Position numbers and translations under genes: made by a program. A model generated the notes under the pieces. That model searched no databases. It saw only the letters and a list, made by a program, of their open reading frames with translations, and was not told the DNA's origin. Positions 1-64,000 of a stretch of DNA of 64,000 nt are shown here, in pieces. Position 1 is the first letter of the stretch, and each line of letters begins with the position of its first letter. The stretch comes from Curtobacterium sp. MCBD17_032 (GTDB taxonomy: Bacteria > Actinomycetota > Actinomycetes > Actinomycetales > Microbacteriaceae). Location: NCBI RefSeq assembly GCF_003234855.1, contig NZ_QKTO01000003.1:62001-126000 (forward strand), read 5' to 3'.

Positions 1-286
1 CCATCTCGACCAGGAGCGGGTAGCCGCGGTCGAGTCCCCAGCGGAAGCCGGCGACGTACGCCGTGCCCAGGCCGAGCTTGCCGCTCCGCTCGAGCAGGTG
101 GACCCGCGGGTCCGCCGCGGCGATCTCGCGCACGACGTCGGCGGTGCCGTCCGGGCTCCCGTCGTCCACCACCAGCAGGTGCACCGACGGCGCGGCGTCG
201 AGCACGGCGGCCGTGATGATCCGGATGTTCTCGGCCTCGTCGTACGTCGGCACGATGACGAGGGCGGTCGTCTCCGCAGGGCTCAC
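1..286 (-). CDS. Polyprenol-phosphate mannosyltransferase (GT2), 3' end outside window
   Basis: This GT2 enzyme of the DPM1 type would transfer mannose from GDP-mannose to a polyprenyl phosphate on the cytoplasmic face, supplying lipid-linked mannose for membrane glycosyltransferases. Only the first 95 codons are inside the window. Visible motifs are IVPTYDEAEN (residues 11-20), the metal and nucleotide-binding VVDDGSPDGT (39-48) and LGLGTAYVAG (71-80), all typical of the family. The GTG start at 286 overlaps the TGA of the 829-residue glycosyltransferase (GTGA), so the two are translationally coupled. The family call is firm; the exact acceptor is inferred. Confidence 0.85.
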   Translation of the reverse strand, partial: MSPAETTALVIVPTYDEAENIRIITAAVLDAAPSVHLLVVDDGSPDGTADVVREIAAADPRVHLLERSGKLGLGTAYVAGFRWGLDRGYPLLVEM

Positions 287-2772
287 CGGTTCTGCAGACG
301 GTGCTTGAGCTTGCTCGCCACGCTCCGCGGTCCCTCCGCACGGAAGTAGTGGACCGCCCGACCGAGGTCGTGCCGGAGGCCGTACGACTTCTTCCGCTCC
401 GGCACCCGGACGCGCATCTGGTGCGGTTCGACGGCCCCGGCGGGCTCGCGGACGGTCTTGTCCGCGGCGCGCACGGGGTTGCGGCAGAACTCGACGAGCG
501 GCTCGAGGACGTTCTCCCACGTGAAGCGTTCGCGTACCCGGTCGACGTTGCCGATGAACTCGGCACGCGCGGCCTCGTCGAAGAGCGCCGTCTCGAGCGC
601 GTCAGCCAGCCCCTCGACGTCCTGCTCGTGCACGGCGACACCGAGCCGCTCCTCCGCGACCAGGTCGCCGAAGGAGTCGCCCGCCGTCGTCACGATGGGC
701 AGGCGTGCCCACAGGTAGTCCAGGATGCGGGTCCGGAACGAGAAGGTGGTCTCGAGGTGCTCGTAGTGCGTCGAGACACCGGCGTCGGCCTCGAGCAGGT
801 AGGCGCCGCGTTCCTCGTACGGGATCCACGCGTCGTTGAAGAAGACGTTCCGGCCGGTCAGCCCGAGCGCGTCCGCCTCCGCCCGGACCTTCGCAACGAT
901 GTCCATCTCCGGCACGTCGGGGTTCGGGTGCTGGACGCCCATGAAGAAGAGCTTGACCTCGGGGCGGCGCTCGGCGAGGCGACCGACCGAACGGACGAGC
1001 GTGATCGGGTCGAACCAGTCGTAGATCCCGCCACCCCAGACGACGAGCTTGTCGTCCGCACCGATGCCGGGCACGACGCCCTTGACGCGCTGCTGGTCGT
1101 GCACCGGCGGCGTCGACGACAGCCCGAACGGCACGACACCGAGGAGCGAGCGCAGGTCGGGGTCCCGCGAGTACGTCCGTGCGTTCACCCGTCCGGAGCC
1201 GGCCAGCTGACCGAGCCAGAACAGCCGCTGCCGTTCGGAGGCGCACAGGAAGTAGTCGCCGAGCTCGAGCTGGTGGTTCAGCGTGTCCGAGGCGTCGAGG
1301 ATCTGGCGGTTCCACTTGTCGACGTCGTCGCTGCGCCCCTGCTCGAGCTGCTCGAGGTGCAGCGGGTCGTAGACGTCGACGACCAGGATCTTGCTCGTCG
1401 ACTCGAGCACCGGGAACAGGCGGAGCGCGTGTCCCTGCACGATGATGACGTCGGCCCATGCCTCGTGCTCGACCATCTGGCGCGGGTGACGGTGCGGGAC
1501 GGTGACGACGTCGTAGGACGGGTCGATCGACGACGACCGCGTCATGCTGACCACGCGGACGTCGTGCTCGGCGGCGAGCTGCTTCGCCATGCGGGTCGCA
1601 CGGATCGCCGGGCCCGCCATCTTCTCGCCGATGGAGTCACCGGTGATGATGAGGATGCGCCGGCGCGAGACGACGTCGAGGACCCCGAGGGAGTGCACGA
1701 TCTTGTCGTACCCGGCCAGGTAGTCCTCGATCGGGTAGGCCGGCTCGTCCCGGTTGCCGAAGAGCCCCAGGAGCTCCCGGTCGGTCCGGACGCGCGTCGC
1801 CTGGATCTCGCGGCGGGACTCCGTCATCGACGGCAGCTGTTCGACGAACTGGTCGACCCCGTAGATGCCGGCCATCGACGTCTTCGGCACCGGGATGGTC
1901 GGCACGCTGTCGTCACCCGGGTTGCGGAGGTCGAGCTCCGTCGAGTCGAGCTCGCCACGACCGACCGCGCGGCGGACGGCCAGCGCGAGCGACCCGGGCA
2001 GCGCCACGGCGAGCTGCTCCTCGCCGAGGTTCTTGTAGAGCGTGAACAGGGCGTTGCGCTCGAGCAGGTACGTCTCGCGGAAGTCGCCGAACTTGTTCAT
2101 CGAGGCGTGGTGCTTGTGGAACGCGACCGACTTCGGCTGGTACCGGAAGCGCCAGCCGAGCAGGTTGAGCCGCCAGCCGAGGTCGACGTCCTCGTAGAAC
2201 ATGAAGTAGCGGTCGTCGAAGCCGCCGAGCTGCTCGAACAGCTCCGCGCGGATGAACATCGCCGCGCCGGTCCCGAACAGCACGTCCGTCTCGGACTCCC
2301 AGCGCCCGGTGTCCGGCGACCCGGCGAAGGGCTTGTAGCCCATGCCGTACCAGGTCATCGCCGCCTCGGTGAAGTCGACGTTGACCCCCTCCCAGTCGAG
2401 CACCTTCGACGCGACGGCGCCGATGTCGGCACCGGCCGCGAACGTCGCCATCGCCTCGCGCACCCAGCCGACGTCGGGGCGGGCGTCGTTGTTGAGGAAC
2501 GCCACGATCTCACCGGAGGAGCGCTCGACACCGAGGTTGCACCCGCCGGTGAACCCGAGGTTCGCGCCGGAGTCGATGAAGGTGAAGTCGAGGTCCGAGG
2601 CCTTGAGCCGGCCGACGTGCTCCGGACCGGAGCCGTTGTCGACGACGATCACCTCGAGCCGGTCCTGCGGCCAGTCCTGCTTCCGGAGCTCGGCGATGCT
2701 CGTCAGGGTGTCGTCCGTGCCCTTGTAGTTCACGAGGACGACGGACACGACTCCCGGCTTGCGCTCTGTCAC
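283..2772 (-). CDS. Two-domain glycosyltransferase, GT2-GT4 fusion
   Basis: This 829-residue cytoplasmic enzyme joins two glycosyltransferase domains. The N-terminal GT2 domain (about 8-300) shows VVDNGSG (43-49), FLNNDARPD (92-100) and the acidic YEDVDLGWRL (193-202), as in rhamnosyltransferases of the WbbL type. The C-terminal part (about 368-770) begins with RRRILIITGDSIGEKMAGPA and has a GT4-like two-lobed Rossmann fold ending in a retained sugar-nucleotide lobe. The GTG start is preceded by GGAGGA at 7 nt. Two fused activities suggest stepwise addition of two sugars, or of a repeat disaccharide, to a wall glycan. Donor sugars cannot be told from sequence. Confidence 0.85.
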   Translation of the reverse strand: MTERKPGVVSVVLVNYKGTDDTLTSIAELRKQDWPQDRLEVIVVDNGSGPEHVGRLKASDLDFTFIDSGANLGFTGGCNLGVERSSGEIVAFLNNDARPDVGWVREAMATFAAGADIGAVASKVLDWEGVNVDFTEAAMTWYGMGYKPFAGSPDTGRWESETDVLFGTGAAMFIRAELFEQLGGFDDRYFMFYEDVDLGWRLNLLGWRFRYQPKSVAFHKHHASMNKFGDFRETYLLERNALFTLYKNLGEEQLAVALPGSLALAVRRAVGRGELDSTELDLRNPGDDSVPTIPVPKTSMAGIYGVDQFVEQLPSMTESRREIQATRVRTDRELLGLFGNRDEPAYPIEDYLAGYDKIVHSLGVLDVVSRRRILIITGDSIGEKMAGPAIRATRMAKQLAAEHDVRVVSMTRSSSIDPSYDVVTVPHRHPRQMVEHEAWADVIIVQGHALRLFPVLESTSKILVVDVYDPLHLEQLEQGRSDDVDKWNRQILDASDTLNHQLELGDYFLCASERQRLFWLGQLAGSGRVNARTYSRDPDLRSLLGVVPFGLSSTPPVHDQQRVKGVVPGIGADDKLVVWGGGIYDWFDPITLVRSVGRLAERRPEVKLFFMGVQHPNPDVPEMDIVAKVRAEADALGLTGRNVFFNDAWIPYEERGAYLLEADAGVSTHYEHLETTFSFRTRILDYLWARLPIVTTAGDSFGDLVAEERLGVAVHEQDVEGLADALETALFDEAARAEFIGNVDRVRERFTWENVLEPLVEFCRNPVRAADKTVREPAGAVEPHQMRVRVPERKKSYGLRHDLGRAVHYFRAEGPRSVASKLKHRLQNR

Positions 2773-2850
2773 GGCGGGTTCCTCCAGCGGCTGCCGCGTG
2801 CGCGGCAGCGATCAGCGATGCGGCCGCCGGGGTGCCCGTCGGCCGGATTC

Positions 2851-2856
2851 ACCCTA
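2851..2856 (-). promoter_or_regulatory. Candidate -10 box (TAGGGT) for the minus-strand glycosyltransferase operon
   Basis: TAGGGT on the minus strand fits the actinobacterial TAnnnT -10 consensus and would give a leader of about 70 nt before the GTG at 2772. No convincing -35 element is visible. Confidence 0.35.
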
Positions 2857-2900
2857 CAAGGTCGAGCACGGCGCTCCCGGGCGATCAGCACCGGTTCGGG

Positions 2901-2906
2901 CACAAT
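2901..2906 (+). promoter_or_regulatory. Candidate -10 box (CACAAT) for the 437-residue glycosyltransferase
   Basis: CACAAT lies 80 bp before the GTG at 2987 in the divergent intergenic region. It is one mismatch from TANNNT, and no clear -35 is seen. Confidence 0.3.
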
Positions 2907-2986
2907 GGCACACGGCATCCCCCCGGCAGCCCGTCCGCCGCGACCGCCCCAGGTCCCGGCGTCCTCCCCCACACCCGGAGCCCCTC

Positions 2987-4300
2987 GTGACCCAGTCCTC
3001 CATCCCGACCACCCCGTCCTCCTCGCCGCTCGCCGAGGAGTACGCCGCCATCGCGCGTGGCGACCACCGCGTCGGTCCGCGAGGGACGATCCGCTTCGCC
3101 GTCTCGACCGACGACCCCACCGAGGGGAAGGGCGACCTCTTCGTCGCGCTCGGTCTCGCGCGCGCGCTCCGCGCGGAGGGCTGGGGAGTCGATGTGTGGC
3201 CTGTCCACCGGTGGGCGGAGGACGTCCCGGCCGACACCACGGTGCTGGTGAGCATGATCGAGTCCTTCGTCCCCGGCCTGGTCCCGGCCGGCACGGCGAC
3301 GATCGCCTGGGTGCGGAACTGGACCGCCCAGTGGGCGTCGCTGCCGTGGCTCGGTGAGTACGACGCCGTCTGGGCGTCCTCCTCGCCCGCGCGGGACGAG
3401 CTCCTGCGCGTCGTCGACGACGTCCAGGTCGTGCCGATCGGTGTCGACCTCGACCTCTTCAGCGCGGAGGCCCCGGGCGAGCCCACGGTCCGCAGCGACC
3501 GGACCGTGACCACCGTGAACTTCTGGGGTGTCCGCCGCGGCGTGCAGGACGTCCTGGAGCAGGTCCGGCCGGCCGAGCCGATCGTCTGGTTCGCGGCGAA
3601 CGTCGAGCACGTCGAACCGGCGCCCGGTGTGGAGCTCCACCCCGCGGTGTCGTACTTCGCCCTGCCCGAGGTGTACCGCTCGGCGGCCTTCGTGGTCGAC
3701 GACGTCATCGCCCCGGCCGCCGCGTTCGGCACGCTGAACTCGCGCCTGTACGAGTCACTCGCCTGCGGCGCCTTGCCGGTCACCACGTGCGCACTCGGCC
3801 TGGACGAGTTGGGCCTCGGCGAGGTCCCCGTCTTCCACGACGCCCCGTCGCTCGAGCGGGCCATCGGCATGCCCGCCGTCGAACGCGACGCCGTGGTCGA
3901 GCGGCTCCGCCGCGTCGTCCTGGAACGACACTCCTACGCGACCCGCGCCACCGAGGTCGCGCCGTCCCTCGCGGTCGCCGTCGCGCGCGCGGCCGAGCGC
4001 TCCGGCGTGCGTGACCCGCTCCTCCGGTGGACGGCGCTGCAGCGCGAGGAACTCCGCGAGGCCGTCCGGGAGCGCGACGTGCACCGGTCCGGCGTCGAGG
4101 ACATCAACCGGCGGCTCATCGTGTCCGAGGAGGCCGTGGCCGTGCTCGACCAGGCGCGCCGCGCCGCAGAGGAGGCCCGACTGCGGGCCGAGACCGAGCG
4201 GGACGCGATCGCGCAGCGGTACGACGCCCTGACCCGGTCGGCGGAGTACCGGGTGCTCCGCCGTCTGGGCGGCGTCGCCCGGTCGCTGCGCTTCCGCTGA
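2987..4300 (+). CDS. GT4-like glycosyltransferase with C-terminal coiled coil
   Basis: This 437-residue protein resembles group 1 glycosyltransferases. A Rossmann-like N-terminal lobe starts at about residue 35 (IRFAVSTDD), and a sugar-nucleotide lobe contains NSRLYESLACGALPVTT (251-267), the usual YEsLAcGaPVv region. Residues about 355-420 form a charged, heptad-rich segment likely to be a coiled coil used for oligomerisation or membrane recruitment. The GTG at 2987 was chosen because CGGAG lies 6 nt upstream and the longer frame to 2759 would overlap the divergent gene's leader. It is divergent from the fusion glycosyltransferase and ends before a palindromic terminator. Specificity is unknown. 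Confidence 0.75.
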   Translation: MTQSSIPTTPSSSPLAEEYAAIARGDHRVGPRGTIRFAVSTDDPTEGKGDLFVALGLARALRAEGWGVDVWPVHRWAEDVPADTTVLVSMIESFVPGLVPAGTATIAWVRNWTAQWASLPWLGEYDAVWASSSPARDELLRVVDDVQVVPIGVDLDLFSAEAPGEPTVRSDRTVTTVNFWGVRRGVQDVLEQVRPAEPIVWFAANVEHVEPAPGVELHPAVSYFALPEVYRSAAFVVDDVIAPAAAFGTLNSRLYESLACGALPVTTCALGLDELGLGEVPVFHDAPSLERAIGMPAVERDAVVERLRRVVLERHSYATRATEVAPSLAVAVARAAERSGVRDPLLRWTALQREELREAVRERDVHRSGVEDINRRLIVSEEAVAVLDQARRAAEEARLRAETERDAIAQRYDALTRSAEYRVLRRLGGVARSLRFR

Positions 4301-4363
4301 GCGCGGCCGCGCGTCGTGGCCCGGCTCGGCGGCCGCGTCCGGCAGCCCTGTCGGTCCCGCCGG

Positions 4364-4413
4364 TGACGAACGGGAGGCGCGGTGCCAGCTGGCACCGCGC
4401 CTCCCGTTCGTCA
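4364..4413. terminator. Bidirectional 50-bp perfect palindrome between convergent genes
   Basis: The arms are perfectly complementary around a central AGCT. The palindrome lies between a plus-strand gene ending at 4300 and a minus-strand gene ending at 4428, so it can serve both. There is no U-tract, as is common in high-GC actinobacteria. Its GGGAGGCGCGG core recurs in the palindrome at 29936-29977. Confidence 0.8.
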
Positions 4414-4427
4414 CATCGTGACCGTCG

Positions 4428-6647
4428 TCAGGACACCGTGACGGTCTTCGTGCCGAAGTCCACGTACTTGCCGCTCGGCAGGTCCTGGTACCAGACCCGC
4501 ACGCTGTGCCTGCCCGGCTTCACGCCGGTCAGCGTCACCGCCAGGCCGACGTCCGACCCCCAGCCCGGGTGCGCCTTCTCGACGTCGGCACGGACCGCGT
4601 CCGCGCTCCTGGCCGCCGCCCCGACACCGTCGAGGTGGACCTTGTACTTCACGGGCGCCGTCGTGTCCGGGTCGATCGCCCACCCACGGACGGCGACCGT
4701 GCCCACACCACCGGTCGCAGAGTCGAACGCGCCACGCACCGGCCCGGTCGAGGCGGTGGGCGCGGGAACCGGTGCCGGCGCCGGGCTCGTCACCGTGACG
4801 GTCTTCGTGCCGAAGTCCACGTACTTGCCGCTCGGCAGGTCCTGGTACCAGACCCGCACGCTGTGCCTGCCCGGCTTCACGCCGGTCAGCGTCACCGCCA
4901 GGCCGACGTCCGACCCCCAGCCCGGGTGCGCCTTCTCGACGTCGGCACGGACCGCGTCCGCGCTCCTGGCCGCCGCCCCGACACCGTCGAGGTGGACCTT
5001 GTACTTCACGGGCGCCGTCGTGTCCGGGTCGATCGCCCACCCACGGACGGCGACCGTGCCCACACCACCGGTCGCAGAGTCGAACGACCCGCGGAGCGGC
5101 TTGTTCGCGGTCGCTGCGGCGGTGACGGACACCGACTTCTCGGCGACCTCGACCCACCGCGTCCCGGGCTTGTCCTGGGTCCAGAGCGACACCGTCCGGG
5201 TGCCGGCGGTGACGTTCGTGATGGTCCTCGAGAAGCCGACCGTCGCGCTCGCACCCGGGTGGGCCGCCGCGACGTCCGTGCGGACCTTGTCGGTGGTGGC
5301 CGAGATCGCCCCGACTCCGTCCACCTGCACCTTGTAGGCGGTCGCTGTGGACGAGTCGCGGTCGAGCACCCACCCGCCGACGGCGATGGACGCCGCGCCG
5401 CCCGTGACCGTCTCGAGGTTCCCGGCCGGCATCGTGTTCGCGGTCGTGGCGGCCGCCACCGTCACGTCGCGGCACTCGAGCATGGTGTTCGAACCCGCTC
5501 CGACGTTGATCCCGTACACGCACACGGTGTGCTTCCCTGCGGCGATCCCCGTCAACGTGGTCTGGAAGGCGTGCGCCGTGTTGTCCGCTCCGAGCGAGGG
5601 AGCGAGGTCGGCACGGACACGGTCCGCCGGGATCGAGGCCTTGCCCTTGCCGTCCAGGTAGACGTGCGCCCGGATCGGGTCGGTCGTGTCGGGGTCCGCC
5701 GTCCAGCCGCGCACCGTGACCGTCCCGGCGCCGCCGGTGACCGCGTCGAGCGAACCGACGGGCGAGGAGCCACCGGTGGGCGAGCCGAACCAGTCGGTGT
5801 ACATACGCCAGAAGTTGCGGTTGCCGTAGGCCGAGCAGCTGTCGCCGCTGCCGTACAGGTTCGCCATCGCGGCCGTGTTGGGCGTGTACGGCGTGTAGAT
5901 GTAGAGCCCCGCCGTGGCCTGGTTCTGGATGTAGACCGTCTTCCGGCCACACGCGGCGTTCGGGTTGTACAGGACGGCGTTGTTCCGCCCGGCCTGGTAC
6001 GCCCAGGACGACGGCGTGGCCTGGTAGCGCTTGAACTGCAGCGCCGCGGCGTAGACCTGCTGCGCGAACCCGCGGAAGGCGGGGTCACACGGGGCGGTGT
6101 CCGGGCACGCGAAGCCGGTGGCGTGCTGGTACATCCAGTTGGTCGGCCGCGACGTGGCGATGATGCCCTGCTCCTTCTCGAGCAGGACGATGAGCGCCTT
6201 CTGGCTGATGCCGCACGCCGCGCCCACCTGGGCGATGATCGTGGCAGCCGACTTGTTGCCGCCGGCGATCGCGTTGCACCGCCCGCTGACGGCCTTGATC
6301 GCCGTGACGTTCTGCGTGAAGTCCTGCAGGCAGACCGGCCCACCGCTCTGCTGCTTGCAGTTCGGCGCCACGCTGTTCAGGAAGGACTGCACGCCCGAGG
6401 CGTTCATGGCCGAACCGTCGAAGAAGTTCCGGTCGCTGATGAGGTTGCCCGGGTCGAAGTTCGCCGCGACCGCAGCCGAGGCGGACTCGGTCGTGGTCGT
6501 CTCGGCGACGACGGTGCCGACCGTCAGGCCGCTCACCGCGATCGCCAGCGCGGCGACCATGCCGAGCACGGAGCGCAGCGGGCGCACGGGCCGGCGACGG
6601 CCCTGCCGGGTCCGGGGGTCGCTGTCGGTCGTTTCGATGGAACGCAT
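4428..6647 (-). CDS. Secreted surface protein with C-terminal GW-type repeat modules
   Basis: This 739-residue exported protein has an arginine-rich n-region and hydrophobic segment (about 26-48) forming a long signal peptide. The N-terminal globular domain (about 63-290) has several cysteines and the motif LLEKEQG (155-161). It resembles a domain found at the surface of many actinobacteria and could be a wall-binding or lysozyme-like module, but I do not assign catalysis. Four repeats of about 100 residues follow, each opening with a VRGW-DPDTT-like motif. The last two are identical over about 97 residues. The ATG at 6647 has GGAGG 7 nt upstream and shares one base with the TGA of the lipoprotein upstream (TGATG). 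Confidence 0.8.
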   Translation of the reverse strand: MRSIETTDSDPRTRQGRRRPVRPLRSVLGMVAALAIAVSGLTVGTVVAETTTTESASAAVAANFDPGNLISDRNFFDGSAMNASGVQSFLNSVAPNCKQQSGGPVCLQDFTQNVTAIKAVSGRCNAIAGGNKSAATIIAQVGAACGISQKALIVLLEKEQGIIATSRPTNWMYQHATGFACPDTAPCDPAFRGFAQQVYAAALQFKRYQATPSSWAYQAGRNNAVLYNPNAACGRKTVYIQNQATAGLYIYTPYTPNTAAMANLYGSGDSCSAYGNRNFWRMYTDWFGSPTGGSSPVGSLDAVTGGAGTVTVRGWTADPDTTDPIRAHVYLDGKGKASIPADRVRADLAPSLGADNTAHAFQTTLTGIAAGKHTVCVYGINVGAGSNTMLECRDVTVAAATTANTMPAGNLETVTGGAASIAVGGWVLDRDSSTATAYKVQVDGVGAISATTDKVRTDVAAAHPGASATVGFSRTITNVTAGTRTVSLWTQDKPGTRWVEVAEKSVSVTAAATANKPLRGSFDSATGGVGTVAVRGWAIDPDTTAPVKYKVHLDGVGAAARSADAVRADVEKAHPGWGSDVGLAVTLTGVKPGRHSVRVWYQDLPSGKYVDFGTKTVTVTSPAPAPVPAPTASTGPVRGAFDSATGGVGTVAVRGWAIDPDTTAPVKYKVHLDGVGAAARSADAVRADVEKAHPGWGSDVGLAVTLTGVKPGRHSVRVWYQDLPSGKYVDFGTKTVTVS
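4434..4729. repeat. Exact direct repeat, copy A (296 bp)
   Basis: Identical base for base to 4791-5086, with a 357-bp period. It encodes the last repeat module of the 739-residue surface protein. Silent sites are also identical, so the duplication is recent or maintained by gene conversion. Confidence 0.95.
4791..5086. repeat. Exact direct repeat, copy B (296 bp)
   Basis: Second copy of the exact 296-bp direct repeat. The two copies are separated by 61 bp that encode a Pro/Ala-rich linker. Repeats of this kind can expand or contract by slippage or recombination and may also cause assembly collapse. Confidence 0.95.
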
Positions 6648-7252
6648 CACGGAACCTCCGCCGTCATCGGCTCGGACGTGGTCGACGCCGACCCGACCGA
6701 GTACTGCAGGGTGATCGACCAGGTGCCGCGGGACACCTGGCTCGCGGGGAAGGAGACCTGGGAGCAGTTCACCGACGAGGCACTCGCCTGCGCCGAGCTG
6801 GTCAGGGTCCGGGTGGTGGCCCCCTTGGTCGCGGTGAACCGGCAGGTGCCGGACGTGTCCGTCGTGCCGGAGACGAGGCCGCCCGCCTGGAGCTGCCGCG
6901 TGCCGGCGTCCCAACCGGCGAAGGTCACGAGCGCCGTCGCCGCGAAGTCGCCGGGGTCGGCGTCGGGCTCGGTCGTCACGCCGCTGCCCGGGAACGCGGA
7001 CGGCACGTCGTCCGCGTCGCCGTCGGTGGCGCCGCCGTCACCCGGGACGCTCGTCGGTCCGGCGGGTGCCTGGGTGGGGCTCGCCGAAGCCGTGCCGGTC
7101 GCGGACGCGGACGTGGTCGGAGTGGGGGTCCGCGTCGACGACGCAGACCGAGAAGGGGTTGGAGCGTCTCCCCCGGCGGAACAACCCGCCGCCAGGAGAG
7201 ACAGAACACCGACCACCGCGAACGCAGCGATCGGCCGTGGAGCAAGCTGCAT
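6647..7252 (-). CDS. Putative secreted lipoprotein of unknown function
   Basis: This 201-residue protein begins with a lipoprotein signal peptide: a short n-region, a hydrophobic core and the lipobox LLAAGC with Cys at about residue 23. A Ser/Thr/Pro/Ala-rich linker of about 60 residues follows, then a small C-terminal domain with two cysteines that may form a disulfide. The ATG at 7252 fits the signal peptide; a longer reading frame upstream has no signal sequence and is not used. Its TGA overlaps the ATG of the surface repeat protein by one base, so the two are probably made together and act together outside the membrane. I do not recognise the C-terminal domain. Confidence 0.75.
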   Translation of the reverse strand: MQLAPRPIAAFAVVGVLSLLAAGCSAGGDAPTPSRSASSTRTPTPTTSASATGTASASPTQAPAGPTSVPGDGGATDGDADDVPSAFPGSGVTTEPDADPGDFAATALVTFAGWDAGTRQLQAGGLVSGTTDTSGTCRFTATKGATTRTLTSSAQASASSVNCSQVSFPASQVSRGTWSITLQYSVGSASTTSEPMTAEVP

Positions 7253-7427
7253 GCTGACGGGCCGTCCTGTGGATGTTGACAAGGGTCCGGGTTGCGACAA
7301 CGGTAACCCGGAAACGGCGGCCCGCGACAGGGACCGACGGGAATGGCCCCCACTCGGGGTGCACGACGGGTGTCGGGCAACGACCGCCGCTCGGCCGCTC
7401 CCGGGGCGTCCGCGGCGGCCCGGTGAG

Positions 7428-7433
7428 TATGCT
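7428..7433 (+). promoter_or_regulatory. Candidate -10 box (TATGCT) for the glycan ABC exporter operon
   Basis: TATGCT lies 33 bp before the ATG of the permease gene, giving a leader of about 26 nt. It matches TAnnnT. A -35 is not evident. Confidence 0.45.
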
Positions 7434-7466
7434 GTTCCGGTCCTGCCCCCACGAACGAAGAGACGT

Positions 7467-8366
7467 ATGGTCGACCAAGCCCGCATGACGGCGCTCGCGA
7501 AGGAGCCCCTCGTCGTGATCGGCGCTCCGACGAGCGCCTTCAAAGGCACCTGGAGAGAACTGCGCGACGTCTTCCGTCAGCGCGAGATGCTCGGGATGCT
7601 CATCCGCCGCGACCTCAAGGCGCGGTACAAGGACTCGGCGCTCGGGTTCGTGTGGACGCTCGTGCGTCCGCTGACGCAGCTGATGATCTACTACTTCGTG
7701 ATGGGGAAGATCCTCGGCTCGTCGCGGGCGATCGACAACTTCGCGATCTACGTCTTCACCGGCCTGACGGCGTACACGCTGTTCAGCGAGATCGTCGCCG
7801 GCTCGACGGGCTCGATCGTCGGCAACAGCGGCCTCATCAAGAAGGTCTACGTCCCCCGCGAGGTCTTCCCGCTCGCCAGTGTCGGCGCGGCGCTGGTGAA
7901 CTTCCTCATCCAGTTCGCCATCCTCATCGCCGCGACCATCGCGCTCGGGGTGTTCCCGTGGCACGAGGGACTCGTCTACCTCATCCCGTCGCTGCTGGTG
8001 ATCCTGGTGTACGGCGCCGCGATCGGACTCGTCCTGTCGGCACTGAACGTGTACCTGCGCGACGTGCAGTTCGTCATCGACGTCGGCCTCATGGTGCTGC
8101 TCTGGGCCTCGCCGATCGTCTACTCGTACTCGATGGTCGTCGCCGAGCTGAAGGTGCAATGGCTGCTGGCGATCTACACGAACAACCCGCTGACGCTCTC
8201 GGTGCTCGGGCTGCAGAACGCGATCTGGCTGCACCCGACGCCGGTCGACTACCCCCCGCACCTCATGATGCGCCTCGGCATCGCCCTCGTGATCGGGCTC
8301 CTCTGCCTGCTCGGGGCGCAGCGGGTGTTCTCCCGGCTGCAGGGCAACTTCGCGCAGGAGCTCTAG
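7467..8366 (+). CDS. wzm: Polysaccharide ABC-2 transporter permease
   Basis: This 299-residue membrane protein is the transmembrane half of an ABC exporter that moves lipid-linked polysaccharide across the cytoplasmic membrane. It has the ABC2_membrane pattern: an amphipathic N-terminal segment with RRDLKARYKDSALGFVW (about 49-65), then six hydrophobic segments, with a conserved ASPIVYSYSMV near the fifth. The start is the ATG at 7467; the upstream in-frame extension is only antisense to the surface protein genes. The ATPase gene follows after 3 bp. Immediate co-location with glycosyltransferases and rhamnose genes supports a wall glycan or teichoic acid-like substrate. Confidence 0.9.
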   Translation: MVDQARMTALAKEPLVVIGAPTSAFKGTWRELRDVFRQREMLGMLIRRDLKARYKDSALGFVWTLVRPLTQLMIYYFVMGKILGSSRAIDNFAIYVFTGLTAYTLFSEIVAGSTGSIVGNSGLIKKVYVPREVFPLASVGAALVNFLIQFAILIAATIALGVFPWHEGLVYLIPSLLVILVYGAAIGLVLSALNVYLRDVQFVIDVGLMVLLWASPIVYSYSMVVAELKVQWLLAIYTNNPLTLSVLGLQNAIWLHPTPVDYPPHLMMRLGIALVIGLLCLLGAQRVFSRLQGNFAQEL

Positions 8367-8369
8367 ACC

Positions 8370-9599
8370 ATGGCCATCAGCACCCCCGTCGCCCCGGCGA
8401 CCGCTGGCGCCGACACCGACCGCCCGGACGTCATCGTCATCGACCACGTCCGCAAGCGGTTCGTCGTCCGCAAGGACAACACCATCCGCGAGCGGATCGT
8501 CACCCTGGGCCGCGCCGGCCGGAAGCACCGGCAGGACTTCTGGGCGCTCGACGACGTCACCGTCTCGATCCAGGCCGGCACCACCGTCGGGCTCATCGGG
8601 CAGAACGGCTCCGGCAAGTCGACCCTGCTCAAGGCCATCGGCGGGATCATCCAGCCCACGTCCGGCACGGTCGCGCGCCGTGGTCGCCTGGCGGCACTGC
8701 TCGAGTTGGGTGCGGGGTTCCACCCGGACCTGTCCGGCCGCGAGAACGTCTTCCTCAACGCGAGCCTGCTCGGGCTCACGCGGAAGGAGACCGAGGAGCG
8801 CTTCGACGACATCCTCGCCTTCTCGGGGATCGGTGACTTCATCGACACCCAGGTGAAGTTCTACTCATCCGGCATGTACGTGCGGCTCGCCTTCGCGGTC
8901 GCCGTCCACACCGACCCCGACGTGCTCCTGGTCGACGAGGTCCTGGCGGTCGGTGACGAGGCGTTCCAGCGCAAGTGCCTCGACCGCATCCGCTCGTTCC
9001 AGGAACAAGGCAAGACGATCATCATCGTCACGCACTCCCTCAGCCAGGTGCAGGAGATGTGCGACCGGGTCGTCCTCCTGAACAAGGGCAAGGTCCTGCA
9101 CGACGGTGACCCGATCGGCGCCGTGAGCCTGTTCCGCGACGTGCTCGAGGAACGCCGGGCCGGCGAACTCAGCGCGGACGTGGCCGTCGGCCGGGGCACC
9201 GTCCTCGGAGCGAGCGTGCACGCGGACGGCAAGGGCCAGCGCGACGGGGTCACCCCGGGTGACGACCTGCTGGTCGACATGGAGTTCGAGCACCTGGACG
9301 GCGTCTCCGACTGGGAGGCCGCGGTCCAGATCAACAACACCGCCGGTCAGGTCGTCTACGGCACCACGACCGGCATCATGGGCATCCACCTCGAACCGCT
9401 CCACGGCCGCCGGAAGCTCCGCATCCGCATCGCCGACACGAACTTCGGCACGGGCAAGTACTTCATCAACGTCTCGATGATGGACTCCGCGGGTCGACAC
9501 CTGCACGACCTGCCCGAGTGCGACTCCTTCGAGGTCCCGTCGTTCGGGGACGCCGTCGGCACCGTCTACGCGAAGCCGTCGATCGAGGAGCTCGACTGA
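8370..9599 (+). CDS. wzt: Polysaccharide ABC transporter ATPase with C-terminal glycan-binding domain
   Basis: This 409-residue protein powers the exporter. Walker A is GQNGSGKST (77-85), the signature region is YSSGMYVRLAF (165-175) and Walker B is VLLVDE (185-190), followed by an H-loop in IIVTHSLSQV. The residues after about 260 form a beta-rich Wzt_C-like domain. In the Wzt family this binds the end-modified glycan and sets export specificity. The presence of this domain argues for an O-antigen-like export mode rather than a TagH-type teichoic acid exporter. It lies 3 bp after the permease gene. Its TGA overlaps the probable CTG start of the next glycosyltransferase. Confidence 0.9.
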   Translation: MAISTPVAPATAGADTDRPDVIVIDHVRKRFVVRKDNTIRERIVTLGRAGRKHRQDFWALDDVTVSIQAGTTVGLIGQNGSGKSTLLKAIGGIIQPTSGTVARRGRLAALLELGAGFHPDLSGRENVFLNASLLGLTRKETEERFDDILAFSGIGDFIDTQVKFYSSGMYVRLAFAVAVHTDPDVLLVDEVLAVGDEAFQRKCLDRIRSFQEQGKTIIIVTHSLSQVQEMCDRVVLLNKGKVLHDGDPIGAVSLFRDVLEERRAGELSADVAVGRGTVLGASVHADGKGQRDGVTPGDDLLVDMEFEHLDGVSDWEAAVQINNTAGQVVYGTTTGIMGIHLEPLHGRRKLRIRIADTNFGTGKYFINVSMMDSAGRHLHDLPECDSFEVPSFGDAVGTVYAKPSIEELD

Positions 9600-10630
9600 C
9601 GCCCACCGACGGCGCCTCCCGGACCGCGGTCGTCGTCGTCAACTGGAACCGTGCCGACCTCACCACGCGGGCGGTGCGTGCGGTCCTCCGCGACGGCGGC
9701 GCCGACGAGGTGGTCGTCGTCGACAACGGCTCCTCCGACGACTCCGTCGCGGTCCTCCGCCGGGAGCTGCCGGGCGTGACGGTGGTGGCCCGGCCGAGCA
9801 ACGGTGGCTTCGCCGCCGGGGCGAACACGGGCATCCGACGCACCGACGCCGACCTGGTGGTGCTCCTCAACAACGACGCCGAGCCCGCCCCCGGGTTCGT
9901 CACCGCGCTGCGGGACCACCTCGACAGAGCGGACGCGGACGTGGCCGCGGTGACGGGCCGGATCGTGCTCGCCGGACGGTGGGCGCGCCTCCCGGCGGGC
10001 GGCACCGCACCGGGCACGCGGACGCTCCGCGACCACGACGGCTCCCTGTGGACGCCGTCGCCGGACGGTGAGGTCCGGCTGAACTCCACCGGCGTCCGCG
10101 TCGACCGCGACGGCAACGGGATGGACCGGGACTGGTTCGCGCCGGCCGACCGCGTGGCGGACCGGCGCGTCTTCGGGTTCTCCGGGGGTGCCGCGGCCGT
10201 CCGCCGGACCGCCCTCGACGACGTCGGCCTGCTCGACGAGTCGCTGTTCATGTACTACGAGGACACCGAGCTGGCCTGGCGGTTCCGCCGCCGCGGCTGG
10301 CGCGTCGAGCACGCGGCGGACGCCGTCGTGGTGCACGACCACTCGGCTTCGTCCGGCGTGCAGAGCGACCTCTTCGTGTTCCGCAACGCGCGCAACCGCC
10401 TGGTCGTCGCGCTCTGGCACGCTCCCTGGCGGACCGTGGGACGAGCGGGCGTCCGCACGCTGCTGCGCGGTGTCGCCGGACTCGCCGGGCGGGGCGACCG
10501 TCGGGAGGCCCGGCTCGTCCTGGCAGCGCTGGCCGACGTGGTCGTGCACCTCCCCGCGCACCTCGCCCGTCGCGGACGCGAGTCCCGGCTCGCGTCCGTC
10601 CCGCGGAGTGGCGTGGACCCGAGCGCATGA
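9596..10630 (+). CDS. GT2 rhamnosyltransferase-like protein, probable CTG start
   Basis: This cytoplasmic GT2 enzyme of about 344 residues has VVDNGSSDDS (41-50), LLNNDAEP (90-97) and YYEDTELAWRF (about 220-230), matching WbbL-like rhamnosyltransferases. The region between 9596 and the first conserved strand (AVVVVNWN) contains no ATG, GTG or TTG. The only standard start upstream is a GTG at 9518 deep inside the ATPase gene. A CTG at 9596 overlaps the ATPase TGA (CTGA) and has GAGGAG 5 nt upstream, so I place the start there. If wrong, the GTG at 9518 adds 26 residues. It probably adds L-rhamnose to the exported glycan. Confidence 0.75.
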   Translation: MTPTDGASRTAVVVVNWNRADLTTRAVRAVLRDGGADEVVVVDNGSSDDSVAVLRRELPGVTVVARPSNGGFAAGANTGIRRTDADLVVLLNNDAEPAPGFVTALRDHLDRADADVAAVTGRIVLAGRWARLPAGGTAPGTRTLRDHDGSLWTPSPDGEVRLNSTGVRVDRDGNGMDRDWFAPADRVADRRVFGFSGGAAAVRRTALDDVGLLDESLFMYYEDTELAWRFRRRGWRVEHAADAVVVHDHSASSGVQSDLFVFRNARNRLVVALWHAPWRTVGRAGVRTLLRGVAGLAGRGDRREARLVLAALADVVVHLPAHLARRGRESRLASVPRSGVDPSA

Positions 10631-10641
10631 CCGGGTCGGGC

Positions 10642-10647
10642 TATCCT
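10642..10647 (+). promoter_or_regulatory. Candidate -10 box (TATCCT) before the GT4 gene
   Basis: TATCCT lies 48 bp before the GTG at 10690 and just after the preceding stop. It could start a sub-operon of the two following glycosyltransferases. Confidence 0.4.
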
Positions 10648-10689
10648 GGACGCTCCCCCGTCGACGGTCCCGGCCGAAAGGAACCACGC

Positions 10690-11841
10690 GTGCCGCAGCT
10701 CACCGTCCTCATCGACGGGACCGCGGTACCGCAGGCGCTCGGTGGCGTGGGCCGCTACGTCGAGGGGATCGCGGGACACCTCGGGGCGTCCGGCCTCGAC
10801 GTGCACCTCGTCGTCCGGCCCGTGCACGCCGCCCACTTCCGCGCCCTGGCGACCGGCGTCACGGTGCACACCGCCCCGGCGTGGACCGACTCGGTTCCGT
10901 TGCGGCTGCTGTGGGAGCAGACCGGGTTGCCGCTGCTCGGCCGTCGGATCGGGGCGACCGTGCTGCACTCGCCGCACTACACGTTCCCGTTCGCCTGGCG
11001 CCGCGGCTCCGTCGTCACGCTCCACGACGCCACGTTCTTCTCCGACCCGCAGTGGCACTCCCGCCTGAAGCGCACGTTCTTCACCTGGTGGAGCCGCCGG
11101 TCGCTCCGCACCCGCCCCGTCGTCATCGTCCCGAGCGCGGCGACCGCGACCGAGGCAGCCCGGGTCGTCCGCGGCATCAGCGCCGACGTCCGCGTGGCAC
11201 CCCTCGGCGTGGACCGCACCCGGTTCCACGAGCCGACCACCGCCGAGGTCGAGGACGCCCGCGTCGCCGCGGGCCTGCCCGACGACGCCGCGTGGATCGC
11301 CTTCCTCGGCACGATCGAGCCGCGCAAGAACGTCCCGGCACTGCTCGACGCGTACGCCGCCGTCCGCGCGGCCCGTGCGGCGACCGGCACCCCGACGCCG
11401 TGGCTCGTGCTCTCCGGCGCCCGTGGCTGGGACGACGCCGCGATCGCCCGGCTCGACGCCCTGCAGGACGCCGACCACGTCGTCGAGGCCGGCTACCTTC
11501 CGCTCGAGGACCTCGCCGGGTTCCTCGGTGGCGCTGCGTTCGTCGTCTACCCGTCGCTCGGCGAGGGTTTCGGGCTCCCGGTGGTCGAGGCGATGGCCAC
11601 CGGGGCGTGCGTGCTCACGACCCGTCGCCTGTCGCTCCCCGAGGTCGGCGGCGACGCGGCCGTGTACAGCGAACCCGACGCGGCGGCGCTGACCACGGCC
11701 ATCACGGACCTGCTCGACGACCCCGCCCGGGTCGCGTCGCACCGTGCCGCCGCGCTCCGCCGCGCCGAGGACTTCACGTGGGACGCCACCGCCGCGGTCC
11801 ACGTGTCCGCGTACGAGACGGTCGCCGGGGGTCGCCGATGA
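10690..11841 (+). CDS. GT4 glycosyltransferase, mannosyltransferase-like
   Basis: This 383-residue GT-B enzyme has a glycine-rich N-terminal loop (ALGGVGRYVEGIAGHL, about 16-31), the family hallmark FLGTIEPRKN at the start of the second lobe (about 204-213) and the donor-binding EGFGLPVVEAMATG (about 291-304). Similar proteins add mannose from GDP-mannose to lipid-linked glycans. The GTG at 10690 was chosen because AAGGA lies 7 nt upstream; the in-frame ATG at 10627 would put the -10 candidate inside the gene. It overlaps the next gene by ATGA. Mannose specificity is inferred. Confidence 0.8.
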   Translation: MPQLTVLIDGTAVPQALGGVGRYVEGIAGHLGASGLDVHLVVRPVHAAHFRALATGVTVHTAPAWTDSVPLRLLWEQTGLPLLGRRIGATVLHSPHYTFPFAWRRGSVVTLHDATFFSDPQWHSRLKRTFFTWWSRRSLRTRPVVIVPSAATATEAARVVRGISADVRVAPLGVDRTRFHEPTTAEVEDARVAAGLPDDAAWIAFLGTIEPRKNVPALLDAYAAVRAARAATGTPTPWLVLSGARGWDDAAIARLDALQDADHVVEAGYLPLEDLAGFLGGAAFVVYPSLGEGFGLPVVEAMATGACVLTTRRLSLPEVGGDAAVYSEPDAAALTTAITDLLDDPARVASHRAAALRRAEDFTWDATAAVHVSAYETVAGGRR

Positions 11842-12692
11842 CCCGCGTCGCCGTGCTGACGGTCACCTACAACACGGGCGACACCATCCGGCCGTTCCTC
11901 GCGAGCATCGAGGGGGCGTCCTCGTCGCCCGTGTCCGTGGTGATCGCCGACAACGGCTCCGCCGACGTCGACACGCTCCGGGCGATCGGTGCCGCGCACG
12001 GGGCCGTCGTGGTGTCCTCGGGCGGGAACCGTGGGTACGGCGGCGGGATCGACGCAGCCCTCGCCGCGCTCGACGACGAGCTGCCCGGGGTGCGACCGGA
12101 GTTCCTGCTCGTGACGAACCCGGACGTCGTCCTCGGCCCGGGGTCCATCGACGAGCTCGTCGCCGCCGCCGACCGGCTGCCCGACGGCGGGTCCTTCGGT
12201 CCGCGGATCCTCGACGAGCAGGGCGAGACCTACCCGTCCGCGCGCCAGCTGCCCTCCCTCCGGACCGGCCTCGGGCACGCGGCGTTCTCCCGCTTCTGGC
12301 CGGCGAACCCCTGGAGCCAGCGGTACTGGTCCACGACCCAGGTGGTGGAGCGCGAGGCCGGGTGGCTGTCCGGTGCGTGCTTCCTCGTCCGCACCGACCT
12401 GTTCCGGCAGCTCGGCGGGTTCGACGAGTCGTACTTCATGTACTTCGAGGACGTCGACCTCGGGCAGCGCGTCGGGCTGGCCGGACGGGCCAACGTCTAC
12501 GTGCCGACCGCCGTCGTCACGCACACCGGGGCGCACTCGACGTCGTCGAACCGTCGGCGCATGGAGATCGAGCACCACCGGAGCGCCTACCGGTTCCTCT
12601 CGCGGAAGTACCGGGCCTGGTGGCTCTGGCCGCTCCGACTCGTCCTGCGCGTCGGGCTCGCCGTCCGCGCCCGGTGGGTCACCCGGCGCTGA
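11838..12692 (+). CDS. GT2 rhamnosyltransferase-like protein
   Basis: This 284-residue enzyme starts with a typical GT2 Rossmann core (VAVLTVTYNTGD, 4-15), has the ADNGSADVD motif (38-46) and TNPDV (about 95-99), and ends the catalytic domain with MYFEDVDLGQR (about 201-211). A basic, amphipathic C-terminal tail could bind the membrane surface. The ATG overlaps the stop of the GT4 gene by four bases (ATGA), so they are coupled. It is convergent with the next gene, with 19 bp between stops and no obvious hairpin. The probable role is rhamnose transfer onto a lipid-linked acceptor. Confidence 0.8.
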   Translation: MTRVAVLTVTYNTGDTIRPFLASIEGASSSPVSVVIADNGSADVDTLRAIGAAHGAVVVSSGGNRGYGGGIDAALAALDDELPGVRPEFLLVTNPDVVLGPGSIDELVAAADRLPDGGSFGPRILDEQGETYPSARQLPSLRTGLGHAAFSRFWPANPWSQRYWSTTQVVEREAGWLSGACFLVRTDLFRQLGGFDESYFMYFEDVDLGQRVGLAGRANVYVPTAVVTHTGAHSTSSNRRRMEIEHHRSAYRFLSRKYRAWWLWPLRLVLRVGLAVRARWVTRR

Positions 12693-12711
12693 CGAGCCAC
12701 ACGCTGCCGCG

Positions 12712-14529
12712 TCAGGCGGACGACCGAGCGCGTCCCCGCCGTGCGGCGTCGAGCAGGACGCGGGCACGGGCGTCGAACGAGTGCTCGGCAGCGATCCGCG
12801 CCGCGACCTCGGACCGCTCGGCGGCCGACGGCCACGTGTGCGCAGGGTCGAGCAGGGCGGCCAGGTCGTCGCGCGACCGTGCGACCGCCAACGTCGGGAC
12901 GTCGAGCAGGTCGGCGAGGTCGGCCACCTCGTCGGTCACGACCACACCGCCGGACGCCAGCACGTCGAAGACCCGGTTCGACAGGAACCCACCAGCCGCC
13001 ATGTCCGGCCAGTGGTCGTTGAGCACGACGCGGGCGGACGCGTAGGCGCGGGCGACCTCGTCCCGTGCGAGGGACGGCGTTCCGAGCGCCGGGTCCGGCA
13101 CCACCCCTCCCCACCCCGGGCCGTGCACGCGGAGGTCGGCCCCGAGTGCGACGGCGTCGGCGACGACCGGTCGCGCCGTCCCCCGCGTCGACCCGACGAA
13201 CACCACCCGTCCGGTGTCCTCGCTCGTGTCCGACCGGGCGCCCGGGTGGAAGACCGCGGGGTCGGTCGCCTGCAGGAGCGTCGCCACCGCCACGCCCGAC
13301 CGTGCGGAGGCGGCGGCGGCCCACGCGGGCCCGGCGGCGAACGACCGGTCGAACGACCGCAGTTCGGTGTCGGCGACGTCGTCCGGGTGGCTGATCACCC
13401 AGAGCAGGTTCACCGACGCGGGGTTCGGCGGCACCCGGTCGAGCCCGCGGACCACGAGCGTGACGTCGTCGGCACCGTCGTCGTCCCGGACGTGTGCGTC
13501 CCGCCGGTCGATGCGGACGGTCTGGCCGAGGCGCCGGAGCGCCTCGGCGAGTTCGGCGGCGAAGTGCACGTCACCCCACCCGTCCCCAGCGGGTCCGGCA
13601 GGCGCGGCGATCTTGACCGCCCAGGTCATCCGCTCGGCGGTCTCCGCGGCCCGGGTCGCGGGAGCCACCGGCCGCGCACCCCAGGGCGGCAGCGGCGGAC
13701 CGGCCACGACTGCGGCGCCGGGCACAGCGGTGTCCCACGATCCGTCACGCCAGCCGGCGACGACGTCGACGACCGCGGCGTCGACGGTGCGGCCGGGTTC
13801 GACGGTGCGCACCACGGTACCGACGTCGCGGACCCGGACCGGCACCTGCACCGCGTCCGCCGCGGTCCGGGTCCAGGCGGTGAGGGTCGTGCGTTCGTCC
13901 GGGAGGCACGGGGCCGGCACGACCGCCGCCCACGGCATCGAGACCACCGGCTGGTCCGCTCCGAACACGGGGTCGCCGGTCGGTGTCGGCCGGTCGTCGG
14001 ACCACGGCAGGGCACCCGGCCGGAGCAGCCGTGCACCGTTGCGCCAGCCACCGTCGGCGGTCCGGACGCGGGCCTGGACCGGACCCCGGACGTCGTGTGC
14101 GAGCGCCACGAACGCGTCGGCGTCGAGCAGGACCGAGGTGTCGACGACGACGAGCGTGTGCCCCACCCCGTCGGCGGCACCGGCGTTCACCGCCGACCCC
14201 AGGCCCGCGACGGGCTCCCGGCGCACCCACGGGAGCGCCGGGTCGAAGCCGTCCACGGGTGACGCGTCAGCGACGTAGCTCACCGCGCGGACGTCGACAC
14301 CGGACCCGAACGCGGCCCGCGCCGTCGCGACGAGGCGCCGCACCTCGGCGTGCCGGTCCGAGCGTGTCGTCACGACGACCGTCACCGGGCGGTCGAGCAG
14401 CGGCAGCGCGCCGTCCCACCCGACCACGGGGAGGACGGACCCCGCCGGCACGGGCGCGGGGCGCGCCTCCCGGCCGTCGTCGGTCCCGGAGGGCGTCGCG
14501 CGGCGACCGCGGCGTCCGAAGATCGCCAC
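12712..14529 (-). CDS. Large glycosyltransferase with GT2-like N-terminus and GT4-like C-terminus
   Basis: This 605-residue protein has an N-terminal GT2-like region (about 40-300: VTVVVTTRSDRH, then VVVDTSVLLDADAF in place of the usual DxD strand). The C-terminal part (about 320-590) resembles Glyco_trans_1_2/CgeB-type domains, with FVGSTRGTARP, HWPDMAAGGFLSNRVFDVLASGG and DDLAALLD. The N-terminal half lacks a canonical DxD, so it may be a binding rather than a catalytic domain. The GTG start is 7 nt after the rmlA stop, so it is the last gene of the minus-strand operon with rmlC and rmlA. A link to rhamnose transfer is inferred from position. Confidence 0.7.
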   Translation of the reverse strand: MAIFGRRGRRATPSGTDDGREARPAPVPAGSVLPVVGWDGALPLLDRPVTVVVTTRSDRHAEVRRLVATARAAFGSGVDVRAVSYVADASPVDGFDPALPWVRREPVAGLGSAVNAGAADGVGHTLVVVDTSVLLDADAFVALAHDVRGPVQARVRTADGGWRNGARLLRPGALPWSDDRPTPTGDPVFGADQPVVSMPWAAVVPAPCLPDERTTLTAWTRTAADAVQVPVRVRDVGTVVRTVEPGRTVDAAVVDVVAGWRDGSWDTAVPGAAVVAGPPLPPWGARPVAPATRAAETAERMTWAVKIAAPAGPAGDGWGDVHFAAELAEALRRLGQTVRIDRRDAHVRDDDGADDVTLVVRGLDRVPPNPASVNLLWVISHPDDVADTELRSFDRSFAAGPAWAAAASARSGVAVATLLQATDPAVFHPGARSDTSEDTGRVVFVGSTRGTARPVVADAVALGADLRVHGPGWGGVVPDPALGTPSLARDEVARAYASARVVLNDHWPDMAAGGFLSNRVFDVLASGGVVVTDEVADLADLLDVPTLAVARSRDDLAALLDPAHTWPSAAERSEVAARIAAEHSFDARARVLLDAARRGRARSSA

Positions 14530-14536
14530 CGGAGGG

Positions 14537-15400
14537 TCAGCTGGCGAGCAGGCGCTGCAGGTAGACGCCGTAGCCGCCCTTGACCAGCGGCGCGGCGAGC
14601 TCGGCGAGCTGGGCGTCGTCGATCCAGCCGTTGCGCCAGGCGATCTCCTCGATGCAGCCGATCTTGAAGCCCTGACGGTCCTCGATGACCTTCACGTACT
14701 CCGATGCCTGCATCATGGACTCGAACGTGCCGGTGTCGAGCCAGGCGGTGCCGCGGTCGAGGACCTGCACGCCGAGCTCCCCCGCCTCGAGGTAGCGCTC
14801 GTTGACCGTCGAGATCTCGAGTTCCCCGCGGGCGCTCGGCTCGATCGTCTTCGCGATCTCGATGACCTTGTTGTCGTAGAAGTACAGCCCGGGGACCGCG
14901 TAGTTCGACTTCGGGTCCGCCGGCTTCTCCTCGATCGACACGGCCGTGAAGTCGTCGTCGAACTCCACGACGCCGTACGCCGTCGGGTCGGCGACGTGGT
15001 AGGCGAAGATCGTGGCCCCGTCGACCTCGGTGTTCTTCCGGAGGTTCGTGCCCAGGCCCGTACCGTGGAAGATGTTGTCCCCGAGGACGAGGGCGACGCT
15101 GTCGTCCCCGATGAAGTCCTCACCGATGACGAAGGCCTGTGCCAGGCCGTCCGGGCTCGGTTGCACGGCGTACTGGATGTCCATGCCGAGGCTCGAGCCG
15201 TCGCCGAGGAGCGCCTTGAACTGCTCGTTGTACTCCGGCGTCGTGATGACGAGGACATCGCGGATGCCCGCCATCATGAGCGTCGACAGCGGGTAGTACA
15301 CCATCGGCTTGTCGTAGATCGGCATGAGCTGCTTGCTGATGCCCTTGGTGATCGGCCAGAGGCGCGTGCCGGAACCGCCGGCGAGGATGATGCCCTTCAT
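14537..15400 (-). CDS. rmlA: Glucose-1-phosphate thymidylyltransferase
   Basis: The enzyme makes dTDP-glucose from dTTP and glucose 1-phosphate, the first step of dTDP-L-rhamnose synthesis. The 287-residue length and the N-terminal [18 protein letters not shown] (1-18), [11 protein letters not shown] (23-33), [10 protein letters not shown] (about 104-113) and EEKP motifs are those of RmlA. The gene lies 13 bp downstream of rmlC in the same operon, with a glycosyltransferase after it. The other two steps are encoded about 5 kb away on the opposite strand. Confidence 0.96.
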
Positions 15401-15413
15401 CGGGTCGTCTCCC

Positions 15414-16022
15414 TTACTTCTTCGTGCGGAGCGACTCGGTGTACGCGAGCGCTTCCTCGTAGGTGGGCAGGAGACCCTGCTCCGCGGCCTGCTCGAGCGT
15501 CGGCGCCGCGGTGTCCTTCTCGGACAGCACCGGCTCGCCGAGGCCCTCGGGCAACTCGAGGCCCACCGTCGGGTCGAGGATGGTGATCCCCTTCTCGCGC
15601 TGCGGGTCGTAGTGCGCGCTGACGAGGTAGTTCACCGTCGACCGGTCCTCCAGTGCGACGATCGCGTGGCCGAGGCCCTCGGACAGGTAGACGGCCTTGC
15701 GGTCGACGTCGTCGATGCGGACGGAGTCCCACTGGCCGAAGGTCGGGGAGCCGACGCGGATGTCGACGATGTAGTCGATGAACGCACCGCGCACGGCGGT
15801 CACGTACTTCGCCTGGCTCGGCGCGACGAGGGCGTAGTGGATGCCCCGGGCGACACCGGCGGAGGAGATGGACATGTTCACCTGCCGGAGATCGAGCGGG
15901 TGTCCGACCGTCTCCTCGAGGACGTCGGCACGGTAGGCCTCGAGGAACGCTCCTCGTGCGTCGCCGTGCTGGACGGGCGTGAACTCCCACGCGCCTTGGA
16001 TCTTCAGTTCGCGGATCTGCAC
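15414..16022 (-). CDS. rmlC: dTDP-4-dehydrorhamnose 3,5-epimerase
   Basis: It epimerises C3 and C5 of dTDP-4-keto-6-deoxyglucose. The 202-residue cupin protein shows the family signature [17 protein letters not shown] with the catalytic His (about residue 62), [25 protein letters not shown] and [13 protein letters not shown]. Residues 180-202 are a charged extension. The GTG start at 16022 has no strong ribosome binding site. The stop of the upstream membrane protein gene is 12 bp away, so the genes are likely cotranscribed. Confidence 0.95.
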
Positions 16023-16034
16023 CAGGAGAGCCTA

Positions 16035-17813
16035 TCAATCAGCCCAACGGGACCCGCGGGCGCGCGACGCCGGGTGCGGCGCTGCGTCGGACGAGGCGTC
16101 GACCGCGCCCGGTTCCGCTCGGTGATCGGGGGCGGGCGTCGCGTGCGCGCCTGTCGGGACGTCGGGCAGCGGGGCGGCCCGCGGGCCCGGCGTCTCGCCG
16201 TCGTGCCGGGACGTGTCCCCGGCCGGGGGTGTCCCGACCGCTCGCGGCGCGTGCTGGGGTGCGTGCTGCGACGCGGCGACGGACGCCGTCGAGGACCCCG
16301 GCTCCGGTCCGTCACCCGCTCCGTGCTCCGTGCTGACGTCGCCGGTCACCACCGTGGCGACCTCGCGCCGACGGCGGAGCGCCATCGCGCACACGCCGAC
16401 GAGCATCGCCGAGAAGAACACCAGCGCGATGACGAACGTCCAGCGCGACACCACGAGGGTGCGCTCCACCCCGAAGGCGGCCTTCTGCAAGTCCTGGATC
16501 TGGAACCAGATGTAGCCAGCGGTCTCCATCCAGAGCACCGTCACCACCGCCGAGAGCACCCGCCCCAGGCCGGTGAGACCGATCGCCATCGGGATGGCCA
16601 GGACGGGCATGACCGCGAGCGAGTACCGCACGTTCGGCGCGCCGCCCGTGGTCGAGAACCGGACCTGGCCGACGAGCACAGCAGCTGTCAGCGCGACGAG
16701 CATCGCGACGACGAGCAGGTCGGCGAGGAGTTCCTCACGCGTCCGGCCGGCGGTGAGCGCTCCTCGGCGTCCGGTGGAACGAGCACCGACCGTCCGACGG
16801 GCACGGCGGAGGCGGCGAGCGACGACCACCGCTGCCGTCACCACGCCGACCAGCAGGGCGAGCACGAGCGGGACGAGGAGCAGCGAGTACGTCCAGTCGG
16901 CGTTGCCCGGCAGGTGGCCCTTGTAGAGCGCGAACAGGCTCTTCCACCAGGACGAACTGCCGATGACCTCGCCGAACGTCTGCTGCTTGCGTCCGAGGTG
17001 CTGCTCGCCGTAGGCCACGTCGTTGCCCACGATGGTGCCCATGAGCCGGATGTTGCGCAGCCAGAACCAGGTGGACGCGAGCACCGGCGCGGCGACGACG
17101 GTGACCGCGGCGACGACGTGCCCGCGCCAGTCCGACCAGAAGCCGGAGCGGCGCCAGCGCGCCAGCAGGAACGCGACCACGACGGCGAGCACGAACACGA
17201 CGAACGTCAACCGGGTGAGCATGCCGAGCGTCGTGACGACCGCCGCACCCACGACGAGCCGAGCCGAGAGCCCCGAGCGCAGCGCGGAGGCAGCGACGCC
17301 GATCGCGAGCGCCCCGAAGGTCATGTTCGGCAGGTCGTTGTAGATCGCTCCCCCGACCAACAGGAACATGCCGGTCAGCGAGACGATCACCGCCGCGACC
17401 GCCGCGACGTCGGGACGACGGGGGACGACCCGACGAGCCGCCCACCCGACCGAGAGCACCGTCGCCGCGGCGAACCCGGCGTTGGCAGACCGTCCGGCCA
17501 GCACGGACATGTAGGGGTGGCCGGCGTCCCAGAGCGGTCCCACGAACGGCGCGAGCACCAGGTAGAAGAACGGCGGGTGCTGCGAGACCCACTGCACGGG
17601 CGGGATGATGCCGAAGGGCGGACGGTTCGTCACGCCGTCGTAGAAGTACGGAAGGTGCCCGTGCCACACGTCGATCGCGTAGTCGAGGTGGGCTGCCTCG
17701 TCGCCGGAGTTGAGCGGAGCCTGGCTCCACGCGCAGACGAGCGAGGCGAAGGCGGCGAACAGCGCGGCCGCCAGGATCACCCATGTGGAAAGGGAGGGTC
17801 GAGAACGTCGCAC
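16035..17813 (-). CDS. Polytopic membrane protein, DUF2142/GT-C-like, with disordered C-tail
   Basis: This 592-residue protein has about ten hydrophobic segments and an extracytoplasmic first loop with NSGDEAAHLDYAIDVW (35-50) and WVSQHPPFFYLVLAP. This resembles GT-C mannosyltransferases and DUF2142 proteins, whose acidic first loop binds metal and lipid-linked sugar. The C-terminal about 120 residues are Pro/Ala/Thr-rich and low in complexity. It is the first gene of the rmlC-rmlA operon (GTG at 17813) and is divergent from the next glycosyltransferase. A role in extracellular glycan modification is probable, but no donor can be named. Confidence 0.7.
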   Translation of the reverse strand: MRRSRPSLSTWVILAAALFAAFASLVCAWSQAPLNSGDEAAHLDYAIDVWHGHLPYFYDGVTNRPPFGIIPPVQWVSQHPPFFYLVLAPFVGPLWDAGHPYMSVLAGRSANAGFAAATVLSVGWAARRVVPRRPDVAAVAAVIVSLTGMFLLVGGAIYNDLPNMTFGALAIGVAASALRSGLSARLVVGAAVVTTLGMLTRLTFVVFVLAVVVAFLLARWRRSGFWSDWRGHVVAAVTVVAAPVLASTWFWLRNIRLMGTIVGNDVAYGEQHLGRKQQTFGEVIGSSSWWKSLFALYKGHLPGNADWTYSLLLVPLVLALLVGVVTAAVVVARRLRRARRTVGARSTGRRGALTAGRTREELLADLLVVAMLVALTAAVLVGQVRFSTTGGAPNVRYSLAVMPVLAIPMAIGLTGLGRVLSAVVTVLWMETAGYIWFQIQDLQKAAFGVERTLVVSRWTFVIALVFFSAMLVGVCAMALRRRREVATVVTGDVSTEHGAGDGPEPGSSTASVAASQHAPQHAPRAVGTPPAGDTSRHDGETPGPRAAPLPDVPTGAHATPAPDHRAEPGAVDASSDAAPHPASRARGSRWAD

Positions 17814-17894
17814 GGGGGCGAGTCTCCCATACCGCTTCCGCGCCTCCTGACTCGCCGCACGCCGTCGGGACCACGGAGACCCGTGCGGAGCACA

Positions 17895-17900
17895 TAGGCT
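17895..17900 (+). promoter_or_regulatory. Candidate -10 box (TAGGCT) of the GT2-DUF2142 operon
   Basis: TAGGCT is 12 bp before the ATG at 17913, which would give a 5' leader of only a few bases. A GTG directly abutting the box at 17901 is a less likely start. Confidence 0.45.
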
Positions 17901-17912
17901 GTGTCAGTTGAC

Positions 17913-18914
17913 ATGCGCTCCGAGGACACGGAGCAGACCGCATCCGCCAAGAGACGAGACGCAGCTGAACCCGTGAAACTGTTCATCCAGATCCCCTGCC
18001 TCAACGAGGAGAACACGCTCGCCAGCGTGATCGACTCCATCCCGACCGAGATCGACGGTATCGACGAGATCGAGATCCTCGTCGTCAACGACGGCAGCAC
18101 CGACCGCACAGTCGAGGTCGCCCGGGAGCACGGCGTCACGCACTTCGTGCACCACACCACGAACATGGGGCTCGCCCGCTCCTTCCGGGACGGCGTCGAC
18201 TACGCGCTGCTCCACGGCGCGGACATCGTCGTCAACACCGACGGCGACAACCAGTACCCGCAGGCGCAGATCGCCGAGCTCGTCCAGCCGATCCTGCGCG
18301 GGGAAGCCGAGATCGTCATCGGTGACCGGCAGACGCGGACCATCGAGCACTTCTCGGGCTTCAAGAAGCTCATGCAGCGCTTCGGGTCGTGGGTCGCGTC
18401 CCGCGCCGCCGGACTCGACCTGCCCGACGCCGCCAGCGGGTTCCGCGCGTACTCGAAGTACTCTCTCATCCGCCTCAACATCGTGACGCGCTTCAGCTAC
18501 TGCATGGAGACGATCGTGCAGGCCGGGTACAAGCGCCTGGCGATCGCGAGCATCCCGATCACGACGAACCCGAAGACGCGCGAGTCCCGGCTCTTCAGCA
18601 ACATCTGGCAGCACATGTTCCAGTCGGGCTCCGCGATCGCCCGGGTGTACCTGATGTACCGGCCCATGGCCCTGTTCCTCTGGGTCGCCGCGATCCTCGG
18701 CGCGCTCGGGCTGTGGCCCCTCGTGCGGTACCTGGTCCTCCTCGCGGTGGACAGCGGAGGTGACCACCTGCAGTCGATCATCCTCGGCGTCGTGTTGCTC
18801 ATCACAGCGGTGCTCTCGATCGTCATCGGCGTCGTCGCCGACCTGACCCGCCTGAACCGGACCCTCGCCGAGGAGCAGCTCGACCTGCAGAAACTGCAGC
18901 GGTACGGCGACTGA
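17913..18914 (+). CDS. Membrane-anchored GT2 glycosyltransferase (polyprenyl-phosphate sugar synthase type)
   Basis: This protein of about 333 residues has a GT2 domain (FIQIPCLNEENTLASVI, LVVNDGSTDRTVEVA, then VNTDGDNQYPQAQI with the DxD-like acidic pair) and two C-terminal hydrophobic segments, as in DPM1/GtrB-like enzymes that load a sugar onto undecaprenyl phosphate. The C-terminus after the second segment is a short amphipathic helix. The adjacent DUF2142 protein starts inside the stop codon (TGATG), so the pair may work as sugar-lipid synthase and membrane transferase. The start is uncertain: GTG 17901 or a GTG at about 17972 are alternatives. Confidence 0.8.
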   Translation: MRSEDTEQTASAKRRDAAEPVKLFIQIPCLNEENTLASVIDSIPTEIDGIDEIEILVVNDGSTDRTVEVAREHGVTHFVHHTTNMGLARSFRDGVDYALLHGADIVVNTDGDNQYPQAQIAELVQPILRGEAEIVIGDRQTRTIEHFSGFKKLMQRFGSWVASRAAGLDLPDAASGFRAYSKYSLIRLNIVTRFSYCMETIVQAGYKRLAIASIPITTNPKTRESRLFSNIWQHMFQSGSAIARVYLMYRPMALFLWVAAILGALGLWPLVRYLVLLAVDSGGDHLQSIILGVVLLITAVLSIVIGVVADLTRLNRTLAEEQLDLQKLQRYGD

Positions 18915-20479
18915 TGCGGCACGACGACACGCAGGGGGGCGTGCCGCCCCTCTCCCGCGCAGAGCGCATCTCCGTGATCGCCGTGACCGCGGCGTTCGCA
19001 CTCCTCCTCACCCTCTGGGCCTTCGTCACCCCGATGTTCGCGGCACCCGACGAGGCCGCGCACTACGACGCCGCCGAGCAGATCGCGATCGGCAACGGCT
19101 GGCCCGACCCGGGGACGATGGACCTGCTCGCGGTCACGTACGCCGAGCAGGGGCAGCGCAGCACGGTCGCATCCGCCGACCGCGCGACCGTGGCCGACCT
19201 CATCGCGACGAACCCGGGCTTCCACGACTACCCGAACCAGATGAGTCAGCACCCGCCGACCTACTACGCGGTCGCGGCGCTCGTCCTGAAGGCCGTCGGG
19301 TTCTTCCACCACCCGTGGGACGTCGGCGTGATGGCCCTCCGACTGTTCAACGTGCTGATGATGATCCCGCTCCCGTTCCTCGTGTGGAGCACGGTGCGCC
19401 GGGTCACCCGGTCGCCGCGCACCGCCGTCGTCGGCGCGCTCGCACTGTTCGCGGTGCCGCAGCTCGCCCAGATCGGGTCCGCCGTGTCGAACGACGTGCC
19501 GGTCTTCCTGCTCGGCGCGGTCATCACCTGGCTGGTGGCGCGCACGATGACCGGCGACCACCGCTGGAGCACGCTCGTCTGGCTCGGCGTCGCCGTCGCG
19601 GCCGTGTGCTCCGTCAAGGGCACCGGACTGCCGACCGTGCCGTTCGTGGCGGTCGCCCTGCTCGTGGCCGGCCGCGGCGTCCTCCCGCTCCGGACCCGGA
19701 TCGCACGCACCGCCGTCACCGGCACCGTGGTCGCGGTGCTCGGCAGTTGGTGGTGGATCCGGAACCTCGTGCTGTTCCGGACCCTGCAGCCGAAGGGCGC
19801 CGACGAGCTGCGTGTCCTCAAGCCGTGGGGCGACCAGACCAGCGCGGACTTCGGCGGCTTCCTCAACGTCGTCTGGGACCGGTTGAGCACGTCCTTCTGG
19901 GGACAGTTCGGGGCGCTGCAGTTCCCGATGACCCCGATCCTGACCGACACGCTCACGGTCATCGCGCTCGCTGCCGTCATCGGGTGGGCGTTCCGCCGGA
20001 GCCCCTCCCGTGACGTGGTGGTCGTCATGGCGCTCCTGCCGGCGATCACGCTCGTGGTCCAAGTGCAGGACAACTTCCAGTCCTACGACGACACCCAGGT
20101 GATCGCCGGGGTGCAGGGCCGCTACTTGTTCGCCTCCCTCACCGCCCTCATCACGGTGTCCGCCATCGCGTGGCACCGCCTGCTGTCGGCGTGGACGGAC
20201 CGGGAGCGCTTCGCGACGGTCGTACGCTGGGCGTTCCCGCTGATCGCACTGTACGGCCTGACCGTCGCCTACCGCGGCTTCTACGAGAACTTCCATCTGC
20301 AGGCGACCACGCACGGCCTGGCCCTGATGGCCAACCTCACCACCGCACGACAGCCCGGGATCGTGGTCCTGATCGTGCTGGCAGCGGCGGGGATGGTCTG
20401 GGCGTTCCTCGCGGTGCGCCGCTTCGTGCTCGCCGGTCGGGCCCGCGTGGACCCGGTGGGCGCGGTTCCGGACGCCTGA
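18914..20479 (+). CDS. DUF2142-family polytopic membrane protein
   Basis: This 521-residue protein has a hydrophobic first segment followed by an acidic extracytoplasmic loop (TPMFAAPDEAAHYDAAEQIA) and later MSQHPPTYYAVAALVLKA, the recognisable DUF2142 pattern. About ten further hydrophobic stretches follow. DUF2142 proteins are thought to be GT-C-like membrane glycosyltransferases. Its ATG shares one base with the preceding glycosyltransferase TGA. It is clearly paralogous to the protein at 31411-33036, with the same loop motifs and similar length. The function is inferred from family and context only. Confidence 0.75.
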   Translation: MRHDDTQGGVPPLSRAERISVIAVTAAFALLLTLWAFVTPMFAAPDEAAHYDAAEQIAIGNGWPDPGTMDLLAVTYAEQGQRSTVASADRATVADLIATNPGFHDYPNQMSQHPPTYYAVAALVLKAVGFFHHPWDVGVMALRLFNVLMMIPLPFLVWSTVRRVTRSPRTAVVGALALFAVPQLAQIGSAVSNDVPVFLLGAVITWLVARTMTGDHRWSTLVWLGVAVAAVCSVKGTGLPTVPFVAVALLVAGRGVLPLRTRIARTAVTGTVVAVLGSWWWIRNLVLFRTLQPKGADELRVLKPWGDQTSADFGGFLNVVWDRLSTSFWGQFGALQFPMTPILTDTLTVIALAAVIGWAFRRSPSRDVVVVMALLPAITLVVQVQDNFQSYDDTQVIAGVQGRYLFASLTALITVSAIAWHRLLSAWTDRERFATVVRWAFPLIALYGLTVAYRGFYENFHLQATTHGLALMANLTTARQPGIVVLIVLAAAGMVWAFLAVRRFVLAGRARVDPVGAVPDA

Positions 20480-20515
20480 CGTCCGACCGAGGGCGACCCG
20501 CGGAACGGCTGCCCC

Positions 20516-20521
20516 TACAAT
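20516..20521 (+). promoter_or_regulatory. Candidate -10 box (TACAAT) of the rmlB operon
   Basis: TACAAT is a near-perfect -10 located 62 bp before the rmlB GTG, giving a leader of about 55 nt that carries a GGAAGGA ribosome binding site. Confidence 0.5.
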
Positions 20522-20582
20522 GGTGGCCGTCCGCAGCCGCCACGACCGACCGCCGTGCGGCGCTACGGGAAGGAACCCACAC

Positions 20583-21569
20583 GTGAAGATCCTCGTCACC
20601 GGAGGAGCCGGCTTCATCGGCTCGAACTTCGTCCGCCGGACCCTCGAGGACGCCTACCCGGGCCTCGAGGGTGCGGACGTCGTCGTGTACGACGCGCTGA
20701 CGTACTCCGGCAACCTCGAGAACCTCGCTCCGGTGGCGGACTCCCCCCGCTACACCTTCGTCCACGGGGACATCACCGACGCCGCGAAGCTCGACGAGGT
20801 CGTCCCGGGCGTCGACGCGATCGTGCACTTCGCCGCTGAGTCCCACGTCGACCGGTCGGTCCGTGACTCCGGCGTCTTCGTCGAGACGAACGTCGTGGGC
20901 ACGCAGCGCCTCCTCGACGCTGCGCTCCGCCACGGCACCGGGCGCTTCGTGCACGTCTCGACCGACGAGGTCTACGGCTCGATCGCCGAGGGCTCCTGGT
21001 CCGAGGACCGCCCGCTCGAGCCGAACTCGCCCTACTCGGCGTCGAAGGCGGGCAGCGACCTGCTCGCTCGGAGCTACCACCGCACGCACGGTATGGACGT
21101 CTCGATCACGCGCTGCTCGAACAACTACGGCCCGTACCACTTCCCCGAGAAGGTCATCCCGCTGTTCGTCACGAACCTCATCGACGACCGCCACGTGCCG
21201 CTGTACGGCGAGGGCGACAACATCCGCGACTGGCTGCACGTCGACGACCACACGCGCGGCATCGCGATGGTGCTCGTCAAGGGCCGTGCCGGCGAGGTCT
21301 ACAACATCGGCGGCGGCACCGAGCTCACCAACAAGGAGCTCACCGGGATGCTCCTCGAGGCGACCGGCAAGGACTGGTCCTTCGTCGACCGCGTGGCAGA
21401 CCGGCTCGGCCACGACCTCCGCTACTCGGTCGACATCTCGAAGATCCGGTCCGAGCTCGGGTACGAGCCGCAGGTGCCGTTCGAGCAGGGGCTCGCCGAC
21501 GTGGTGCAGTGGTACCGCGACAACCGCGCCTGGTGGGAGCCGTTGAAGGAGCGCGCGGCTCTCTCCTGA
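20583..21569 (+). CDS. rmlB: dTDP-glucose 4,6-dehydratase
   Basis: This 328-residue short-chain dehydrogenase-type enzyme converts dTDP-glucose to dTDP-4-keto-6-deoxyglucose with bound NAD. It has the Rossmann motif TGGAGFIGSNF (7-17), the catalytic region STDEVYG, the YSASKAG tyrosine-lysine pair and TRCSNNYGPYHFPEK. The GTG at 20583 has GGAAGGA upstream and yields the usual length; a longer in-frame start at 20520 overlaps the promoter. rmlD follows 14 bp downstream. Confidence 0.96.
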   Translation: MKILVTGGAGFIGSNFVRRTLEDAYPGLEGADVVVYDALTYSGNLENLAPVADSPRYTFVHGDITDAAKLDEVVPGVDAIVHFAAESHVDRSVRDSGVFVETNVVGTQRLLDAALRHGTGRFVHVSTDEVYGSIAEGSWSEDRPLEPNSPYSASKAGSDLLARSYHRTHGMDVSITRCSNNYGPYHFPEKVIPLFVTNLIDDRHVPLYGEGDNIRDWLHVDDHTRGIAMVLVKGRAGEVYNIGGGTELTNKELTGMLLEATGKDWSFVDRVADRLGHDLRYSVDISKIRSELGYEPQVPFEQGLADVVQWYRDNRAWWEPLKERAALS

Positions 21570-21583
21570 GGGGCGACGAGACC

Positions 21584-22435
21584 ATGACCCGGTACCTCAT
21601 CACCGGCGCGAGCGGCATGCTCGGCCAGGACCTCCAGTACGCCCTCCGGAACGCGGACGTGACCGCGCTCGGTCGCGCCGACCTCGACATCACCGACCCC
21701 GACGCCGTGGACGCCGCGGTCGCCGGCCAGGACGTCGTGGTCAACTCGGCGGCCTACACGAAGGTCGACGACGCCGAAACCCACGAGGACGAGGCGTACG
21801 CCGTCAACGCGACCGGGCCGGAGCTGCTGGCGCGCGCCGCGGTCCGCCACGGCGCCAAGCTGGTGACGATATCGACCGACTACGTCTTCGACGGCCACGG
21901 CACCGCGCCGTACGCCGAGGACGCGCCGACCGACCCGATCAACGCCTACGGCCGGACGAAGGCCGCGGGTGAGTCCTTCGTCCGCGAGATCGCGCCCGAC
22001 TCCTCGTACGTCGTGCGGACCGCGTGGATCTACGGCGCGCACGGCCCGAACTTCGCCGCGACGATGCTCCGACTGGCCGGTTCCCACGACACCGTGAGCG
22101 TGGTCACCGACCAGGTCGGGCAGCCCACGTGGACCGGTGACCTGGCTGCACGGATCGTCGAGCTCGTCGAGTCCGGTGCACCAGCCGGCACCTACCACGG
22201 GACGAACGCCGGACAGGCGTCCTGGTTCGACTTCACGCGTGCCATCTACAGCGAGCTCGGACTCGATCCGGAGCGTGTGCTGCCCACGGACAGCGCTGCC
22301 TTCGTCCGTCCCGCTCCCCGACCGGCCTACAGCGTCCTCGGGCACGACGGATGGGCCCGCGCCGGGCTCGCCCCGATGCGCGACTGGCGCGAGGCGTTGT
22401 CCGCCGCCGTGCAGGCGGGGGCACTCACCGCGTGA
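21584..22435 (+). CDS. rmlD: dTDP-4-dehydrorhamnose reductase
   Basis: The last step of dTDP-L-rhamnose synthesis: NAD(P)H-dependent reduction of the 4-keto group. The 283-residue protein has TGASGMLGQDL (7-17), NSAAYTKVDDAE, STDYVFDG and the catalytic YGRTK. The ATG at 21584 follows a purine-rich stretch. The stop overlaps the GTG of the next membrane protein (GTGA), linking rhamnose synthesis and the flippase-like protein in one operon. Confidence 0.95.
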   Translation: MTRYLITGASGMLGQDLQYALRNADVTALGRADLDITDPDAVDAAVAGQDVVVNSAAYTKVDDAETHEDEAYAVNATGPELLARAAVRHGAKLVTISTDYVFDGHGTAPYAEDAPTDPINAYGRTKAAGESFVREIAPDSSYVVRTAWIYGAHGPNFAATMLRLAGSHDTVSVVTDQVGQPTWTGDLAARIVELVESGAPAGTYHGTNAGQASWFDFTRAIYSELGLDPERVLPTDSAAFVRPAPRPAYSVLGHDGWARAGLAPMRDWREALSAAVQAGALTA

Positions 22436-23439
22436 CGGGCACACCGGACCCACACGAGGCTGCGGCGCGCACCCCGGAGCCGGCGACGGCGAGCACCGGG
22501 GATGCTCCGACGAACGCCTCCGGTCGCCGGCGCCGCTGGCTGGTCAACGGCGTGAAGATCGCCTTCATGGTCGCCGTCGTCGTCGCCGGTGCGCTGTACA
22601 TCGCCGGGAAGTGGGACGAGGTCTCCGATGCCGTCCGGTCGATGGACCCGCTGTGGCTCGTGCTGGCGTTCCTGTCGGTCGTCGTGGCGCTCGTGCTGTC
22701 GATGCTCTCGTGGATCGTGGTCTGGCCGGCGTTCGACGTCCGACTCCCGGTGCTCCGCGGCGGGCGGGTGTTCTTCGTCAGTCAACTCGGCAAGTACCTC
22801 CCGGGGTCCGTCTGGCCCATCGCTGCACAGGCGCAGATGGCGGGTGAGGTCGGCCTCGCCAAGTCGTCGTCGATCGTCCTCTCGCTCATCTCGATGCTCG
22901 TGTCGATCGCGACCGGCCTCGGCGTGGGGGCGGTCCTCGTCCCGTTCATCGACCCGCGCCTGCTCCAGGACTACTGGTGGCTGCCCGTGGTCGGCGTTGC
23001 GTTCCTGGTGTGCCTCACCCCACCGGTGATGGGTTTCGGTGTCCGGCTCGCCCTCCGCGTCCTGCGTCGCCCGGACGCCCCGTTCTCCTACGGGTGGAGG
23101 GTCGGCGGGTCCAGCGCGGTACTCCAGGCCGGCAACTGGCTGTTCGCCGGTGTGCAGCTCTGGCTGGTCCTCATCGGGCTCGGAGTCGACCCGGCGCGCA
23201 GCTTCATCCCGTCGATCGCCGCGATGTCGCTCGCCTTCGCCCTCGGCGTGCTGCTCATCCCCTTCCCCGCGGGACTCGGCGTCCGTGAGTTCGTGCTGAC
23301 CGCGGTCCTCGCCTCGGTCACCGGACCCGCAGTCGCGGTCACGGCCGCGGTGCTGTCACGGCTGCTCTACGCGATCGCGGACTTCGCCATGGCGGGGGTC
23401 GCGGTCTCCGTCGGACGGCGGGACCGCTCGCGTCCCTGA
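22432..23439 (+). CDS. Lysylphosphatidylglycerol synthase-like (UPF0104) membrane protein
   Basis: This 335-residue polytopic protein begins with a polar, disordered N-terminus (about 1-35), then about eight hydrophobic segments including FFVSQLGKYLPGSVWPI, the signature of the LPG_synthase_TM family. The soluble acyl-transferase domain of MprF is absent, so it is the stand-alone flippase-like type. Such proteins are often found beside glycosyltransferases and may move lipid-linked intermediates. The GTG at 22432 overlaps the rmlD stop by four bases. Substrate unknown. Confidence 0.75.
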   Translation: MTGTPDPHEAAARTPEPATASTGDAPTNASGRRRRWLVNGVKIAFMVAVVVAGALYIAGKWDEVSDAVRSMDPLWLVLAFLSVVVALVLSMLSWIVVWPAFDVRLPVLRGGRVFFVSQLGKYLPGSVWPIAAQAQMAGEVGLAKSSSIVLSLISMLVSIATGLGVGAVLVPFIDPRLLQDYWWLPVVGVAFLVCLTPPVMGFGVRLALRVLRRPDAPFSYGWRVGGSSAVLQAGNWLFAGVQLWLVLIGLGVDPARSFIPSIAAMSLAFALGVLLIPFPAGLGVREFVLTAVLASVTGPAVAVTAAVLSRLLYAIADFAMAGVAVSVGRRDRSRP

Positions 23440-23458
23440 TGTCGCTCGGAGCCGTCGT

Positions 23459-24610
23459 TCAGGCGCCGACGAAGCCCGCTACGGTGTCGGTGTAAGCGGT
23501 CCACATCCGGTCGGATGCGTGCTGGTCGACACCGGACCGCAGCCGCGCGAGTTCGCCGGGACGGACCAGGCGTCGGAGGGCCTCGGTGAGCGCGTCGACG
23601 TCGTCCGCGGGGACCACGAGCCCATCGACCCCGTCGCGCACGTCGAGCGCGAGGGTGCCCGCGTCGGTGGCGAGCACCGGCGTGCCGAACCGGTGCGCGA
23701 GCGCCACGTTGATGGACGACGAGCCCGAGCGGTACGGGAGCGCGACGACGTCGAAGCCCCGGATCATCGCGGCCATGTCCGACATGGCGACGTAGCCGTC
23801 GACGACCTCGACGCGGTCCTCGATGCCGAGCGACCGGGCCTGCTCGCGGTACTCGTCGACGGGCTGCCAGAACTCACCGCGGACGACGACCCGGACGCCG
23901 GGGACCCGCGCGGCAGCCTCGAGGAGTTGGTCGACCCCCTTGTAGTGCCGCACCATGCCGAAGAAGCCGACCGTCACCGTACCGTCGACCGACGTCGCGG
24001 CCGACACCTCCGGGTCGGTCGTGGTCTCGGAGGAGTCCGGTCCGTCGCCGAGCAGCAGGTCGGCCAGTGGCAGGCGAGCCACCCGGACGTCGACGTCCGG
24101 GTCGTCACCGACGATGCCGCGCGCCAGCGCCGCCTGCTCGTCACTGTGCACGAGGACGGCACCGTACTGCCGGTACATCATCCGCACGAGTCGCTCGTCG
24201 AACCGGCCGTGTTCGTGCGGCAGGACGTTGTGCGCGAGCACCACGCCCCGCGGTCGGCGCCCGGCTGCGACGTGCATCACCGCGTAGGGCACCGCGTGGT
24301 ACGGCGTGACACCGGTCACGACGACGACGTCCGCGCCGCGCATCGTGAGGCCGGCGCGGATCCAGGTGAGCGGGTTGTACCAAGCCAGCCGTTCCGTCGA
24401 CGACGGGAACGGCGCCACCTCGGGCTCGGACTCCGGCACACGGGTGGTCCCGCTGCGGAGGAACGCGGGGTACTGCGCCTTCCAGGACAGCAGGTGCACG
24501 CGGTGCCCGGCGTCCTGCAGTCGGTGTGCGAGCGAGGTCGTGTGGGTGGCGATGCCGCCGGAGTACGGGTGCGTCGGGCCGACGATCGCGATGCGCAGGT
24601 GACGAGGCAT
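23459..24610 (-). CDS. GT4 glycosyltransferase
   Basis: This 383-residue GT-B enzyme shows an N-terminal glycine-rich segment (IVGPTHPYSGGIATHTTSLAHRL, read in two parts from residue 9), GFFGMVRHYKGVDQLLEAA at the start of the second lobe, and ALPYRSGSSSINVALAHRFGTPV in the donor site. The ATG at 24610 was chosen because a TATGCT -10 box lies exactly 6 nt ahead, which makes a leaderless transcript likely; a longer frame would overlap the divergent gene. The donor sugar is unknown. Its stop is 20 bp from the convergent membrane protein gene. Confidence 0.8.
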   Translation of the reverse strand: MPRHLRIAIVGPTHPYSGGIATHTTSLAHRLQDAGHRVHLLSWKAQYPAFLRSGTTRVPESEPEVAPFPSSTERLAWYNPLTWIRAGLTMRGADVVVVTGVTPYHAVPYAVMHVAAGRRPRGVVLAHNVLPHEHGRFDERLVRMMYRQYGAVLVHSDEQAALARGIVGDDPDVDVRVARLPLADLLLGDGPDSSETTTDPEVSAATSVDGTVTVGFFGMVRHYKGVDQLLEAAARVPGVRVVVRGEFWQPVDEYREQARSLGIEDRVEVVDGYVAMSDMAAMIRGFDVVALPYRSGSSSINVALAHRFGTPVLATDAGTLALDVRDGVDGLVVPADDVDALTEALRRLVRPGELARLRSGVDQHASDRMWTAYTDTVAGFVGA

Positions 24611-24616
24611 CAGTCG

Positions 24617-24622
24617 AGCATA
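24617..24622 (-). promoter_or_regulatory. Leaderless-type -10 box (TATGCT) of the minus-strand GT4 gene
   Basis: TATGCT on the minus strand is 6 nt before the ATG at 24610, the spacing expected when transcription starts at the start codon. Confidence 0.5.
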
Positions 24623-24675
24623 CTGGTGCCCTCGACGCCCCGGCCGAGCGCCATGAGCTCCCGGCAGCCCCCTGG

Positions 24676-24681
24676 TACAGT
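24676..24681 (+). promoter_or_regulatory. Candidate -10 box (TACAGT) for the plus-strand GT4 gene
   Basis: TACAGT is 56 bp before the ATG at 24737. It is back to back with the minus-strand promoter at 24617-24622. Confidence 0.4.
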
Positions 24682-24736
24682 CGGGACGCCTGCGGACCGC
24701 TCCACCGTCCGTGCCCGAAGGAAGGACGGCCTCGCA

Positions 24737-25879
24737 ATGACGACGCTCCGCGTGATCGTGGACCAGATGGTCGCTCCCGTCCCGGGCGGCATCGGTCGGT
24801 ACGCGGAAGAACTGACCCGGCACCTGGTCGCGACCGCACCCGCCGGCTGCGACGTCGTCGGCGTGGTGTCCGCCGTGGACCGGGACGAGCTCGAGCGCGT
24901 CCGGACCCTGCTGCCGGGCCTCGCCGACCTCGAGAAGCTGGTGCTGCCCCGTCGTGAGCTCTCGCTCGCGTGGCAGGGCGGCTTCGTCGGAGGCGCGGGG
25001 CACGGCATGGTGCACGCGCCGAGCGTCCTCGCGCCGCTCGTCAAGCACGACCGATCCACCGACCCCGGTCGACAGACGGTCGTCACCGTGCACGACGTCG
25101 TGCCGTGGACCAACCCCGAGACCCTCACCCCCCGTGGCGTGCACTTCCACCGTGCCATGGTCAAGCGTGCCTGGAAGTACGCGGATGCCGTGGTCGTCCC
25201 CACCCACGCGGTCGCGGACGCCCTCAGCGAGATCCACCGGTTCGACGAACGGATCCGGGTGATCGGCGGGGCGCCCAGTGGCCGACTCCGTACCCCCGTC
25301 GACGCCGACGTCCGTGCAGAGCGCCTCGGTCTGCCGGAGCGGTACGTGCTCGCGGTCGGGACGCTCGAACCGCGGAAGGGCCTCGCACACCTCATCGAGG
25401 CGATGGCGCACCCGGACGCTCCGTCGGGGATCCCGCTCGTGATCGCCGGACCGGACGGGTGGGGCGACGTCAACGTGTACGACACCGCCGAGCGCGCCGG
25501 ACTCGACCGGAACCGGTTGAGGGTGCTGGGGCGGATCGACGACGCGGACCTCGCGGTGGCGTACGACCGCGCGACCGTCTTCGTCTTCCCGAGCCTCGCC
25601 GAGGGCTTCGGCCTACCGTTGATCGAGGCGATGAGCTTCGGCACGCCGGTCATCCACTCCGACGACTCCGCCGTCCGCGAGGTCGCGTCGGACGCCGGCG
25701 TGACGGTCGCCCGGGATCCGCGCGGCTCGTACGCCGAGCGGCTCGCCCAGGCTGTCTACCAGGTGGTCAACGACCCGTTGCTCGCCGCGCAACTCGCGAT
25801 CGCCGGGCCGGACCGGGCGCGGATGTACGACTGGAACGACTCCGCCGTCGAGACCTGGCAGCTGCACGCCGACCTCTGA
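24737..25879 (+). CDS. GT4 glycosyltransferase, mannosyltransferase-like
   Basis: This 380-residue GT-B protein has PVPGGIGRYAEELTRHL near the N-terminus, AVGTLEPRKGLAHLIEAM in the second lobe and FPSLAEGFGLPLIEAMSFGTPV at the donor site. It closely parallels the enzyme at 10690-11841 in motif order and length. The ATG follows GAAGGA. It stands alone on the plus strand, divergent from another GT4 gene and convergent with purE. It probably transfers mannose or a similar hexose during wall glycan assembly. Confidence 0.82.
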   Translation: MTTLRVIVDQMVAPVPGGIGRYAEELTRHLVATAPAGCDVVGVVSAVDRDELERVRTLLPGLADLEKLVLPRRELSLAWQGGFVGGAGHGMVHAPSVLAPLVKHDRSTDPGRQTVVTVHDVVPWTNPETLTPRGVHFHRAMVKRAWKYADAVVVPTHAVADALSEIHRFDERIRVIGGAPSGRLRTPVDADVRAERLGLPERYVLAVGTLEPRKGLAHLIEAMAHPDAPSGIPLVIAGPDGWGDVNVYDTAERAGLDRNRLRVLGRIDDADLAVAYDRATVFVFPSLAEGFGLPLIEAMSFGTPVIHSDDSAVREVASDAGVTVARDPRGSYAERLAQAVYQVVNDPLLAAQLAIAGPDRARMYDWNDSAVETWQLHADL

Positions 25880-26036
25880 GCGCATCGGTGCTCCGCTCCG
25901 CTCGCACCGGCGCCGGCGGCCGGTTCCGCGCACCACCAGGCCGGAGGCACGGCTCTCGGAGGCCGTCGGGCCCGCGTCGGCGCCGGCTCCGGTCGGACCG
26001 GCTCGGTCGCCGGAGCGCGTCCGGCCCGTCGCCCCC

Positions 26037-26549
26037 TCAGAGCGATCCGCGCAGACGCGCCGCCTTCTCCTCGACGAGCTGCTCGAGTCCCTCGGCGTAC
26101 TCCTGCAGCCGCGCGGCCACCGCGGTGTCCGCGGACCCGATGATGCGTGCCGCGAGCAGACCGGCGTTCGCCGCACCGTTGATCGCCATGGTCGCCACAG
26201 GGATGCCCGCAGGCATCTGCACGATCGACAGCAGGGAGTCGAGCCCGTCCAGGCGTGCGAGCTGCACCGGTACACCGATCACCGGGAGCGTGGTCATCGA
26301 CGCGACCATGCCGGGCAGGTGTGCCGCTCCCCCGGCACCGGCGATCACGACGCGGATGCCGCGGCCGGCGGCGGCTCGGGCGAACCGGGTCATCTTCTCG
26401 GGCGTCCGGTGTGCCGAGACGACGTCCACCTCGAACGGGACGCCGAGCTCTCCGAGCAGGTCCGCGGCGGCACGCATCGTCGGCCAGTCGGAGTCCGACC
26501 CCATGATGATCGAGACGAGCGGCTGGACGGGGGCGGCGGTGTCGGTCAC
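26037..26549 (-). CDS. purE: N5-carboxyaminoimidazole ribonucleotide mutase
   Basis: It converts N5-CAIR to CAIR in purine synthesis, downstream of PurK. The 170-residue class I PurE has IIMGSDSDW (14-22), the catalytic-site SAHRTPE and [12 protein letters not shown] motifs and the usual octamer-forming length. The GTG at 26549 is preceded by a TAGGCT -10 box at 6 nt, so the mRNA is probably leaderless. Unusually, its partner purK is 3.5 kb away, with a glycosyltransferase and a GH6 glucanase between. Confidence 0.95.
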
Positions 26550-26555
26550 GGACCG

Positions 26556-26561
26556 AGCCTA
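26556..26561 (-). promoter_or_regulatory. Leaderless-type -10 box (TAGGCT) of purE overlapping an upstream stop codon
   Basis: TAGGCT is 6 nt before the purE GTG, and its TAG is the stop codon of the upstream glycosyltransferase, so promoter and coding sequence share bases. Confidence 0.55.
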
Positions 26562-27683
26562 ACCGAGCAGCACGTCGGCCCAGTCGTCCGCGGTGACGCC
26601 GATCATGCGCTCGGACCGTACCCAGGCGGCCGCGTCCCGATCGGCTGTCCCCCGGTCGACGGCGACGCGGACTGCGTCGCGCCAGGCAGCGGGGTCGTCC
26701 GGAACGGTGACCACGCCGTGGGCAGCGGCAGCGCGGTAGGACGGACGGTCTGAGACGACGGCCGGCAGTCCCAGCGCGGTGTACTCGATCGCCTTGAGGT
26801 CGCTCTTCGCCCGGTTGAACTCCTCGTCGCGGAGCGGTGCCACGCCGGCGCGCCAGCGGTCCCGGTGGTCGACGAGCCACCGGGCGAACGCCGGGTAGTG
26901 CCCGTCCGGCACCTCGAGGCGCCGGTACCACCCCGTGTCGGCCTCCTCGGTCACACCGATGACCTCGAGTCGGATGGGTACGCCGTCGGTGGCCCGCAGG
27001 TCGGTGAACACGTCGCGGAGGAGCTCGAGGTCGGCGCCGTGCGTGAGCGTCCCCATGTAGAGCACGCGGTGTTCGTGGTCCGTGGGCCCGGGTGACGACG
27101 GCACGGACGTCGTCCAGATCGCGGGGTCGAGTGCGTTGCGGACCACCACGACCTCGCGTGCCCGCGGGCGCACCACCGTGGCGAGCTCCTCCGTGCTCAC
27201 GACCACGAGGTCCGCCCCGCGCACGAGCGTCTCGATCGAGGCGAGGCGGTCGGGGTCGTACTCGGCACGCGCCAGCCGGGCACGACCGGAGTCGGTGAAG
27301 AAGTCGTCGTCCACCTCCGCCGCGACCCGGATGCCGCGCGCGGCCGCGGCGTCGAGCAGGGGCTGGACAAGGGACGACGGGAGGGCGTCGCGCTGGACGA
27401 GGACCGCCCGGTAGGGGGTACCGTCCGCACCGGCGACGAAGGCCTCCGGGTCGACCTGGCGGACCTCGGCCCGTCCGGTGGCGGCGAGGTGCTCGGCGCG
27501 GCGGACGACCCGGACGTGGGCGGACGCCGGGTGGGCACCGCCACCACCGGCGACGATGTACCCGAGCACCGGGAGGGGCGCGACAGGGGGCACCGGCTCC
27601 TCCGGGGTCGACGGAGCGGCGGGCGCGCCGACGACGGTACGGCGCAGCCGTCCGACGGCCCGGCGGACGAGATCACGCGACAT
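26559..27683 (-). CDS. Glycosyltransferase, GT4/group 1-like
   Basis: This 374-residue protein resembles group 1 glycosyltransferases of the type found in wall-glycan loci. Its first lobe includes LGYIVAGGGGAHPASAHVR and VAAEVDDDFF, and a second lobe starts near VLYMGTLTHGADLELL and includes AKSDLKAIEYTALGLPAVVSD at the donor site. The ATG at 27683 was chosen over 27701 because GGGAGA lies 8 nt upstream. Its stop codon forms part of the purE promoter. It sits between purE and the GH6 gene. Donor and acceptor unknown. Confidence 0.75.
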   Translation of the reverse strand: MSRDLVRRAVGRLRRTVVGAPAAPSTPEEPVPPVAPLPVLGYIVAGGGGAHPASAHVRVVRRAEHLAATGRAEVRQVDPEAFVAGADGTPYRAVLVQRDALPSSLVQPLLDAAAARGIRVAAEVDDDFFTDSGRARLARAEYDPDRLASIETLVRGADLVVVSTEELATVVRPRAREVVVVRNALDPAIWTTSVPSSPGPTDHEHRVLYMGTLTHGADLELLRDVFTDLRATDGVPIRLEVIGVTEEADTGWYRRLEVPDGHYPAFARWLVDHRDRWRAGVAPLRDEEFNRAKSDLKAIEYTALGLPAVVSDRPSYRAAAAHGVVTVPDDPAAWRDAVRVAVDRGTADRDAAAWVRSERMIGVTADDWADVLLG

Positions 27684-27748
27684 GCGGCCATTCTCCCGCA
27701 CGGGATGCGCGCGGGCGCCGGTCGGCCCGTCCCCGCACCGGCCCCGCC

Positions 27749-27820
27749 CGGGCGACTCCGGTCAGCCGGGCGACTCCGGCCAGCCGGGCGACTCCGGTCA
27801 GCCCGGCGACGACCCTCAGC
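27749..27820. repeat. 18-bp tandem repeat, three full copies and a degenerate fourth
   Basis: Copies at 27749-27766, 27767-27784 and 27785-27802 differ by one base at most. A diverged fourth (27803-27820) runs into the stop codon of the GH6 gene. It lies in the 130-bp gap between that gene and the next one. Confidence 0.85.
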
Positions 27821-29813
27821 GCACCGTCACCGTCGTGCACCCGAGCGACCGGTCGCCGCCCGCACCCACGCCGACCGCCGTGAGGCACACCGACCGCTTG
27901 CCGCTCGCCACCGCGACCGTCCCGGAGAACCCGTGCGACCTGCCACCACCGTGCACCCGGTCGACGTCCGCGCGACGGCCGTTCGCCGTGACGGTCCCGA
28001 CCACGCGGCCGCCGACGCTGACACGAACGCGGAGCGCAGCGGACACGTCGTCGCGGTCGAACGCCCATCCCGCGACCGACACCCGCCGCGCAGCGCTGGA
28101 CGTCACGGCATCCCGATGCCCGACGGGGGCCGAAGCAGGCACGGTCACGGTCCGACACGGCGCGGCGCGGTCGCGTCCCGGACCGGTGTTCCGTGCGACG
28201 ACACAGACGGTGTGCTTCCCGGCACCGCCGGGGACGGTGAGCGCGATCCCGTGTCGGTCACCGACGCCCCAGATCCGTCCGATGTCGGCGCGCAGCGCGT
28301 CGGCGGTCGCGGTCGCGACGTCCCGACCGTCGACCCGGACCACGACGGTCGTCGGCGTGGCGGTCGTGTCCCCGTCGAAGGCCCACCCGCGCACGGCGAT
28401 GCCGGCGGTCGCCACGGTCGCGGCCTCGAGTGCGAGGGTCGGGTCGTGTCGGTAGGCGTGAGCGGCACGGCAGCCGAGGTCGGTGTCCCCGCCGACACCG
28501 ACGCCGACGGCGGTGACGCAGACGGTGTGCGCGCCCTCGGCAGCGGGGAGGGTCCCCTCGAAGCCGTGCGTGCTGCCGACGCCGTGGGCACGGTCGATGT
28601 CAGGTCGGGCAGCCCCGGCGCTGATGGTCACGGCGGGTGCACCGTCGAGCACCACCCGGACAGCGAGGGGCTGCGTCGGGTCGTCCTCGTCGAATGCCCA
28701 GCCCCGCAGGCGGATCCCGCCGCCGGTCCCGGCGACGAGCTCGACCGCACCACGCGGCGCGGTGTCCGGCACCGGCGCACCGAGCCGAGCGTTCGCGACG
28801 AGGGCCTGGGCGTACGAGGACCACCAGGTGCCGGCGCGCGGACCACCCCCGCACGTGCCGTCGCTGGCTCCGGGCGTCTTGACCCAGAGCAACGCGTCGA
28901 GCGCGGTCCCGTCGGCGACGACCCGCGGCGTGGTCCCGAGCCCCGCACCCGGGCCGTTGCACCAGGTTCCCCGCCACCCCTGCCCGTTGCGCGAGGTGTC
29001 GATCACGTAGTGCGACCCACCGGTCGCCGCCGAGACCTTCTGCGCGTAGGCCCGTTCTTGGGAGGTCGGGTAGTAGTTCGCGACGTTGGTGAAGAACCCG
29101 CGAGCCTTCCGGACGCCGGCGCGCTCGAGACGCGCCGCCATCACCGCCGGCTGCACCCAGTTCGAGTTGCCGGCATCGAGGTACGCCGGGATGCCGGCAG
29201 CGGTGAACGCGGCGACCTCCCGTGCGAGGATCCGGTACCGCTGCTCGTCGAGGACGGTGCTGCACGCCGCGTTGCTGAGCATCGCGAGCGAGTCGGGTTC
29301 GACCACGACAGCTGCGCGGTGTCCGTCCAGCCGAGCGACGATCTGGTCCACCCAGGCGTCGTACGTCGTCTCGTCGAAGCCGCCGGCCGAGTAGCCCCCG
29401 CAGTCACGGTCGGGCACCGCGTACGTCACGAAGACAGCGGTCGTGCCGGTCTGTTCAGCTCCGGCCACCGCACTGTCGATGGTCTTCGCGAGCGCCGTGC
29501 CCTGCGTCCACTCGCCGAGCCAGGTCGCCACCGGGTACTGCGCGATGGTCCGGGCCGCCGCCGCCCCGGCCGGGTCGGTGGCGGCGAGCAGAGCGGCGTT
29601 CCGCGCGGCCTCGCTCGTCGGTGAACGGTACGGTCCGGCCCCGAGGAGCGACGAGGACGACGCGGCACGCATGGCGTCCGCCGTCGTCGGATGGGCGGGC
29701 GCGGGCGCGGACGCCGACGCCGACGCCGGAGCCTCGATCCCCGTGAGGACGGCGACGGAGACGCCGAGGACGGCGGCCGCGACGGACGCGGAACGGAACG
29801 GACGGCGGTGCAT
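27816..29813 (-). CDS. Secreted GH6 glucanase with three C-terminal surface repeats
   Basis: This 665-residue secreted enzyme has a signal peptide (about 1-34) ending in an Ala-rich region. The GH6 catalytic domain (about 60-355) cleaves beta-1,4-glucan by inversion. The motif YAVPDRDCGGYSAGG (131-145) carries the catalytic acid D137, and VVVEPDSLAM (169-178) carries the second conserved aspartate D174. Three repeats of about 100 residues follow (WAFDEDD, WAFDGDTT and WAFDRDD types), matching the modules of the 739-residue surface protein. They probably hold the enzyme at the wall or bind glycan. ATG 29813 has AGGGAG upstream. Cellulose or plant beta-glucan is the likely substrate. Confidence 0.88.
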   Translation of the reverse strand: MHRRPFRSASVAAAVLGVSVAVLTGIEAPASASASAPAPAHPTTADAMRAASSSSLLGAGPYRSPTSEAARNAALLAATDPAGAAAARTIAQYPVATWLGEWTQGTALAKTIDSAVAGAEQTGTTAVFVTYAVPDRDCGGYSAGGFDETTYDAWVDQIVARLDGHRAAVVVEPDSLAMLSNAACSTVLDEQRYRILAREVAAFTAAGIPAYLDAGNSNWVQPAVMAARLERAGVRKARGFFTNVANYYPTSQERAYAQKVSAATGGSHYVIDTSRNGQGWRGTWCNGPGAGLGTTPRVVADGTALDALLWVKTPGASDGTCGGGPRAGTWWSSYAQALVANARLGAPVPDTAPRGAVELVAGTGGGIRLRGWAFDEDDPTQPLAVRVVLDGAPAVTISAGAARPDIDRAHGVGSTHGFEGTLPAAEGAHTVCVTAVGVGVGGDTDLGCRAAHAYRHDPTLALEAATVATAGIAVRGWAFDGDTTATPTTVVVRVDGRDVATATADALRADIGRIWGVGDRHGIALTVPGGAGKHTVCVVARNTGPGRDRAAPCRTVTVPASAPVGHRDAVTSSAARRVSVAGWAFDRDDVSAALRVRVSVGGRVVGTVTANGRRADVDRVHGGGRSHGFSGTVAVASGKRSVCLTAVGVGAGGDRSLGCTTVTVR

Positions 29814-29935
29814 GACGGTGCTCCCTGGACGATCGACCCCTGCCCCTCCATGGCAACACGGGACCGGAGTCGGGACCAGCCGCCAGAGCGGGTGCCACCC
29901 GGACGGGTGTCGGGGCGTCCACCCGGCCCCGTGGC

Positions 29936-29977
29936 GGACGGGAGGCGCGGGACGGCCCCGCCCCGCGCCTCCCGTCC
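29936..29977. terminator. Palindromic terminator with a 16-bp stem
   Basis: The arms 29936-29951 and 29962-29977 are perfectly complementary with a 10-nt loop. It sits downstream of purK (stop at 30022) and upstream of the GH6 gene, separating the two. Its core matches that of the palindrome at 4364-4413. Confidence 0.75.
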
Positions 29978-30021
29978 GAGGTCCAACGTCGGGCGACGCG
30001 AGCGCCACCCGACACGCCGGG

Positions 30022-31158
30022 TCAGTCGTCGAAGTGCGCAGCCGCGGCGCGCGCCCGGAAGGTGACGTCGTCGAGGTCCTCGCCGACCACCGTGACGTGG
30101 CCGATCTTCCGACCGGGACGTGGGGCCTTGCCGTAGAAGTGGTACTTCGCCTCGGGGAAGGCGCCGAGCGCCGCGGGGTAGCGCCCGGCGAGGTCGCCGT
30201 CCGCTGGACCGCCGAGGACGTTCATCATCACCGCGGCCGATGCGTGCATCCCGGTGGACCCGAGCGGCAGGTCGAGCACGGCCCGCAGGTGCTGCTCGAA
30301 CTGGCTCGTCGTCGCGCCGTCGATGGTCCAGTGACCAGTGTTGTGCGGGCGCATGGCGAGCTCGTTGACGAGGATGCGCTCGTCGGCCGTCTGGAAGAGC
30401 TCGACCGCGAGCACGCCCGTGACCTCGAGTTCCGTCGCGATCCGGACGGCGATCTCCTCGGCCAGGTCCGCGATCCGTCCGACGCTGTCGGGCGCCGGCG
30501 CGAACACCTCCGCGCAGACGCCGTCACGCTGCACCGTCTCCACGAGCGGCCACGCGACCACCTCGCCGGACGGACGCCGCGCCACCGACTGAGCGAGCTC
30601 GCGGGTGAACGGCACGAGTTCCTCCACGAGGAGGGCCTGCGCGCCGTCCGCGTCGGCCACCGCGGCGAACCAGTCGGCCACGTCCGCCGGGTCGGACACG
30701 ACCCGGACGCCCTTCCCGTCGTACCCGCCGCGGGCGGTCTTCACGACGGCTCGGCCGCCGTGGTCATCGATGAACGACCGCAGGGCGTCCGCGTCCCGGA
30801 CGGCGGCCCACTCCGGCACCGGCAGCCCGAGCTCGGTGAGCCGCGTGCGCATCGTGGTCTTGTCCTGTGCGACGGCGAGCGCCGTCGGACCCGGCCGGAC
30901 GGCGACCCCGGCCTCGACGAGGGCGCGGAGGACGTCCTGCGGGACGTGCTCGTGGTCGAACGTCACCACGTCGACGTCCGCGGCGAAGGCCAGCACGGTG
31001 TCGACGTCGTGGTAGTCGCCCTCGGCGGTGGCCGCGATCGCGGCGGACATGCCCGGTCCCTCCGCGAGGACCCGGACGTCGATGCCGAGCTCCACGGCCG
31101 CGGGCACCATCATCCGCGCCAGTTGTCCTCCACCGATGACCCCGACCCGCAACGCCAT
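30022..31158 (-). CDS. purK: N5-carboxyaminoimidazole ribonucleotide synthase
   Basis: It makes N5-CAIR from AIR, bicarbonate and ATP. The 378-residue ATP-grasp protein starts with RVGVIGGGQLARMM (4-17), has FDHEHVP (about 69-75), VVKTARGGYDGKGV in the ATP site and NELAMRPHNTGHWTIDGA in the metal-binding region. An ATG with a purine-rich leader (AGGGACAGAGC) starts it. It normally adjoins purE; here they are apart. Confidence 0.95.
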   Translation of the reverse strand: MALRVGVIGGGQLARMMVPAAVELGIDVRVLAEGPGMSAAIAATAEGDYHDVDTVLAFAADVDVVTFDHEHVPQDVLRALVEAGVAVRPGPTALAVAQDKTTMRTRLTELGLPVPEWAAVRDADALRSFIDDHGGRAVVKTARGGYDGKGVRVVSDPADVADWFAAVADADGAQALLVEELVPFTRELAQSVARRPSGEVVAWPLVETVQRDGVCAEVFAPAPDSVGRIADLAEEIAVRIATELEVTGVLAVELFQTADERILVNELAMRPHNTGHWTIDGATTSQFEQHLRAVLDLPLGSTGMHASAAVMMNVLGGPADGDLAGRYPAALGAFPEAKYHFYGKAPRPGRKIGHVTVVGEDLDDVTFRARAAAAHFDD

Positions 31159-31367
31159 GCTCTGTCCCTCTTCCGTCGTCGACCCCGTCCGGGGCCGTCC
31201 TGTCCCGGGTCGTCGTCCGCCGGGTCGCCGACCGCGACCACGGTCCGACCGCGCACCGCCTGACCAGCGACGAGTCTACGGACCACGGCGCTCCGGTGCG
31301 GCGACCGGTGGGCCGGCGTCAGGTCGGGCCTCGGGCGCCGCGCGTCGGGCGTCGGCTCCGCGACCCC

Positions 31368-31373
31368 TAGGGT
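31368..31373 (+). promoter_or_regulatory. Candidate -10 box (TAGGGT) for the DUF2142 gene
   Basis: TAGGGT is 37 bp before the ATG at 31411, and GAGGAG lies in the leader as ribosome binding site. Confidence 0.45.
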
Positions 31374-31410
31374 GGTGTGGTCGAGACCGACCGCACGAGG
31401 AGCGCACCGC

Positions 31411-33036
31411 ATGCAGATCGACCCCGTCGACGGCCATCCACACGTCGCCACGTGGGAGCGGGTCACGATCGCGGTGGTCACCGCGGCGTTCGCACTCTGG
31501 CTCGCGGCATGGGCCCTCGTCGTGCCGGTGTTCCAGGCTCCGGACGAACGTGCCCACGTCGACGCCACGGTGCAGGTCGCGCTCGGTACGCCGTGGACAC
31601 CGCCGGGTGACCTCCGGATCCTCGACGCCGTGATGGCGGCACAGCAGGAGCAGGCGGCCGGGCCCGCGGCCACGTGGAGCACGGTGACCGAACTGCTGCA
31701 GTCCGCACCCGGCACGTCGGACACCGTCGACCAGATGACACAGCACCCGCCGACGGCGTACCTCGTCGGCGCGGCCGCACTCCGGGTCGCGCACTACGGC
31801 GACCTCCGGTGGGACCGTGCGGTCGAGGTGCTCCGGCTCGTCGACGTGCTCTGGGTGGCCGCACTGCCCCTGCTGGTCTGGGCGTCCGTCCGCCGGCTCA
31901 CGCAGTCCCCCCGGGCCGCCCTCGTGGGGGCGGTCGCGCTCTTCGCCACCCCGCAGCTCGCTTCGATCGCGTCGTCGGTGTCGAACGACGCCCCGACGAT
32001 GCTGTTCGGTGCCGTCGTCGCCTGGCTGGCCACCCGGATGCTCACCGGCGACCTCCGCCGGCGGACGCTCGTCGGTCTCGGCGTCGCGCTCGGCGTGCTC
32101 ATCTGGTTCAAGGGCACGGGGCTCCCGGCCATCCCGTTCGTCGCGGTGGTCGCGCTCGTCGCCGGTGCCGGGGCGCTGCCGTTCGCGCGCCGGGCGCTCC
32201 GGACGGTCGTCGCCCTCGCCGTCGCAGCGCTCATCGGTGCCTGGTGGTGGCTGCACAACCTGGTGACCTACCGCCACCTCCAGCCGAACGGGTACGAACA
32301 GTACCGTCCGCCGATGCCGTTCCCGCCCGGTGAAGGACCCAGCCTGCCGCACTTCGTGGACGTGAGCTGGGGCACGATCACCCGGACGTTCTGGGGGAGC
32401 CCGGGTGGTGGCGCGCAGGTGACGATCGGCGCGGTGCTCACCGCCGTCCTCACCGTGGTGGCCCTCGGGGTGGTGCTCGTGTGGGCGTTCCGACGCGGCC
32501 CCGAGCGTCGAGCGGTCCTCTGCCTGGCCGTGTTCCCCGCGCTGCTCATCGTGGGCCAGACCTGGACCAGCGCGACGTCGTACCTGTCGACGACGTTCGT
32601 CGCCGCGACCCAGGGGCGCTACTACTTCCCCGCGATCGTCTGCCTGATCGCCCTGAGTGCGGTGGCGTGGCGACGCATCCCCCGGACGGCCCGCGGTCGT
32701 CGGGTGCTGGCGTCCACGATCGCCGTGGCGTCGGTCGTCCTGGGCTGGTACGGCCTGGGCGTCGTCGCGGCGTGGTTCTGGAACGCGGCGCGTGGCCCCC
32801 TCACCGCCGAGGGGCTCGACCGGTTCGCGGCGAACGGTCCGGTTCCGGTGTGGATCGTCGCGGTGCTGCTCGTCGGGGTCGCGATGGGCCTGGTGGTCGC
32901 GCTCGTGCGGGTCCCGCGCGCCGCCGCCGGGGCCGCGTCGGCCGAACGCGGTGCCACGGACGACGACGGCGTCGGTGCCGCGCCGGAGCACGACACCGAC
33001 GCCGTGCGCCGGGCGGGTCGAGCGGCCGCTCGCTAG
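31411..33036 (+). CDS. DUF2142-family polytopic membrane protein
   Basis: This 541-residue protein is a paralog of the one at 18914-20479: VTAAFALWLAAWALVVPVF, then the acidic loop APDERAHVDATVQVA, DQMTQHPPTAYLV and about ten further hydrophobic segments. The C-terminal 40 residues are Ala-rich and disordered. The ATG at 31411 has GAGGAG 9 nt upstream. It runs convergent into UDP-glucose dehydrogenase with stop codons overlapping by four bases. It is probably a GT-C-like membrane sugar transferase of the wall-glycan system. Confidence 0.75.
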   Translation: MQIDPVDGHPHVATWERVTIAVVTAAFALWLAAWALVVPVFQAPDERAHVDATVQVALGTPWTPPGDLRILDAVMAAQQEQAAGPAATWSTVTELLQSAPGTSDTVDQMTQHPPTAYLVGAAALRVAHYGDLRWDRAVEVLRLVDVLWVAALPLLVWASVRRLTQSPRAALVGAVALFATPQLASIASSVSNDAPTMLFGAVVAWLATRMLTGDLRRRTLVGLGVALGVLIWFKGTGLPAIPFVAVVALVAGAGALPFARRALRTVVALAVAALIGAWWWLHNLVTYRHLQPNGYEQYRPPMPFPPGEGPSLPHFVDVSWGTITRTFWGSPGGGAQVTIGAVLTAVLTVVALGVVLVWAFRRGPERRAVLCLAVFPALLIVGQTWTSATSYLSTTFVAATQGRYYFPAIVCLIALSAVAWRRIPRTARGRRVLASTIAVASVVLGWYGLGVVAAWFWNAARGPLTAEGLDRFAANGPVPVWIVAVLLVGVAMGLVVALVRVPRAAAGAASAERGATDDDGVGAAPEHDTDAVRRAGRAAAR

Positions 33037-34340
33037 CGACCCATCCCCCGGTAGGAGAACCCGGCAGCTCGCCAGGCGTCGCGGTCCAGGCAGTTCCGGC
33101 CGTCCACGACGACCGGCGAGGACACGAGCGCGGCCACCGCCGTCGGGTCGAGCTCGCGGAACTCGTTCCACTCGGTGAGCACGAGCACCAGGTCGGCGTC
33201 GGTGAGGGCGTCCTCGGCGGTCTCGGCGTAGTCGAGCTCGGGGTGCACGCGCCGCGCGGTGACCACGGCCTCCGGGTCGTAGGCGGCGACCGTCGCGCCG
33301 AGGCCGAGCAGGCGCGCGGCGATGTCGAGCGCCGGCGAGTCCCGGACGTCGTCCGAGTTCGGCTTGAAGGCCAGACCGAGGACCGCGACGCGCTTGCCGG
33401 TGACGACGCCGCCGAGCAGCTCCTGCGCGAGCTCGACGACGTGCGCGCGACGACGGAGGTTCGTGGCGTCGACGTCGGCCAGGAACGCCAGCGACTCGCC
33501 GACACCGAGCTCGTCGGCCCGGGCCTGGAACGCGCGGATGTCCTTCGGGAGGCAGCCGCCGCCGAAGCCGAGGCCGGCGTTGAGGAACTTCCGGCCGATA
33601 CGGGCGTCGTGTCCGATGGCGTCGGCGAGCGCGGTGACGTCCGCTCCGACGACCTCGGCGATCTCGGCCATCGCGTTGATGAACGAGATCTTCGTCGCGA
33701 GGAAGGCGTTCGCACTGATCTTCACGAGCTCCGCGGTCGCCAGGTCGACGACCAGGCGCGGGGTACCGTCGGCGAGGGCAGTGGCGTACACCTCGTCGAG
33801 CGCGGCGACCGCGCGCTGGCCGTCCTCGCCCTCCGGGACGCCGTACACGAAGCGGTCGGGCGTGATGGTGTCCTGCACGGCGAAGCCCTCGCGGAGGAAC
33901 TCCGGGTTCCAGACGAGCGTCGCGCCGGGGACGGCGGCGGTCAGGTCCGCGCCGAGTCGGGCGGCCGTCCCGACCGGGACCGTCGACTTGCCGACGACGA
34001 ACTCCCCGGCGGAGACGAACGGCGTGAGCGAGGCCATCGCCGCGTCGACGTAGCGCAGGTCGGCGGCGCCGGTCGGTCCCTGCGGGGTGCCGACGGCGAG
34101 GAAGTGCACCTGGGCGCCGGCGACCTCGGACATGTCCGTGGTGAACCGGATGCGGCCGGACGCGATCGCCTCGCCGAGGATCTCGGGGAGCCCCGGCTCG
34201 AAGAAGGGGGCCTCGCCGGCGGCGAGTCGTTCGATCTTCTCCGGGTCGACGTCGACCGCGACGACGTCGTGTCCGAGCTTGGCCATGGAGGCGGCATGCA
34301 CGGCACCGAGGTAACCGCAGCCGATGACAGAGATACGCAC
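33033..34340 (-). CDS. ugd: UDP-glucose 6-dehydrogenase
   Basis: It oxidises UDP-glucose to UDP-glucuronate with NAD, supplying acidic sugar for surface glycans. The 435-residue protein has VIGCGYLGAVHAA (5-17), GTPQGPTGAADL, STVPVGTAARL, NPEFLREGFAV and the catalytic cysteine C263 in GFGGGCLPKD (258-267). The GTG start is preceded by a TAGCGT -10 box at 6 nt, so the transcript is probably leaderless. It lies at the edge of the glycosyltransferase region and ends by overlapping the convergent DUF2142 gene. Confidence 0.94.
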   Translation of the reverse strand: MRISVIGCGYLGAVHAASMAKLGHDVVAVDVDPEKIERLAAGEAPFFEPGLPEILGEAIASGRIRFTTDMSEVAGAQVHFLAVGTPQGPTGAADLRYVDAAMASLTPFVSAGEFVVGKSTVPVGTAARLGADLTAAVPGATLVWNPEFLREGFAVQDTITPDRFVYGVPEGEDGQRAVAALDEVYATALADGTPRLVVDLATAELVKISANAFLATKISFINAMAEIAEVVGADVTALADAIGHDARIGRKFLNAGLGFGGGCLPKDIRAFQARADELGVGESLAFLADVDATNLRRRAHVVELAQELLGGVVTGKRVAVLGLAFKPNSDDVRDSPALDIAARLLGLGATVAAYDPEAVVTARRVHPELDYAETAEDALTDADLVLVLTEWNEFRELDPTAVAALVSSPVVVDGRNCLDRDAWRAAGFSYRGMGR

Positions 34341-34346
34341 ACCACG

Positions 34347-34352
34347 ACGCTA
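34347..34352 (-). promoter_or_regulatory. Leaderless-type -10 box (TAGCGT) of ugd
   Basis: TAGCGT lies 6 nt ahead of the ugd GTG, at the spacing of leaderless actinobacterial promoters. Confidence 0.5.
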
Positions 34353-34414
34353 CCGGTTCCCGGGCTGGTCCACGTGACGGCGGTCCGCACGGCCTGCCGT
34401 CCGGCGGCCGATGC

Positions 34415-34960
34415 TCACGCGTCGCGCGGTGTGGTGCCCCTGACGATGTCGTCCCAGTCCGGTTCCCGGTGCCGACGACGTGCCTCGTGCGCCTCGACGA
34501 GGTCGTGCAGCACCGCGACGACGAGGTCGGCGTGCGGGACGTCGGCGAGCACGAGCGCGGGGTCGTCCCCGGGGAAGACGAGGACGTCCCCGGACCGGAA
34601 CAGGCCCTGCGCTCCGCGGCGCCGCACCGTCACGTCGTACCCGCGCGAGTGCAGGAGCTCACGCCGTGTGCGCGTGCCGAGCCCCTGGACGACGACGAGC
34701 CGTCGGGTCGTGACGACGTACCGCTGCGACAGCCAGCGCAGGAGCGGGACGACCCCGCCGAGGACGACGAGCGCGACGGCCGCCACCGCGACGACCGCGT
34801 TCACCCACGCCAGCTCGGCCCGGAAGACCCCGGAACCGAAGCCGCCGGCGGCGGCGGCGAGCACCACGGTCACCGCCGGGCGGACGAGCCGACGGGCGTG
34901 CGGCCGGAGCCGCGCCACGACGAGCTCGGGTGGCGGTCCGTCGGTCATGTCGTCATGCAT
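34415..34960 (-). CDS. PH-domain-containing membrane protein
   Basis: This 181-residue protein has two adjacent hydrophobic segments (about 27-45 and 52-72) followed by RYVVTTRRLVVVQGLGTRTRRELLHSRGYDVTV, shown here in pieces, which is typical of the bacterial bPH_2 domain. The domain ends with GDVLVFPGDDPALVLADVP. Such proteins sit in the cytoplasmic membrane; their function is unknown. The start codon ATG 34960 overlaps the birA stop by eight bases; a second ATG at 34948 is possible. It follows birA in a pattern common in actinobacteria. Confidence 0.75.
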   Translation of the reverse strand: MHDDMTDGPPPELVVARLRPHARRLVRPAVTVVLAAAAGGFGSGVFRAELAWVNAVVAVAAVALVVLGGVVPLLRWLSQRYVVTTRRLVVVQGLGTRTRRELLHSRGYDVTVRRRGAQGLFRSGDVLVFPGDDPALVLADVPHADLVVAVLHDLVEAHEARRRHREPDWDDIVRGTTPRDA

Positions 34961-35861
34961 AGCGCAGGTGGGTGACGTCCCCCACCGCGACGCCCCTGGG
35001 CACGCCGCTCCGGTCCCGGATCGTGATGCGCCCGTCGTCGTCGATGCCGGTGGCGTCGGCCTCGACCGACGAGCCGTCGGGCAGTTCGAGCCGCACCCGC
35101 TGTCCGACGGTGCCGCACACCGCGCGGACGTGCGCACGGACCGCGTCCGCGGCCGCGCCGCCGGCGGCGAGCCCGGAGACCGCTTCCTGGAGGCCCGTCC
35201 ACAGGTCCGCCAGGACCGCATCGGCCAGCGTCGTGGCCGGCTCGGTCACACCGGCGACGAGCAGGGAGGTCGCCGTCGGGGTGGGCAGGGCCTCCGCGGG
35301 GATCGTGGTGTTCACGCCGACGCCGACGACGACCGAGCCGTCCTCCGCCACCTGGCAGAGGACGCCGGACACCTTGCGGCCGTCGACGAGGACGTCGTTC
35401 GGCCACTTGACGAGGACCCGCTGCTCGGCCGGGTCCGCCCGGACCTGCGGCTCCGCGGCCCGGTGCTGCGCCCCGTCCTCGTGCTGCGCTCCGTCCTGGA
35501 GCTGCGCCCCGTCCTGGTGCTGGTCCCCGTCCTGGCCGGCGAGCGCACGGACGACGGCGTCCCGGACCGCGGCGCCGGCCACCAGCGGCAACCACCCACG
35601 GTCACGGGGCTCGAGCGCGGCCCGGACGAGCACGCTCGCCGCGAGGGTCTCCCCCGCCGGCGCCACCCAGGAGCGGTCGAGACGGCCCCGTCCGGCGGTC
35701 TGGTCGAGCGTGACGACGACGCTGCCGTCGGGCAGGCCCGGTGCATCGCGGAGCAGGTCGGCGTTCGTCGACCCCGTCGTGCCGTGCGCCACGAACGTCC
35801 CTCCGGCGGCCTCGACGAGGGCGCGGGCGCGGGCGAACGAGGGGGCGACCGGTGTGGACAT
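34953..35861 (-). CDS. birA: Biotin-protein ligase, monofunctional, with a repetitive insert
   Basis: It attaches biotin to the carrier lysine of acyl-CoA carboxylase, encoded at 43531. The 302-residue catalytic protein lacks the N-terminal repressor HTH. It has GTTGSTNADLL (27-37), QTAGRGRLDRSW with the biotin-AMP-binding loop (54-65) and KWPNDVLVDGRKVSG (152-166). An unusual insertion (about 109-146) between conserved blocks is built of QDGAQ-like units, probably a disordered loop. The ATG has a TAGGTT -10 box 7 nt upstream, so it is likely leaderless. It is divergent from the carboxylase beta subunit. Confidence 0.92.
   Translation of the reverse strand: MSTPVAPSFARARALVEAAGGTFVAHGTTGSTNADLLRDAPGLPDGSVVVTLDQTAGRGRLDRSWVAPAGETLAASVLVRAALEPRDRGWLPLVAGAAVRDAVVRALAGQDGDQHQDGAQLQDGAQHEDGAQHRAAEPQVRADPAEQRVLVKWPNDVLVDGRKVSGVLCQVAEDGSVVVGVGVNTTIPAEALPTPTATSLLVAGVTEPATTLADAVLADLWTGLQEAVSGLAAGGAAADAVRAHVRAVCGTVGQRVRLELPDGSSVEADATGIDDDGRITIRDRSGVPRGVAVGDVTHLRYA
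35424..35537. repeat. Imperfect 18-bp repeats inside birA
   Basis: Imperfect repeats of an 18-bp unit encoding QDGAQ-like residues form a low-complexity insert of about 38 residues. The frame is kept, so it is tolerated by the protein. Confidence 0.7.
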
Positions 35862-35868
35862 GCACGCA

Positions 35869-35874
35869 AACCTA
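35869..35874 (-). promoter_or_regulatory. Leaderless-type -10 box (TAGGTT) of birA
   Basis: TAGGTT sits 7 nt before the birA ATG. It is back to back with the box at 35924-35929 that serves the carboxylase beta subunit. Confidence 0.5.
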
Positions 35875-35923
35875 CGGCGCGGAACCGTGGGGGTCCTCCA
35901 ACGGGTGCGGTCGGGACCGCCGG

Positions 35924-35929
35924 TAGGGT
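35924..35929 (+). promoter_or_regulatory. Leaderless-type -10 box (TAGGGT) of the acyl-CoA carboxylase operon
   Basis: TAGGGT is followed by 6 nt and then the GTG at 35936, the spacing expected for a leaderless mRNA. No ribosome binding site is needed or seen. Confidence 0.55.
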
Positions 35930-35935
35930 GAGCGG

Positions 35936-37531
35936 GTGACCACAGGAGACACCCCCGATCTCTCGACGACCGCCGGCCGTCTCGCCGACCTCCGCGACCG
36001 GTACCACGAAGCCGTGACCGCCGCAGGCGAGGCCGCGATCGCGAAGCAGCACGCCAAGGGCAAGATGACCGCCAGGGAGCGCATCGCGCAGCTCCTCGAC
36101 GAGAACTCCTTCGTCGAGCTCGACGAGTTCGTCCGCCACCGCACGGTCGCCTTCGGGATGGAGTCGAAGCGGCCGTACGGCGACGCGGTCGTCACCGGAC
36201 ACGGCACGATCCACGGCCGGCAGGTCGCGGTCTACGCGCAGGACTTCACCGTCTTCGGCGGCTCCCTCGGCGAGGTCGCCGGCGAGAAGATCGTCAAGGT
36301 CATGGAGCACGCGCTGAAGACCGGCGTGCCGATCATCGGCATCCTCGACTCCGGCGGCGCCCGGATCCAGGAGGGCGTGGTCGCGCTCGGCAAGTACGGC
36401 GAGATCTTCCGGCTCAACACCGCGGCGTCCGGGGTCATCCCGCAGATCTCCATCGTGATGGGCCCGGCCGCGGGCGGAGCGGTGTACTCCCCCGCGCTCA
36501 CCGACTTCGTCATCATGGTCGACAAGACGAGCCACATGTTCGTCACCGGCCCGGACGTCATCAAGACCGTCACCGGGGAGGACGTCGGCTTCGAGGAGCT
36601 CGGCGGCGCGCAGACGCACAACGCGGTCTCGGGCGTCGCCCACTACCTGGCCGAGGACGAGACCGACGCGCTCGACTACGCGCGGTCGCTCGTCGGGTTC
36701 CTGCCGGACAACAACCTGTCGGACCCGCCGTCGTACGACGTCGCGCCCGAGCTGGAGACGACGGACGCCGACCGCGAGCTCGACGTCGTCATCCCGGACT
36801 CGACGAACCAGCCGTACGACGTCTCGACGATCATCGAGCACGTCGTCGATGACGGCGAGTTCCTCGAGGTGCAGCCGCTCTTCGCGCCGAACATCATGAT
36901 CGGCTTCGGCCGTGTCGAGGGTCGCACCGTCGGCGTCATCGCGAACCAGCCCCAGGCGATGGCCGGCACGCTGAACATCGACGCCGGCGAGAAGGCCGCG
37001 CGCTTCGTCCGGTTCTGCGACGCGTTCGGCATCCCGATCCTCACCCTCGTCGACGTGCCCGGGTACCTGCCCGGAACCGACCAGGAGTGGACGGGTGTCA
37101 TCCGCCGTGGCGCGAAGCTCCTCTACGCCTACGCCGAGGCCACCGTCCCGCTCGTCACCGTCATCACGCGCAAGGCGTACGGCGGCGCGTACATCGTCAT
37201 GGGCTCGAAGCAGCTCGGCGCCGACATCAACCTCGCGTGGCCGACCGCCGAGATCGCCGTCATGGGCGGTCAGGGCGCGGTCAACATCCTCTACCGGAGC
37301 GAGATCAAGCGCGCCGAGGAGGCCGGCGAGGACGTCGCCGCCGTCCGGACGAAGCTCGCGAACGAGTACACCTACAACGTCGCCTCCCCGTACCTGGCGG
37401 CGGAACGCGGCGAGCTCGACGGCATCATCCAACCGCACGCCACCCGGGTGTCGGTCATCAAGGCGCTCCGTGCGCTGCGGGGCAAGCGGGCGAGCCTCCC
37501 GCCGAAGAAGCACGGGAACATCCCGCTGTGA
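35936..37531 (+). CDS. accD: Acyl-CoA carboxylase beta subunit (carboxyltransferase)
   Basis: The 531-residue carboxyltransferase transfers CO2 from carboxybiotin to acetyl-CoA and/or propionyl-CoA, making malonyl- or methylmalonyl-CoA. It has the crotonase-fold halves of the PccB/AccD5 family: [11 protein letters not shown] and [16 protein letters not shown] in the N-terminal half and [13 protein letters not shown] and [13 protein letters not shown] in the C-terminal half. The length is usual for actinobacterial AccD5-type proteins. GTG 35936 is the predicted leaderless start. It overlaps the epsilon subunit start (GTGA). BirA is divergent from it. Confidence 0.94.
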
Positions 37532-37779
37532 CCCCGCGTCACGCTGCCGCCGTCCCGGTCGACGCACCCGCGTCGGTCGCGGACGTGCGCGTCGTCGCCG
37601 GCGACCCCGCGCCGGAGGAGCTCGCCGCCGTCATCGCGGTCCTGCAGCGCCAGGCCGACGAGGCCGCGGCCGCGGGTCGTGTGCGTACCGAGGACTCGCC
37701 GCGCTCGGGGTGGGACGCTGCTGCCCGCGGGATGCGCGTCCCGCTGCACCGTGGGACGTGGAGTCGGTCACTTCGCTGA
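37528..37779 (+). CDS. accE: Acyl-CoA carboxylase epsilon subunit
   Basis: This 83-residue protein has the features of the small actinobacterial carboxylase subunit that stabilises the alpha-beta complex: an acidic helix ([21 protein letters not shown]) and a conserved tryptophan-arginine tail ([19 protein letters not shown], about 60-78). Its GTG overlaps the beta-subunit TGA, as in the usual accD5-accE operon. The assignment rests on size, position and tail motif. Confidence 0.82.
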
Positions 37780-37858
37780 CCCGGTTGTACCCCGGCGACG
37801 TCTGAGCGACAGCTGTCGTCCGCTTGCCCGTGTTGACCGTGCCGCAGCGGCGACCCAC

Positions 37859-37902
37859 CGTTCCGTCTCCCCTCGCTCGGGGGACGTCCAGGAGGCGGAA
37901 CG
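37859..37902. terminator. Hairpin downstream of the carboxylase operon
   Basis: Arms of 12 bp with one G-U pair (37859-37870 and 37891-37902) enclose a short inner stem. Its position 80 bp after accE suits termination. Confidence 0.5.
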
Positions 37903-38084
37903 ACCGGATCGCGCTGGATTGTCCCCCGAAATGACGACTGACGTCCCACGGCGGGGCGGGGCATCATTGTCTGTGTTCGGTGTTCTTCGATGAAGTGCAT
38001 CGACGGTCGGTGGCCGACTAGGGTACGAAGCCACTGCCGTGCGAGTCAGGGCGATATTCGGGTTGTCGCTCTGCCTCGGGTCGC

Positions 38085-38119
38085 GAACGGGCCGGTCGGT
38101 AGCTCCGACCGGCCCGTTC
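38085..38119. terminator. Perfect 15-bp hairpin after the kinase-like gene
   Basis: Arms 38085-38099 and 38105-38119 with a TAGCT loop. It lies 44 bp after the stop of the minus-strand signalling operon and can terminate it. Confidence 0.7.
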
Positions 38120-38163
38120 CCCGTTCCGCATCCGGACGCCCCGGCGTGGCGACGCGGGTGACC

Positions 38164-39237
38164 TCAGTCCGCCGAGCTGGCCGCCGGTGCCGCCGACCGT
38201 GGGATCGCCAACCAGAGCGCCACCGAGTCGTCGTCCTCGTCGTCGTCCTCGTCCGCCGCGCCCAGGGCCGCGGACTCGCTCTCCGCGGCGTCGAGACGGA
38301 GCCCCACCACGGTGACGGCCTCGTCGGCACCGTCCGGCACGGTCCGGACGATCACGTTGTCCGCCTGCTCCTCGTAGGCCCGCCGCAGCGCATCCGCGAG
38401 CTCGGCGTGCACGCGCGCGAGTTCGGTCGCCCCGAGGTCGTCCAGCCCGCCGTCGTCGTGCAGCTGCACCACGGCGCCGCGGCGACGGAGGCGCATCACC
38501 TCGCCGCGGACGTCCTCCGACAGCAGGGACCGACCGCGGATCTCGTCCCGGATCGCCTGCTCGAGGTGCAGGCTCTCCGCACGCTCGCCGGCGTCCAGGT
38601 CCCCGCAGGTGTCGATGATGCGCTGGAGCATCGGCAGCGCCATGCGGGTGGTCTGGCCGAGGCGCACCTGGCGCTCCGACACGTGGGCGTCCTGCGCCGC
38701 CTGCCAGTCCACGGTCTCCTGCTCGGCGCGGACGAAGTCCCGCGTGATGCGGTTGGCGTGGTTCATCGCGATCGAGAACCCGGTCGCGACCGACAACCAG
38801 ATGACGCTGCCGAGCGCGCCGAGCTCCCCGAGGGCACCGGGTCCGGCCCACGCCACCGAGTGCACCGTGCAGAACAGCACACCGGCCCAGGCGAACGGCC
38901 CCCGCTGGCGGACGGCGAGCACCACCATGAGCGTGCCGACCGCTGCGATCCACCACGTGGAGTAGGTGGGTGCCACGCTGAGGTCGACGACCGGCGCGCA
39001 GACCACCGGCATGACGAACGCGGTCGCGAGCGCGAAGCACGCGACCCACACCGGCAGCGCCGAGCCACGGACGAACAGCGCGAGTGCCGTCGCCGCGGCG
39101 TAGAGGACCATGCACGACACCACACGCGCGGCGTCGGCCCCGTCGGTGGGCAGCGTGGACGCGGCGAGCACCAGGTGGACGAGCGAGAACAACGCGGCGA
39201 GGCCGGTGGCGCTCCCGGCCGTGACGGTCGCCCTCAC
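38164..39237 (-). CDS. Membrane protein resembling a histidine kinase that lacks ATP-binding motifs
   Basis: This 357-residue protein has about six hydrophobic segments in its N-terminal 190 residues, then a helical linker (residues about 190-250) like a DHp region without a clear phosphoacceptor His. A C-terminal region shows VHAELADALRRAYEEQADNVIVRTVP where a sensor kinase would carry its N box, but the Asn and the DxGxG ATP-binding motifs are missing. An Asp/Glu-rich run follows. The GTG overlaps the TGA of the genuine kinase (GTGA). I infer a sensor or regulator of that kinase rather than an enzyme. Confidence 0.65.
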   Translation of the reverse strand: MRATVTAGSATGLAALFSLVHLVLAASTLPTDGADAARVVSCMVLYAAATALALFVRGSALPVWVACFALATAFVMPVVCAPVVDLSVAPTYSTWWIAAVGTLMVVLAVRQRGPFAWAGVLFCTVHSVAWAGPGALGELGALGSVIWLSVATGFSIAMNHANRITRDFVRAEQETVDWQAAQDAHVSERQVRLGQTTRMALPMLQRIIDTCGDLDAGERAESLHLEQAIRDEIRGRSLLSEDVRGEVMRLRRRGAVVQLHDDGGLDDLGATELARVHAELADALRRAYEEQADNVIVRTVPDGADEAVTVVGLRLDAAESESAALGAADEDDDEDDDSVALWLAIPRSAAPAASSAD

Positions 39238-40484
39238 CGGAGCCCCTCCGTCGACGCGTCCGGCTGCGGTGCCGGCCAGCGGAGCAGGATCCGCGTCCCC
39301 GCGCCCGGCGCGGACAGCACCTCGGCGAGGCCGTCCGCGGCCGCCATCCGCTCGACGATCGACCGCCGGACACCGAGTCGCGCGGCGGGGACGGTGCTCC
39401 GGTCGAAGCCGACGCCGTCGTCGGCGACCTCCACCCGGATGCCCGCGTCCGCGGTGTCGATCGTCACCCACCTGCGGACGTCGTCGCCGGCGTGCTGGAC
39501 GCTGTTCACCGCCGCCTGCAGCGCGGCGGACGCGAGGGCATCGGCGGCGGAGGTGGGGACGGCCGGCCCGTCCGACGACACACTGCGGACCTCGACGGGG
39601 GCAGCGAGCGTGGTGACCGACGTGACGATGCGGTCCCGGAGCACGGCGTACGGCACGACCGGGTCCTCCCCCGGGCCGTCCGCCGCCGCGGCCGCGAGGT
39701 GGTCGATCGCGTTGCGTGCCATCCGGGCCGCGAGCGTCTTCGCCTCGATCGTGTCCGCCCGGGCCGCGGACAGCAGGGTCGTGAGCACGCTGTCGTGCAC
39801 GATCGCGTCGACCTGGACGCGCTCGACCTCGGTGGCGTGCTCCCGGATCGCCCTCGAGTAGCGGCGCACCGCGGTCGCCTGGGCGACGTCCACGGCCGCG
39901 GCAGCCCGGCGCAGCACCACGATGAGCACGAGGGCCGCGATGCCGAGGACGCCGGTGTACACGCCGTCGAGCAGCGCGCGCTGCAGGCCGACCGCCCCAC
40001 CCGCCGGCGACAACCGCAGCACGATGTACACGAGCGGGACGAGGGCGTTGTAGACCGCCGCCCGCCAGGTCGCGAAGCTGAGGGACGCCGCGATCGTGCC
40101 GACGTTGCAGAGCCACCACGGCCACGGGATCTCCGCCGCGGTGAGCGGTTCACGGACGGTGAGCGGGAACGTCACCAGCGCGACGAGGAACAGCAGGGCG
40201 CAGAGGATCTGCGCCGGCTGCGCCCACCGCTGCGCGAACGCCGACGCGCCGACCGCCAGGAGCGACAGCCCGACCACGATCGTCGTCGCCGGTGCCCAGA
40301 ACGGGTCGAGCGACGGCAGCTGCTTGAAGAGCGACGGTGTGTTCACCGCGCCGAACCCGATCGCCGCGATCGCCATGAGGATCGTGAACGCGCGGTCCAG
40401 GGACGCCTGCGTGATCGTGGCACGCACGGACCGGGACGGGTCCGCCATGGCGGCGTTCGACGTGACGACCGCCTCGGCCGTCAC
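39234..40484 (-). CDS. Sensor histidine kinase with multiple transmembrane segments
   Basis: This 416-residue kinase has about six hydrophobic segments (residues 30-195), a DHp-like helix with IVHDSVLTTLLSA (His230 as probable phosphoacceptor), the N box ALQAAVNSVQHAG and the G box VEVADDGVGFD, closing with GAGTRILLRWP. This is the NarL/DesK-type architecture. The GTG at 40484 is 24 bp after the response regulator stop, giving the order regulator, kinase, kinase-like protein. Signal unknown; the polytopic sensor suggests a membrane-state or small-molecule cue. Confidence 0.88.
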   Translation of the reverse strand: MTAEAVVTSNAAMADPSRSVRATITQASLDRAFTILMAIAAIGFGAVNTPSLFKQLPSLDPFWAPATTIVVGLSLLAVGASAFAQRWAQPAQILCALLFLVALVTFPLTVREPLTAAEIPWPWWLCNVGTIAASLSFATWRAAVYNALVPLVYIVLRLSPAGGAVGLQRALLDGVYTGVLGIAALVLIVVLRRAAAAVDVAQATAVRRYSRAIREHATEVERVQVDAIVHDSVLTTLLSAARADTIEAKTLAARMARNAIDHLAAAAADGPGEDPVVPYAVLRDRIVTSVTTLAAPVEVRSVSSDGPAVPTSAADALASAALQAAVNSVQHAGDDVRRWVTIDTADAGIRVEVADDGVGFDRSTVPAARLGVRRSIVERMAAADGLAEVLSAPGAGTRILLRWPAPQPDASTEGLR

Positions 40485-40508
40485 GAGGACCGCCGGGCGC
40501 AGACGTCG

Positions 40509-41234
40509 TCAGCGACCATCGCCGTCGGGGTCGATGCCGGAGTCGAGCCCCGGCAGGATCCCGTCCTCCACCGCACGACGGAGCAGGTCGACCTTGGTCG
40601 GAGCCGGACGCCCGACCTCGACGTACTTCACGCGGATGCGGTCGAGGTACTCCCGCGCCGTCGAGTACCCGATGCCGAGCTGCTGGGCCGCGAGCTTGAG
40701 CGGCAGCCCCGATGCGTACAGGTGCAGGATCTCGCGCTCCCGCCGGCCGAGCTGCGCCTTCGCGAAGTCCCGGTCGGCGTCGATCGCGCTCGCCCACTCG
40801 AGGTTGTTGAGGACGTCCCCACGCGCGACCGTCGCCACGGCGGCCATCACGGTCTTCGTCGCGGAGGACTTCGGGATGACGCCGGCGGCCCCTGCCGCCA
40901 GTGCCTCACGGACGTTCGCCACGCGGTCGGCGATGCTGTGCACGAGGACGGCCGAGCCGGTGCCCTGCACGCCCTTGACGTTCTCGGTGACCGTCGATCC
41001 GTCGCCGAGCGACAGGTCGAGGACGACGACGTCGACCTCGCGCCCGCCGAGCTGCGCGATGTACTCCGGGACGCTCGCGGCGGTGAGGACCACCTCGAAC
41101 CCCTCGTTCTGGCACGCGGCCTGGATGCCCAGTCGGACCGACTCGTGGTCGTCCACGACGGCGACCCGGACCGGTCGTGTCCCCGGACCGGCAGTCCCTG
41201 TCGTGCCGGTCGATGTGCTGGTGGTGTCTCCCAC
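40509..41234 (-). CDS. Response regulator, NarL/FixJ (LuxR-type HTH) family
   Basis: This 241-residue DNA-binding regulator has a receiver domain (about 22-140: VAVVDDHESVR, phosphoacceptor D73 in VVLDLSLGDGS, and PKSSATK near the conserved lysine) and a C-terminal LuxR-type HTH (LGRREREILHLYASGLPLKLAAQ, then GYSTAREYLDRIR). The first 20 residues are a Thr-rich tail. GTG 41234 has AGAGG 5 nt upstream and gives a compact receiver; a longer in-frame extension upstream has no receiver-like content. It is the first gene of the operon. Confidence 0.9.
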   Translation of the reverse strand: MGDTTSTSTGTTGTAGPGTRPVRVAVVDDHESVRLGIQAACQNEGFEVVLTAASVPEYIAQLGGREVDVVVLDLSLGDGSTVTENVKGVQGTGSAVLVHSIADRVANVREALAAGAAGVIPKSSATKTVMAAVATVARGDVLNNLEWASAIDADRDFAKAQLGRREREILHLYASGLPLKLAAQQLGIGYSTAREYLDRIRVKYVEVGRPAPTKVDLLRRAVEDGILPGLDSGIDPDGDGR

Positions 41235-41293
41235 GGTTGCCTCTCGTTGTGACGACGCACCGGGCCCTGATCCCGACGGCCGTCCAGACACCA

Positions 41294-41299
41294 AGGATA
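41294..41299 (-). promoter_or_regulatory. Candidate -10 box (TATCCT) of the two-component operon
   Basis: TATCCT on the minus strand is 59 bp before the regulator GTG. No -35 can be assigned with confidence. Confidence 0.4.
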
Positions 41300-41361
41300 C
41301 CCAGGTCAGCATCAGCTTCGTACCCCGCGACGGATGTGTCGGACGCGGCCCGCGGACCGGG

Positions 41362-42621
41362 TCAGCCGACCGGCACCAGGCGCGCCACGGCCTCCAGGTG
41401 GTGGGTGTGCGGGAAGAGGTCGAAGGCGCGCAGGGCCTCCAGTCGGTAGCCGAGGTCCGCGAAGGTCGCGACGTCCCGCGCCAGCGCGACCGGGTCGCAG
41501 GCGACGTAGACGACCTGGGCCGGCTGCAGCGCCGCGACGGACACCACGACGTCGCGGCCGGCACCGGCCCGGGGCGGGTCGAGCACCACGGTGCCGGCGC
41601 GGAACCGCTCACGTTCCGGACGCGACGCGGTCTCCACCGTGCGGGCCAGCCAGCGGTCGACCCGACCGGTCTCGGCACGCGCGCCGATCCACTCGGCGAG
41701 GTTCTCCTGCGCGTGCTCGGTCGCCCGCGTGGCGCTCTCGACACTGGTGACCCGGGCCCGCGGACCGGCGAGGTCGGCGAGCGCGGCGGCGAGGAGACCG
41801 ACCCCGCCGTACAGGTCGAGGTGCTGGCCCTCCGGGTCGAGGCGCGCGGGGTCCACCAGGTCGTGGACGGCAGCGGTGAGGACAGCGGGTGCCGCCCGGT
41901 GCACCTGCCAGAAGCCGGTGTCGTCCACCGCGAAGGTCCGGTCCCCGACGACCTCGTGCACGACCGTCGGACGCTGGGCGTCGATGACGAGTCGGGCGCC
42001 CTCGGCGGCGCTCGGGCTGAGGACGTCGACGACCTCGGCGCCCGGCATCGAGCCGCGGGCGATCGGGGCGGACCCCTGCACGACCGCGGTCGCCAGCGGC
42101 AACGAGGTGACCGGGACGACGGTGTGGGAGCGGGCGGCGAAGGGGCCGGGCGTGCCGTCGCCGTCGACGTGCAGGCGGATGCGGGTGCGCCACCCGAGGC
42201 CGTCCGCCTCGACGTCGCCGGGCGCCGGTTCCACGACGACCGGGGCGCCGAGCATCTCGTCGAGGTCGACGCGGCCGAACCGCGCGAACGAGTCGACCAG
42301 GACGTCCCGCTTCAGCGTCCGCTGGTGCGCCAGGGCGATGTGCCCGAACTCGGCGCCGCCCGGGCGGACGGCGGGGTCACGGTCCAGGGCGGCCTCGGCC
42401 CAGACGTGGTCGACGCGGTGCTCGCTCGGCCGGAGGACCTCGACCGTGTCGGCGCGCCAGAAGGACTTCTTCCGGTCCTCGGTCACACGGGCGACGACCC
42501 GCTCCCCGGGGACCGCGTCCGAGACGAACACCACGCGTCCCTCGTGCCGTGCCACCGAGATGCCGCCGTGGGCGATCCCGGTGACGTCGAGTTCGAGCAG
42601 TGTGCCGACGGATTCACCCAT
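41362..42621 (-). CDS. TrmA/RlmD-type RNA 5-methyluridine methyltransferase homolog
   Basis: This 419-residue protein has an N-terminal TRAM RNA-binding domain (about 1-65: LELDVTGIAHGGISVARHEG), an intermediate RNA-binding region and a C-terminal SAM methyltransferase domain with LDLYGGVGLLAAALADLAG, VVLDPPRAGAGRDVV and the catalytic cysteine in VYVACDPVAL. The Fe-S cysteine cluster (CGGC-type) of bacterial RlmD and RumA is absent, since the corresponding stretch WAEAALDRDPAVRPGGAEF has no cysteine. The target RNA is therefore uncertain. The ATG at 42621 is 14 bp from the divergent Maf gene. Confidence 0.85.
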   Translation of the reverse strand: MGESVGTLLELDVTGIAHGGISVARHEGRVVFVSDAVPGERVVARVTEDRKKSFWRADTVEVLRPSEHRVDHVWAEAALDRDPAVRPGGAEFGHIALAHQRTLKRDVLVDSFARFGRVDLDEMLGAPVVVEPAPGDVEADGLGWRTRIRLHVDGDGTPGPFAARSHTVVPVTSLPLATAVVQGSAPIARGSMPGAEVVDVLSPSAAEGARLVIDAQRPTVVHEVVGDRTFAVDDTGFWQVHRAAPAVLTAAVHDLVDPARLDPEGQHLDLYGGVGLLAAALADLAGPRARVTSVESATRATEHAQENLAEWIGARAETGRVDRWLARTVETASRPERERFRAGTVVLDPPRAGAGRDVVVSVAALQPAQVVYVACDPVALARDVATFADLGYRLEALRAFDLFPHTHHLEAVARLVPVG

Positions 42622-42635
42622 GGTTCGATGTTCCC

Positions 42636-43451
42636 ATGCGTCTGTACCTCGCGAGCACCTCCCCGGCACGCCGTGCGCTCCTGGCGCAGTCCGGCATCGA
42701 ACCCGTGCTCGTCTCGCCCGGTGTCGACGAAGAGGCCGTGGGGGCCGCGGAGCGCGAGCGGCTCGGGCGTGACCTCACCGGACCGGAGCTCGTCGCGCTG
42801 CTCGCGGTCGCCAAGGCCACCGCGGTCGCGGACGGCTCGGTGGCGGTCGACGACGGCGCGCCGCTCGACGGCGTCGTCTTCGGCGGGGACTCGGCGTTCG
42901 AGGTGGACGGGCGGCTCTACGGCAAGCCGCACGACCCGGACGTCGCCCGGGAGCGGTGGCGGCAGATGCTCGCCGCCGGCGGCGGCACCCTCTGGAGCGG
43001 TCACTGCGTCATCGACCGTCGGGTCGGGACAGGGCCCGCCACGTCGGGGCCGGGAGGCCCGGGGCGGGCCGGTGCGGAGCCTCCCGTCCGGCAGACCCCG
43101 CCGGACCGGACCGGGGCGGGCACCTCCGCGACGACCGACGCGGCGCCGTCGCTGGGCGCGGTCGCGCCCGGCGGCTCCGCGCTCGTCGTCGACGGCGACC
43201 GGGTCGTCGCGGTCGACAGCGCGGTCCTCACGTTCGCCGACGACATGACGACGGCGGAGATCGACGCGTACGTCGCGACCGGCGAGCCCCTCGAGGTGGC
43301 CGGGGCGTTCACGATCGACGGCCGTGCCGCCGCCTACATCACCCGCATCGACGGGACGCCGTCGGCCGTCGTCGGCCTGTCGCTCCCGGTGCTCCGGTCG
43401 ATGCTCCTGCGCGGCTTCGGCATCGCCTGGCACGACCTGTGGACACTGTAG
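42636..43451 (+). CDS. maf: Maf-family nucleoside triphosphate pyrophosphatase with an internal insertion
   Basis: Maf enzymes hydrolyse non-canonical or excess NTPs and dNTPs to the monophosphate. This 271-residue protein has LYLASTSPARRALL (3-16), the catalytic FGGDSAFEVDGRLYGKP (82-98) and later TADD-like and AYVATGEPLEVAGAF motifs. Between SGHCVI and FADDMTT lies an insertion of about 55 residues (130-185), Gly/Pro/Thr-rich and in frame, which makes it longer than the usual 200. The ATG is 14 bp from the divergent methyltransferase gene. Confidence 0.85.
   Translation: MRLYLASTSPARRALLAQSGIEPVLVSPGVDEEAVGAAERERLGRDLTGPELVALLAVAKATAVADGSVAVDDGAPLDGVVFGGDSAFEVDGRLYGKPHDPDVARERWRQMLAAGGGTLWSGHCVIDRRVGTGPATSGPGGPGRAGAEPPVRQTPPDRTGAGTSATTDAAPSLGAVAPGGSALVVDGDRVVAVDSAVLTFADDMTTAEIDAYVATGEPLEVAGAFTIDGRAAAYITRIDGTPSAVVGLSLPVLRSMLLRGFGIAWHDLWTL
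43051..43086. repeat. Palindromic element inside maf
   Basis: 8-bp arms CGGGAGGC (43051-43058) and GCCTCCCG (43079-43086) lie inside the in-frame insertion. The core matches that of the intergenic palindromes at 4364, 29936 and 51134, so a terminator-like element may have been captured by this gene. Confidence 0.55.
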
Positions 43452-43516
43452 ACATCCGCCTGCTTCCCGCGGGGTTTCTTGTGGATGCCGGTCAAAACAC
43501 GACCTCGGCACACGAA

Positions 43517-43522
43517 TACGCT
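43517..43522 (+). promoter_or_regulatory. Candidate -10 box (TACGCT) of the carboxylase alpha gene
   Basis: TACGCT is 8 nt before the ATG at 43531, so the transcript would have little or no leader. Confidence 0.45.
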
Positions 43523-43530
43523 GATGTTCC

Positions 43531-45306
43531 ATGCCCCGCATCAGCAAGGTCCTCATCGCGAACCGCGGCGAGATCGCCGTCCGCATCATCCGCGCGGCCC
43601 GCGACGCGGGCAAGGCCTCGGTCGCCGTCTACGCCGACCAGGACCGTGACGCCCTGCACGCGCGCCTCGCCGACGAGGCCTACGCGCTGAACGGCACCAC
43701 GAGTGCCGACACCTACCTGGTCATCGAGAAGATCATCTCGGTCGCCCGCCGCTCCGGTGCGGACGCCGTGCACCCGGGTTACGGCTTCCTCGCCGAGAAC
43801 GCCGACTTCGCCCGCGCCGTCATCGACGCCGGACTGACCTGGATCGGCCCGTCGCCGGAGTCGATCGAGCGCCTGGGTGACAAGGTCTCCGCACGGCACG
43901 TCGCCGAGAAGGTGGGCGCGCCCCTCGCCCCCGGCACCATCGAGCCCGTGCAGGACGTGTCCGAGGTCGTCGCGTTCGCCGACGAGGTCGGGTTGCCCGT
44001 CGCGATCAAGGCGGCGTTCGGCGGTGGCGGGCGCGGGCTCAAGGTCGCCCGCACGCGCGACGAGATCGAGTCGCAGTTCGAGTCCGCGACGCGCGAGGCG
44101 ATCGCCGCCTTCGGTCGTGGTGAGTGCTTCGTCGAGAAGTACCTCGACAAGCCGCGTCACGTCGAGACCCAGTGCCTCGCCGACGAGCACGGCAACGTCG
44201 TCATCGTCTCCACCCGCGACTGCTCGCTGCAGCGTCGCCACCAGAAGCTCGTCGAGGAGGCGCCCGCGCCCTACCTGACCGAGTCGCAGACCGAGCGGCT
44301 GTACGAGTCGTCGAAGGCGATCCTGCGCGAGGTCGGCTACGTCGGCGCCGGCACGTGCGAGTTCCTCATCGGCGCCGACGGCACCGTGTCCTTCCTCGAG
44401 GTGAACACCCGCCTGCAGGTCGAGCACTGCGTGTCGGAAGAGGTCACCGGCATCGACCTCGTCCGCGAGCAGTTCCGCATCGCCGAGGGCGGGACGCTCG
44501 ACTACGACGACCCGGCGCCGCGCGGGCACTCGTTCGAGTTCCGCATCAACGGCGAGGACGCGGGCCGCAACTTCTTCCCCGCTCCGGGACCGGTGCACGT
44601 GTTCGCCGCTCCGTCGGGCCCCGGCGTGCGCGTCGACTCCGGCGTGGTGTCCGGTGACGTCGTCTCGGGCTCGTTCGACTCGATGCTCGCGAAGCTCATC
44701 GTCACCGGCTCCACCCGCGCCGAGGCCCTCGAGCGCTCCCGCCGCGCCCTCGCCGAGTTCGAGGTCGCGGGGCTCCCGACCGTCATCCCCTTCCACCGCG
44801 CGGTCGTCGCCGACCCGGCGTTCGCGACCGACGACACGACGCCGTTCTCCGTCTACACGCAGTGGATCGAGACCGACTTCGTCAACGAGATCCCCGCGTG
44901 GAGCGGCGAGCCCGAGGACGTCCCGGTGCCCGGCGAGCGTGACAGCGTCGTCGTCGAGGTGCAGGGCAAGCGCATCGAGGTCACCATGCCGTCGCTCGTG
45001 GGCGGTGGCGCCGGTGGTGCCCGCCGGCCGTCCGGCCCGTCCGCGCCGCCGAAGCGTCGGTCGTCCGCCGTGAAGGGTGGGCGCGCGGCGTCGGGCTCCT
45101 CGGTCACGTCGCCGATGCAGGCCACCGTCGTGAAGCTCGCGGTCGCCGAGGGTGACACCGTCGTGAAGGGCGACCTGCTCGTCGTCCTCGAGGCCATGAA
45201 GATGGAGCAGCCCGTCCAGGCCCACAAGGACGGCGTTGTCACCGGGCTGAACGCCCCCGTCGGCCAGACGGTCTCGTCCGGCCACGTCCTGCTCGAGCTC
45301 GCGTAG
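43531..45306 (+). CDS. accA: Acyl-CoA carboxylase alpha subunit: biotin carboxylase and carrier domains
   Basis: This 591-residue fusion carboxylates biotin with ATP and bicarbonate and carries the carboxybiotin to the beta subunit at 35936. Biotin carboxylase motifs are [14 protein letters not shown] (11-24), [22 protein letters not shown] and [17 protein letters not shown] Gly/Pro-rich linker precedes the carrier domain (about 525-591), where EAMKMEQP includes the biotinylated K557. It is not adjacent to birA or the beta subunit, but all three are within 10 kb. The gene ends before a strong hairpin. Confidence 0.95.
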
Positions 45307-45375
45307 CGCGCCGCGGCGCGGCCGCGGCGCCTCCGCCGCGCCGCCGCCGCCTCCGCCGCGGCACCGATCGGACCC

Positions 45376-45435
45376 GCACAACAGGAACCGCCCCGAACCA
45401 CGGTCGTCCGTGGTTCGGGGCGGTTCCTGTTGTGC
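45376..45435. terminator. Perfect 28-bp stem hairpin, left partner of the pair framing the AbiEi-like gene
   Basis: Arms 45376-45403 and 45408-45435 are exact complements with a TCGT loop. It can terminate the carboxylase gene and, on the other strand, the AbiEi-like gene. Its tip starts GCACAAC and its core contains GAACC, both shared with the hairpin at 46551-46610. Confidence 0.85.
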
Positions 45436-45490
45436 ATCGCCAGCTGGCACCAGGCCGCACGGCGGGACGTCACCGGCATCGGGGTGCCGC

Positions 45491-46440
45491 TCAACGGATC
45501 GTCCGGAACCGTCGTTCCCGCAGCGGGAGCCCGAGCCCCACCAGCAGCGCCCGCAACAGGCCCGTGTCCTGCGTCTCGGCCCAGCCGAACCGCCCGACTC
45601 GCCGGACCTCCGGGACGAGTCGGAGCCGGTCCTCACGACGCTTCTCCTGTACGAGGACGTCCTCGGCGGTGAGGCCGGCGGCACGGAACGCGGGGTCGCG
45701 GTACTTCGCTGCACCGTCGAACTCGAGGACGACGCCCTGGTCGGGGAACCAGAAGTCGACCCGCGCGACGAAGCCGGAGCTGTCCCGGAAGTCGACCTGC
45801 AGGTGGGGCTGTGGTGCCCCGACCTCGTCCAGCGCGACCCGGGCGACGGACTCCCCCACCGAACCACTCCGGTGGTCGGCGAACTCGATCGCGAAGCGCG
45901 CCCGGTCGCGGCCGTGGACCGACGACCGCGCGTCCAGCTCCGTCCGGAGCGCCGCTCGCTCGACGCCGCGCTGTCTCGCGACGTCCAGGACGGGCACCGA
46001 GCGCCGCAGCTCCTGGGTGAGCGCGATGTCGACGACGGTGCTGAGCATGTCCGTGACCGGTCGACCCGACGGTGCCCGGACGACGCGCGTCGGCCGCCCC
46101 TTCCCCGGTGTTTCCGCAGGAGTCGGAGCGACTGACCCGTGGTGCGGTGCGGATCGATGACGTCGACGACCTCGGGCAGTTCACCACTCCAGGGGAGTCC
46201 GTGCAGCGCGACCGCCGAGACGTGCGACACGACGAGCCGCTGCGCGATCCGGTCGTCGATGGCGTCGATCCGAGCGAGGTGACGGGTCCGGGCGTCGACC
46301 GCTCGCCACCGCTCGGCCTCGACGTACCTGCCCGGTGCGAGCCGGACGAGGACGCCTCGGTCGGCAGCTGCGACGAGGTCTGCGCCGCGTCGCCCGGTAG
46401 GGTCGGCAGTTCCGCCCCTGATGATGTGGAGTCGTTGCAT
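45491..46440 (-). pseudogene. Frameshifted AbiEi/DUF559-like gene (type IV antitoxin or nuclease-fold family)
   Basis: An N-terminal segment (46440 down to about 46100) encodes MQRLHIIRGG, LVAAADRGVLVRLAPGRYV and a winged-helix-like AbiEi start, running to LRLLRKH. The rest lies in another frame and begins GKGRPTRVVRAPSGRPVTD, then MLSTVVDIALTQELRRSVP, and ends in a DUF559/Vsr-like fold (VDFWFPDQGVVLEFDGAAKY). One G missing from the run of C/G at 46097-46108 restores a single protein of about 316 residues. The reading is therefore a 1-bp frameshift, either a true mutation or an assembly error in a homopolymer. No toxin partner is visible. Confidence 0.75.
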
Positions 46441-46550
46441 GCCCGCAGCCTGGTCCGGCCACATCCCGCAGCGGGCCGGTCCCGCCAGCTCGTGGACAGC
46501 GCTCCCGAACCGGGCACCGGTGGACGACAGCCCTGGTGCCGTTCGCACCC

Positions 46551-46610
46551 GCACAACGAGAACCCGCTCGTGCCACCGGATGCAGTGGTTCGAGCGGGTT
46601 CTCGTTGTGC
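46551..46610. terminator. Palindrome with a 20-bp stem, right partner of the pair framing the AbiEi-like gene
   Basis: Arms 46551-46570 and 46591-46610 are exact complements, and the inner bases can extend the stem. It ends the phosphohexomutase gene and lies upstream of the AbiEi-like gene start. It shares GCACAAC...GTTGTGC tips with the hairpin at 45376-45435. Confidence 0.8.
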
Positions 46611-46658
46611 CCAGGCGCCGCGGCGCCGCACCAGGCGTCGCGCGTCGCACCTCGCGCG

Positions 46659-48356
46659 CTAGGACACGAGGGGGCGCACCGCTGCCGCCAGGCGGTCGGT
46701 GAGCGCGTCGGCCTCTGCGGGCGTGGCCGCGACGGTGTCGATGTAGACCTTCACCTTCGGCTCCGTGCCGCTCGGGCGGACGATCACCCGTGCGCCGCCC
46801 TCGAGGTCGAAGCGCAGGATGTCCGACGGCGGGAAGCCCTCGGCACCGTCCAGGAAGTCGGTCACGGACGCGATGCTGATCCCGCCGAGGTCCGCCGGCG
46901 TCGTCGACCGCAGCGACGCCATGATCTGCCCGATGCGCGACAGGTCGTCGACGCGGGTCGACACCTGCCCGGACGAGAACGCCCCGAACCGCTCCGCGAA
47001 CGCGTCGAGCTGGTCGGCGACGGTCTTCCCGTCCGCCGCGAGTTCGGTCGCGAGCGACAGGAGCTCGAGCGCGGCGGAGATGCCGTCCTTGTCGCGCACG
47101 ACCTGCGGATCGACGAGGTAGCCCAGTGCCTCCTCGTAGCCGAACAGCAGGTCGGGCACGCGGGAGACCCACTTGAACCCGGTGAGGGTGTCGCGGTACC
47201 CGAGGCCGTGCTGCTCGGCCACGCGGGACAGTGCCGGCGAGCTGACGATCGACGCCGCGAGGACCCCGGTCGAACCGGCGGCGGCAGCACGGGCCGCGGC
47301 ACGCCAACCGAGGAGCCAGCCGACCTCGTTGCCGGAGAGCCGGCGGTAGGAGCCGGCGCCGTCGGGGATCGCGAGCGCCAGGCGGTCGGCGTCCGGGTCG
47401 TTGGCTATGACGAGGTCCGCTCCGAGTTCGACACCGCGCGCGATCGACAGGTCCATCGCGCCCGGCTCCTCCGGGTTCGGGAACGACACCGTCGGGAACG
47501 CACCGTCCGGCTCGATCTGCTCCGGCACCACGGCCGGCTCGCGGAATCCGGCACGCGTGAACACGGCCCGCGCCGTCTCCCACCCGACGCCGTGCATGGC
47601 CGTGTAGACGACGGAGGGCTGCGCCTCGACCGCGAGGGCCGGAGCCGGCACGGTCGCGGCCGTGGCGTCCACGTACGCCTGCACGAGTGACTGGTCCGCG
47701 ACGGTGTAGTCCGTCGCCCGGTCGAGCGTCCGGATGTCCCCTGCGGCGATGACGTCGATCGCGGCGGCGATCTCGGCGTCGACCGGCGGCACGATCTGCG
47801 AGCCAGCGTCGGCACCGCCGAGGTACACCTTGTAGCCGTTGTCCCGCGGCGGGTTGTGGCTCGCCGTGACCATGACACCGGCGCCGACGTCGAGGTGCCG
47901 GACCGCGAACGCCACGAGCGGGGTCGGCAGTGCGCTCGGGAGCAACGTGACGTCGAGCCCGAGGCCGCGCATGACCTCGGCGGAGTCGCGCGCGAAGACG
48001 TCCGAGTTGACGCGACCGTCGTACCCGATCACGACGCTGCGGGCACGACCGGAGTCGATGAGGAACCGTGCCAGGCCGGCGGCAGCCTGTGTGACGACCA
48101 CACGGTTCATCCGCAGGGGTCCGGCTCCGAGTTCGGCTCGCAGGCCCGCGGTCCCGAACTGCAGCCGTCCGGCGAACCGGGCCGCCAGTTCGTCCGTGTC
48201 CTCCGCGTCGACGAGCTGCTGGAGCTCGGCGCGGGTCTGCTCGTCGGGGTCCTGCTCGATCCACACCCGGGCGGCGGAGAGCACGTCCCGCCCACCGCCG
48301 ACGACGAGGTCACCGTCCGCGATCGCGCCGTCGCTCGGACCGTCGTGCCGGCTCAC
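46659..48356 (-). CDS. Phosphohexomutase / phosphopentomutase-like phosphosugar mutase
   Basis: This 565-residue alpha-D-phosphohexomutase interconverts sugar 1- and 6-phosphates (glucose, mannose) or, in nucleoside salvage, ribose and deoxyribose 1- and 5-phosphates. Motifs are FGTAGLRAELGAGP (67-80), the phosphoserine loop TASHNPPRDNGYKVY with Ser166, the metal loop DPDADRLALA and a C-terminal phosphate-binding RPSGTEPKVKVY. Its position directly after purine nucleoside phosphorylase (ATGA overlap) suggests it handles pentose 1-phosphates. The length is PgcA/PGM2-like, so substrate range is open. Confidence 0.88.
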   Translation of the reverse strand: MSRHDGPSDGAIADGDLVVGGGRDVLSAARVWIEQDPDEQTRAELQQLVDAEDTDELAARFAGRLQFGTAGLRAELGAGPLRMNRVVVTQAAAGLARFLIDSGRARSVVIGYDGRVNSDVFARDSAEVMRGLGLDVTLLPSALPTPLVAFAVRHLDVGAGVMVTASHNPPRDNGYKVYLGGADAGSQIVPPVDAEIAAAIDVIAAGDIRTLDRATDYTVADQSLVQAYVDATAATVPAPALAVEAQPSVVYTAMHGVGWETARAVFTRAGFREPAVVPEQIEPDGAFPTVSFPNPEEPGAMDLSIARGVELGADLVIANDPDADRLALAIPDGAGSYRRLSGNEVGWLLGWRAAARAAAAGSTGVLAASIVSSPALSRVAEQHGLGYRDTLTGFKWVSRVPDLLFGYEEALGYLVDPQVVRDKDGISAALELLSLATELAADGKTVADQLDAFAERFGAFSSGQVSTRVDDLSRIGQIMASLRSTTPADLGGISIASVTDFLDGAEGFPPSDILRFDLEGGARVIVRPSGTEPKVKVYIDTVAATPAEADALTDRLAAAVRPLVS

Positions 48357-49183
48357 AGCGCGGCCACCACGCGGGCGAGCAGGTCCGCGATGACGGGCTC
48401 GGCCTGCTTGCCCGCCTCGAGCACCTCGGTGTGCGACAGCGGGGTGGTCTGGATGCCCGCGGCGAGGTTCGTGATGAGCGAGAACCCGAGGACCTCCATG
48501 CCCGCCTGTCGAGCGGCGATGGCCTCGAGCGCGGTGGACATGCCGACGATGTGCCCGCCGATCGCCTTGGCCATCTGCACCTCGGCCGGCGTCTCGTAGT
48601 GCGGGCCGCGGAACTGGGTGTAGACGCCTTCGTCGAGGGTCGGGTCGATCGACTTCGCCACCTCGCGCAGGCGCGCCGAGTAGAGGTCGGTCAGGTCGAT
48701 GAACGTGGCGCCCTCGAGCGGGCTGTCCGCGGTGAGGTTGATGTGGTCGCTGATGAGCACCGGCGTCCCGGGCGTCCAGGTCTCCTTGATGCCACCGGCG
48801 CCGTTCGTCAGCACCATGATCGACGCGCCCGTGGCCGCAGCGGTGCGGACGCTGTGCACGACGCGACGGACGCCGTGGCCCTCGTAGTAGTGCGTCCGGG
48901 CGCCGATGACGAGCGCGTGGCGGCCGTCGGCGAGCCGGATCGAGCGGACCGTCCCGGAGTGTCCGGGCACCGCCGAGGCGCTGAAGCCCGGCACGTCCGC
49001 CGCGGGGATCTCGGACACGGTCTCGCCGAGGAGGTCGGCGGCCTTCCCCCAGCCGGAGCCGAGCGTCAGGGCAACGTCGTGCCGCTCGATGCCGGACCGC
49101 GACGCGATGACGGCTGCGGCGTCGCGGGCCACGTCGAAGGGGTCGACGGCGGGGTCGTTCAGGGGGTTGTCGGTGCTGACCAT
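48353..49183 (-). CDS. punA: Purine-nucleoside phosphorylase
   Basis: It cleaves inosine and guanosine (and deoxy forms) with phosphate to base and pentose 1-phosphate. The 276-residue protein is of the trimeric PNP-II family: LGSGWGKAADLL (41-52), FSASAVPGHSG, NGAGGIKETWTPG, QFRGPHYETPAE with the base-contact Glu, and SLITNLAAGI with the base-contact Asn. The ATG has a TACGAT -10 box 6 nt ahead, so it is probably leaderless. Its downstream partner is a phosphosugar mutase. Confidence 0.95.
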   Translation of the reverse strand: MVSTDNPLNDPAVDPFDVARDAAAVIASRSGIERHDVALTLGSGWGKAADLLGETVSEIPAADVPGFSASAVPGHSGTVRSIRLADGRHALVIGARTHYYEGHGVRRVVHSVRTAAATGASIMVLTNGAGGIKETWTPGTPVLISDHINLTADSPLEGATFIDLTDLYSARLREVAKSIDPTLDEGVYTQFRGPHYETPAEVQMAKAIGGHIVGMSTALEAIAARQAGMEVLGFSLITNLAAGIQTTPLSHTEVLEAGKQAEPVIADLLARVVAAL

Positions 49184-49189
49184 GCGCCG

Positions 49190-49195
49190 ATCGTA
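49190..49195 (-). promoter_or_regulatory. Leaderless-type -10 box (TACGAT) of the purine phosphorylase gene
   Basis: TACGAT on the minus strand with 6 nt to the ATG at 49183. Transcription probably starts at the start codon. Confidence 0.55.
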
Positions 49196-49207
49196 CCGGC
49201 CCGGCCC

Positions 49208-49480
49208 CTACCCCAGCGCCTTCTCGACCGCCGCCGTGATCTCGCTCTGGTCGAAGTGGTTCCGGATCACGATGACCTCGGCGTAGGTCGTCCCGATCGT
49301 CTCGACGAACTCCTGGCTCGTGAGGATGACGTTCGCGTCGTCCGCCACCTGCCGCACGGAGGCGACGTCCGCGGCCACCACCTCCGCCGCCAGTCCGAGC
49401 GCGTCGAGCGCCTTCTCGGCGTTCACCTTGAGGATGGCGCTCGCGCCGATGCCGGCTCCGCAGATGGTCACGATCTTCAT
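49208..49480 (-). CDS. PTS IIB component, ascorbate/galactitol-like
   Basis: This 90-residue phosphocarrier has the PTS_IIB start MKIVTICGAGIGASAILKVN, with Cys7 as likely phosphorylation site. The fold matches the SgaB/UlaB type (ascorbate IIB). It would receive phosphate from the adjacent IIA. There is no IIC permease in the window, so it is an orphan pair sitting inside a nucleoside salvage cluster. A regulatory role through phosphorylation is a possible alternative to transport. Confidence 0.82.
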   Translation of the reverse strand: MKIVTICGAGIGASAILKVNAEKALDALGLAAEVVAADVASVRQVADDANVILTSQEFVETIGTTYAEVIVIRNHFDQSEITAAVEKALG

Positions 49481-49926
49481 GCCGTCGTCACTCCCATGAT
49501 GGCCCGGACCTCGTCGGCCGTGGTGGCGGCGGCGAGGCGCCCGGTGACCGAGGCGTCGTTGAACAGGTTGGCGATCGCGCCGATCGACTCGAGGTGCGTG
49601 CCGACCTCGGCGACGGCGAGCCCGAGCACGACCGACACCGGGTCGTTGTGCGGGTGCCCGAACGTCACGGGCGACGCCAGGGTGACGACCGCCAGGCCGT
49701 CCCGCAGCACGCTCGCACCCGGCCGGGCGTGCGCGAACGCGAGCCCGGGCGAGATGACGATGTACGGCCCGTGCTCCTCGACCATGGCGGTCATGGCATC
49801 GGTGTACGCCGGGGTGGTCGCGCCCGAGGCGACGAGGGCACCGCCGACCGCGCCCAGGGCGTCCCGCCACGAGGACGCGGACGCCCCGAGCACGACGGCC
49901 GGGTCCGGCAGCGGCGGCAGCCCCAT
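49477..49926 (-). CDS. PTS IIA component (fructose/mannitol-type EIIA_2)
   Basis: This 149-residue protein shows the EIIA_2 fold: MVEEHGPYIVISPGLAFAHARPG, with His66 as the phosphorylation site, and FGHPHNDPVSVVLGLAV. It accepts phosphate from HPr and passes it to IIB. Its stop overlaps the IIB start (ATGA). It follows adenosine deaminase by 4 bp and so belongs to the same operon. The absence of IIC makes transport uncertain. Confidence 0.88.
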   Translation of the reverse strand: MGLPPLPDPAVVLGASASSWRDALGAVGGALVASGATTPAYTDAMTAMVEEHGPYIVISPGLAFAHARPGASVLRDGLAVVTLASPVTFGHPHNDPVSVVLGLAVAEVGTHLESIGAIANLFNDASVTGRLAAATTADEVRAIMGVTTA

Positions 49927-49930
49927 CGGA

Positions 49931-51043
49931 TCAGGCCTCCGCGTACCCGGCGGTGATCGCGGCGATGATCTCCTCGCGGTCCTCGAGCGACAGGAACGAC
50001 CCGAGTGCAGCGTTGATCTGGAACGCGGCGAGGTCGTCGAGGTCGTAGCCGAACGTGGCGGCGAGCAGGGCGAGCTCCTTGGACAGCGAGGTGTTGCTCA
50101 TCAGCCGGTTGTCGGTGTTCACCGTGACCCGGAAGCCGAGCTGGTACAGCACGTCGAACGGGTGGTCGGCGAGGTCGTCGCCCCAGGCCGCGATCGCCCC
50201 GGTCTGCAGGTTCGACTGCGGCGCCACCTCGAGCGGGATCTCGCGGTCGCGGACCCAGGACGCGACCTCGCCGAGGGTGGCGAGCATCGACCCGTCGCCG
50301 CCGTCGGTGAGGGTGACGTCCTCGAACACCCGCACACCGTGGCCGAGGCGGAGGGCTCGGCCGTCGATGAGCGCGGACCGGATCGACGCGAGTCCGTCGG
50401 CCTCGCCCGCGTGCACCGTGACGGGGAAGAGCTCGGAGGCCAGGTACTCGAACGCCGCGCGGTGGTTCGACGCCGGGAACCCGGCCTCGGCCCCGGCGAT
50501 GTCGAAGCCGACGACCCCACGGTCGCGGTGGCGGACGGCGAGTTCGGCGATCTCCATCGCGCGGTCGGCGTGCCGCATCGCGGTGACGAGCTGGCCGACG
50601 CGGATCGACCCACCGGCGGCGTCGACGGCTTCCTCGATGCCGGCCTGCACGGCCTCCACGGTCTCGTCCAGGGTCAGCCCGCGCTGCAGGTGCTGCTCCG
50701 GCGCCCAGCGGATCTCGCCGTAGACGACGCCGTCCGCGACGAGGTCCTCGACGAACTCGCGGGCGACCCGGGTGAGACCGGCGGCCGTCTGCATGACGGC
50801 GGTCGTGACGTCGAAGGTCTTCAGGTACTCGACCAGCGACCCGGAGTTCGACTGGTCTGCGAACCAGGTGGCGAGCTCGGTCGGGTCGGTGGTCGGCAGG
50901 TCGACCCCGTCGGCGGCCGCCAGCTCGATGATGGTCGCGGGACGGAGTCCGCCGTCCAGGTGGTCGTGCAGCGAGACCTTGGGCAGGTCGTTGATGACCG
51001 CTCCGGCGTCGGGCAGGCGGTAGGTCGTGGCGGCGTCGCTCAT
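49931..51043 (-). CDS. add: Adenosine deaminase
   Basis: It deaminates adenosine and deoxyadenosine to inosine forms, feeding purine nucleoside phosphorylase. The 370-residue zinc enzyme has the metal-binding SLHDHLDGGLRP (24-35), VHAGEADG with the catalytic Glu, the LGHGVRVF and EVAPQSNLQTG motifs and the metal-binding TVNTDNRLMS. The ATG is preceded at 7 nt by a TAGCCT box, so it is likely leaderless. It heads an operon with the PTS IIA-IIB pair and, across a possible second promoter, the phosphorylase. Confidence 0.95.
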   Translation of the reverse strand: MSDAATTYRLPDAGAVINDLPKVSLHDHLDGGLRPATIIELAAADGVDLPTTDPTELATWFADQSNSGSLVEYLKTFDVTTAVMQTAAGLTRVAREFVEDLVADGVVYGEIRWAPEQHLQRGLTLDETVEAVQAGIEEAVDAAGGSIRVGQLVTAMRHADRAMEIAELAVRHRDRGVVGFDIAGAEAGFPASNHRAAFEYLASELFPVTVHAGEADGLASIRSALIDGRALRLGHGVRVFEDVTLTDGGDGSMLATLGEVASWVRDREIPLEVAPQSNLQTGAIAAWGDDLADHPFDVLYQLGFRVTVNTDNRLMSNTSLSKELALLAATFGYDLDDLAAFQINAALGSFLSLEDREEIIAAITAGYAEA

Positions 51044-51050
51044 GCGTCCC

Positions 51051-51056
51051 AGGCTA
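51051..51056 (-). promoter_or_regulatory. Leaderless-type -10 box (TAGCCT) of add
   Basis: TAGCCT on the minus strand with 7 nt to the ATG at 51043. Confidence 0.55.
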
Positions 51057-51133
51057 CCGGTCGCGACCGCGCCACCGCAGTGTCGGACGGACCAGACCGT
51101 GGACGACGCGACACTGCGTCCCCACGGTGGACG

Positions 51134-51184
51134 AGACGGACGGGAGGCCCGCCACGGCACGTGTGGCGGGCCTCCCGTCCGTCT
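51134..51184. terminator. Perfect 22-bp stem hairpin between deoA and add
   Basis: Arms 51134-51155 and 51163-51184 are exact complements with a 7-nt loop. It ends the deoA transcript, so add has its own promoter. The ACGGGAGGC core recurs in other intergenic palindromes of this window. Confidence 0.85.
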
Positions 51185-51197
51185 GCTGGTCGCGTCG

Positions 51198-52484
51198 CTA
51201 CTGGATGCGCTCGCGCACGATCGGTCCGCGCTGCGGCGCGGCGTCCCCGATCGACCAGGCACCGTCGAGCGACTCGAGGGCACGCTCGAACCGGGCGGGC
51301 TCGTCGGTGTGCAGCGTCCACAGCGGCTGCCCGGCCGTGACGGTGTCGCCCGGCTTGACGTGCAGTTCGATGCCGGCGCCCGCCTGCACCGGGTCCTGGG
51401 CACGGGCACGACCGGCGCCGAGGCGCCAGGCCGCGATGCCGAAGGGCAGGGCCTCCTGGGTGGTGAGGACGCCGGACTCGGTCGCGGTGACCACGTGCGA
51501 CTCGGCTGCGACGGGCAGCGAGGCCGATGCGTCGCCGCCCTGGGCCTCGATCATCCGGCGCCAGGTGTCCATCGCTCGACCGTCCGCCAGCGCTGCCGCC
51601 GGGTCGGCGTCCGGCTGCCCGGCCAGACGCAGCATCTCGGACGCCAGCGCGACCGTGAGCTCGACCACGTCGGCGGGTCCGCCGCCGGCGAGGACCTCGA
51701 CGGACTCGCGCACCTCGAGGGCGTTGCCGATGGTCAGCCCGAGCGGGACCTCCATGTCGGTGAGGAGCGCCGAGGTCGCGACGCCGGCGTCCGTGCCGAG
51801 GTCGACCATCGTCTGTGCGAGGAGCTTCGACTGCTCGAAGTCGGCCATGAAGGCGCCGGAGCCGAACTTCACGTCGAGGACGAGCGCCGCGGTGCCCTCG
51901 GCGATCTTCTTCGACATGATGCTCGACGCGATGAGCGGGATGCACTCGACCGTGCCGGTGATGTCCCGCAGGGCGTAGAGCTTCTTGTCGGCCGGGGCCA
52001 GGCCCGACCCGGCGGCGCAGATGACCGCGCCGACCTGGTCGAGGATCTCCGTCATCCGCTCGTTCGAGATCGCGGCCTGCCAGCCCGGGATCGACTCGAG
52101 CTTGTCGAGGGTGCCGCCCGTGTGCCCGAGGCCGCGCCCGGACAGCTGCGGCACCGCGACGCCGAACGTCGCGACGAGGGGCGCGAGCGGCAGCGTGATC
52201 TTGTCGCCGACGCCCCCGGTGGAGTGCTTGTCGACCGTGGTCTTGCCGAGCGAGCCGAACGACATCCGCTCGCCCGACGCGATCATCGCGAGGGTGAGGT
52301 CCTTGATCTCCCGACGCTCCATGCCGTTGAGGAAGACCGCCATCGCGAACGCGGCCATCTGCTCGTCCCCGACGTAGCCGCGCGTGTAGGCGTCCACCAA
52401 CCAGTCGATCTCCGGCGTGGAGAGGGCGCCGTGCGAGCGCTTCGTGCGGATGAGGTCGACGGTGTCGAAGGGCTCGACTGCCAT
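51198..52484 (-). CDS. deoA: Thymidine phosphorylase
   Basis: It cleaves thymidine and deoxyuridine with phosphate. The 428-residue protein has the three-domain type II pyrimidine phosphorylase pattern with the phosphate-binding KHSTGGVGDK (about 86-95), SGRGLGHTGGTLDKLESI, and a C-terminal LHVKPGDTV... type beta domain. The ATG at 52484 has CAGGAG upstream. It lies 2 bp after the cytidine deaminase stop, so deaminated deoxycytidine (deoxyuridine) goes straight to this enzyme. Confidence 0.95.
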   Translation of the reverse strand: MAVEPFDTVDLIRTKRSHGALSTPEIDWLVDAYTRGYVGDEQMAAFAMAVFLNGMERREIKDLTLAMIASGERMSFGSLGKTTVDKHSTGGVGDKITLPLAPLVATFGVAVPQLSGRGLGHTGGTLDKLESIPGWQAAISNERMTEILDQVGAVICAAGSGLAPADKKLYALRDITGTVECIPLIASSIMSKKIAEGTAALVLDVKFGSGAFMADFEQSKLLAQTMVDLGTDAGVATSALLTDMEVPLGLTIGNALEVRESVEVLAGGGPADVVELTVALASEMLRLAGQPDADPAAALADGRAMDTWRRMIEAQGGDASASLPVAAESHVVTATESGVLTTQEALPFGIAAWRLGAGRARAQDPVQAGAGIELHVKPGDTVTAGQPLWTLHTDEPARFERALESLDGAWSIGDAAPQRGPIVRERIQ

Positions 52485-52486
52485 GG

Positions 52487-53026
52487 TCAGTGCTCCTGCT
52501 GGTAGGTGACGAGGGTCCGGGGGCCGAAGGCGTCCGGCAGGACCTCGTCGATGGTGCGGATGCCCGAGACGGTCTCGAGGAGCATGCCCTCGGCCGAGTG
52601 TTCGAACAGCAGTTGGCGGCAGCGGCCGCACGGCATGAGGGTCGCCCCGTCGCCGTCCACGCAGGTGAACGCGACGAGCTTGCCGCCGCCGGTCATGAAG
52701 AGCTGCGACACGAGCGAGCACTCGGCGCACAGGGTGACCCCGTACGACGCGTTCTCGACGTTGCACCCGGACACGATCCGGCCGTCGTCGGTGAGCGCCG
52801 CGGCGCCCACCGGGAACGACGAGTACGGCACGTAGGCGCGGCCCATCGCGGTCGTGGCGGCCTCGCGGAGCGCGTCCCAGTCGACCTCAGCGTCCGACGC
52901 GGTGCGGCCGTCGATCGGAGCCTCCGGGTCGGCCGGGAGGGTCGTGGCCGGGTCCGTCCAGGCCGGCTCGCCGGTCACGGGGTCGGTCGCTCCGCCGTCG
53001 TGTCCCGCAGCGTTCGTGTCGGTCAT
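52487..53026 (-). CDS. cdd: Cytidine deaminase
   Basis: It deaminates cytidine and deoxycytidine. The 179-residue protein has the homotetrameric class features: GCNVENASYGVTLCAECS with the first zinc cysteine and catalytic Glu, and MPCGRCRQLLFE with the other zinc cysteines. An Asp/Ala-rich N-terminal extension of about 45 residues precedes the core. The ATG has GGAGG 7 nt upstream. It is downstream of the transporter permease by 16 bp. Confidence 0.94.
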   Translation of the reverse strand: MTDTNAAGHDGGATDPVTGEPAWTDPATTLPADPEAPIDGRTASDAEVDWDALREAATTAMGRAYVPYSSFPVGAAALTDDGRIVSGCNVENASYGVTLCAECSLVSQLFMTGGGKLVAFTCVDGDGATLMPCGRCRQLLFEHSAEGMLLETVSGIRTIDEVLPDAFGPRTLVTYQQEH

Positions 53027-53042
53027 GTGCCGTGCCTCCCGG

Positions 53043-54332
53043 CTAGTTCTTGATGTACGGCTTGCCGGCGGCCGCCGGTCCCCGCGACTGCCCGACCAGG
53101 CCGGCGACCGCGAAGATGGTGACGACGTAGGGCAGCATGAGCAGGAACTCACTCGGCACCGGCGAGTTGATCGCACCGAGCGTGTTCTGCAGGTTCGACG
53201 CGAAGCCGAACAGCAGCGCCGCGAGCGTCGCCTTGATCGGGTCCCACCGCCCGAAGATGACCGCGGCCAGGGCGATGTAGCCCGCCCCGTCCGTCATGTC
53301 CTTCGTGAACGGCCCGACCGCGTCGAGCGTGAAGTACGCACCACCCAGACCGGCGATCGCACCGGCGAGCGAGACGTTCCAGAACCGCGTGCCGGTGACG
53401 TTGATGCCGACGGTGTCCGCCGCTTCCGGGTGCTCGCCGACCGCGCGGAGGCGCAGGCCCCAGCGGGTCTTGAAGAGTGCGAAGGTCACGACGGCGACCG
53501 CGATGTACGCCAGGTACACGATGACGGTCTGCTCGAACAGCACCGGGCCGATGACCGGGATCTGGTGCAGGACCGGGATCTCGAAGCGCGGGAAGGTGAC
53601 GCCGACGTTCAGGCGCTCCTCGTCCGGGGACAGCACCTGCGAGTACAGGAAGCCGGTGAGCCCGGAGATGAACGCGTTGATGACGACCCCGACGATGACC
53701 TGGTCGACGAGGTACTTGATGCTGAACGCCGCGAGGACGAACGACACGAGCACACCCGCGACGAGGGCGCCGACCAGACCGACCCAGGCCGACCCCGTCA
53801 GCGACGCGATGAGCGCCGAGGTGAAGGCGCCGGCGAGGAACTGGCCCTCGATCGCGATGTTCACGACACCGACACGCTCCGAGATGACGCCGCCGAGCGC
53901 ACCGAACACGAGCGGGACGCTCAGGCCGATCGCGCCGACGAGCAGGCCGGGCAGCGGGATCGTCTTGTCCGCGGCCGCCCAGGTCAGGAACCCGATGACG
54001 AAGACGACGGCGAAGACGCTCGTCAGCCACAGCGGGACGGGCCGGTAGCGGCCCACCAAGACGAACGAGACCGCGGTGAGGAGCGACAGGACCAGGACGA
54101 CGACGACGCCGGTCCCGAGCGCGGGCAGGCCGACGTCCGGCAGCTGCACGAAGTCGCCGGCGTTCGCGAGCCGGAACGTGGTGGTGCCACCTCGGCCGAC
54201 GCCGAGGAACAGCACGGCGGCGAGCACCGAGAAGACGACGAAGGCGATCGGTGCCTTCCAGCTCCTCGTGGTCTCGACGGCGCGGTCCGGGACGGGCGTC
54301 GCCGGGACGGCGGTGGGGCTGAGGGTGCTCAC
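53043..54332 (-). CDS. Nucleoside ABC transporter permease (YufQ/BmpD-system type)
   Basis: This 429-residue permease has about ten hydrophobic segments and the BPD_transp_2 pattern: GVVNIAIEGQFLAGAF, PVTGTRFW-like region and GLGGAYFTLDAVGPFTKDMTDGAGYIALAA, shown in parts. The N-terminal 60 residues are an added hydrophilic tail and first helix. With the other permease it forms the channel of a nucleoside importer. The GTG overlaps the previous stop (GTGA). Confidence 0.9.
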   Translation of the reverse strand: MSTLSPTAVPATPVPDRAVETTRSWKAPIAFVVFSVLAAVLFLGVGRGGTTTFRLANAGDFVQLPDVGLPALGTGVVVVLVLSLLTAVSFVLVGRYRPVPLWLTSVFAVVFVIGFLTWAAADKTIPLPGLLVGAIGLSVPLVFGALGGVISERVGVVNIAIEGQFLAGAFTSALIASLTGSAWVGLVGALVAGVLVSFVLAAFSIKYLVDQVIVGVVINAFISGLTGFLYSQVLSPDEERLNVGVTFPRFEIPVLHQIPVIGPVLFEQTVIVYLAYIAVAVVTFALFKTRWGLRLRAVGEHPEAADTVGINVTGTRFWNVSLAGAIAGLGGAYFTLDAVGPFTKDMTDGAGYIALAAVIFGRWDPIKATLAALLFGFASNLQNTLGAINSPVPSEFLLMLPYVVTIFAVAGLVGQSRGPAAAGKPYIKN

Positions 54333-55729
54333 GCGGCGACCGCCTTCCGCTTGGTGTTCTGCGTGGTGCGACGACGCGCGCCCGGCTGCGGGATGCGGAA
54401 GATCGCGCGGACGAGCGGCGGGGCCGCGATGAACAGGACGATGAGGGCCTGGATGACGTCGACGATGTCGATCGGGATGCCGCCAGCGGCCTGCATCGCG
54501 TAGCCGCCGTTCTTCAGCACGCCGAACAGGATCGCCGCCCAAAAGGTGCCCCAGGGCTTCGAGCGCCCGAGGAGCGCGACCGTGATGGCGTCGAAGCCGA
54601 TGCCGGCGTCGATGCCCGAGGTGAACCCGGTGGTCACCGCTCCCTCGACCTGGTAGGCACCGGCGATGCCGATGAGCCCACCCGAGATCACGAGCACCCA
54701 GACCGTCAGGCTCGGCACGCTCATGCCGGCCACGCGGGCGGCTCGCGGGTTCTCGCCGATGGTCCGGAAGCGGAAGCCGAGCGAGGACTTGTTCAGCAGC
54801 CACCAGACGGCGATCACCGCGAGGACCGCGACGATGAAGCCGACGTTGATGCCGAAGCGCGGCCCGAACAGCGCCGGGAGCAGCGCGCTGTCCTTCGTCG
54901 CCGGGGAGATCGGGTTCGGGCTCCCGCCGGCCTGCAGCAGCCCGGGCGTCCGGAGCATGAAGGAGAGCAGGTAGAGGGCGACGTAGTTGAGCATGATCGT
55001 CAGGACGACCTCGTTGGCCCCGGTCCGGGCCTTGAGGACGCCGACGAGACCCGCCCAGACCGCACCGCCGACGATGCCGGCGAGGATCGTCAGCGGGATG
55101 TGCACCGCTGCCGGCAGATCGAACGAGAAGCCGACCCAGCCCGCTGCCGCGGCGGCGATGAGCACCTGCCCCTGGCCGCCGATGTTGAACAGCCCCGCGC
55201 GGAACGCCACGGCGACGCCGAGTCCGGCGACGACGAGCGGCACCGCGTAGTCGACGGACCGGGTGATCGGCGTGATCGCACTCGCGAACGACGGCGCGCC
55301 GAAGTTGACGACGGACCCCTGGAACAGCGACGAGTACGAGCCACCGACCGCGGTGCCGATGGCGCGGAGCATGTCGGTCGGTCGGGCGAAGAAGTACCCG
55401 GCCGCGGCCTGGACGTCCTTGTCGGTGAGGGCGATGAGGACACCGCTCGCCACGAGGGCGAGGACCACCGCGAGCACCGTGGTGAGGACGGAGCCGTTCA
55501 CGATGCTGCGCATCGCGTCGCTCCATCGGCCGTCGCCGCCATCGCGGCGCTCGCTGTCCGCAGCGGAGTCGGTCATCAGGTGCGGCGGGCCGGCCACCTC
55601 CTGCAGGCGGTCGTCCACCGCGGGTGCGGCGGCGGACCCGGCCGGGAGGCCCGTGGTCGCGTCGACGGGGGGCGTGCTGCGGTCCGACGGCGGGGTGACG
55701 CCGCCGTGCTCCGGCGTGGTGTCGCTCAC
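54329..55729 (-). CDS. Nucleoside ABC transporter permease (YufP type)
   Basis: This 466-residue permease has an acidic N-terminal tail of about 70 residues, then about ten hydrophobic segments with AGLFNIGGQGQVLIAAA and GFDAITVALLGRSKPWGTFWAA, typical of BPD_transp_2 permeases. The GTG at 55729 overlaps the ATPase gene stop (GTGA), giving ATPase, permease, permease in one tight unit. Specificity for nucleosides is inferred from the BMP lipoprotein and salvage genes. Confidence 0.9.
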   Translation of the reverse strand: MSDTTPEHGGVTPPSDRSTPPVDATTGLPAGSAAAPAVDDRLQEVAGPPHLMTDSAADSERRDGGDGRWSDAMRSIVNGSVLTTVLAVVLALVASGVLIALTDKDVQAAAGYFFARPTDMLRAIGTAVGGSYSSLFQGSVVNFGAPSFASAITPITRSVDYAVPLVVAGLGVAVAFRAGLFNIGGQGQVLIAAAAAGWVGFSFDLPAAVHIPLTILAGIVGGAVWAGLVGVLKARTGANEVVLTIMLNYVALYLLSFMLRTPGLLQAGGSPNPISPATKDSALLPALFGPRFGINVGFIVAVLAVIAVWWLLNKSSLGFRFRTIGENPRAARVAGMSVPSLTVWVLVISGGLIGIAGAYQVEGAVTTGFTSGIDAGIGFDAITVALLGRSKPWGTFWAAILFGVLKNGGYAMQAAGGIPIDIVDVIQALIVLFIAAPPLVRAIFRIPQPGARRRTTQNTKRKAVAA

Positions 55730-57246
55730 GCGGCGAGCTCCGTTCCTGCGGGCAGTTCGCCCGCCATCATGAGTCCGAGGACGTCGCGGGGTGTGGACGC
55801 CGGGACGATGCCGACGATCGTGCCGCGGTACATCACGGCGATCCGGTCGGCGAGCGCGACGACCTCGTCGAGCTCGGTGGAGACGACGATCACCGGGACG
55901 CCGCTGTCGCGGGTCTCGACGATGCGCTTGTGCACGAACTCGATCGACCCGACGTCGATGCCGCGCGTGGGCTGTGCGGCGACGAAGAGCCGCAGGGGCC
56001 GGCTCAGTTCGCGGGCGAGGACGATCTTCTGCTGGTTGCCGCCCGAGAGCCGCCCGGCCGCCGTGGTGCGTCCGGGCGTGCGGATGTCGAACTCGGCGAT
56101 CTTCTCGTCGGCGAACGTGTCCCGCTCGGCGGCGCGGATGGTGCCGGCGCGGACGAACTCGGCGGCGTCGGCACGGTCGAGCATGAGGTTCTCGGCGATG
56201 GTGAACTCGCCGACCAGCCCGTCCTCCTTGCGGTCCTCGGGCACGAACCCGACGCCCGCGTCGAGGATCTGCTTGACGCTGCGGCCGGTGACCTCGCGCC
56301 CGTCGAGCGTGATGCGGCCGGAGCGGACGGGCTCGAGGCCCATGATCGCCTCGGTGAGCTCGGTCTGCCCGTTGCCCTGCACGCCGGCGATGGCGAGCAC
56401 CTCACCGCGCCGGACCGTGAAGGAAACGTCATCGACGAGCACGATGCCGTCCGCGTCGGTGACCGTCAGGTCCTCGACGACGAGCGCGGCCTCCCCCGGG
56501 GCGGCCGGGGCCTTGTCCACGACGAGTTCGACGCTGCGGCCGACCATGAGCGCCGCGAGCTCGCTGTTCGACGCCGTCGGGGACGCCTCGCCGACGACCT
56601 TGCCGAGGCGGATGACGGTGATGCGGTCGGCGACCTCGCGGACCTCACGGAGCTTGTGCGTGATGAAGACGATGGCGGTGCCGGCTTCGCGGAGCTGGCG
56701 CATGATGCCCATCAGCTCGTCGGTCTCCTGCGGGGTGAGGACGGCCGTCGGCTCGTCGAACACCAGGACCGAGGCGTCACGGGACAGCGCCTTGATGATC
56801 TCGACGCGCTGCTGCACACCGACCGGCAGGTCGCCGACCCGTGCGTCGGGGTCGACGTCGAACCCGAACCGGGCGGAGATCTCCCGCACGCGCTTCCGGG
56901 CGCCGGCGAGGTCGAGTCGCCCGCCGAACGACGTCTCCTCCTGCCCGAGCATGACGTTCTCGGCCACGGTGAAGACCGGCACGAGCATGAAGTGCTGGTG
57001 CACCATGCCGATGCCGGAGCGCATGGCGTCGCCGGGCCCGTCGAAGTGCTGGACGACGTCGTCGAGCAGGATCTCGCCCTCGTCGGCCTGGTACATGCCG
57101 TAGAGGACGTTCATGAGGGTCGACTTGCCCGCACCGTTCTCGCCGAGGAGACAGTGCACCTCGCCCGGTTCGACGGTGATCGAGATGTGGTCGTTGGCGA
57201 CCAGGGTGCCGAACCGCTTCGTGATGCCGCGGAGTTCGAGCTTCAT
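55726..57246 (-). CDS. Nucleoside ABC transporter ATPase, two fused nucleotide-binding domains
   Basis: This 506-residue protein has two ATPase domains, as in RbsA and YufO. The first has GENGAGKST (about 36-44) and LGQEETSF... with signature QRVEIIKAL and FDEPTAVLTP. The second has VQGNGQTELTEAI in a degenerate Walker A, LSGGNQQKIVLARE and AAQPTRGIDVGS. The ATG at 57246 has a TAGACT box 7 nt ahead, so this unit seems to have its own leaderless promoter, downstream of the hairpin at 57297-57332. Confidence 0.92.
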   Translation of the reverse strand: MKLELRGITKRFGTLVANDHISITVEPGEVHCLLGENGAGKSTLMNVLYGMYQADEGEILLDDVVQHFDGPGDAMRSGIGMVHQHFMLVPVFTVAENVMLGQEETSFGGRLDLAGARKRVREISARFGFDVDPDARVGDLPVGVQQRVEIIKALSRDASVLVFDEPTAVLTPQETDELMGIMRQLREAGTAIVFITHKLREVREVADRITVIRLGKVVGEASPTASNSELAALMVGRSVELVVDKAPAAPGEAALVVEDLTVTDADGIVLVDDVSFTVRRGEVLAIAGVQGNGQTELTEAIMGLEPVRSGRITLDGREVTGRSVKQILDAGVGFVPEDRKEDGLVGEFTIAENLMLDRADAAEFVRAGTIRAAERDTFADEKIAEFDIRTPGRTTAAGRLSGGNQQKIVLARELSRPLRLFVAAQPTRGIDVGSIEFVHKRIVETRDSGVPVIVVSTELDEVVALADRIAVMYRGTIVGIVPASTPRDVLGLMMAGELPAGTELAA

Positions 57247-57253
57247 GTCGGTG

Positions 57254-57259
57254 AGTCTA
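57254..57259 (-). promoter_or_regulatory. Leaderless-type -10 box (TAGACT) of the transporter ATPase operon
   Basis: TAGACT on the minus strand with 7 nt to the ATG. It allows ATPase and permease genes to be made separately from the binding protein. Confidence 0.55.
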
Positions 57260-57296
57260 TTTCTGTCTCGGGTGCGCGACGGTTCCGTGCGCGCGA

Positions 57297-57332
57297 GAAC
57301 GCGGGCGGAGGAGTGATCCCCCGCCCGCGTTC
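57297..57332. terminator. Hairpin between the BMP lipoprotein and ATPase genes
   Basis: Arms 57297-57308 and 57321-57332 are exact 12-bp complements with a 12-nt loop. It lies 7 bp after the lipoprotein stop and can limit read-through to the ATPase operon. Confidence 0.75.
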
Positions 57333-57338
57333 GACGGA

Positions 57339-58412
57339 CTACTTGACGGTGGCCTCGGTCTCGACCTCGATCGAGCCGTCGATGATGCCGGCCGTGATCT
57401 CGTCGAGCTCACCCTGCAGACCCGAGTCGACCTTGGACTCGTAGTCGTGGAACGGCGCGATGCCGACGCCGTCGTTCTCGAGCGTGCCGACGTACGGGGT
57501 CTTCGCGAAGTCGCCCTTGGCGGCCTGCTCGACGACGTCCTTGACGGCGGGCTTCATGCCCTTCTCGATCGAGGTGAAGGCGATGTCCTTGTAGCGGGGG
57601 TCGGCCTCGTACAGGTCGCTGTCCGCGCCGATCAGGACGGAGCCGTTGTCGGCGTCCTTGATGGCCTCGGCGGCGCTCTGGTAGATCGGGCCACCGACGG
57701 GCAGGATCACGTCGGCGTCCTGGTCGAGCAGCGACTGCGCGACCGACTTCGCCTGCGTGCCGGCCTCGAAGCCACCGGTGAAGGAGCCCTTCTGGCTCGC
57801 GACGTCCCAGCCGACGACCTTGACGTCCTTCTTCTTCTGCTCGTTGTAGTACTCGACGCCGTCCGCGAAGCCGTCCATGAAGATGGTGACGGTCGGGATC
57901 TGCATGCCGCCGAAGGTGCCGACGACGCCGGACTTCGAGTAGGACGCGGCCGCGTAGCCGGCCAGGAAGGCGGCCTGCGAGGTGTCGAAGGTGATCGGCT
58001 TGACGTTCTCCGCGTCGATCGAGTTGTCGTCGATGATCGCGAAGTCGGTGTCCGGGTTCGCCGCGGCCTGCTTCTTCGTCGAGGCGGCGAGGTTGAACCC
58101 GACCGTGACGACGAGGTTGCAGTTCTGGCTGACGAGCTGCTGGATGTTCGAGTCGTAGACGGTGGCGTCCTTGGACTCGGCCTTCTTGTACTGGGCGCCG
58201 AGGTCGTCGGCAGCCGACACCATGCCCTCGTAGCCGAGCTGGTTGAACGACTTGTCGTCGAACCCACCGGCGTCGGACACCATGCAGGGCAGGAAGTCGG
58301 ACTTCTTGGACGAGGTGGACTCGGACGGGGCGGACGCACAGCCGGCGAGCACGGCGACGGTGCCGACGAGCGCGAGGCCGCTCATGGCGATGCGACGGGA
58401 ACGAGATGACAC
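57339..58412 (-). CDS. BMP-family nucleoside-binding lipoprotein
   Basis: This 357-residue lipoprotein has a signal peptide with lipobox VLAGC (Cys25) and the BMP fold: VSDAGGFDDKSFNQLGYEGM, VVTVGFNLA, FLAGYAAASYSKSGVVGTFGG and VILPVGGPIYQSA. BMP proteins bind purine nucleosides for RbsB/YufO-like importers. The GTG at 58412 has GGAGG 7 nt upstream and places the lipobox near the start. It is the first gene of the salvage region. Confidence 0.93.
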   Translation of the reverse strand: MSSRSRRIAMSGLALVGTVAVLAGCASAPSESTSSKKSDFLPCMVSDAGGFDDKSFNQLGYEGMVSAADDLGAQYKKAESKDATVYDSNIQQLVSQNCNLVVTVGFNLAASTKKQAAANPDTDFAIIDDNSIDAENVKPITFDTSQAAFLAGYAAASYSKSGVVGTFGGMQIPTVTIFMDGFADGVEYYNEQKKKDVKVVGWDVASQKGSFTGGFEAGTQAKSVAQSLLDQDADVILPVGGPIYQSAAEAIKDADNGSVLIGADSDLYEADPRYKDIAFTSIEKGMKPAVKDVVEQAAKGDFAKTPYVGTLENDGVGIAPFHDYESKVDSGLQGELDEITAGIIDGSIEVETEATVK

Positions 58413-58476
58413 GGGGGGTTCCTCCGGGGAGATCGGGAGTCGGCCCGGAGTCACTGCGCACCGGGCGATCGTGAGG

Positions 58477-58482
58477 ACAGTA
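58477..58482 (-). promoter_or_regulatory. Candidate -10 box (TACTGT) for the BMP lipoprotein gene
   Basis: TACTGT on the minus strand, 64 bp before the GTG at 58412, leaving a leader with the GGAGG site. Confidence 0.4.
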
Positions 58483-58684
58483 CACGACCGGCCGGGCGGT
58501 GCAGGACCCCTCTGGACGCCCTCCCGCATCGGTTACGTGATCGCGACCGCGCTGTAACGCGCCGGAAACGCTGCGCGTAGGGCGTGGCCCCAGTTCGAGG
58601 GGTTTCGTGATGGAGCGCTACAGACGGGCTGCGGCCTGGAGGATCGCGCACGCATGCCACACACCCGCCGGTCCGCGAGATGGT

Positions 58685-59188
58685 TCAGGAGCTGTCGTCC
58701 GCGTTGCCGGGGAAGCAGAGCGACGCGCTCTGGATGACATAGAGACCCGGTGCGACGGAGAAGCTGATGGCCCCCGTGCGATCGCCACCCCGGCCGATGA
58801 CCGTCGGCTCCGTCTTCGTTCCCAAGCGTTCGAGGGCCATCCCCCTGGCCCTCCAACGCGCCTCGAGCTCGGCCACGTCCGCCGAGACGTCACCGGTTTG
58901 CGCGCGCGTGAGGAAGTACGTCCACTTCGCTCCGATGTCCCCGTCGGGCAGTTCGCAGGCTTCGGCGTAGTCCGGCCCGGACCGGACTCGCCAATTCCCA
59001 CCGAGGCTCTCCGTCGCGTCCTCCACGACGTCGACCATCAGTTGCTGCGCGCTCTCGGGATCCACCGCAGGCGTCCTTCCTGGTCCAGCGGACTCCGCTC
59101 GCTGTTGAGCGCACGCTGTGGTCACACCGAGCACCAAGATCACCAGCCCGACCGCGGCGCGACGTCGCAGTGGCGAGTCTGTCGTCAT
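58685..59188 (-). CDS. Putative lipoprotein of unknown function, paralog A
   Basis: This 167-residue protein has a lipoprotein-like signal (RRRAAVGLVILVLGVTTAC, Cys26 after GVTTA). Its mature part contains LGGNWRVRSGPDYAEACELPDG, GDVSADVAELEARWRARGM and PTVIGRGGDRTGAISFSV. The protein at 59273-59815 shares this motif order. Two conserved cysteines (in EAC and SLCFPG) may form a disulfide. Gene order: frameshifted gene, paralog B, paralog A. No family I can name. Confidence 0.75.
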   Translation of the reverse strand: MTTDSPLRRRAAVGLVILVLGVTTACAQQRAESAGPGRTPAVDPESAQQLMVDVVEDATESLGGNWRVRSGPDYAEACELPDGDIGAKWTYFLTRAQTGDVSADVAELEARWRARGMALERLGTKTEPTVIGRGGDRTGAISFSVAPGLYVIQSASLCFPGNADDSS

Positions 59189-59272
59189 CGGTCTCCACTC
59201 CCGTGGTCCTCGGTTCCCGGCCGTCGCTGGTCGCGTTCCGTCATCGGTACGGGGCCGATCGGCGTGCGCTCC

Positions 59273-59815
59273 TCAGGCGAAGGTTCCACCAGCGTGCTCT
59301 CGTGGTGACTGGAGCGCGTCAGGATCACCGGGGGAACAACGTGACAGCGCCTGGACGCCGTACTGGTCGTCCGTCACGGTCGAACTGATCGAATCCGTCA
59401 CGGCGCTTCCCCGACCGACGACAGTCGGATGTGCCGCAGATCCCTGGCGTTCGATCGTCATCCCTTGCTTCCGCCATCGCGACTCGACCTCGGCCAGGTC
59501 AGCAGGGACATCACCCACCGACGGCCGGGTCCTCAGATCCACCCACTGCGCTCCTGGTCGACCATCCGGGAGCACGCAGGCGTCGGCGGAGTCCGGACCT
59601 GTTCCTTGCTCCCAGGCGCCACCCAACTGCCCTGTGATGTCGTCCACAGCATCGGTCATCTGCTGCTTCGCGGTTTCCGGGGCCACGCGAGGAGTCCTCT
59701 CTGAGGGGTTGGGTGGTGCAGGCTGTTGCGCGCAGCCCGCGAACAGCAAGCTGAGCGCCAGAAGCGTCGCGGTCCCGGCAGCCCCGCGGCGGATGTGCGA
59801 GTTCAGGCACGTCAG
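59273..59815 (-). CDS. Putative lipoprotein, paralog B, probable CTG start
   Basis: This protein of about 180 residues has the signal TCLNSHIRRGAAGTATLLAL, then SLLFAGC with lipid-modified Cys, and a mature domain matching paralog A (LGGAWEQGTGPDSADACVLPDG, GDVPADLAEVESRWRKQGM, PTVVGRGSAVTDSIS). No ATG, GTG or TTG starts near this signal, but a CTG at 59815 overlaps the upstream TGA, has GGGAGG upstream, and aligns with the paralog's own MT start. A GTG at 59845 is the alternative. Function unknown. Confidence 0.7.
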   Translation of the reverse strand: MTCLNSHIRRGAAGTATLLALSLLFAGCAQQPAPPNPSERTPRVAPETAKQQMTDAVDDITGQLGGAWEQGTGPDSADACVLPDGRPGAQWVDLRTRPSVGDVPADLAEVESRWRKQGMTIERQGSAAHPTVVGRGSAVTDSISSTVTDDQYGVQALSRCSPGDPDALQSPREHAGGTFA

Positions 59816-60335
59816 CTCCGGCCTCCCTGATCCGCAAACCCGCACAGGGCTTCGTCGCGCTCGGTCATCGGGATCGGGTCGGATGCGGTGAGGTCTTCGT
59901 CATGACCCGTGGTTGCGGCGCCGACGTTGCGGAGGGTCTCCGTGTTCCGGTCGAGGTACCCCGAACCGTCGGCATCCAGCGGGTCGTGATGCAGGACCGG
60001 TCGCGGTTCGGTCCCGTCGGGCACCTGACCACCGTTCGCTCCGAAGGTCGTCGCACCGAATGCTGGCTTCGACGGATCGACACGATGCCCGAGCCTGCGT
60101 TGCGCCCACCGGTGGCCAGCTGGTCACCGTTCCCGACCTCGGCAGGGAGCACGTTCCGTGCTTGTCCGCCGTAGACCTCGCCGGCGTGCAGGTCGTCGGC
60201 CGAGGTGACCGAGTCGGGCAGCCCGGCAGATGCCAGGGCGATGAAGCGGCCGACGTGGATGTCGTACCGGGAGAGTGCATCCCCCGCGGTCGTGGTTCCG
60301 TAGGAATCCCCCGGGTCGTACTCGATGTCCGCCAT
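59812..60335 (-). pseudogene. Frameshifted gene of unknown function upstream of the lipoproteins
   Basis: The first part, from the ATG at 60335 (GGAG 5 nt upstream), reads MADIEYDPGDSYGTTTAGDA and runs to RNAGSGIVSI near 60080. The continuation KPAFGATTFGANGGQVPDGT to the stop at 59812 is in another frame. A loss of four bases (one CGAT unit at about 60070-60084) would restore one protein of about 174 residues. It is either a recent pseudogene or a sequencing error. It sits at the head of the lipoprotein operon. I recognise no family. Confidence 0.6.
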
Positions 60336-60386
60336 GCTCGCTCCCCCGCTCGCAGTTCCCCCGAGACGACGACACCGCCGCTCCCC

Positions 60387-60446
60387 CGTCCGGTCGCCCC
60401 GACCCGCGTCCGGTCGCCCCGACCCGCGTCCGGTCGCCCCGACCCG
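60387..60446. repeat. Perfect 20-bp tandem repeat, three copies
   Basis: Unit at 60387-60406, 60407-60426 and 60427-60446, identical. It lies in the 130-bp gap between the mannose-1-phosphate guanylyltransferase gene and the frameshifted gene. It is too short and unspaced for a CRISPR. Confidence 0.85.
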
Positions 60447-60465
60447 GGCCATCGCACCCCGCTCG

Positions 60466-61581
60466 TCAGAGCACGTCGTCCCGCCCGCTGATCTTCAGCG
60501 CGTCCACCACGCCCTTGACCCGCTGCGCGTTCGCACTCGTGGTCACGAGCAACGCGTCCGGGGTGTCGACGACGACGATGTCCTCGACGCCGATCAGCGA
60601 GATGAGCCGGTTGCTCTGCGACACGACGATGCCGCTCGCGGAGTCGGCCAGGATACGGGCGTTGTCGCCGAGCACCGCGAGGTTGTTCTTCCGCCCGCCC
60701 GACTGGAGCTTGGCGAGCGAGGCGAAGTCGCCGACGTCGTCCCAGTCGAAGTCCCCCGGCACGACCGCCATACGCCCTGCCGCGGCTGCGGGCTCCGCGA
60801 CGGTGTAGTCGATCGCGATCTTCTTCAGCCCTGGCCAGATCCGGTCGACGACGACACCGCGGGCCGGGGTGTCCCAGGCGGCCGCGAGTTCCTCGATGCC
60901 CGCCAGCAGCTCCGGCTCGGTGCGTCCGATCTCGGCGAGCAGCACGTCGGCACGGGCGATGAACATGCCGGCGTTCCACAGGTACGACCCGTTCGCCAGG
61001 TACTCCTCGGCGGTCTGCAGGTCCGGCTTCTCGACGAAGGACCGGACGGCGTGCGCGGTCGGTGCACCGTCGGCGCCGAGGGCGTCGTCGGCGGCGTGGA
61101 TGTACCCGAAGCCGATCGCGGGCTCGGAGGGCGTGATGCCGATCGTGGTGATGTACCCGGCCCGGGCGGCTGCGACGGCCTCGCGCACGGACCGGCGGAA
61201 CCCGCGGGCGTCACCGATGACGTGGTCGGCGGCGAAGGAGCCGATCACGACGTCCGGCTCCCGACGGTGCAGGATCGCCGCGGCGAGGCCGATCGCCGCG
61301 GTGGAGTCCTTCGGTTCGCTCTCCAGCACGACGTTGTGGTCCGGGACGCCGGGGAGTTGCGACTCGACGGCGGCGCGGTGTGCGCGTCCGGTGACGACCA
61401 TGATCCGGTCCGGTCCCGCGAGCGGCGCCAGGCGGTCCCAGGTCTGTCGCAGCAGCGAGGAACCGGAACCGGTCAGGTCGTGCAGGAACTTGGGGGCGTC
61501 GGCGCGCGAGAGCGGCCACAGGCGGGAGCCGATGCCGCCGGCCGGGATGATCGCGTAGAAGTCGTCGAGTGCGTCCGTCAC
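60466..61581 (-). CDS. manC: Mannose-1-phosphate guanylyltransferase
   Basis: It makes GDP-mannose, the donor for mannosyltransferases in this window. The 371-residue protein has IIPAGGIGSRLWPLSR (11-26), KFLHDLTG, VVIGSFAADHVI with the metal-binding region, and FVEKP, WNAGMFI motifs. It lacks the isomerase cupin of bifunctional ManC proteins. The GTG has a TACGGT box 6 nt upstream, so it is likely leaderless. A GT4 enzyme is divergent from it. Confidence 0.94.
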   Translation of the reverse strand: MTDALDDFYAIIPAGGIGSRLWPLSRADAPKFLHDLTGSGSSLLRQTWDRLAPLAGPDRIMVVTGRAHRAAVESQLPGVPDHNVVLESEPKDSTAAIGLAAAILHRREPDVVIGSFAADHVIGDARGFRRSVREAVAAARAGYITTIGITPSEPAIGFGYIHAADDALGADGAPTAHAVRSFVEKPDLQTAEEYLANGSYLWNAGMFIARADVLLAEIGRTEPELLAGIEELAAAWDTPARGVVVDRIWPGLKKIAIDYTVAEPAAAAGRMAVVPGDFDWDDVGDFASLAKLQSGGRKNNLAVLGDNARILADSASGIVVSQSNRLISLIGVEDIVVVDTPDALLVTTSANAQRVKGVVDALKISGRDDVL

Positions 61582-61587
61582 GCGCCC

Positions 61588-61593
61588 ACCGTA
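61588..61593 (-). promoter_or_regulatory. Leaderless-type -10 box (TACGGT) of manC
   Basis: TACGGT on the minus strand with 6 nt to the GTG at 61581. Confidence 0.55.
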
Positions 61594-61742
61594 CCGGCGG
61601 CCCGGGGAAGCAGCTGCGTGCGACCTGGACGTGTCGTGGACGGCTGCCCGGGGCGACGCACGGTCTGTTCACCCCTCGCGTGCGCCGCGTTCACGTCGCA
61701 CCCCCCGCTCGTCCACGCGCCGCCCGGAACATGGGCCGTGCC

Positions 61743-62984
61743 ATGAACGCACGCAGCGTGGAGCGAGGCACCGAGTCCCCCCGGACCGTGGCCGTCGTGA
61801 CCGAGAGCTTCCTGCCCACCCTCAACGGCGTCACCACGAGCGTCCTCGCGGTGCTCGAGCACCTCCGCCGACGCGGTCACCGGGCGGTGGTCATCGCCCC
61901 GGACACCCCGGGTCTCGCCGCCTGGCGGTCGCGGTCGGAACAGGAGCGGCACCTCGGGTTCGACGTCCACCGCATCCCCGCGGTCGCGTACCGGCAGTTC
62001 CCCGTCGCACTCCCGCACCCGGTCCTCGACACGATCCTCGCCGCCTCCGGCGCCGACGTGCTCCACGCAGCCAGCCCCTTCCTGCTGGGGGGCCGCGCGA
62101 TCACGGCGGCCGGGAGGCTCGGCATCCCCTCCGTCGCCGTCTTCCAGACCGACGTTGCCGGGTTCGCCCGCCGCAACGGCCTCTCCGCGGCCGCCCCGCT
62201 GGTCCGCCGGGTCCTCGGGCGGATCCACGCCGGCGCCTCGCTGACGCTCGCGCCGTCCTCCGCGACCGCGGCGATGCTCGCCGAGGAGGGCGTGCCGCGC
62301 GTCGCCCGGTGGGGACGAGGCGTCGACACCGCGCTGTTCCACCCGGCCCGCCGGACGTCCGCCTCCGTCCGCGCCGTGCGCCGCCGCATCGCGCCGCGCG
62401 GCGAGACCATCGTCGGTTACGTGGGACGGCTGGCACCGGAGAAGGAGGTCGAGCGGCTCGCCGAACTCGGCGGCATGCCGGGCATCCGGGTCGTGGTCGC
62501 AGGAGGGGGACCCTCCCGCCCGTTCCTCGAGCGTCGACTCCGTCACCTGGACGTGACGTTCACCGGACCGCTGCGCGGTGCCGACCTGGCCGACGCCTAC
62601 GCGATGCTCGACGTCTTCGTGCACACGGGTGCGGCGGAGACGTTCGGGCAGACACTGCAGGAGGCCCACGCGGCCGGCCTGCCGGTCGTCGCCCCGGCCT
62701 CCGGCGGACCGCTCGACCTCGTCGCCCCGGGCCTCGACGGCGAGCTCTACGACCCCGACGCACCGCTCGCCCTGCGCCGCGCGGTCACCCGGCTGCACAC
62801 GGACCGCGCGCTCGCCGAGCGGATGGGGTCCGCCGGTCGCCTCCGCGTCGAGGGCACCACGTGGGAGGCGGTCGGCGACGAACTGCTCGCGCACCACGAG
62901 ACGGCCCGCACGATCGGCGCTCCCCCGGCCCCCACACGCACCGCCCGGACGGGGTGGGACGAGAAGGTCGGTGCTCGGACGTAG
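61743..62984 (+). CDS. GT4 mannosyltransferase (MgtA/PimB-like)
   Basis: This GT-B enzyme of about 413 residues resembles GDP-mannose-dependent alpha-mannosyltransferases of actinobacteria: VAVVTESFLPTLNGVTTSV (about 16-34), VFQTDVAGFARRNG, GYVGRLAPEKEVERLAEL and the donor site GAAETFGQTLQEAHAAGLPVVAP. The C-terminus is disordered. ATG 61743 gives a compact start before the first strand; ATG 61731 is equally possible, and neither has a strong ribosome binding site. Divergent from manC, whose GDP-mannose it probably uses. Confidence 0.85.
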   Translation: MNARSVERGTESPRTVAVVTESFLPTLNGVTTSVLAVLEHLRRRGHRAVVIAPDTPGLAAWRSRSEQERHLGFDVHRIPAVAYRQFPVALPHPVLDTILAASGADVLHAASPFLLGGRAITAAGRLGIPSVAVFQTDVAGFARRNGLSAAAPLVRRVLGRIHAGASLTLAPSSATAAMLAEEGVPRVARWGRGVDTALFHPARRTSASVRAVRRRIAPRGETIVGYVGRLAPEKEVERLAELGGMPGIRVVVAGGGPSRPFLERRLRHLDVTFTGPLRGADLADAYAMLDVFVHTGAAETFGQTLQEAHAAGLPVVAPASGGPLDLVAPGLDGELYDPDAPLALRRAVTRLHTDRALAERMGSAGRLRVEGTTWEAVGDELLAHHETARTIGAPPAPTRTARTGWDEKVGART

Positions 62985-62987
62985 GAT
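62982..62987 (+). promoter_or_regulatory. Candidate -10 box (TAGGAT) of the sdh operon
   Basis: TAGGAT overlaps the TAG stop of the mannosyltransferase and lies 73 bp before the sdhC ATG. Confidence 0.4.
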
Positions 62988-63059
62988 GGAGGTGTTCCAC
63001 ACGAACACGACGGCAACGGCGCGCCGATCGGTGCGCCGGCCCTACGGGAAGGCGAGCTC

Positions 63060-63521
63060 ATGGCCGAGCAGACCGCAGGCGGGACGGCGACAGCCGCACC
63101 GCAGGTGACCATCGACGGTACGTCGATCGACTCACCTCGGACGCGTGTCCCGCAGGGAACGCTGTACCGCGGGAGCATCGGGATGTGGTCCTGGGTCCTG
63201 CACCGGATCACCGGCGTCGCGATCTACTTCTTCCTGCTCGTGCACATCCTCGACACGGCGCTGGTCCGGCTCTCCCCCGAGGCGTACAACGCCGTGATCG
63301 GCACGTACAAGACGCCGCTGATGAACCTCGGCGAGATCGCCCTCGTCGGCGCCATCGTGTTCCACGCGTTCAACGGGCTGCGGATCATCCTCATCGACTT
63401 CTGGTCGAAGGGTCCGAAGTACCAGCGGGCCATGTTCTGGGTCGTCCTCGTGCTCTGGGCAGTGGCGATCGCGGGCTTCCTGCCACGCCAGCTCATGAAC
63501 CTCGTCGCCGACTTCAACTGA
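63060..63521 (+). CDS. sdhC: Succinate dehydrogenase cytochrome b556 subunit
   Basis: The 153-residue membrane anchor holds heme b and quinone for succinate oxidation. It has the Sdh_cyt motif SWVLHRITGVAIYFFLLVH (about 44-62) and the heme-ligand region IVFHAFNGLRIILID (about 99-113), with three transmembrane segments. The ATG has GGAAGG 7 nt upstream. sdhD follows after 10 bp. The remaining subunits (SdhA, SdhB) should be beyond the right edge. Confidence 0.92.
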   Translation: MAEQTAGGTATAAPQVTIDGTSIDSPRTRVPQGTLYRGSIGMWSWVLHRITGVAIYFFLLVHILDTALVRLSPEAYNAVIGTYKTPLMNLGEIALVGAIVFHAFNGLRIILIDFWSKGPKYQRAMFWVVLVLWAVAIAGFLPRQLMNLVADFN

Positions 63522-63531
63522 GGGCTCCGTC

Positions 63532-63978
63532 ATGACCACCGAGACCATCGCTCCGCCCCGCAGCGCCGACGCTGCCCGCCGCACCACCAACTGGGAGAAG
63601 TGGGGCTGGATCTACATGCGCGCGTCGGGCGTCCTGCTCGTCGTGCTCATCTTCGGCCACCTCTTCGTCAACATGGTCGCCGGCGAGGGCGTCAAGCAGA
63701 TCGACTTCGCCTTCGTCGCCGGCAAGTGGGCGAGCCCGTTCTGGCGGATCTGGGACACCGCGATGCTCTGGCTCGCGCTCGTCCACGGGTCGAACGGCAT
63801 GCGGACGATCATCAACGACTACGTGGCCAAGCCCGGCGTCCGCAAGACCCTGCTCGGCGCGGTGCTCCTCGCCTGCGTGCTCCTGATCGTCCTCGGCACG
63901 CTCGTGTGCTGGACCTTCGACCCGTGCCCCGCCGGCGCCGCCGCCGCGGACCTGCCGTCGTTCTGCCCCGCGCAGTAG
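63532..63978 (+). CDS. sdhD: Succinate dehydrogenase hydrophobic membrane anchor subunit
   Basis: This 148-residue partner of SdhC has three hydrophobic segments. RASGVLLVVLIFGHLFVNM forms the first and LVHGSNGMRTIINDYV holds the likely heme ligand. A short tail with a pair of cysteines ends the protein. The ATG at 63532 is 10 bp after sdhC. The window ends 22 bp after its stop, so the flavoprotein and iron-sulfur genes are not seen. Confidence 0.9.
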   Translation: MTTETIAPPRSADAARRTTNWEKWGWIYMRASGVLLVVLIFGHLFVNMVAGEGVKQIDFAFVAGKWASPFWRIWDTAMLWLALVHGSNGMRTIINDYVAKPGVRKTLLGAVLLACVLLIVLGTLVCWTFDPCPAGAAAADLPSFCPAQ

Positions 63979-64000
63979 CGACGTTTCGCGCACGACGTCC

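Follow-up and report, generated by a model that had tools for sequence, protein, structure and literature searches.

The textbook histidine kinase is a homodimer, and to our knowledge only a handful of isolated examples of dead-kinase partners have been described. A two-component operon in Curtobacterium sp. MCBD17_032, located in a 64,000-nucleotide stretch of DNA analysed as a whole (henceforth the window), raises the question of what a third, polytopic membrane protein encoded directly behind the kinase might be doing there. Our answer is that kinase and third protein probably work as one unequal pair, since the third protein is kept across many actinobacteria and is fused to the kinase in several genomes.

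The features of the operon are shown in Table 1. The order given in the first-pass annotation – response regulator, histidine kinase, polytopic third protein – is borne out by both coordinates and profiles, as is its description of the genes as overlapping or nearly abutting: 24 nt separate the regulator and kinase genes, and the GTG start of the third gene lies on the TGA stop of the kinase gene. The same 4-nt offset recurs in 192 of 220 separate kinase/third-protein pairs. Among 139 loci recruited via the third protein, 138 contain all three genes (the single remaining locus gave no regulator match) and in 138 of 138 the genes share the same order and a single strand; some places entered these locus, position and pair counts twice, from two collections or from overlapping stretches. 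Because order and strand are kept in every three-gene locus, the arrangement is not due to chance.

Table 1. Coordinates of the operon and its parts within the window.
Feature	Position	Strand	Details
Response regulator gene	41234-40509	-	GTG start, 241 aa
Response regulator domains	40509..41234	-	Receiver and LuxR/GerE-like DNA-binding domain
Regulator phosphoacceptor Asp, residue 73	codon 41016-41018	-	Assigned by motif
Histidine kinase gene	40484-39234	-	416 aa
Kinase parts	39234..40484	-	Six membrane helices, DHp with H230, HATPase domain
Codon of kinase phosphoacceptor H230	39795..39797	-	Motif VHDSVL, assigned by motif; invariant 60/60
Kinase stop/third-gene start overlap	39234..39237	-	GTGA, 4 nt, direct sequence reading
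Third-protein gene	39237-38164	-	357 aa, putative pseudo-histidine kinase
Third protein, membrane part, residues about 7-165	38743..39219	-	Six helices in AlphaFold2 model
Third protein, DHp-like hairpin, residues about 166-236	38530..38742	-	Predicted helices 141-209 and 216-234; T197, RDEIRGR end signature
Third protein, CA-like domain, residues about 237-349	38191..38529	-	Predicted DesK-like fold; N box, G boxes and ATP lid all absent
Perfect hairpin, 15-nt arms	38085..38119	.	Inverted repeat I18, 44 nt past third gene

The hairpin downstream of the third gene, which is without a T run, is a possible operon end. The terminator scan found no consensus terminator, and the promoter scan likewise came up empty. 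An 11-mer, GGGTACGAAGC, present at 38021 (+) and 41315 (-), was considered as a regulator site at both ends of the operon and dropped because 22 of 100 shuffles match as often at one mismatch. Neighbouring genes in the window encode a TRAM/uracil methyltransferase, a carboxyltransferase, Maf, a biotin carboxylase and a biotin ligase, while neighbour clusters in other genomes are diverse; the window neighbours say little about the function of the operon.

The first two genes encode a conventional pair. The regulator matches Response_reg in a Pfam profile scan (E 1.1e-14) and GerE at a score under Pfam's curated cut-off (E 3.3e-4), and is very highly conserved among 60 sequences. The kinase has the H, N, G1 and G2 motifs and the HATPase match (HATPase_c, E 2.1e-7 in the Pfam scan) expected of an active histidine kinase; H230, D231, N327, D355, G357, G359 and G371 are present in 60 of 60 sequences. 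Its AlphaFold2 model (pLDDT 89.1) contains a CA domain that aligns with solved structures of VraS (Z 15.7) and DesK (Z 14.7). The nearest named kinase family is MacS (NCBIfam NF047322), matched at 56.6 bits over residues 79-404, which falls far short of the 300 bits that the family cut-off for MacS demands.

The third protein is 94% identical to its counterpart in a named Curtobacterium strain, and no Pfam or NCBIfam family was found in it at E values up to 1. Detection of a conserved HATPase domain would have spoken against the first-pass view of a degenerate kinase: Pfam scans detected no HATPase family in 58 relatives at E up to 0.1 (seven unrelated families each matched one of the 58) and none in six further distant relatives. 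At T197, the position matched to kinase H230 from a shared ER motif in our own alignment of the hairpins, none of 212 family sequences has a histidine. The claimed absence of a phosphoacceptor thus holds at the canonical position; another histidine, H185, lies 12 residues ahead of it and occurs in most members (54 of 60 and 127 of 212 sequences). Alignment columns likewise agree with the claimed absence of N and G boxes: there is no conserved Asn at residues 277-285, and DxGxG strings occur in the C-terminal parts of 8 of 212 sequences, at scattered places.

Compared at full length, the kinase and third-protein profiles align in their membrane parts alone (probability 21%, E 0.001). Taken part by part, E is 0.054 for the membrane portion and 0.19, which is not significant, for the cytoplasmic one. 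Sequence profiles by themselves therefore do not show kinship between the two proteins. The best PDB sequence match of the third-protein family is an unrelated transmembrane protease chain (2e7v, E 0.0014), with other matches also to unrelated chains at E 0.6 or more. Together with the absence of HATPase among all relatives scanned, these results would suit an unrelated six-helix membrane protein whose likeness to a kinase arose by convergence. Against this, the family profile weakly matches a true kinase (G562, locus L135) around its N box; this and a second weak match of uncertain identity (G473, L136) were excluded from the family, and the weak matches G162 and G234 were not confirmed by the family profile.

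In the AlphaFold2 models of both proteins (pLDDT 90.4 for the third) there are six membrane-length helices, of which the fourth is short and the last continues into a long coiled helix and hairpin – the shared layout that the annotation had proposed, although a plain hydropathy scan picks up only five peaks in the third protein. The best match confined to the CA-like domain is the DesK CA domain 3ehg with Z 9.0 (rmsd 2.6 over 90 residues), slightly above the level of unrelated models (7-8; helical ones more); the kinase model, treated alike, reaches the value given above against the same chain. The kinase CA domain is like DesK and VraS in fold; the predicted CA-like domain resembles DesK more weakly and differs in having no ATP-site motifs. 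Foldseek returned no match at E<=0.001 (best E 0.094), a weakness that again suits convergence. However, 36 of the 50 VIA matches listed fall in residues 160-352 and all 36 are histidine kinases or CheA, and membrane layout, domain order and position beside the kinase are all concordant. We consider convergence distinctly unlikely. Support for a DesK-like arrangement of DHp and CA domains in the model is moderate, and predicted fold and missing motifs together support a degenerate kinase in a way that profiles alone do not.

The annotation had called the arrangement uncommon, which does not hold within Microbacteriaceae: 186 of the 249 genomes examined, from 60 of the 85 genera, encode the third protein, making it the rule there, and the family also reaches other actinobacterial families. 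Co-occurrence with the kinase, put forward as a check, proved near-strict: with thresholds set by hand (a strong kinase match being E<=1e-30), 183 genomes have a strong kinase match, and the third protein is strong in 182 of these and weaker in one (G029), with no strong third-protein match found where a strong kinase match was lacking. Only four of 241 third-protein frames have no upstream kinase: three of them stand where a fetched stretch ends, and the fourth, L133, is merely fragmentary and short. Genomes of 1.1-1.5 Mb also retain the protein (4 of 4 checked). Third-protein dN/dS ranges from 0.08 to 0.45 and is lower than that of the kinase in six of seven Curtobacterium comparisons, the exception being L180; 26 columns are invariant over 58 sequences. 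The residues nearest to invariance across the family (R230, D231, R234, R251, G254, D261 and R298) are cytoplasmic rather than in the membrane part, and E226, R230, D231 and R234 are each found in 208-211 of 212 sequences.

At 13 distinct loci, out of 49 context loci, a single open frame runs through the kinase and then the third protein, as in the 771-aa protein at L274:7042-9354 (minus strand); 17 fused frames were counted, of which four were repeats, so that each fusion is taken once. Pfam scans of three fusions found HATPase confined to the kinase half, and in eight of the 13 no regulator was matched within the fetched stretch. On a quick tree the fused state requires at least five changes, four of them forced by well-supported branches; the 80 named loci L141-L220, along with short fragments and three pieces from stretch edges, are not part of this tree, which carries a long-branch warning (L285 with L134) and does not distinguish gain of fusion from loss. 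Fusion speaks for functional association rather than for a heterodimer as such: a fused chain could pair with a second copy of itself.

These data bear on the simplest alternative, that the third protein is a functionless kinase duplicate in decay. Loss of the catalytic motifs is what decay would produce, yet co-occurrence, low dN/dS and natural fusions argue that it is not a decaying copy, as do the invariant columns and the breadth of genera. Constraint and distribution rule this reading out, and we give it practically no credence. Co-occurrence, the recurrent overlap and the 13 fusions lend strong indirect support to the original suggestion of a gene kept as a sensor partner or regulator.

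They would, however, suit any tight one-to-one partner. The third protein could thus be an accessory membrane sensor or inhibitor acting on a kinase homodimer through its helices, its kinase-like part a leftover scaffold. That sequence-level likeness to the kinase is limited to the membrane part fits such a role, for which LiaF with LiaS and RocA with CovS are precedents (PMC12675982 counts both LiaF and RocA among accessory proteins). The near-invariant residues in the cytoplasmic part would be unexpected of a mere leftover, and we regard this role as unlikely.

Alternatively, the third protein may act on the regulator, its DHp-like hairpin serving as phosphatase, sink or adaptor. In HisKA_3 kinases the DxxxQ motif typically supplies a phosphatase Gln; at that position the kinase here shows T in 47, A in 9 and S in 4 of 60 sequences, so that phosphatase activity might have moved to the third protein, which retains the hairpin. 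However, its Q195 and T196 (conserved in 133 and 128 of 212 sequences) are not conserved outside Microbacteriaceae-type sequences, and action on the regulator seems to us very unlikely.

We therefore return to the unequal pair, and favour, with somewhat better than even confidence, an asymmetric kinase with one active and one dead subunit – most simply a heterodimer – in which the dead subunit is regulatory. The operon would then encode a three-protein sensor, its third member a diverged kinase-like protein devoid of phosphoacceptor and ATP site. Matching six-helix membrane parts and DHp hairpins would bring the two proteins together; the kinase subunit, holding the sole phosphoacceptor (H230) and the sole ATP site, would phosphorylate the response regulator at Asp73. 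Regulation would fall to the dead subunit: its membrane part would contribute to sensing, and its CA-like domain, fixed rigidly to the rest and equipped with near-invariant charged residues of its own (E226, R230, D231, R234, R251, D261 and R298), would set the balance between kinase on and off. The physical complex, its heterodimer geometry, the direction of regulation, the signal and the target genes are all matters that we infer. More tentatively, and with confidence a little short of even, we suggest that the operon exemplifies a widespread actinobacterial kinase class: an obligate active/dead pair, repeatedly fused, in which an invariant charged network of the dead half has taken over from the ATP site and keeps the two halves in position.

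Known precedents for dead-kinase partners exist, and the operon is a variant on them. DivL and CckA are encoded apart and come from another lineage, whereas the pair described here is encoded in one operon and recurs in fused form. What they have in common with the proposed pair is that a kinase-like protein without a kinase role controls a true kinase (for DivL, PMC9491836; see also PMC4211667, PMC5361649 and PMC9430884). A second precedent is FasB/FasC/FasA of Streptococcus, where, according to passages of PMC12675982, one operon likewise encodes a regulator and two kinase-like membrane proteins, and FasB and FasC, a kinase and proposed pseudokinase, form heterodimers and no homodimers in two-hybrid assays. 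The same operon content was found here in 138 of 138 three-gene loci, and for a comparable heterodimer the 13 fusions speak only indirectly; the likeness drawn is one of operon content and published description. FasC keeps a phosphoacceptor, H246, which is important for signalling (same passages), unlike the third protein in 212 of 212 sequences. RetS with GacS, as discussed there (see also PMC12148439), resembles our proposal in that regulation proceeds by contact between kinase and kinase-like protein; in the PMC12675982 description these proteins are encoded at separate loci and form homodimers as well as heterodimers, and the operonic, co-occurring and fused state seen here is not part of it. 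Finally, an evolved ChrS pseudokinase of Corynebacterium shows that an inactivated actinobacterial kinase of a LuxR-type system still influences signalling, though it arose by laboratory frameshift, whereas the third protein belongs to a family that is old and conserved; in a two-hybrid test the truncated ChrS showed no contact with HrrS (PMC9491836).

The third-protein family was not recognised in titles and abstract openings of the open-licence literature, a search that left subscription papers mostly outside. None of the scans gave it a Pfam or NCBIfam name, and it is present across most Microbacteriaceae and beyond. With active and dead halves co-encoded, co-occurring and repeatedly fused, it offers a natural test bed, single-chain versions included, for the way in which an inactive half governs an active one; if the asymmetric reading is true, the fusions are kinases that carry their own regulatory pseudo-half in one chain. 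The third gene is annotated as a hypothetical protein in all nine plasmid records examined, and the present case suggests that some "hypothetical protein" genes adjoining kinases may be missing subunits.

The response regulator, histidine kinase and third gene lie in that order, as the first-pass annotation had described, and its reading of the genes as overlapping or nearly abutting also holds: 24 nt separate the regulator gene from the kinase gene, and the kinase and third genes share the four bases GTGA. The triad is found together, in the same order, at all 59 loci of a first set and at 138 of 139 in a larger one, the sole exception having no regulator match. Among 241 third-protein frames, 220 have a separate kinase directly upstream, 17 are fused to a kinase and four have no kinase within the fetched stretch; the separate pairs overlap by 4 nt in 192 of 220 cases and lie within 4 nt of each other in 205 (these frame and overlap counts include some places twice). 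A TRAM/uracil-methyltransferase gene precedes the operon in 123 of 132 loci, as judged by a short motif (the window's own gene was assigned by Pfam). Just 3′ of the third gene is a hairpin with perfect 15-nt arms (38085-38119) and no T run.

Genes of the triad in the window, with their profile matches
Gene	Coordinates	Strand	Profile matches
Response regulator	41234-40509	minus	Response regulator receiver domain, E 1.1e-14; GerE-like part, E 3.3e-4 (below Pfam cut-off)
Histidine kinase	40484-39234	minus	HATPase_c, E 2.1e-7
Third gene	39237-38164	minus	no Pfam or NCBIfam family

The third protein occurs in 186 of 249 Microbacteriaceae genomes (60 of 85 genera) and the kinase in 214. Strong kinase matches were obtained in 183 genomes, 182 of which also have a strong third-protein match, "strong" being defined by thresholds chosen by hand from the distribution tables; the remaining genome (G029) has a weaker third-protein match (profile E 1.8e-36), and strong third-protein matches were never seen in a Microbacteriaceae genome lacking a strong kinase match. 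All four of the small genomes examined (1.1-1.5 Mb) retain one third-protein copy. Class-wide, matches were found in 32 of 394 genomes, 20 within Microbacteriaceae and 12 outside, including a doubtful one (G473); another of the 12 (G562) was rejected as a relative, being a genuine kinase. A second actinobacterial family, f11, contains the third protein in 49 of 81 genomes, some with several copies. Plasmid matches came from ten Rhodococcus records, one Gordonia and one Pseudarthrobacter, and we therefore read f11 as a family of Mycobacteriales. At four loci from f11-type genomes (L247, L252, L258 and L261) two kinase/third-protein units stand in tandem on one strand, which suggests local duplication.

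The third protein, which is 94% identical to its homologue in Curtobacterium sp. MCJR17_055, gave no hit to any Pfam or NCBIfam profile, HATPase included, with E values up to 1 allowed. Its AlphaFold2 model (58 sequences; pLDDT 90.4, pTM 0.66) consists of six membrane-length helices, five of them detected by a hydropathy scan, followed by a long helix and hairpin and a small alpha/beta domain. Position 197, which aligns from a shared ER motif with the phosphoacceptor of the partner kinase, is His in none of 212 sequences, and the N-box region has no conserved Asn. A different His, H185, is common (present in 54 of 60 and 127 of 212 sequences) but lies 12 residues earlier. On its model and alignments, the protein appears to have the layout of the kinase without the chemistry, as first proposed.

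The top-ranked Foldseek matches, DesK (E 0.094) and HK853 (E 0.12), are weak, and none of 219 matches reaches E<=0.001. VIA-align superimposes the protein on the ATP-binding (CA) domain of DesK (Z 9.0, by itself modest according to the tool's note; rmsd 2.6 over 90 residues), and among the 50 matches listed, the 36 within residues 160-352 are all histidine kinases or CheA. In profile comparison of kinase and third protein, whole profiles aligned in the membrane part alone (probability 21%, E 0.001), and separate parts gave E 0.054 (membrane) and 0.19 (cytoplasmic). Since sequence profiles fail to settle kinship, we regard a common origin as likely only.

What the third protein lacks in catalytic residues is accompanied by strong conservation elsewhere. 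Across 58 sequences 26 columns are invariant, and among 212 the near-invariant residues are E226 (208), R230 (211), D231 (210), R234 (210), R251 (211), G254 (208), D261 (209) and R298 (210). Seven Curtobacterium comparisons, hand-picked from fetched loci, were made by a simple counting method, with synonymous sites in part close to saturation. The dN/dS values ranged from 0.08 to 0.45 in the third protein and from 0.20 to 0.44 in the kinase, and six of the seven comparisons gave the third protein the lower value.

The partner kinase, by its sequence, is intact: H230, D231, N327, D355, G357, G359 and G371 are invariant in 60 sequences. HisKA_3 kinases typically carry a phosphatase Gln at position five after the His; here 47 of the 60 sequences have T at that position, 9 have A and 4 have S. 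In the AlphaFold2 model (pLDDT 89.1) the CA domain resembles those of VraS (Z 15.7) and DesK (Z 14.7), and the nearest named family, MacS, falls far short of its cut-off (56.6 bits versus 300).

At 13 of 49 context loci the kinase and third protein form a single chain, kinase N-terminal. These come from eight genomes: three Frondihabitans-type genomes sharing a genus code (G246, G004 and G201) together hold seven, G155 two, and G713, G695, G722 and G340 one each; the last is restricted to G340 itself among the 81 genomes of its family. In the three fusions scanned, Pfam HATPase is confined to the kinase half. When fusion was mapped onto a quick tree of 134 third-protein sequences, five changes of state were required. 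Branches with good support force four of them; gain and loss are indistinguishable, and some fused rows sit on long branches. A regulator lies directly upstream on the same strand at three fusion loci (L285, L308 and L309) and opposite, on the other strand, at L300, while L310 adjoins a separate complete triad. The other eight (L272, L273, L274, L275, L278, L280, L281 and L287) have no regulator match within the fetched stretch; seven of these are from Frondihabitans-type genomes that also carry an ordinary triad, whose regulator the fusions might feed.

The kinase is constantly accompanied by a dead look-alike, their genes overlap by 4 nt and the two are repeatedly joined in one chain; the best reading of these facts is that the kinase forms half of an asymmetric sensor. 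The membrane parts of the two proteins would make up one sensing unit and their hairpins would pair; the kinase His would be the sole entry point for phosphate, and the charged network of the dead subunit may fix its pose and so gate the kinase. The closest parallel documented is the streptococcal pair FasB/FasC, for which PMC12675982 reports heterodimers and no homodimers by two-hybrid analysis and a dispensable FasC kinase domain. The systems differ in that FasC retains its phosphoacceptor His, whereas the third protein has none at 197. A laboratory-evolved ChrS pseudokinase is described in PMC9491836 as a dead actinobacterial kinase able to alter signalling, although contact by truncated ChrS was not observed in that study. 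A search of open-licence literature listed no title or abstract that we recognised as describing the third-protein family. The earlier observation stands, and the proposal of a degenerate kinase retained as a partner is supported in its main line by predicted fold, missing motifs, co-occurrence, overlap and fusions: the third protein, which is conserved, operon-encoded and recurrently fused to the kinase, is probably a pseudo-histidine kinase partner.

Neighbouring genes offer a lead, rather than a result, towards a function in the cell envelope or at the cell surface. At four f11 loci (L291, L292, L293 and L301) the triad has recurring neighbour clusters on its flanks; those at L291 are a penicillin-binding protein, two GT87-type mannosyltransferases and ribosomal protein S6. 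Annotated cutinase-family proteins lie near the triad in five of nine plasmid loci examined, all five on Rhodococcus plasmids (L266, L268, L269, L312 and L314), the one in L266 combining RCC1 repeats with a cutinase domain. The Gordonia plasmid locus encodes a protein of 1351 aa that contains cadherin-like and Ig-like domains, and the remaining three have neither kind of protein. A small protein with a LuxR-type DNA-binding domain only (GerE E 8.2e-9) is encoded 3′ of the third gene in L291 (6516-6959, minus strand), and an annotated HTH gene follows the third gene in L267 and L268; such a protein, seen in several f11-type loci, is a possible fourth component. On a Rhodococcus koreensis plasmid (L313) the gene in the regulator position (4820-6328) is annotated 'protein kinase' and its frame matches the regulator profile; it may encode a Ser/Thr kinase fused to a regulator, or the annotation may be mixed up.
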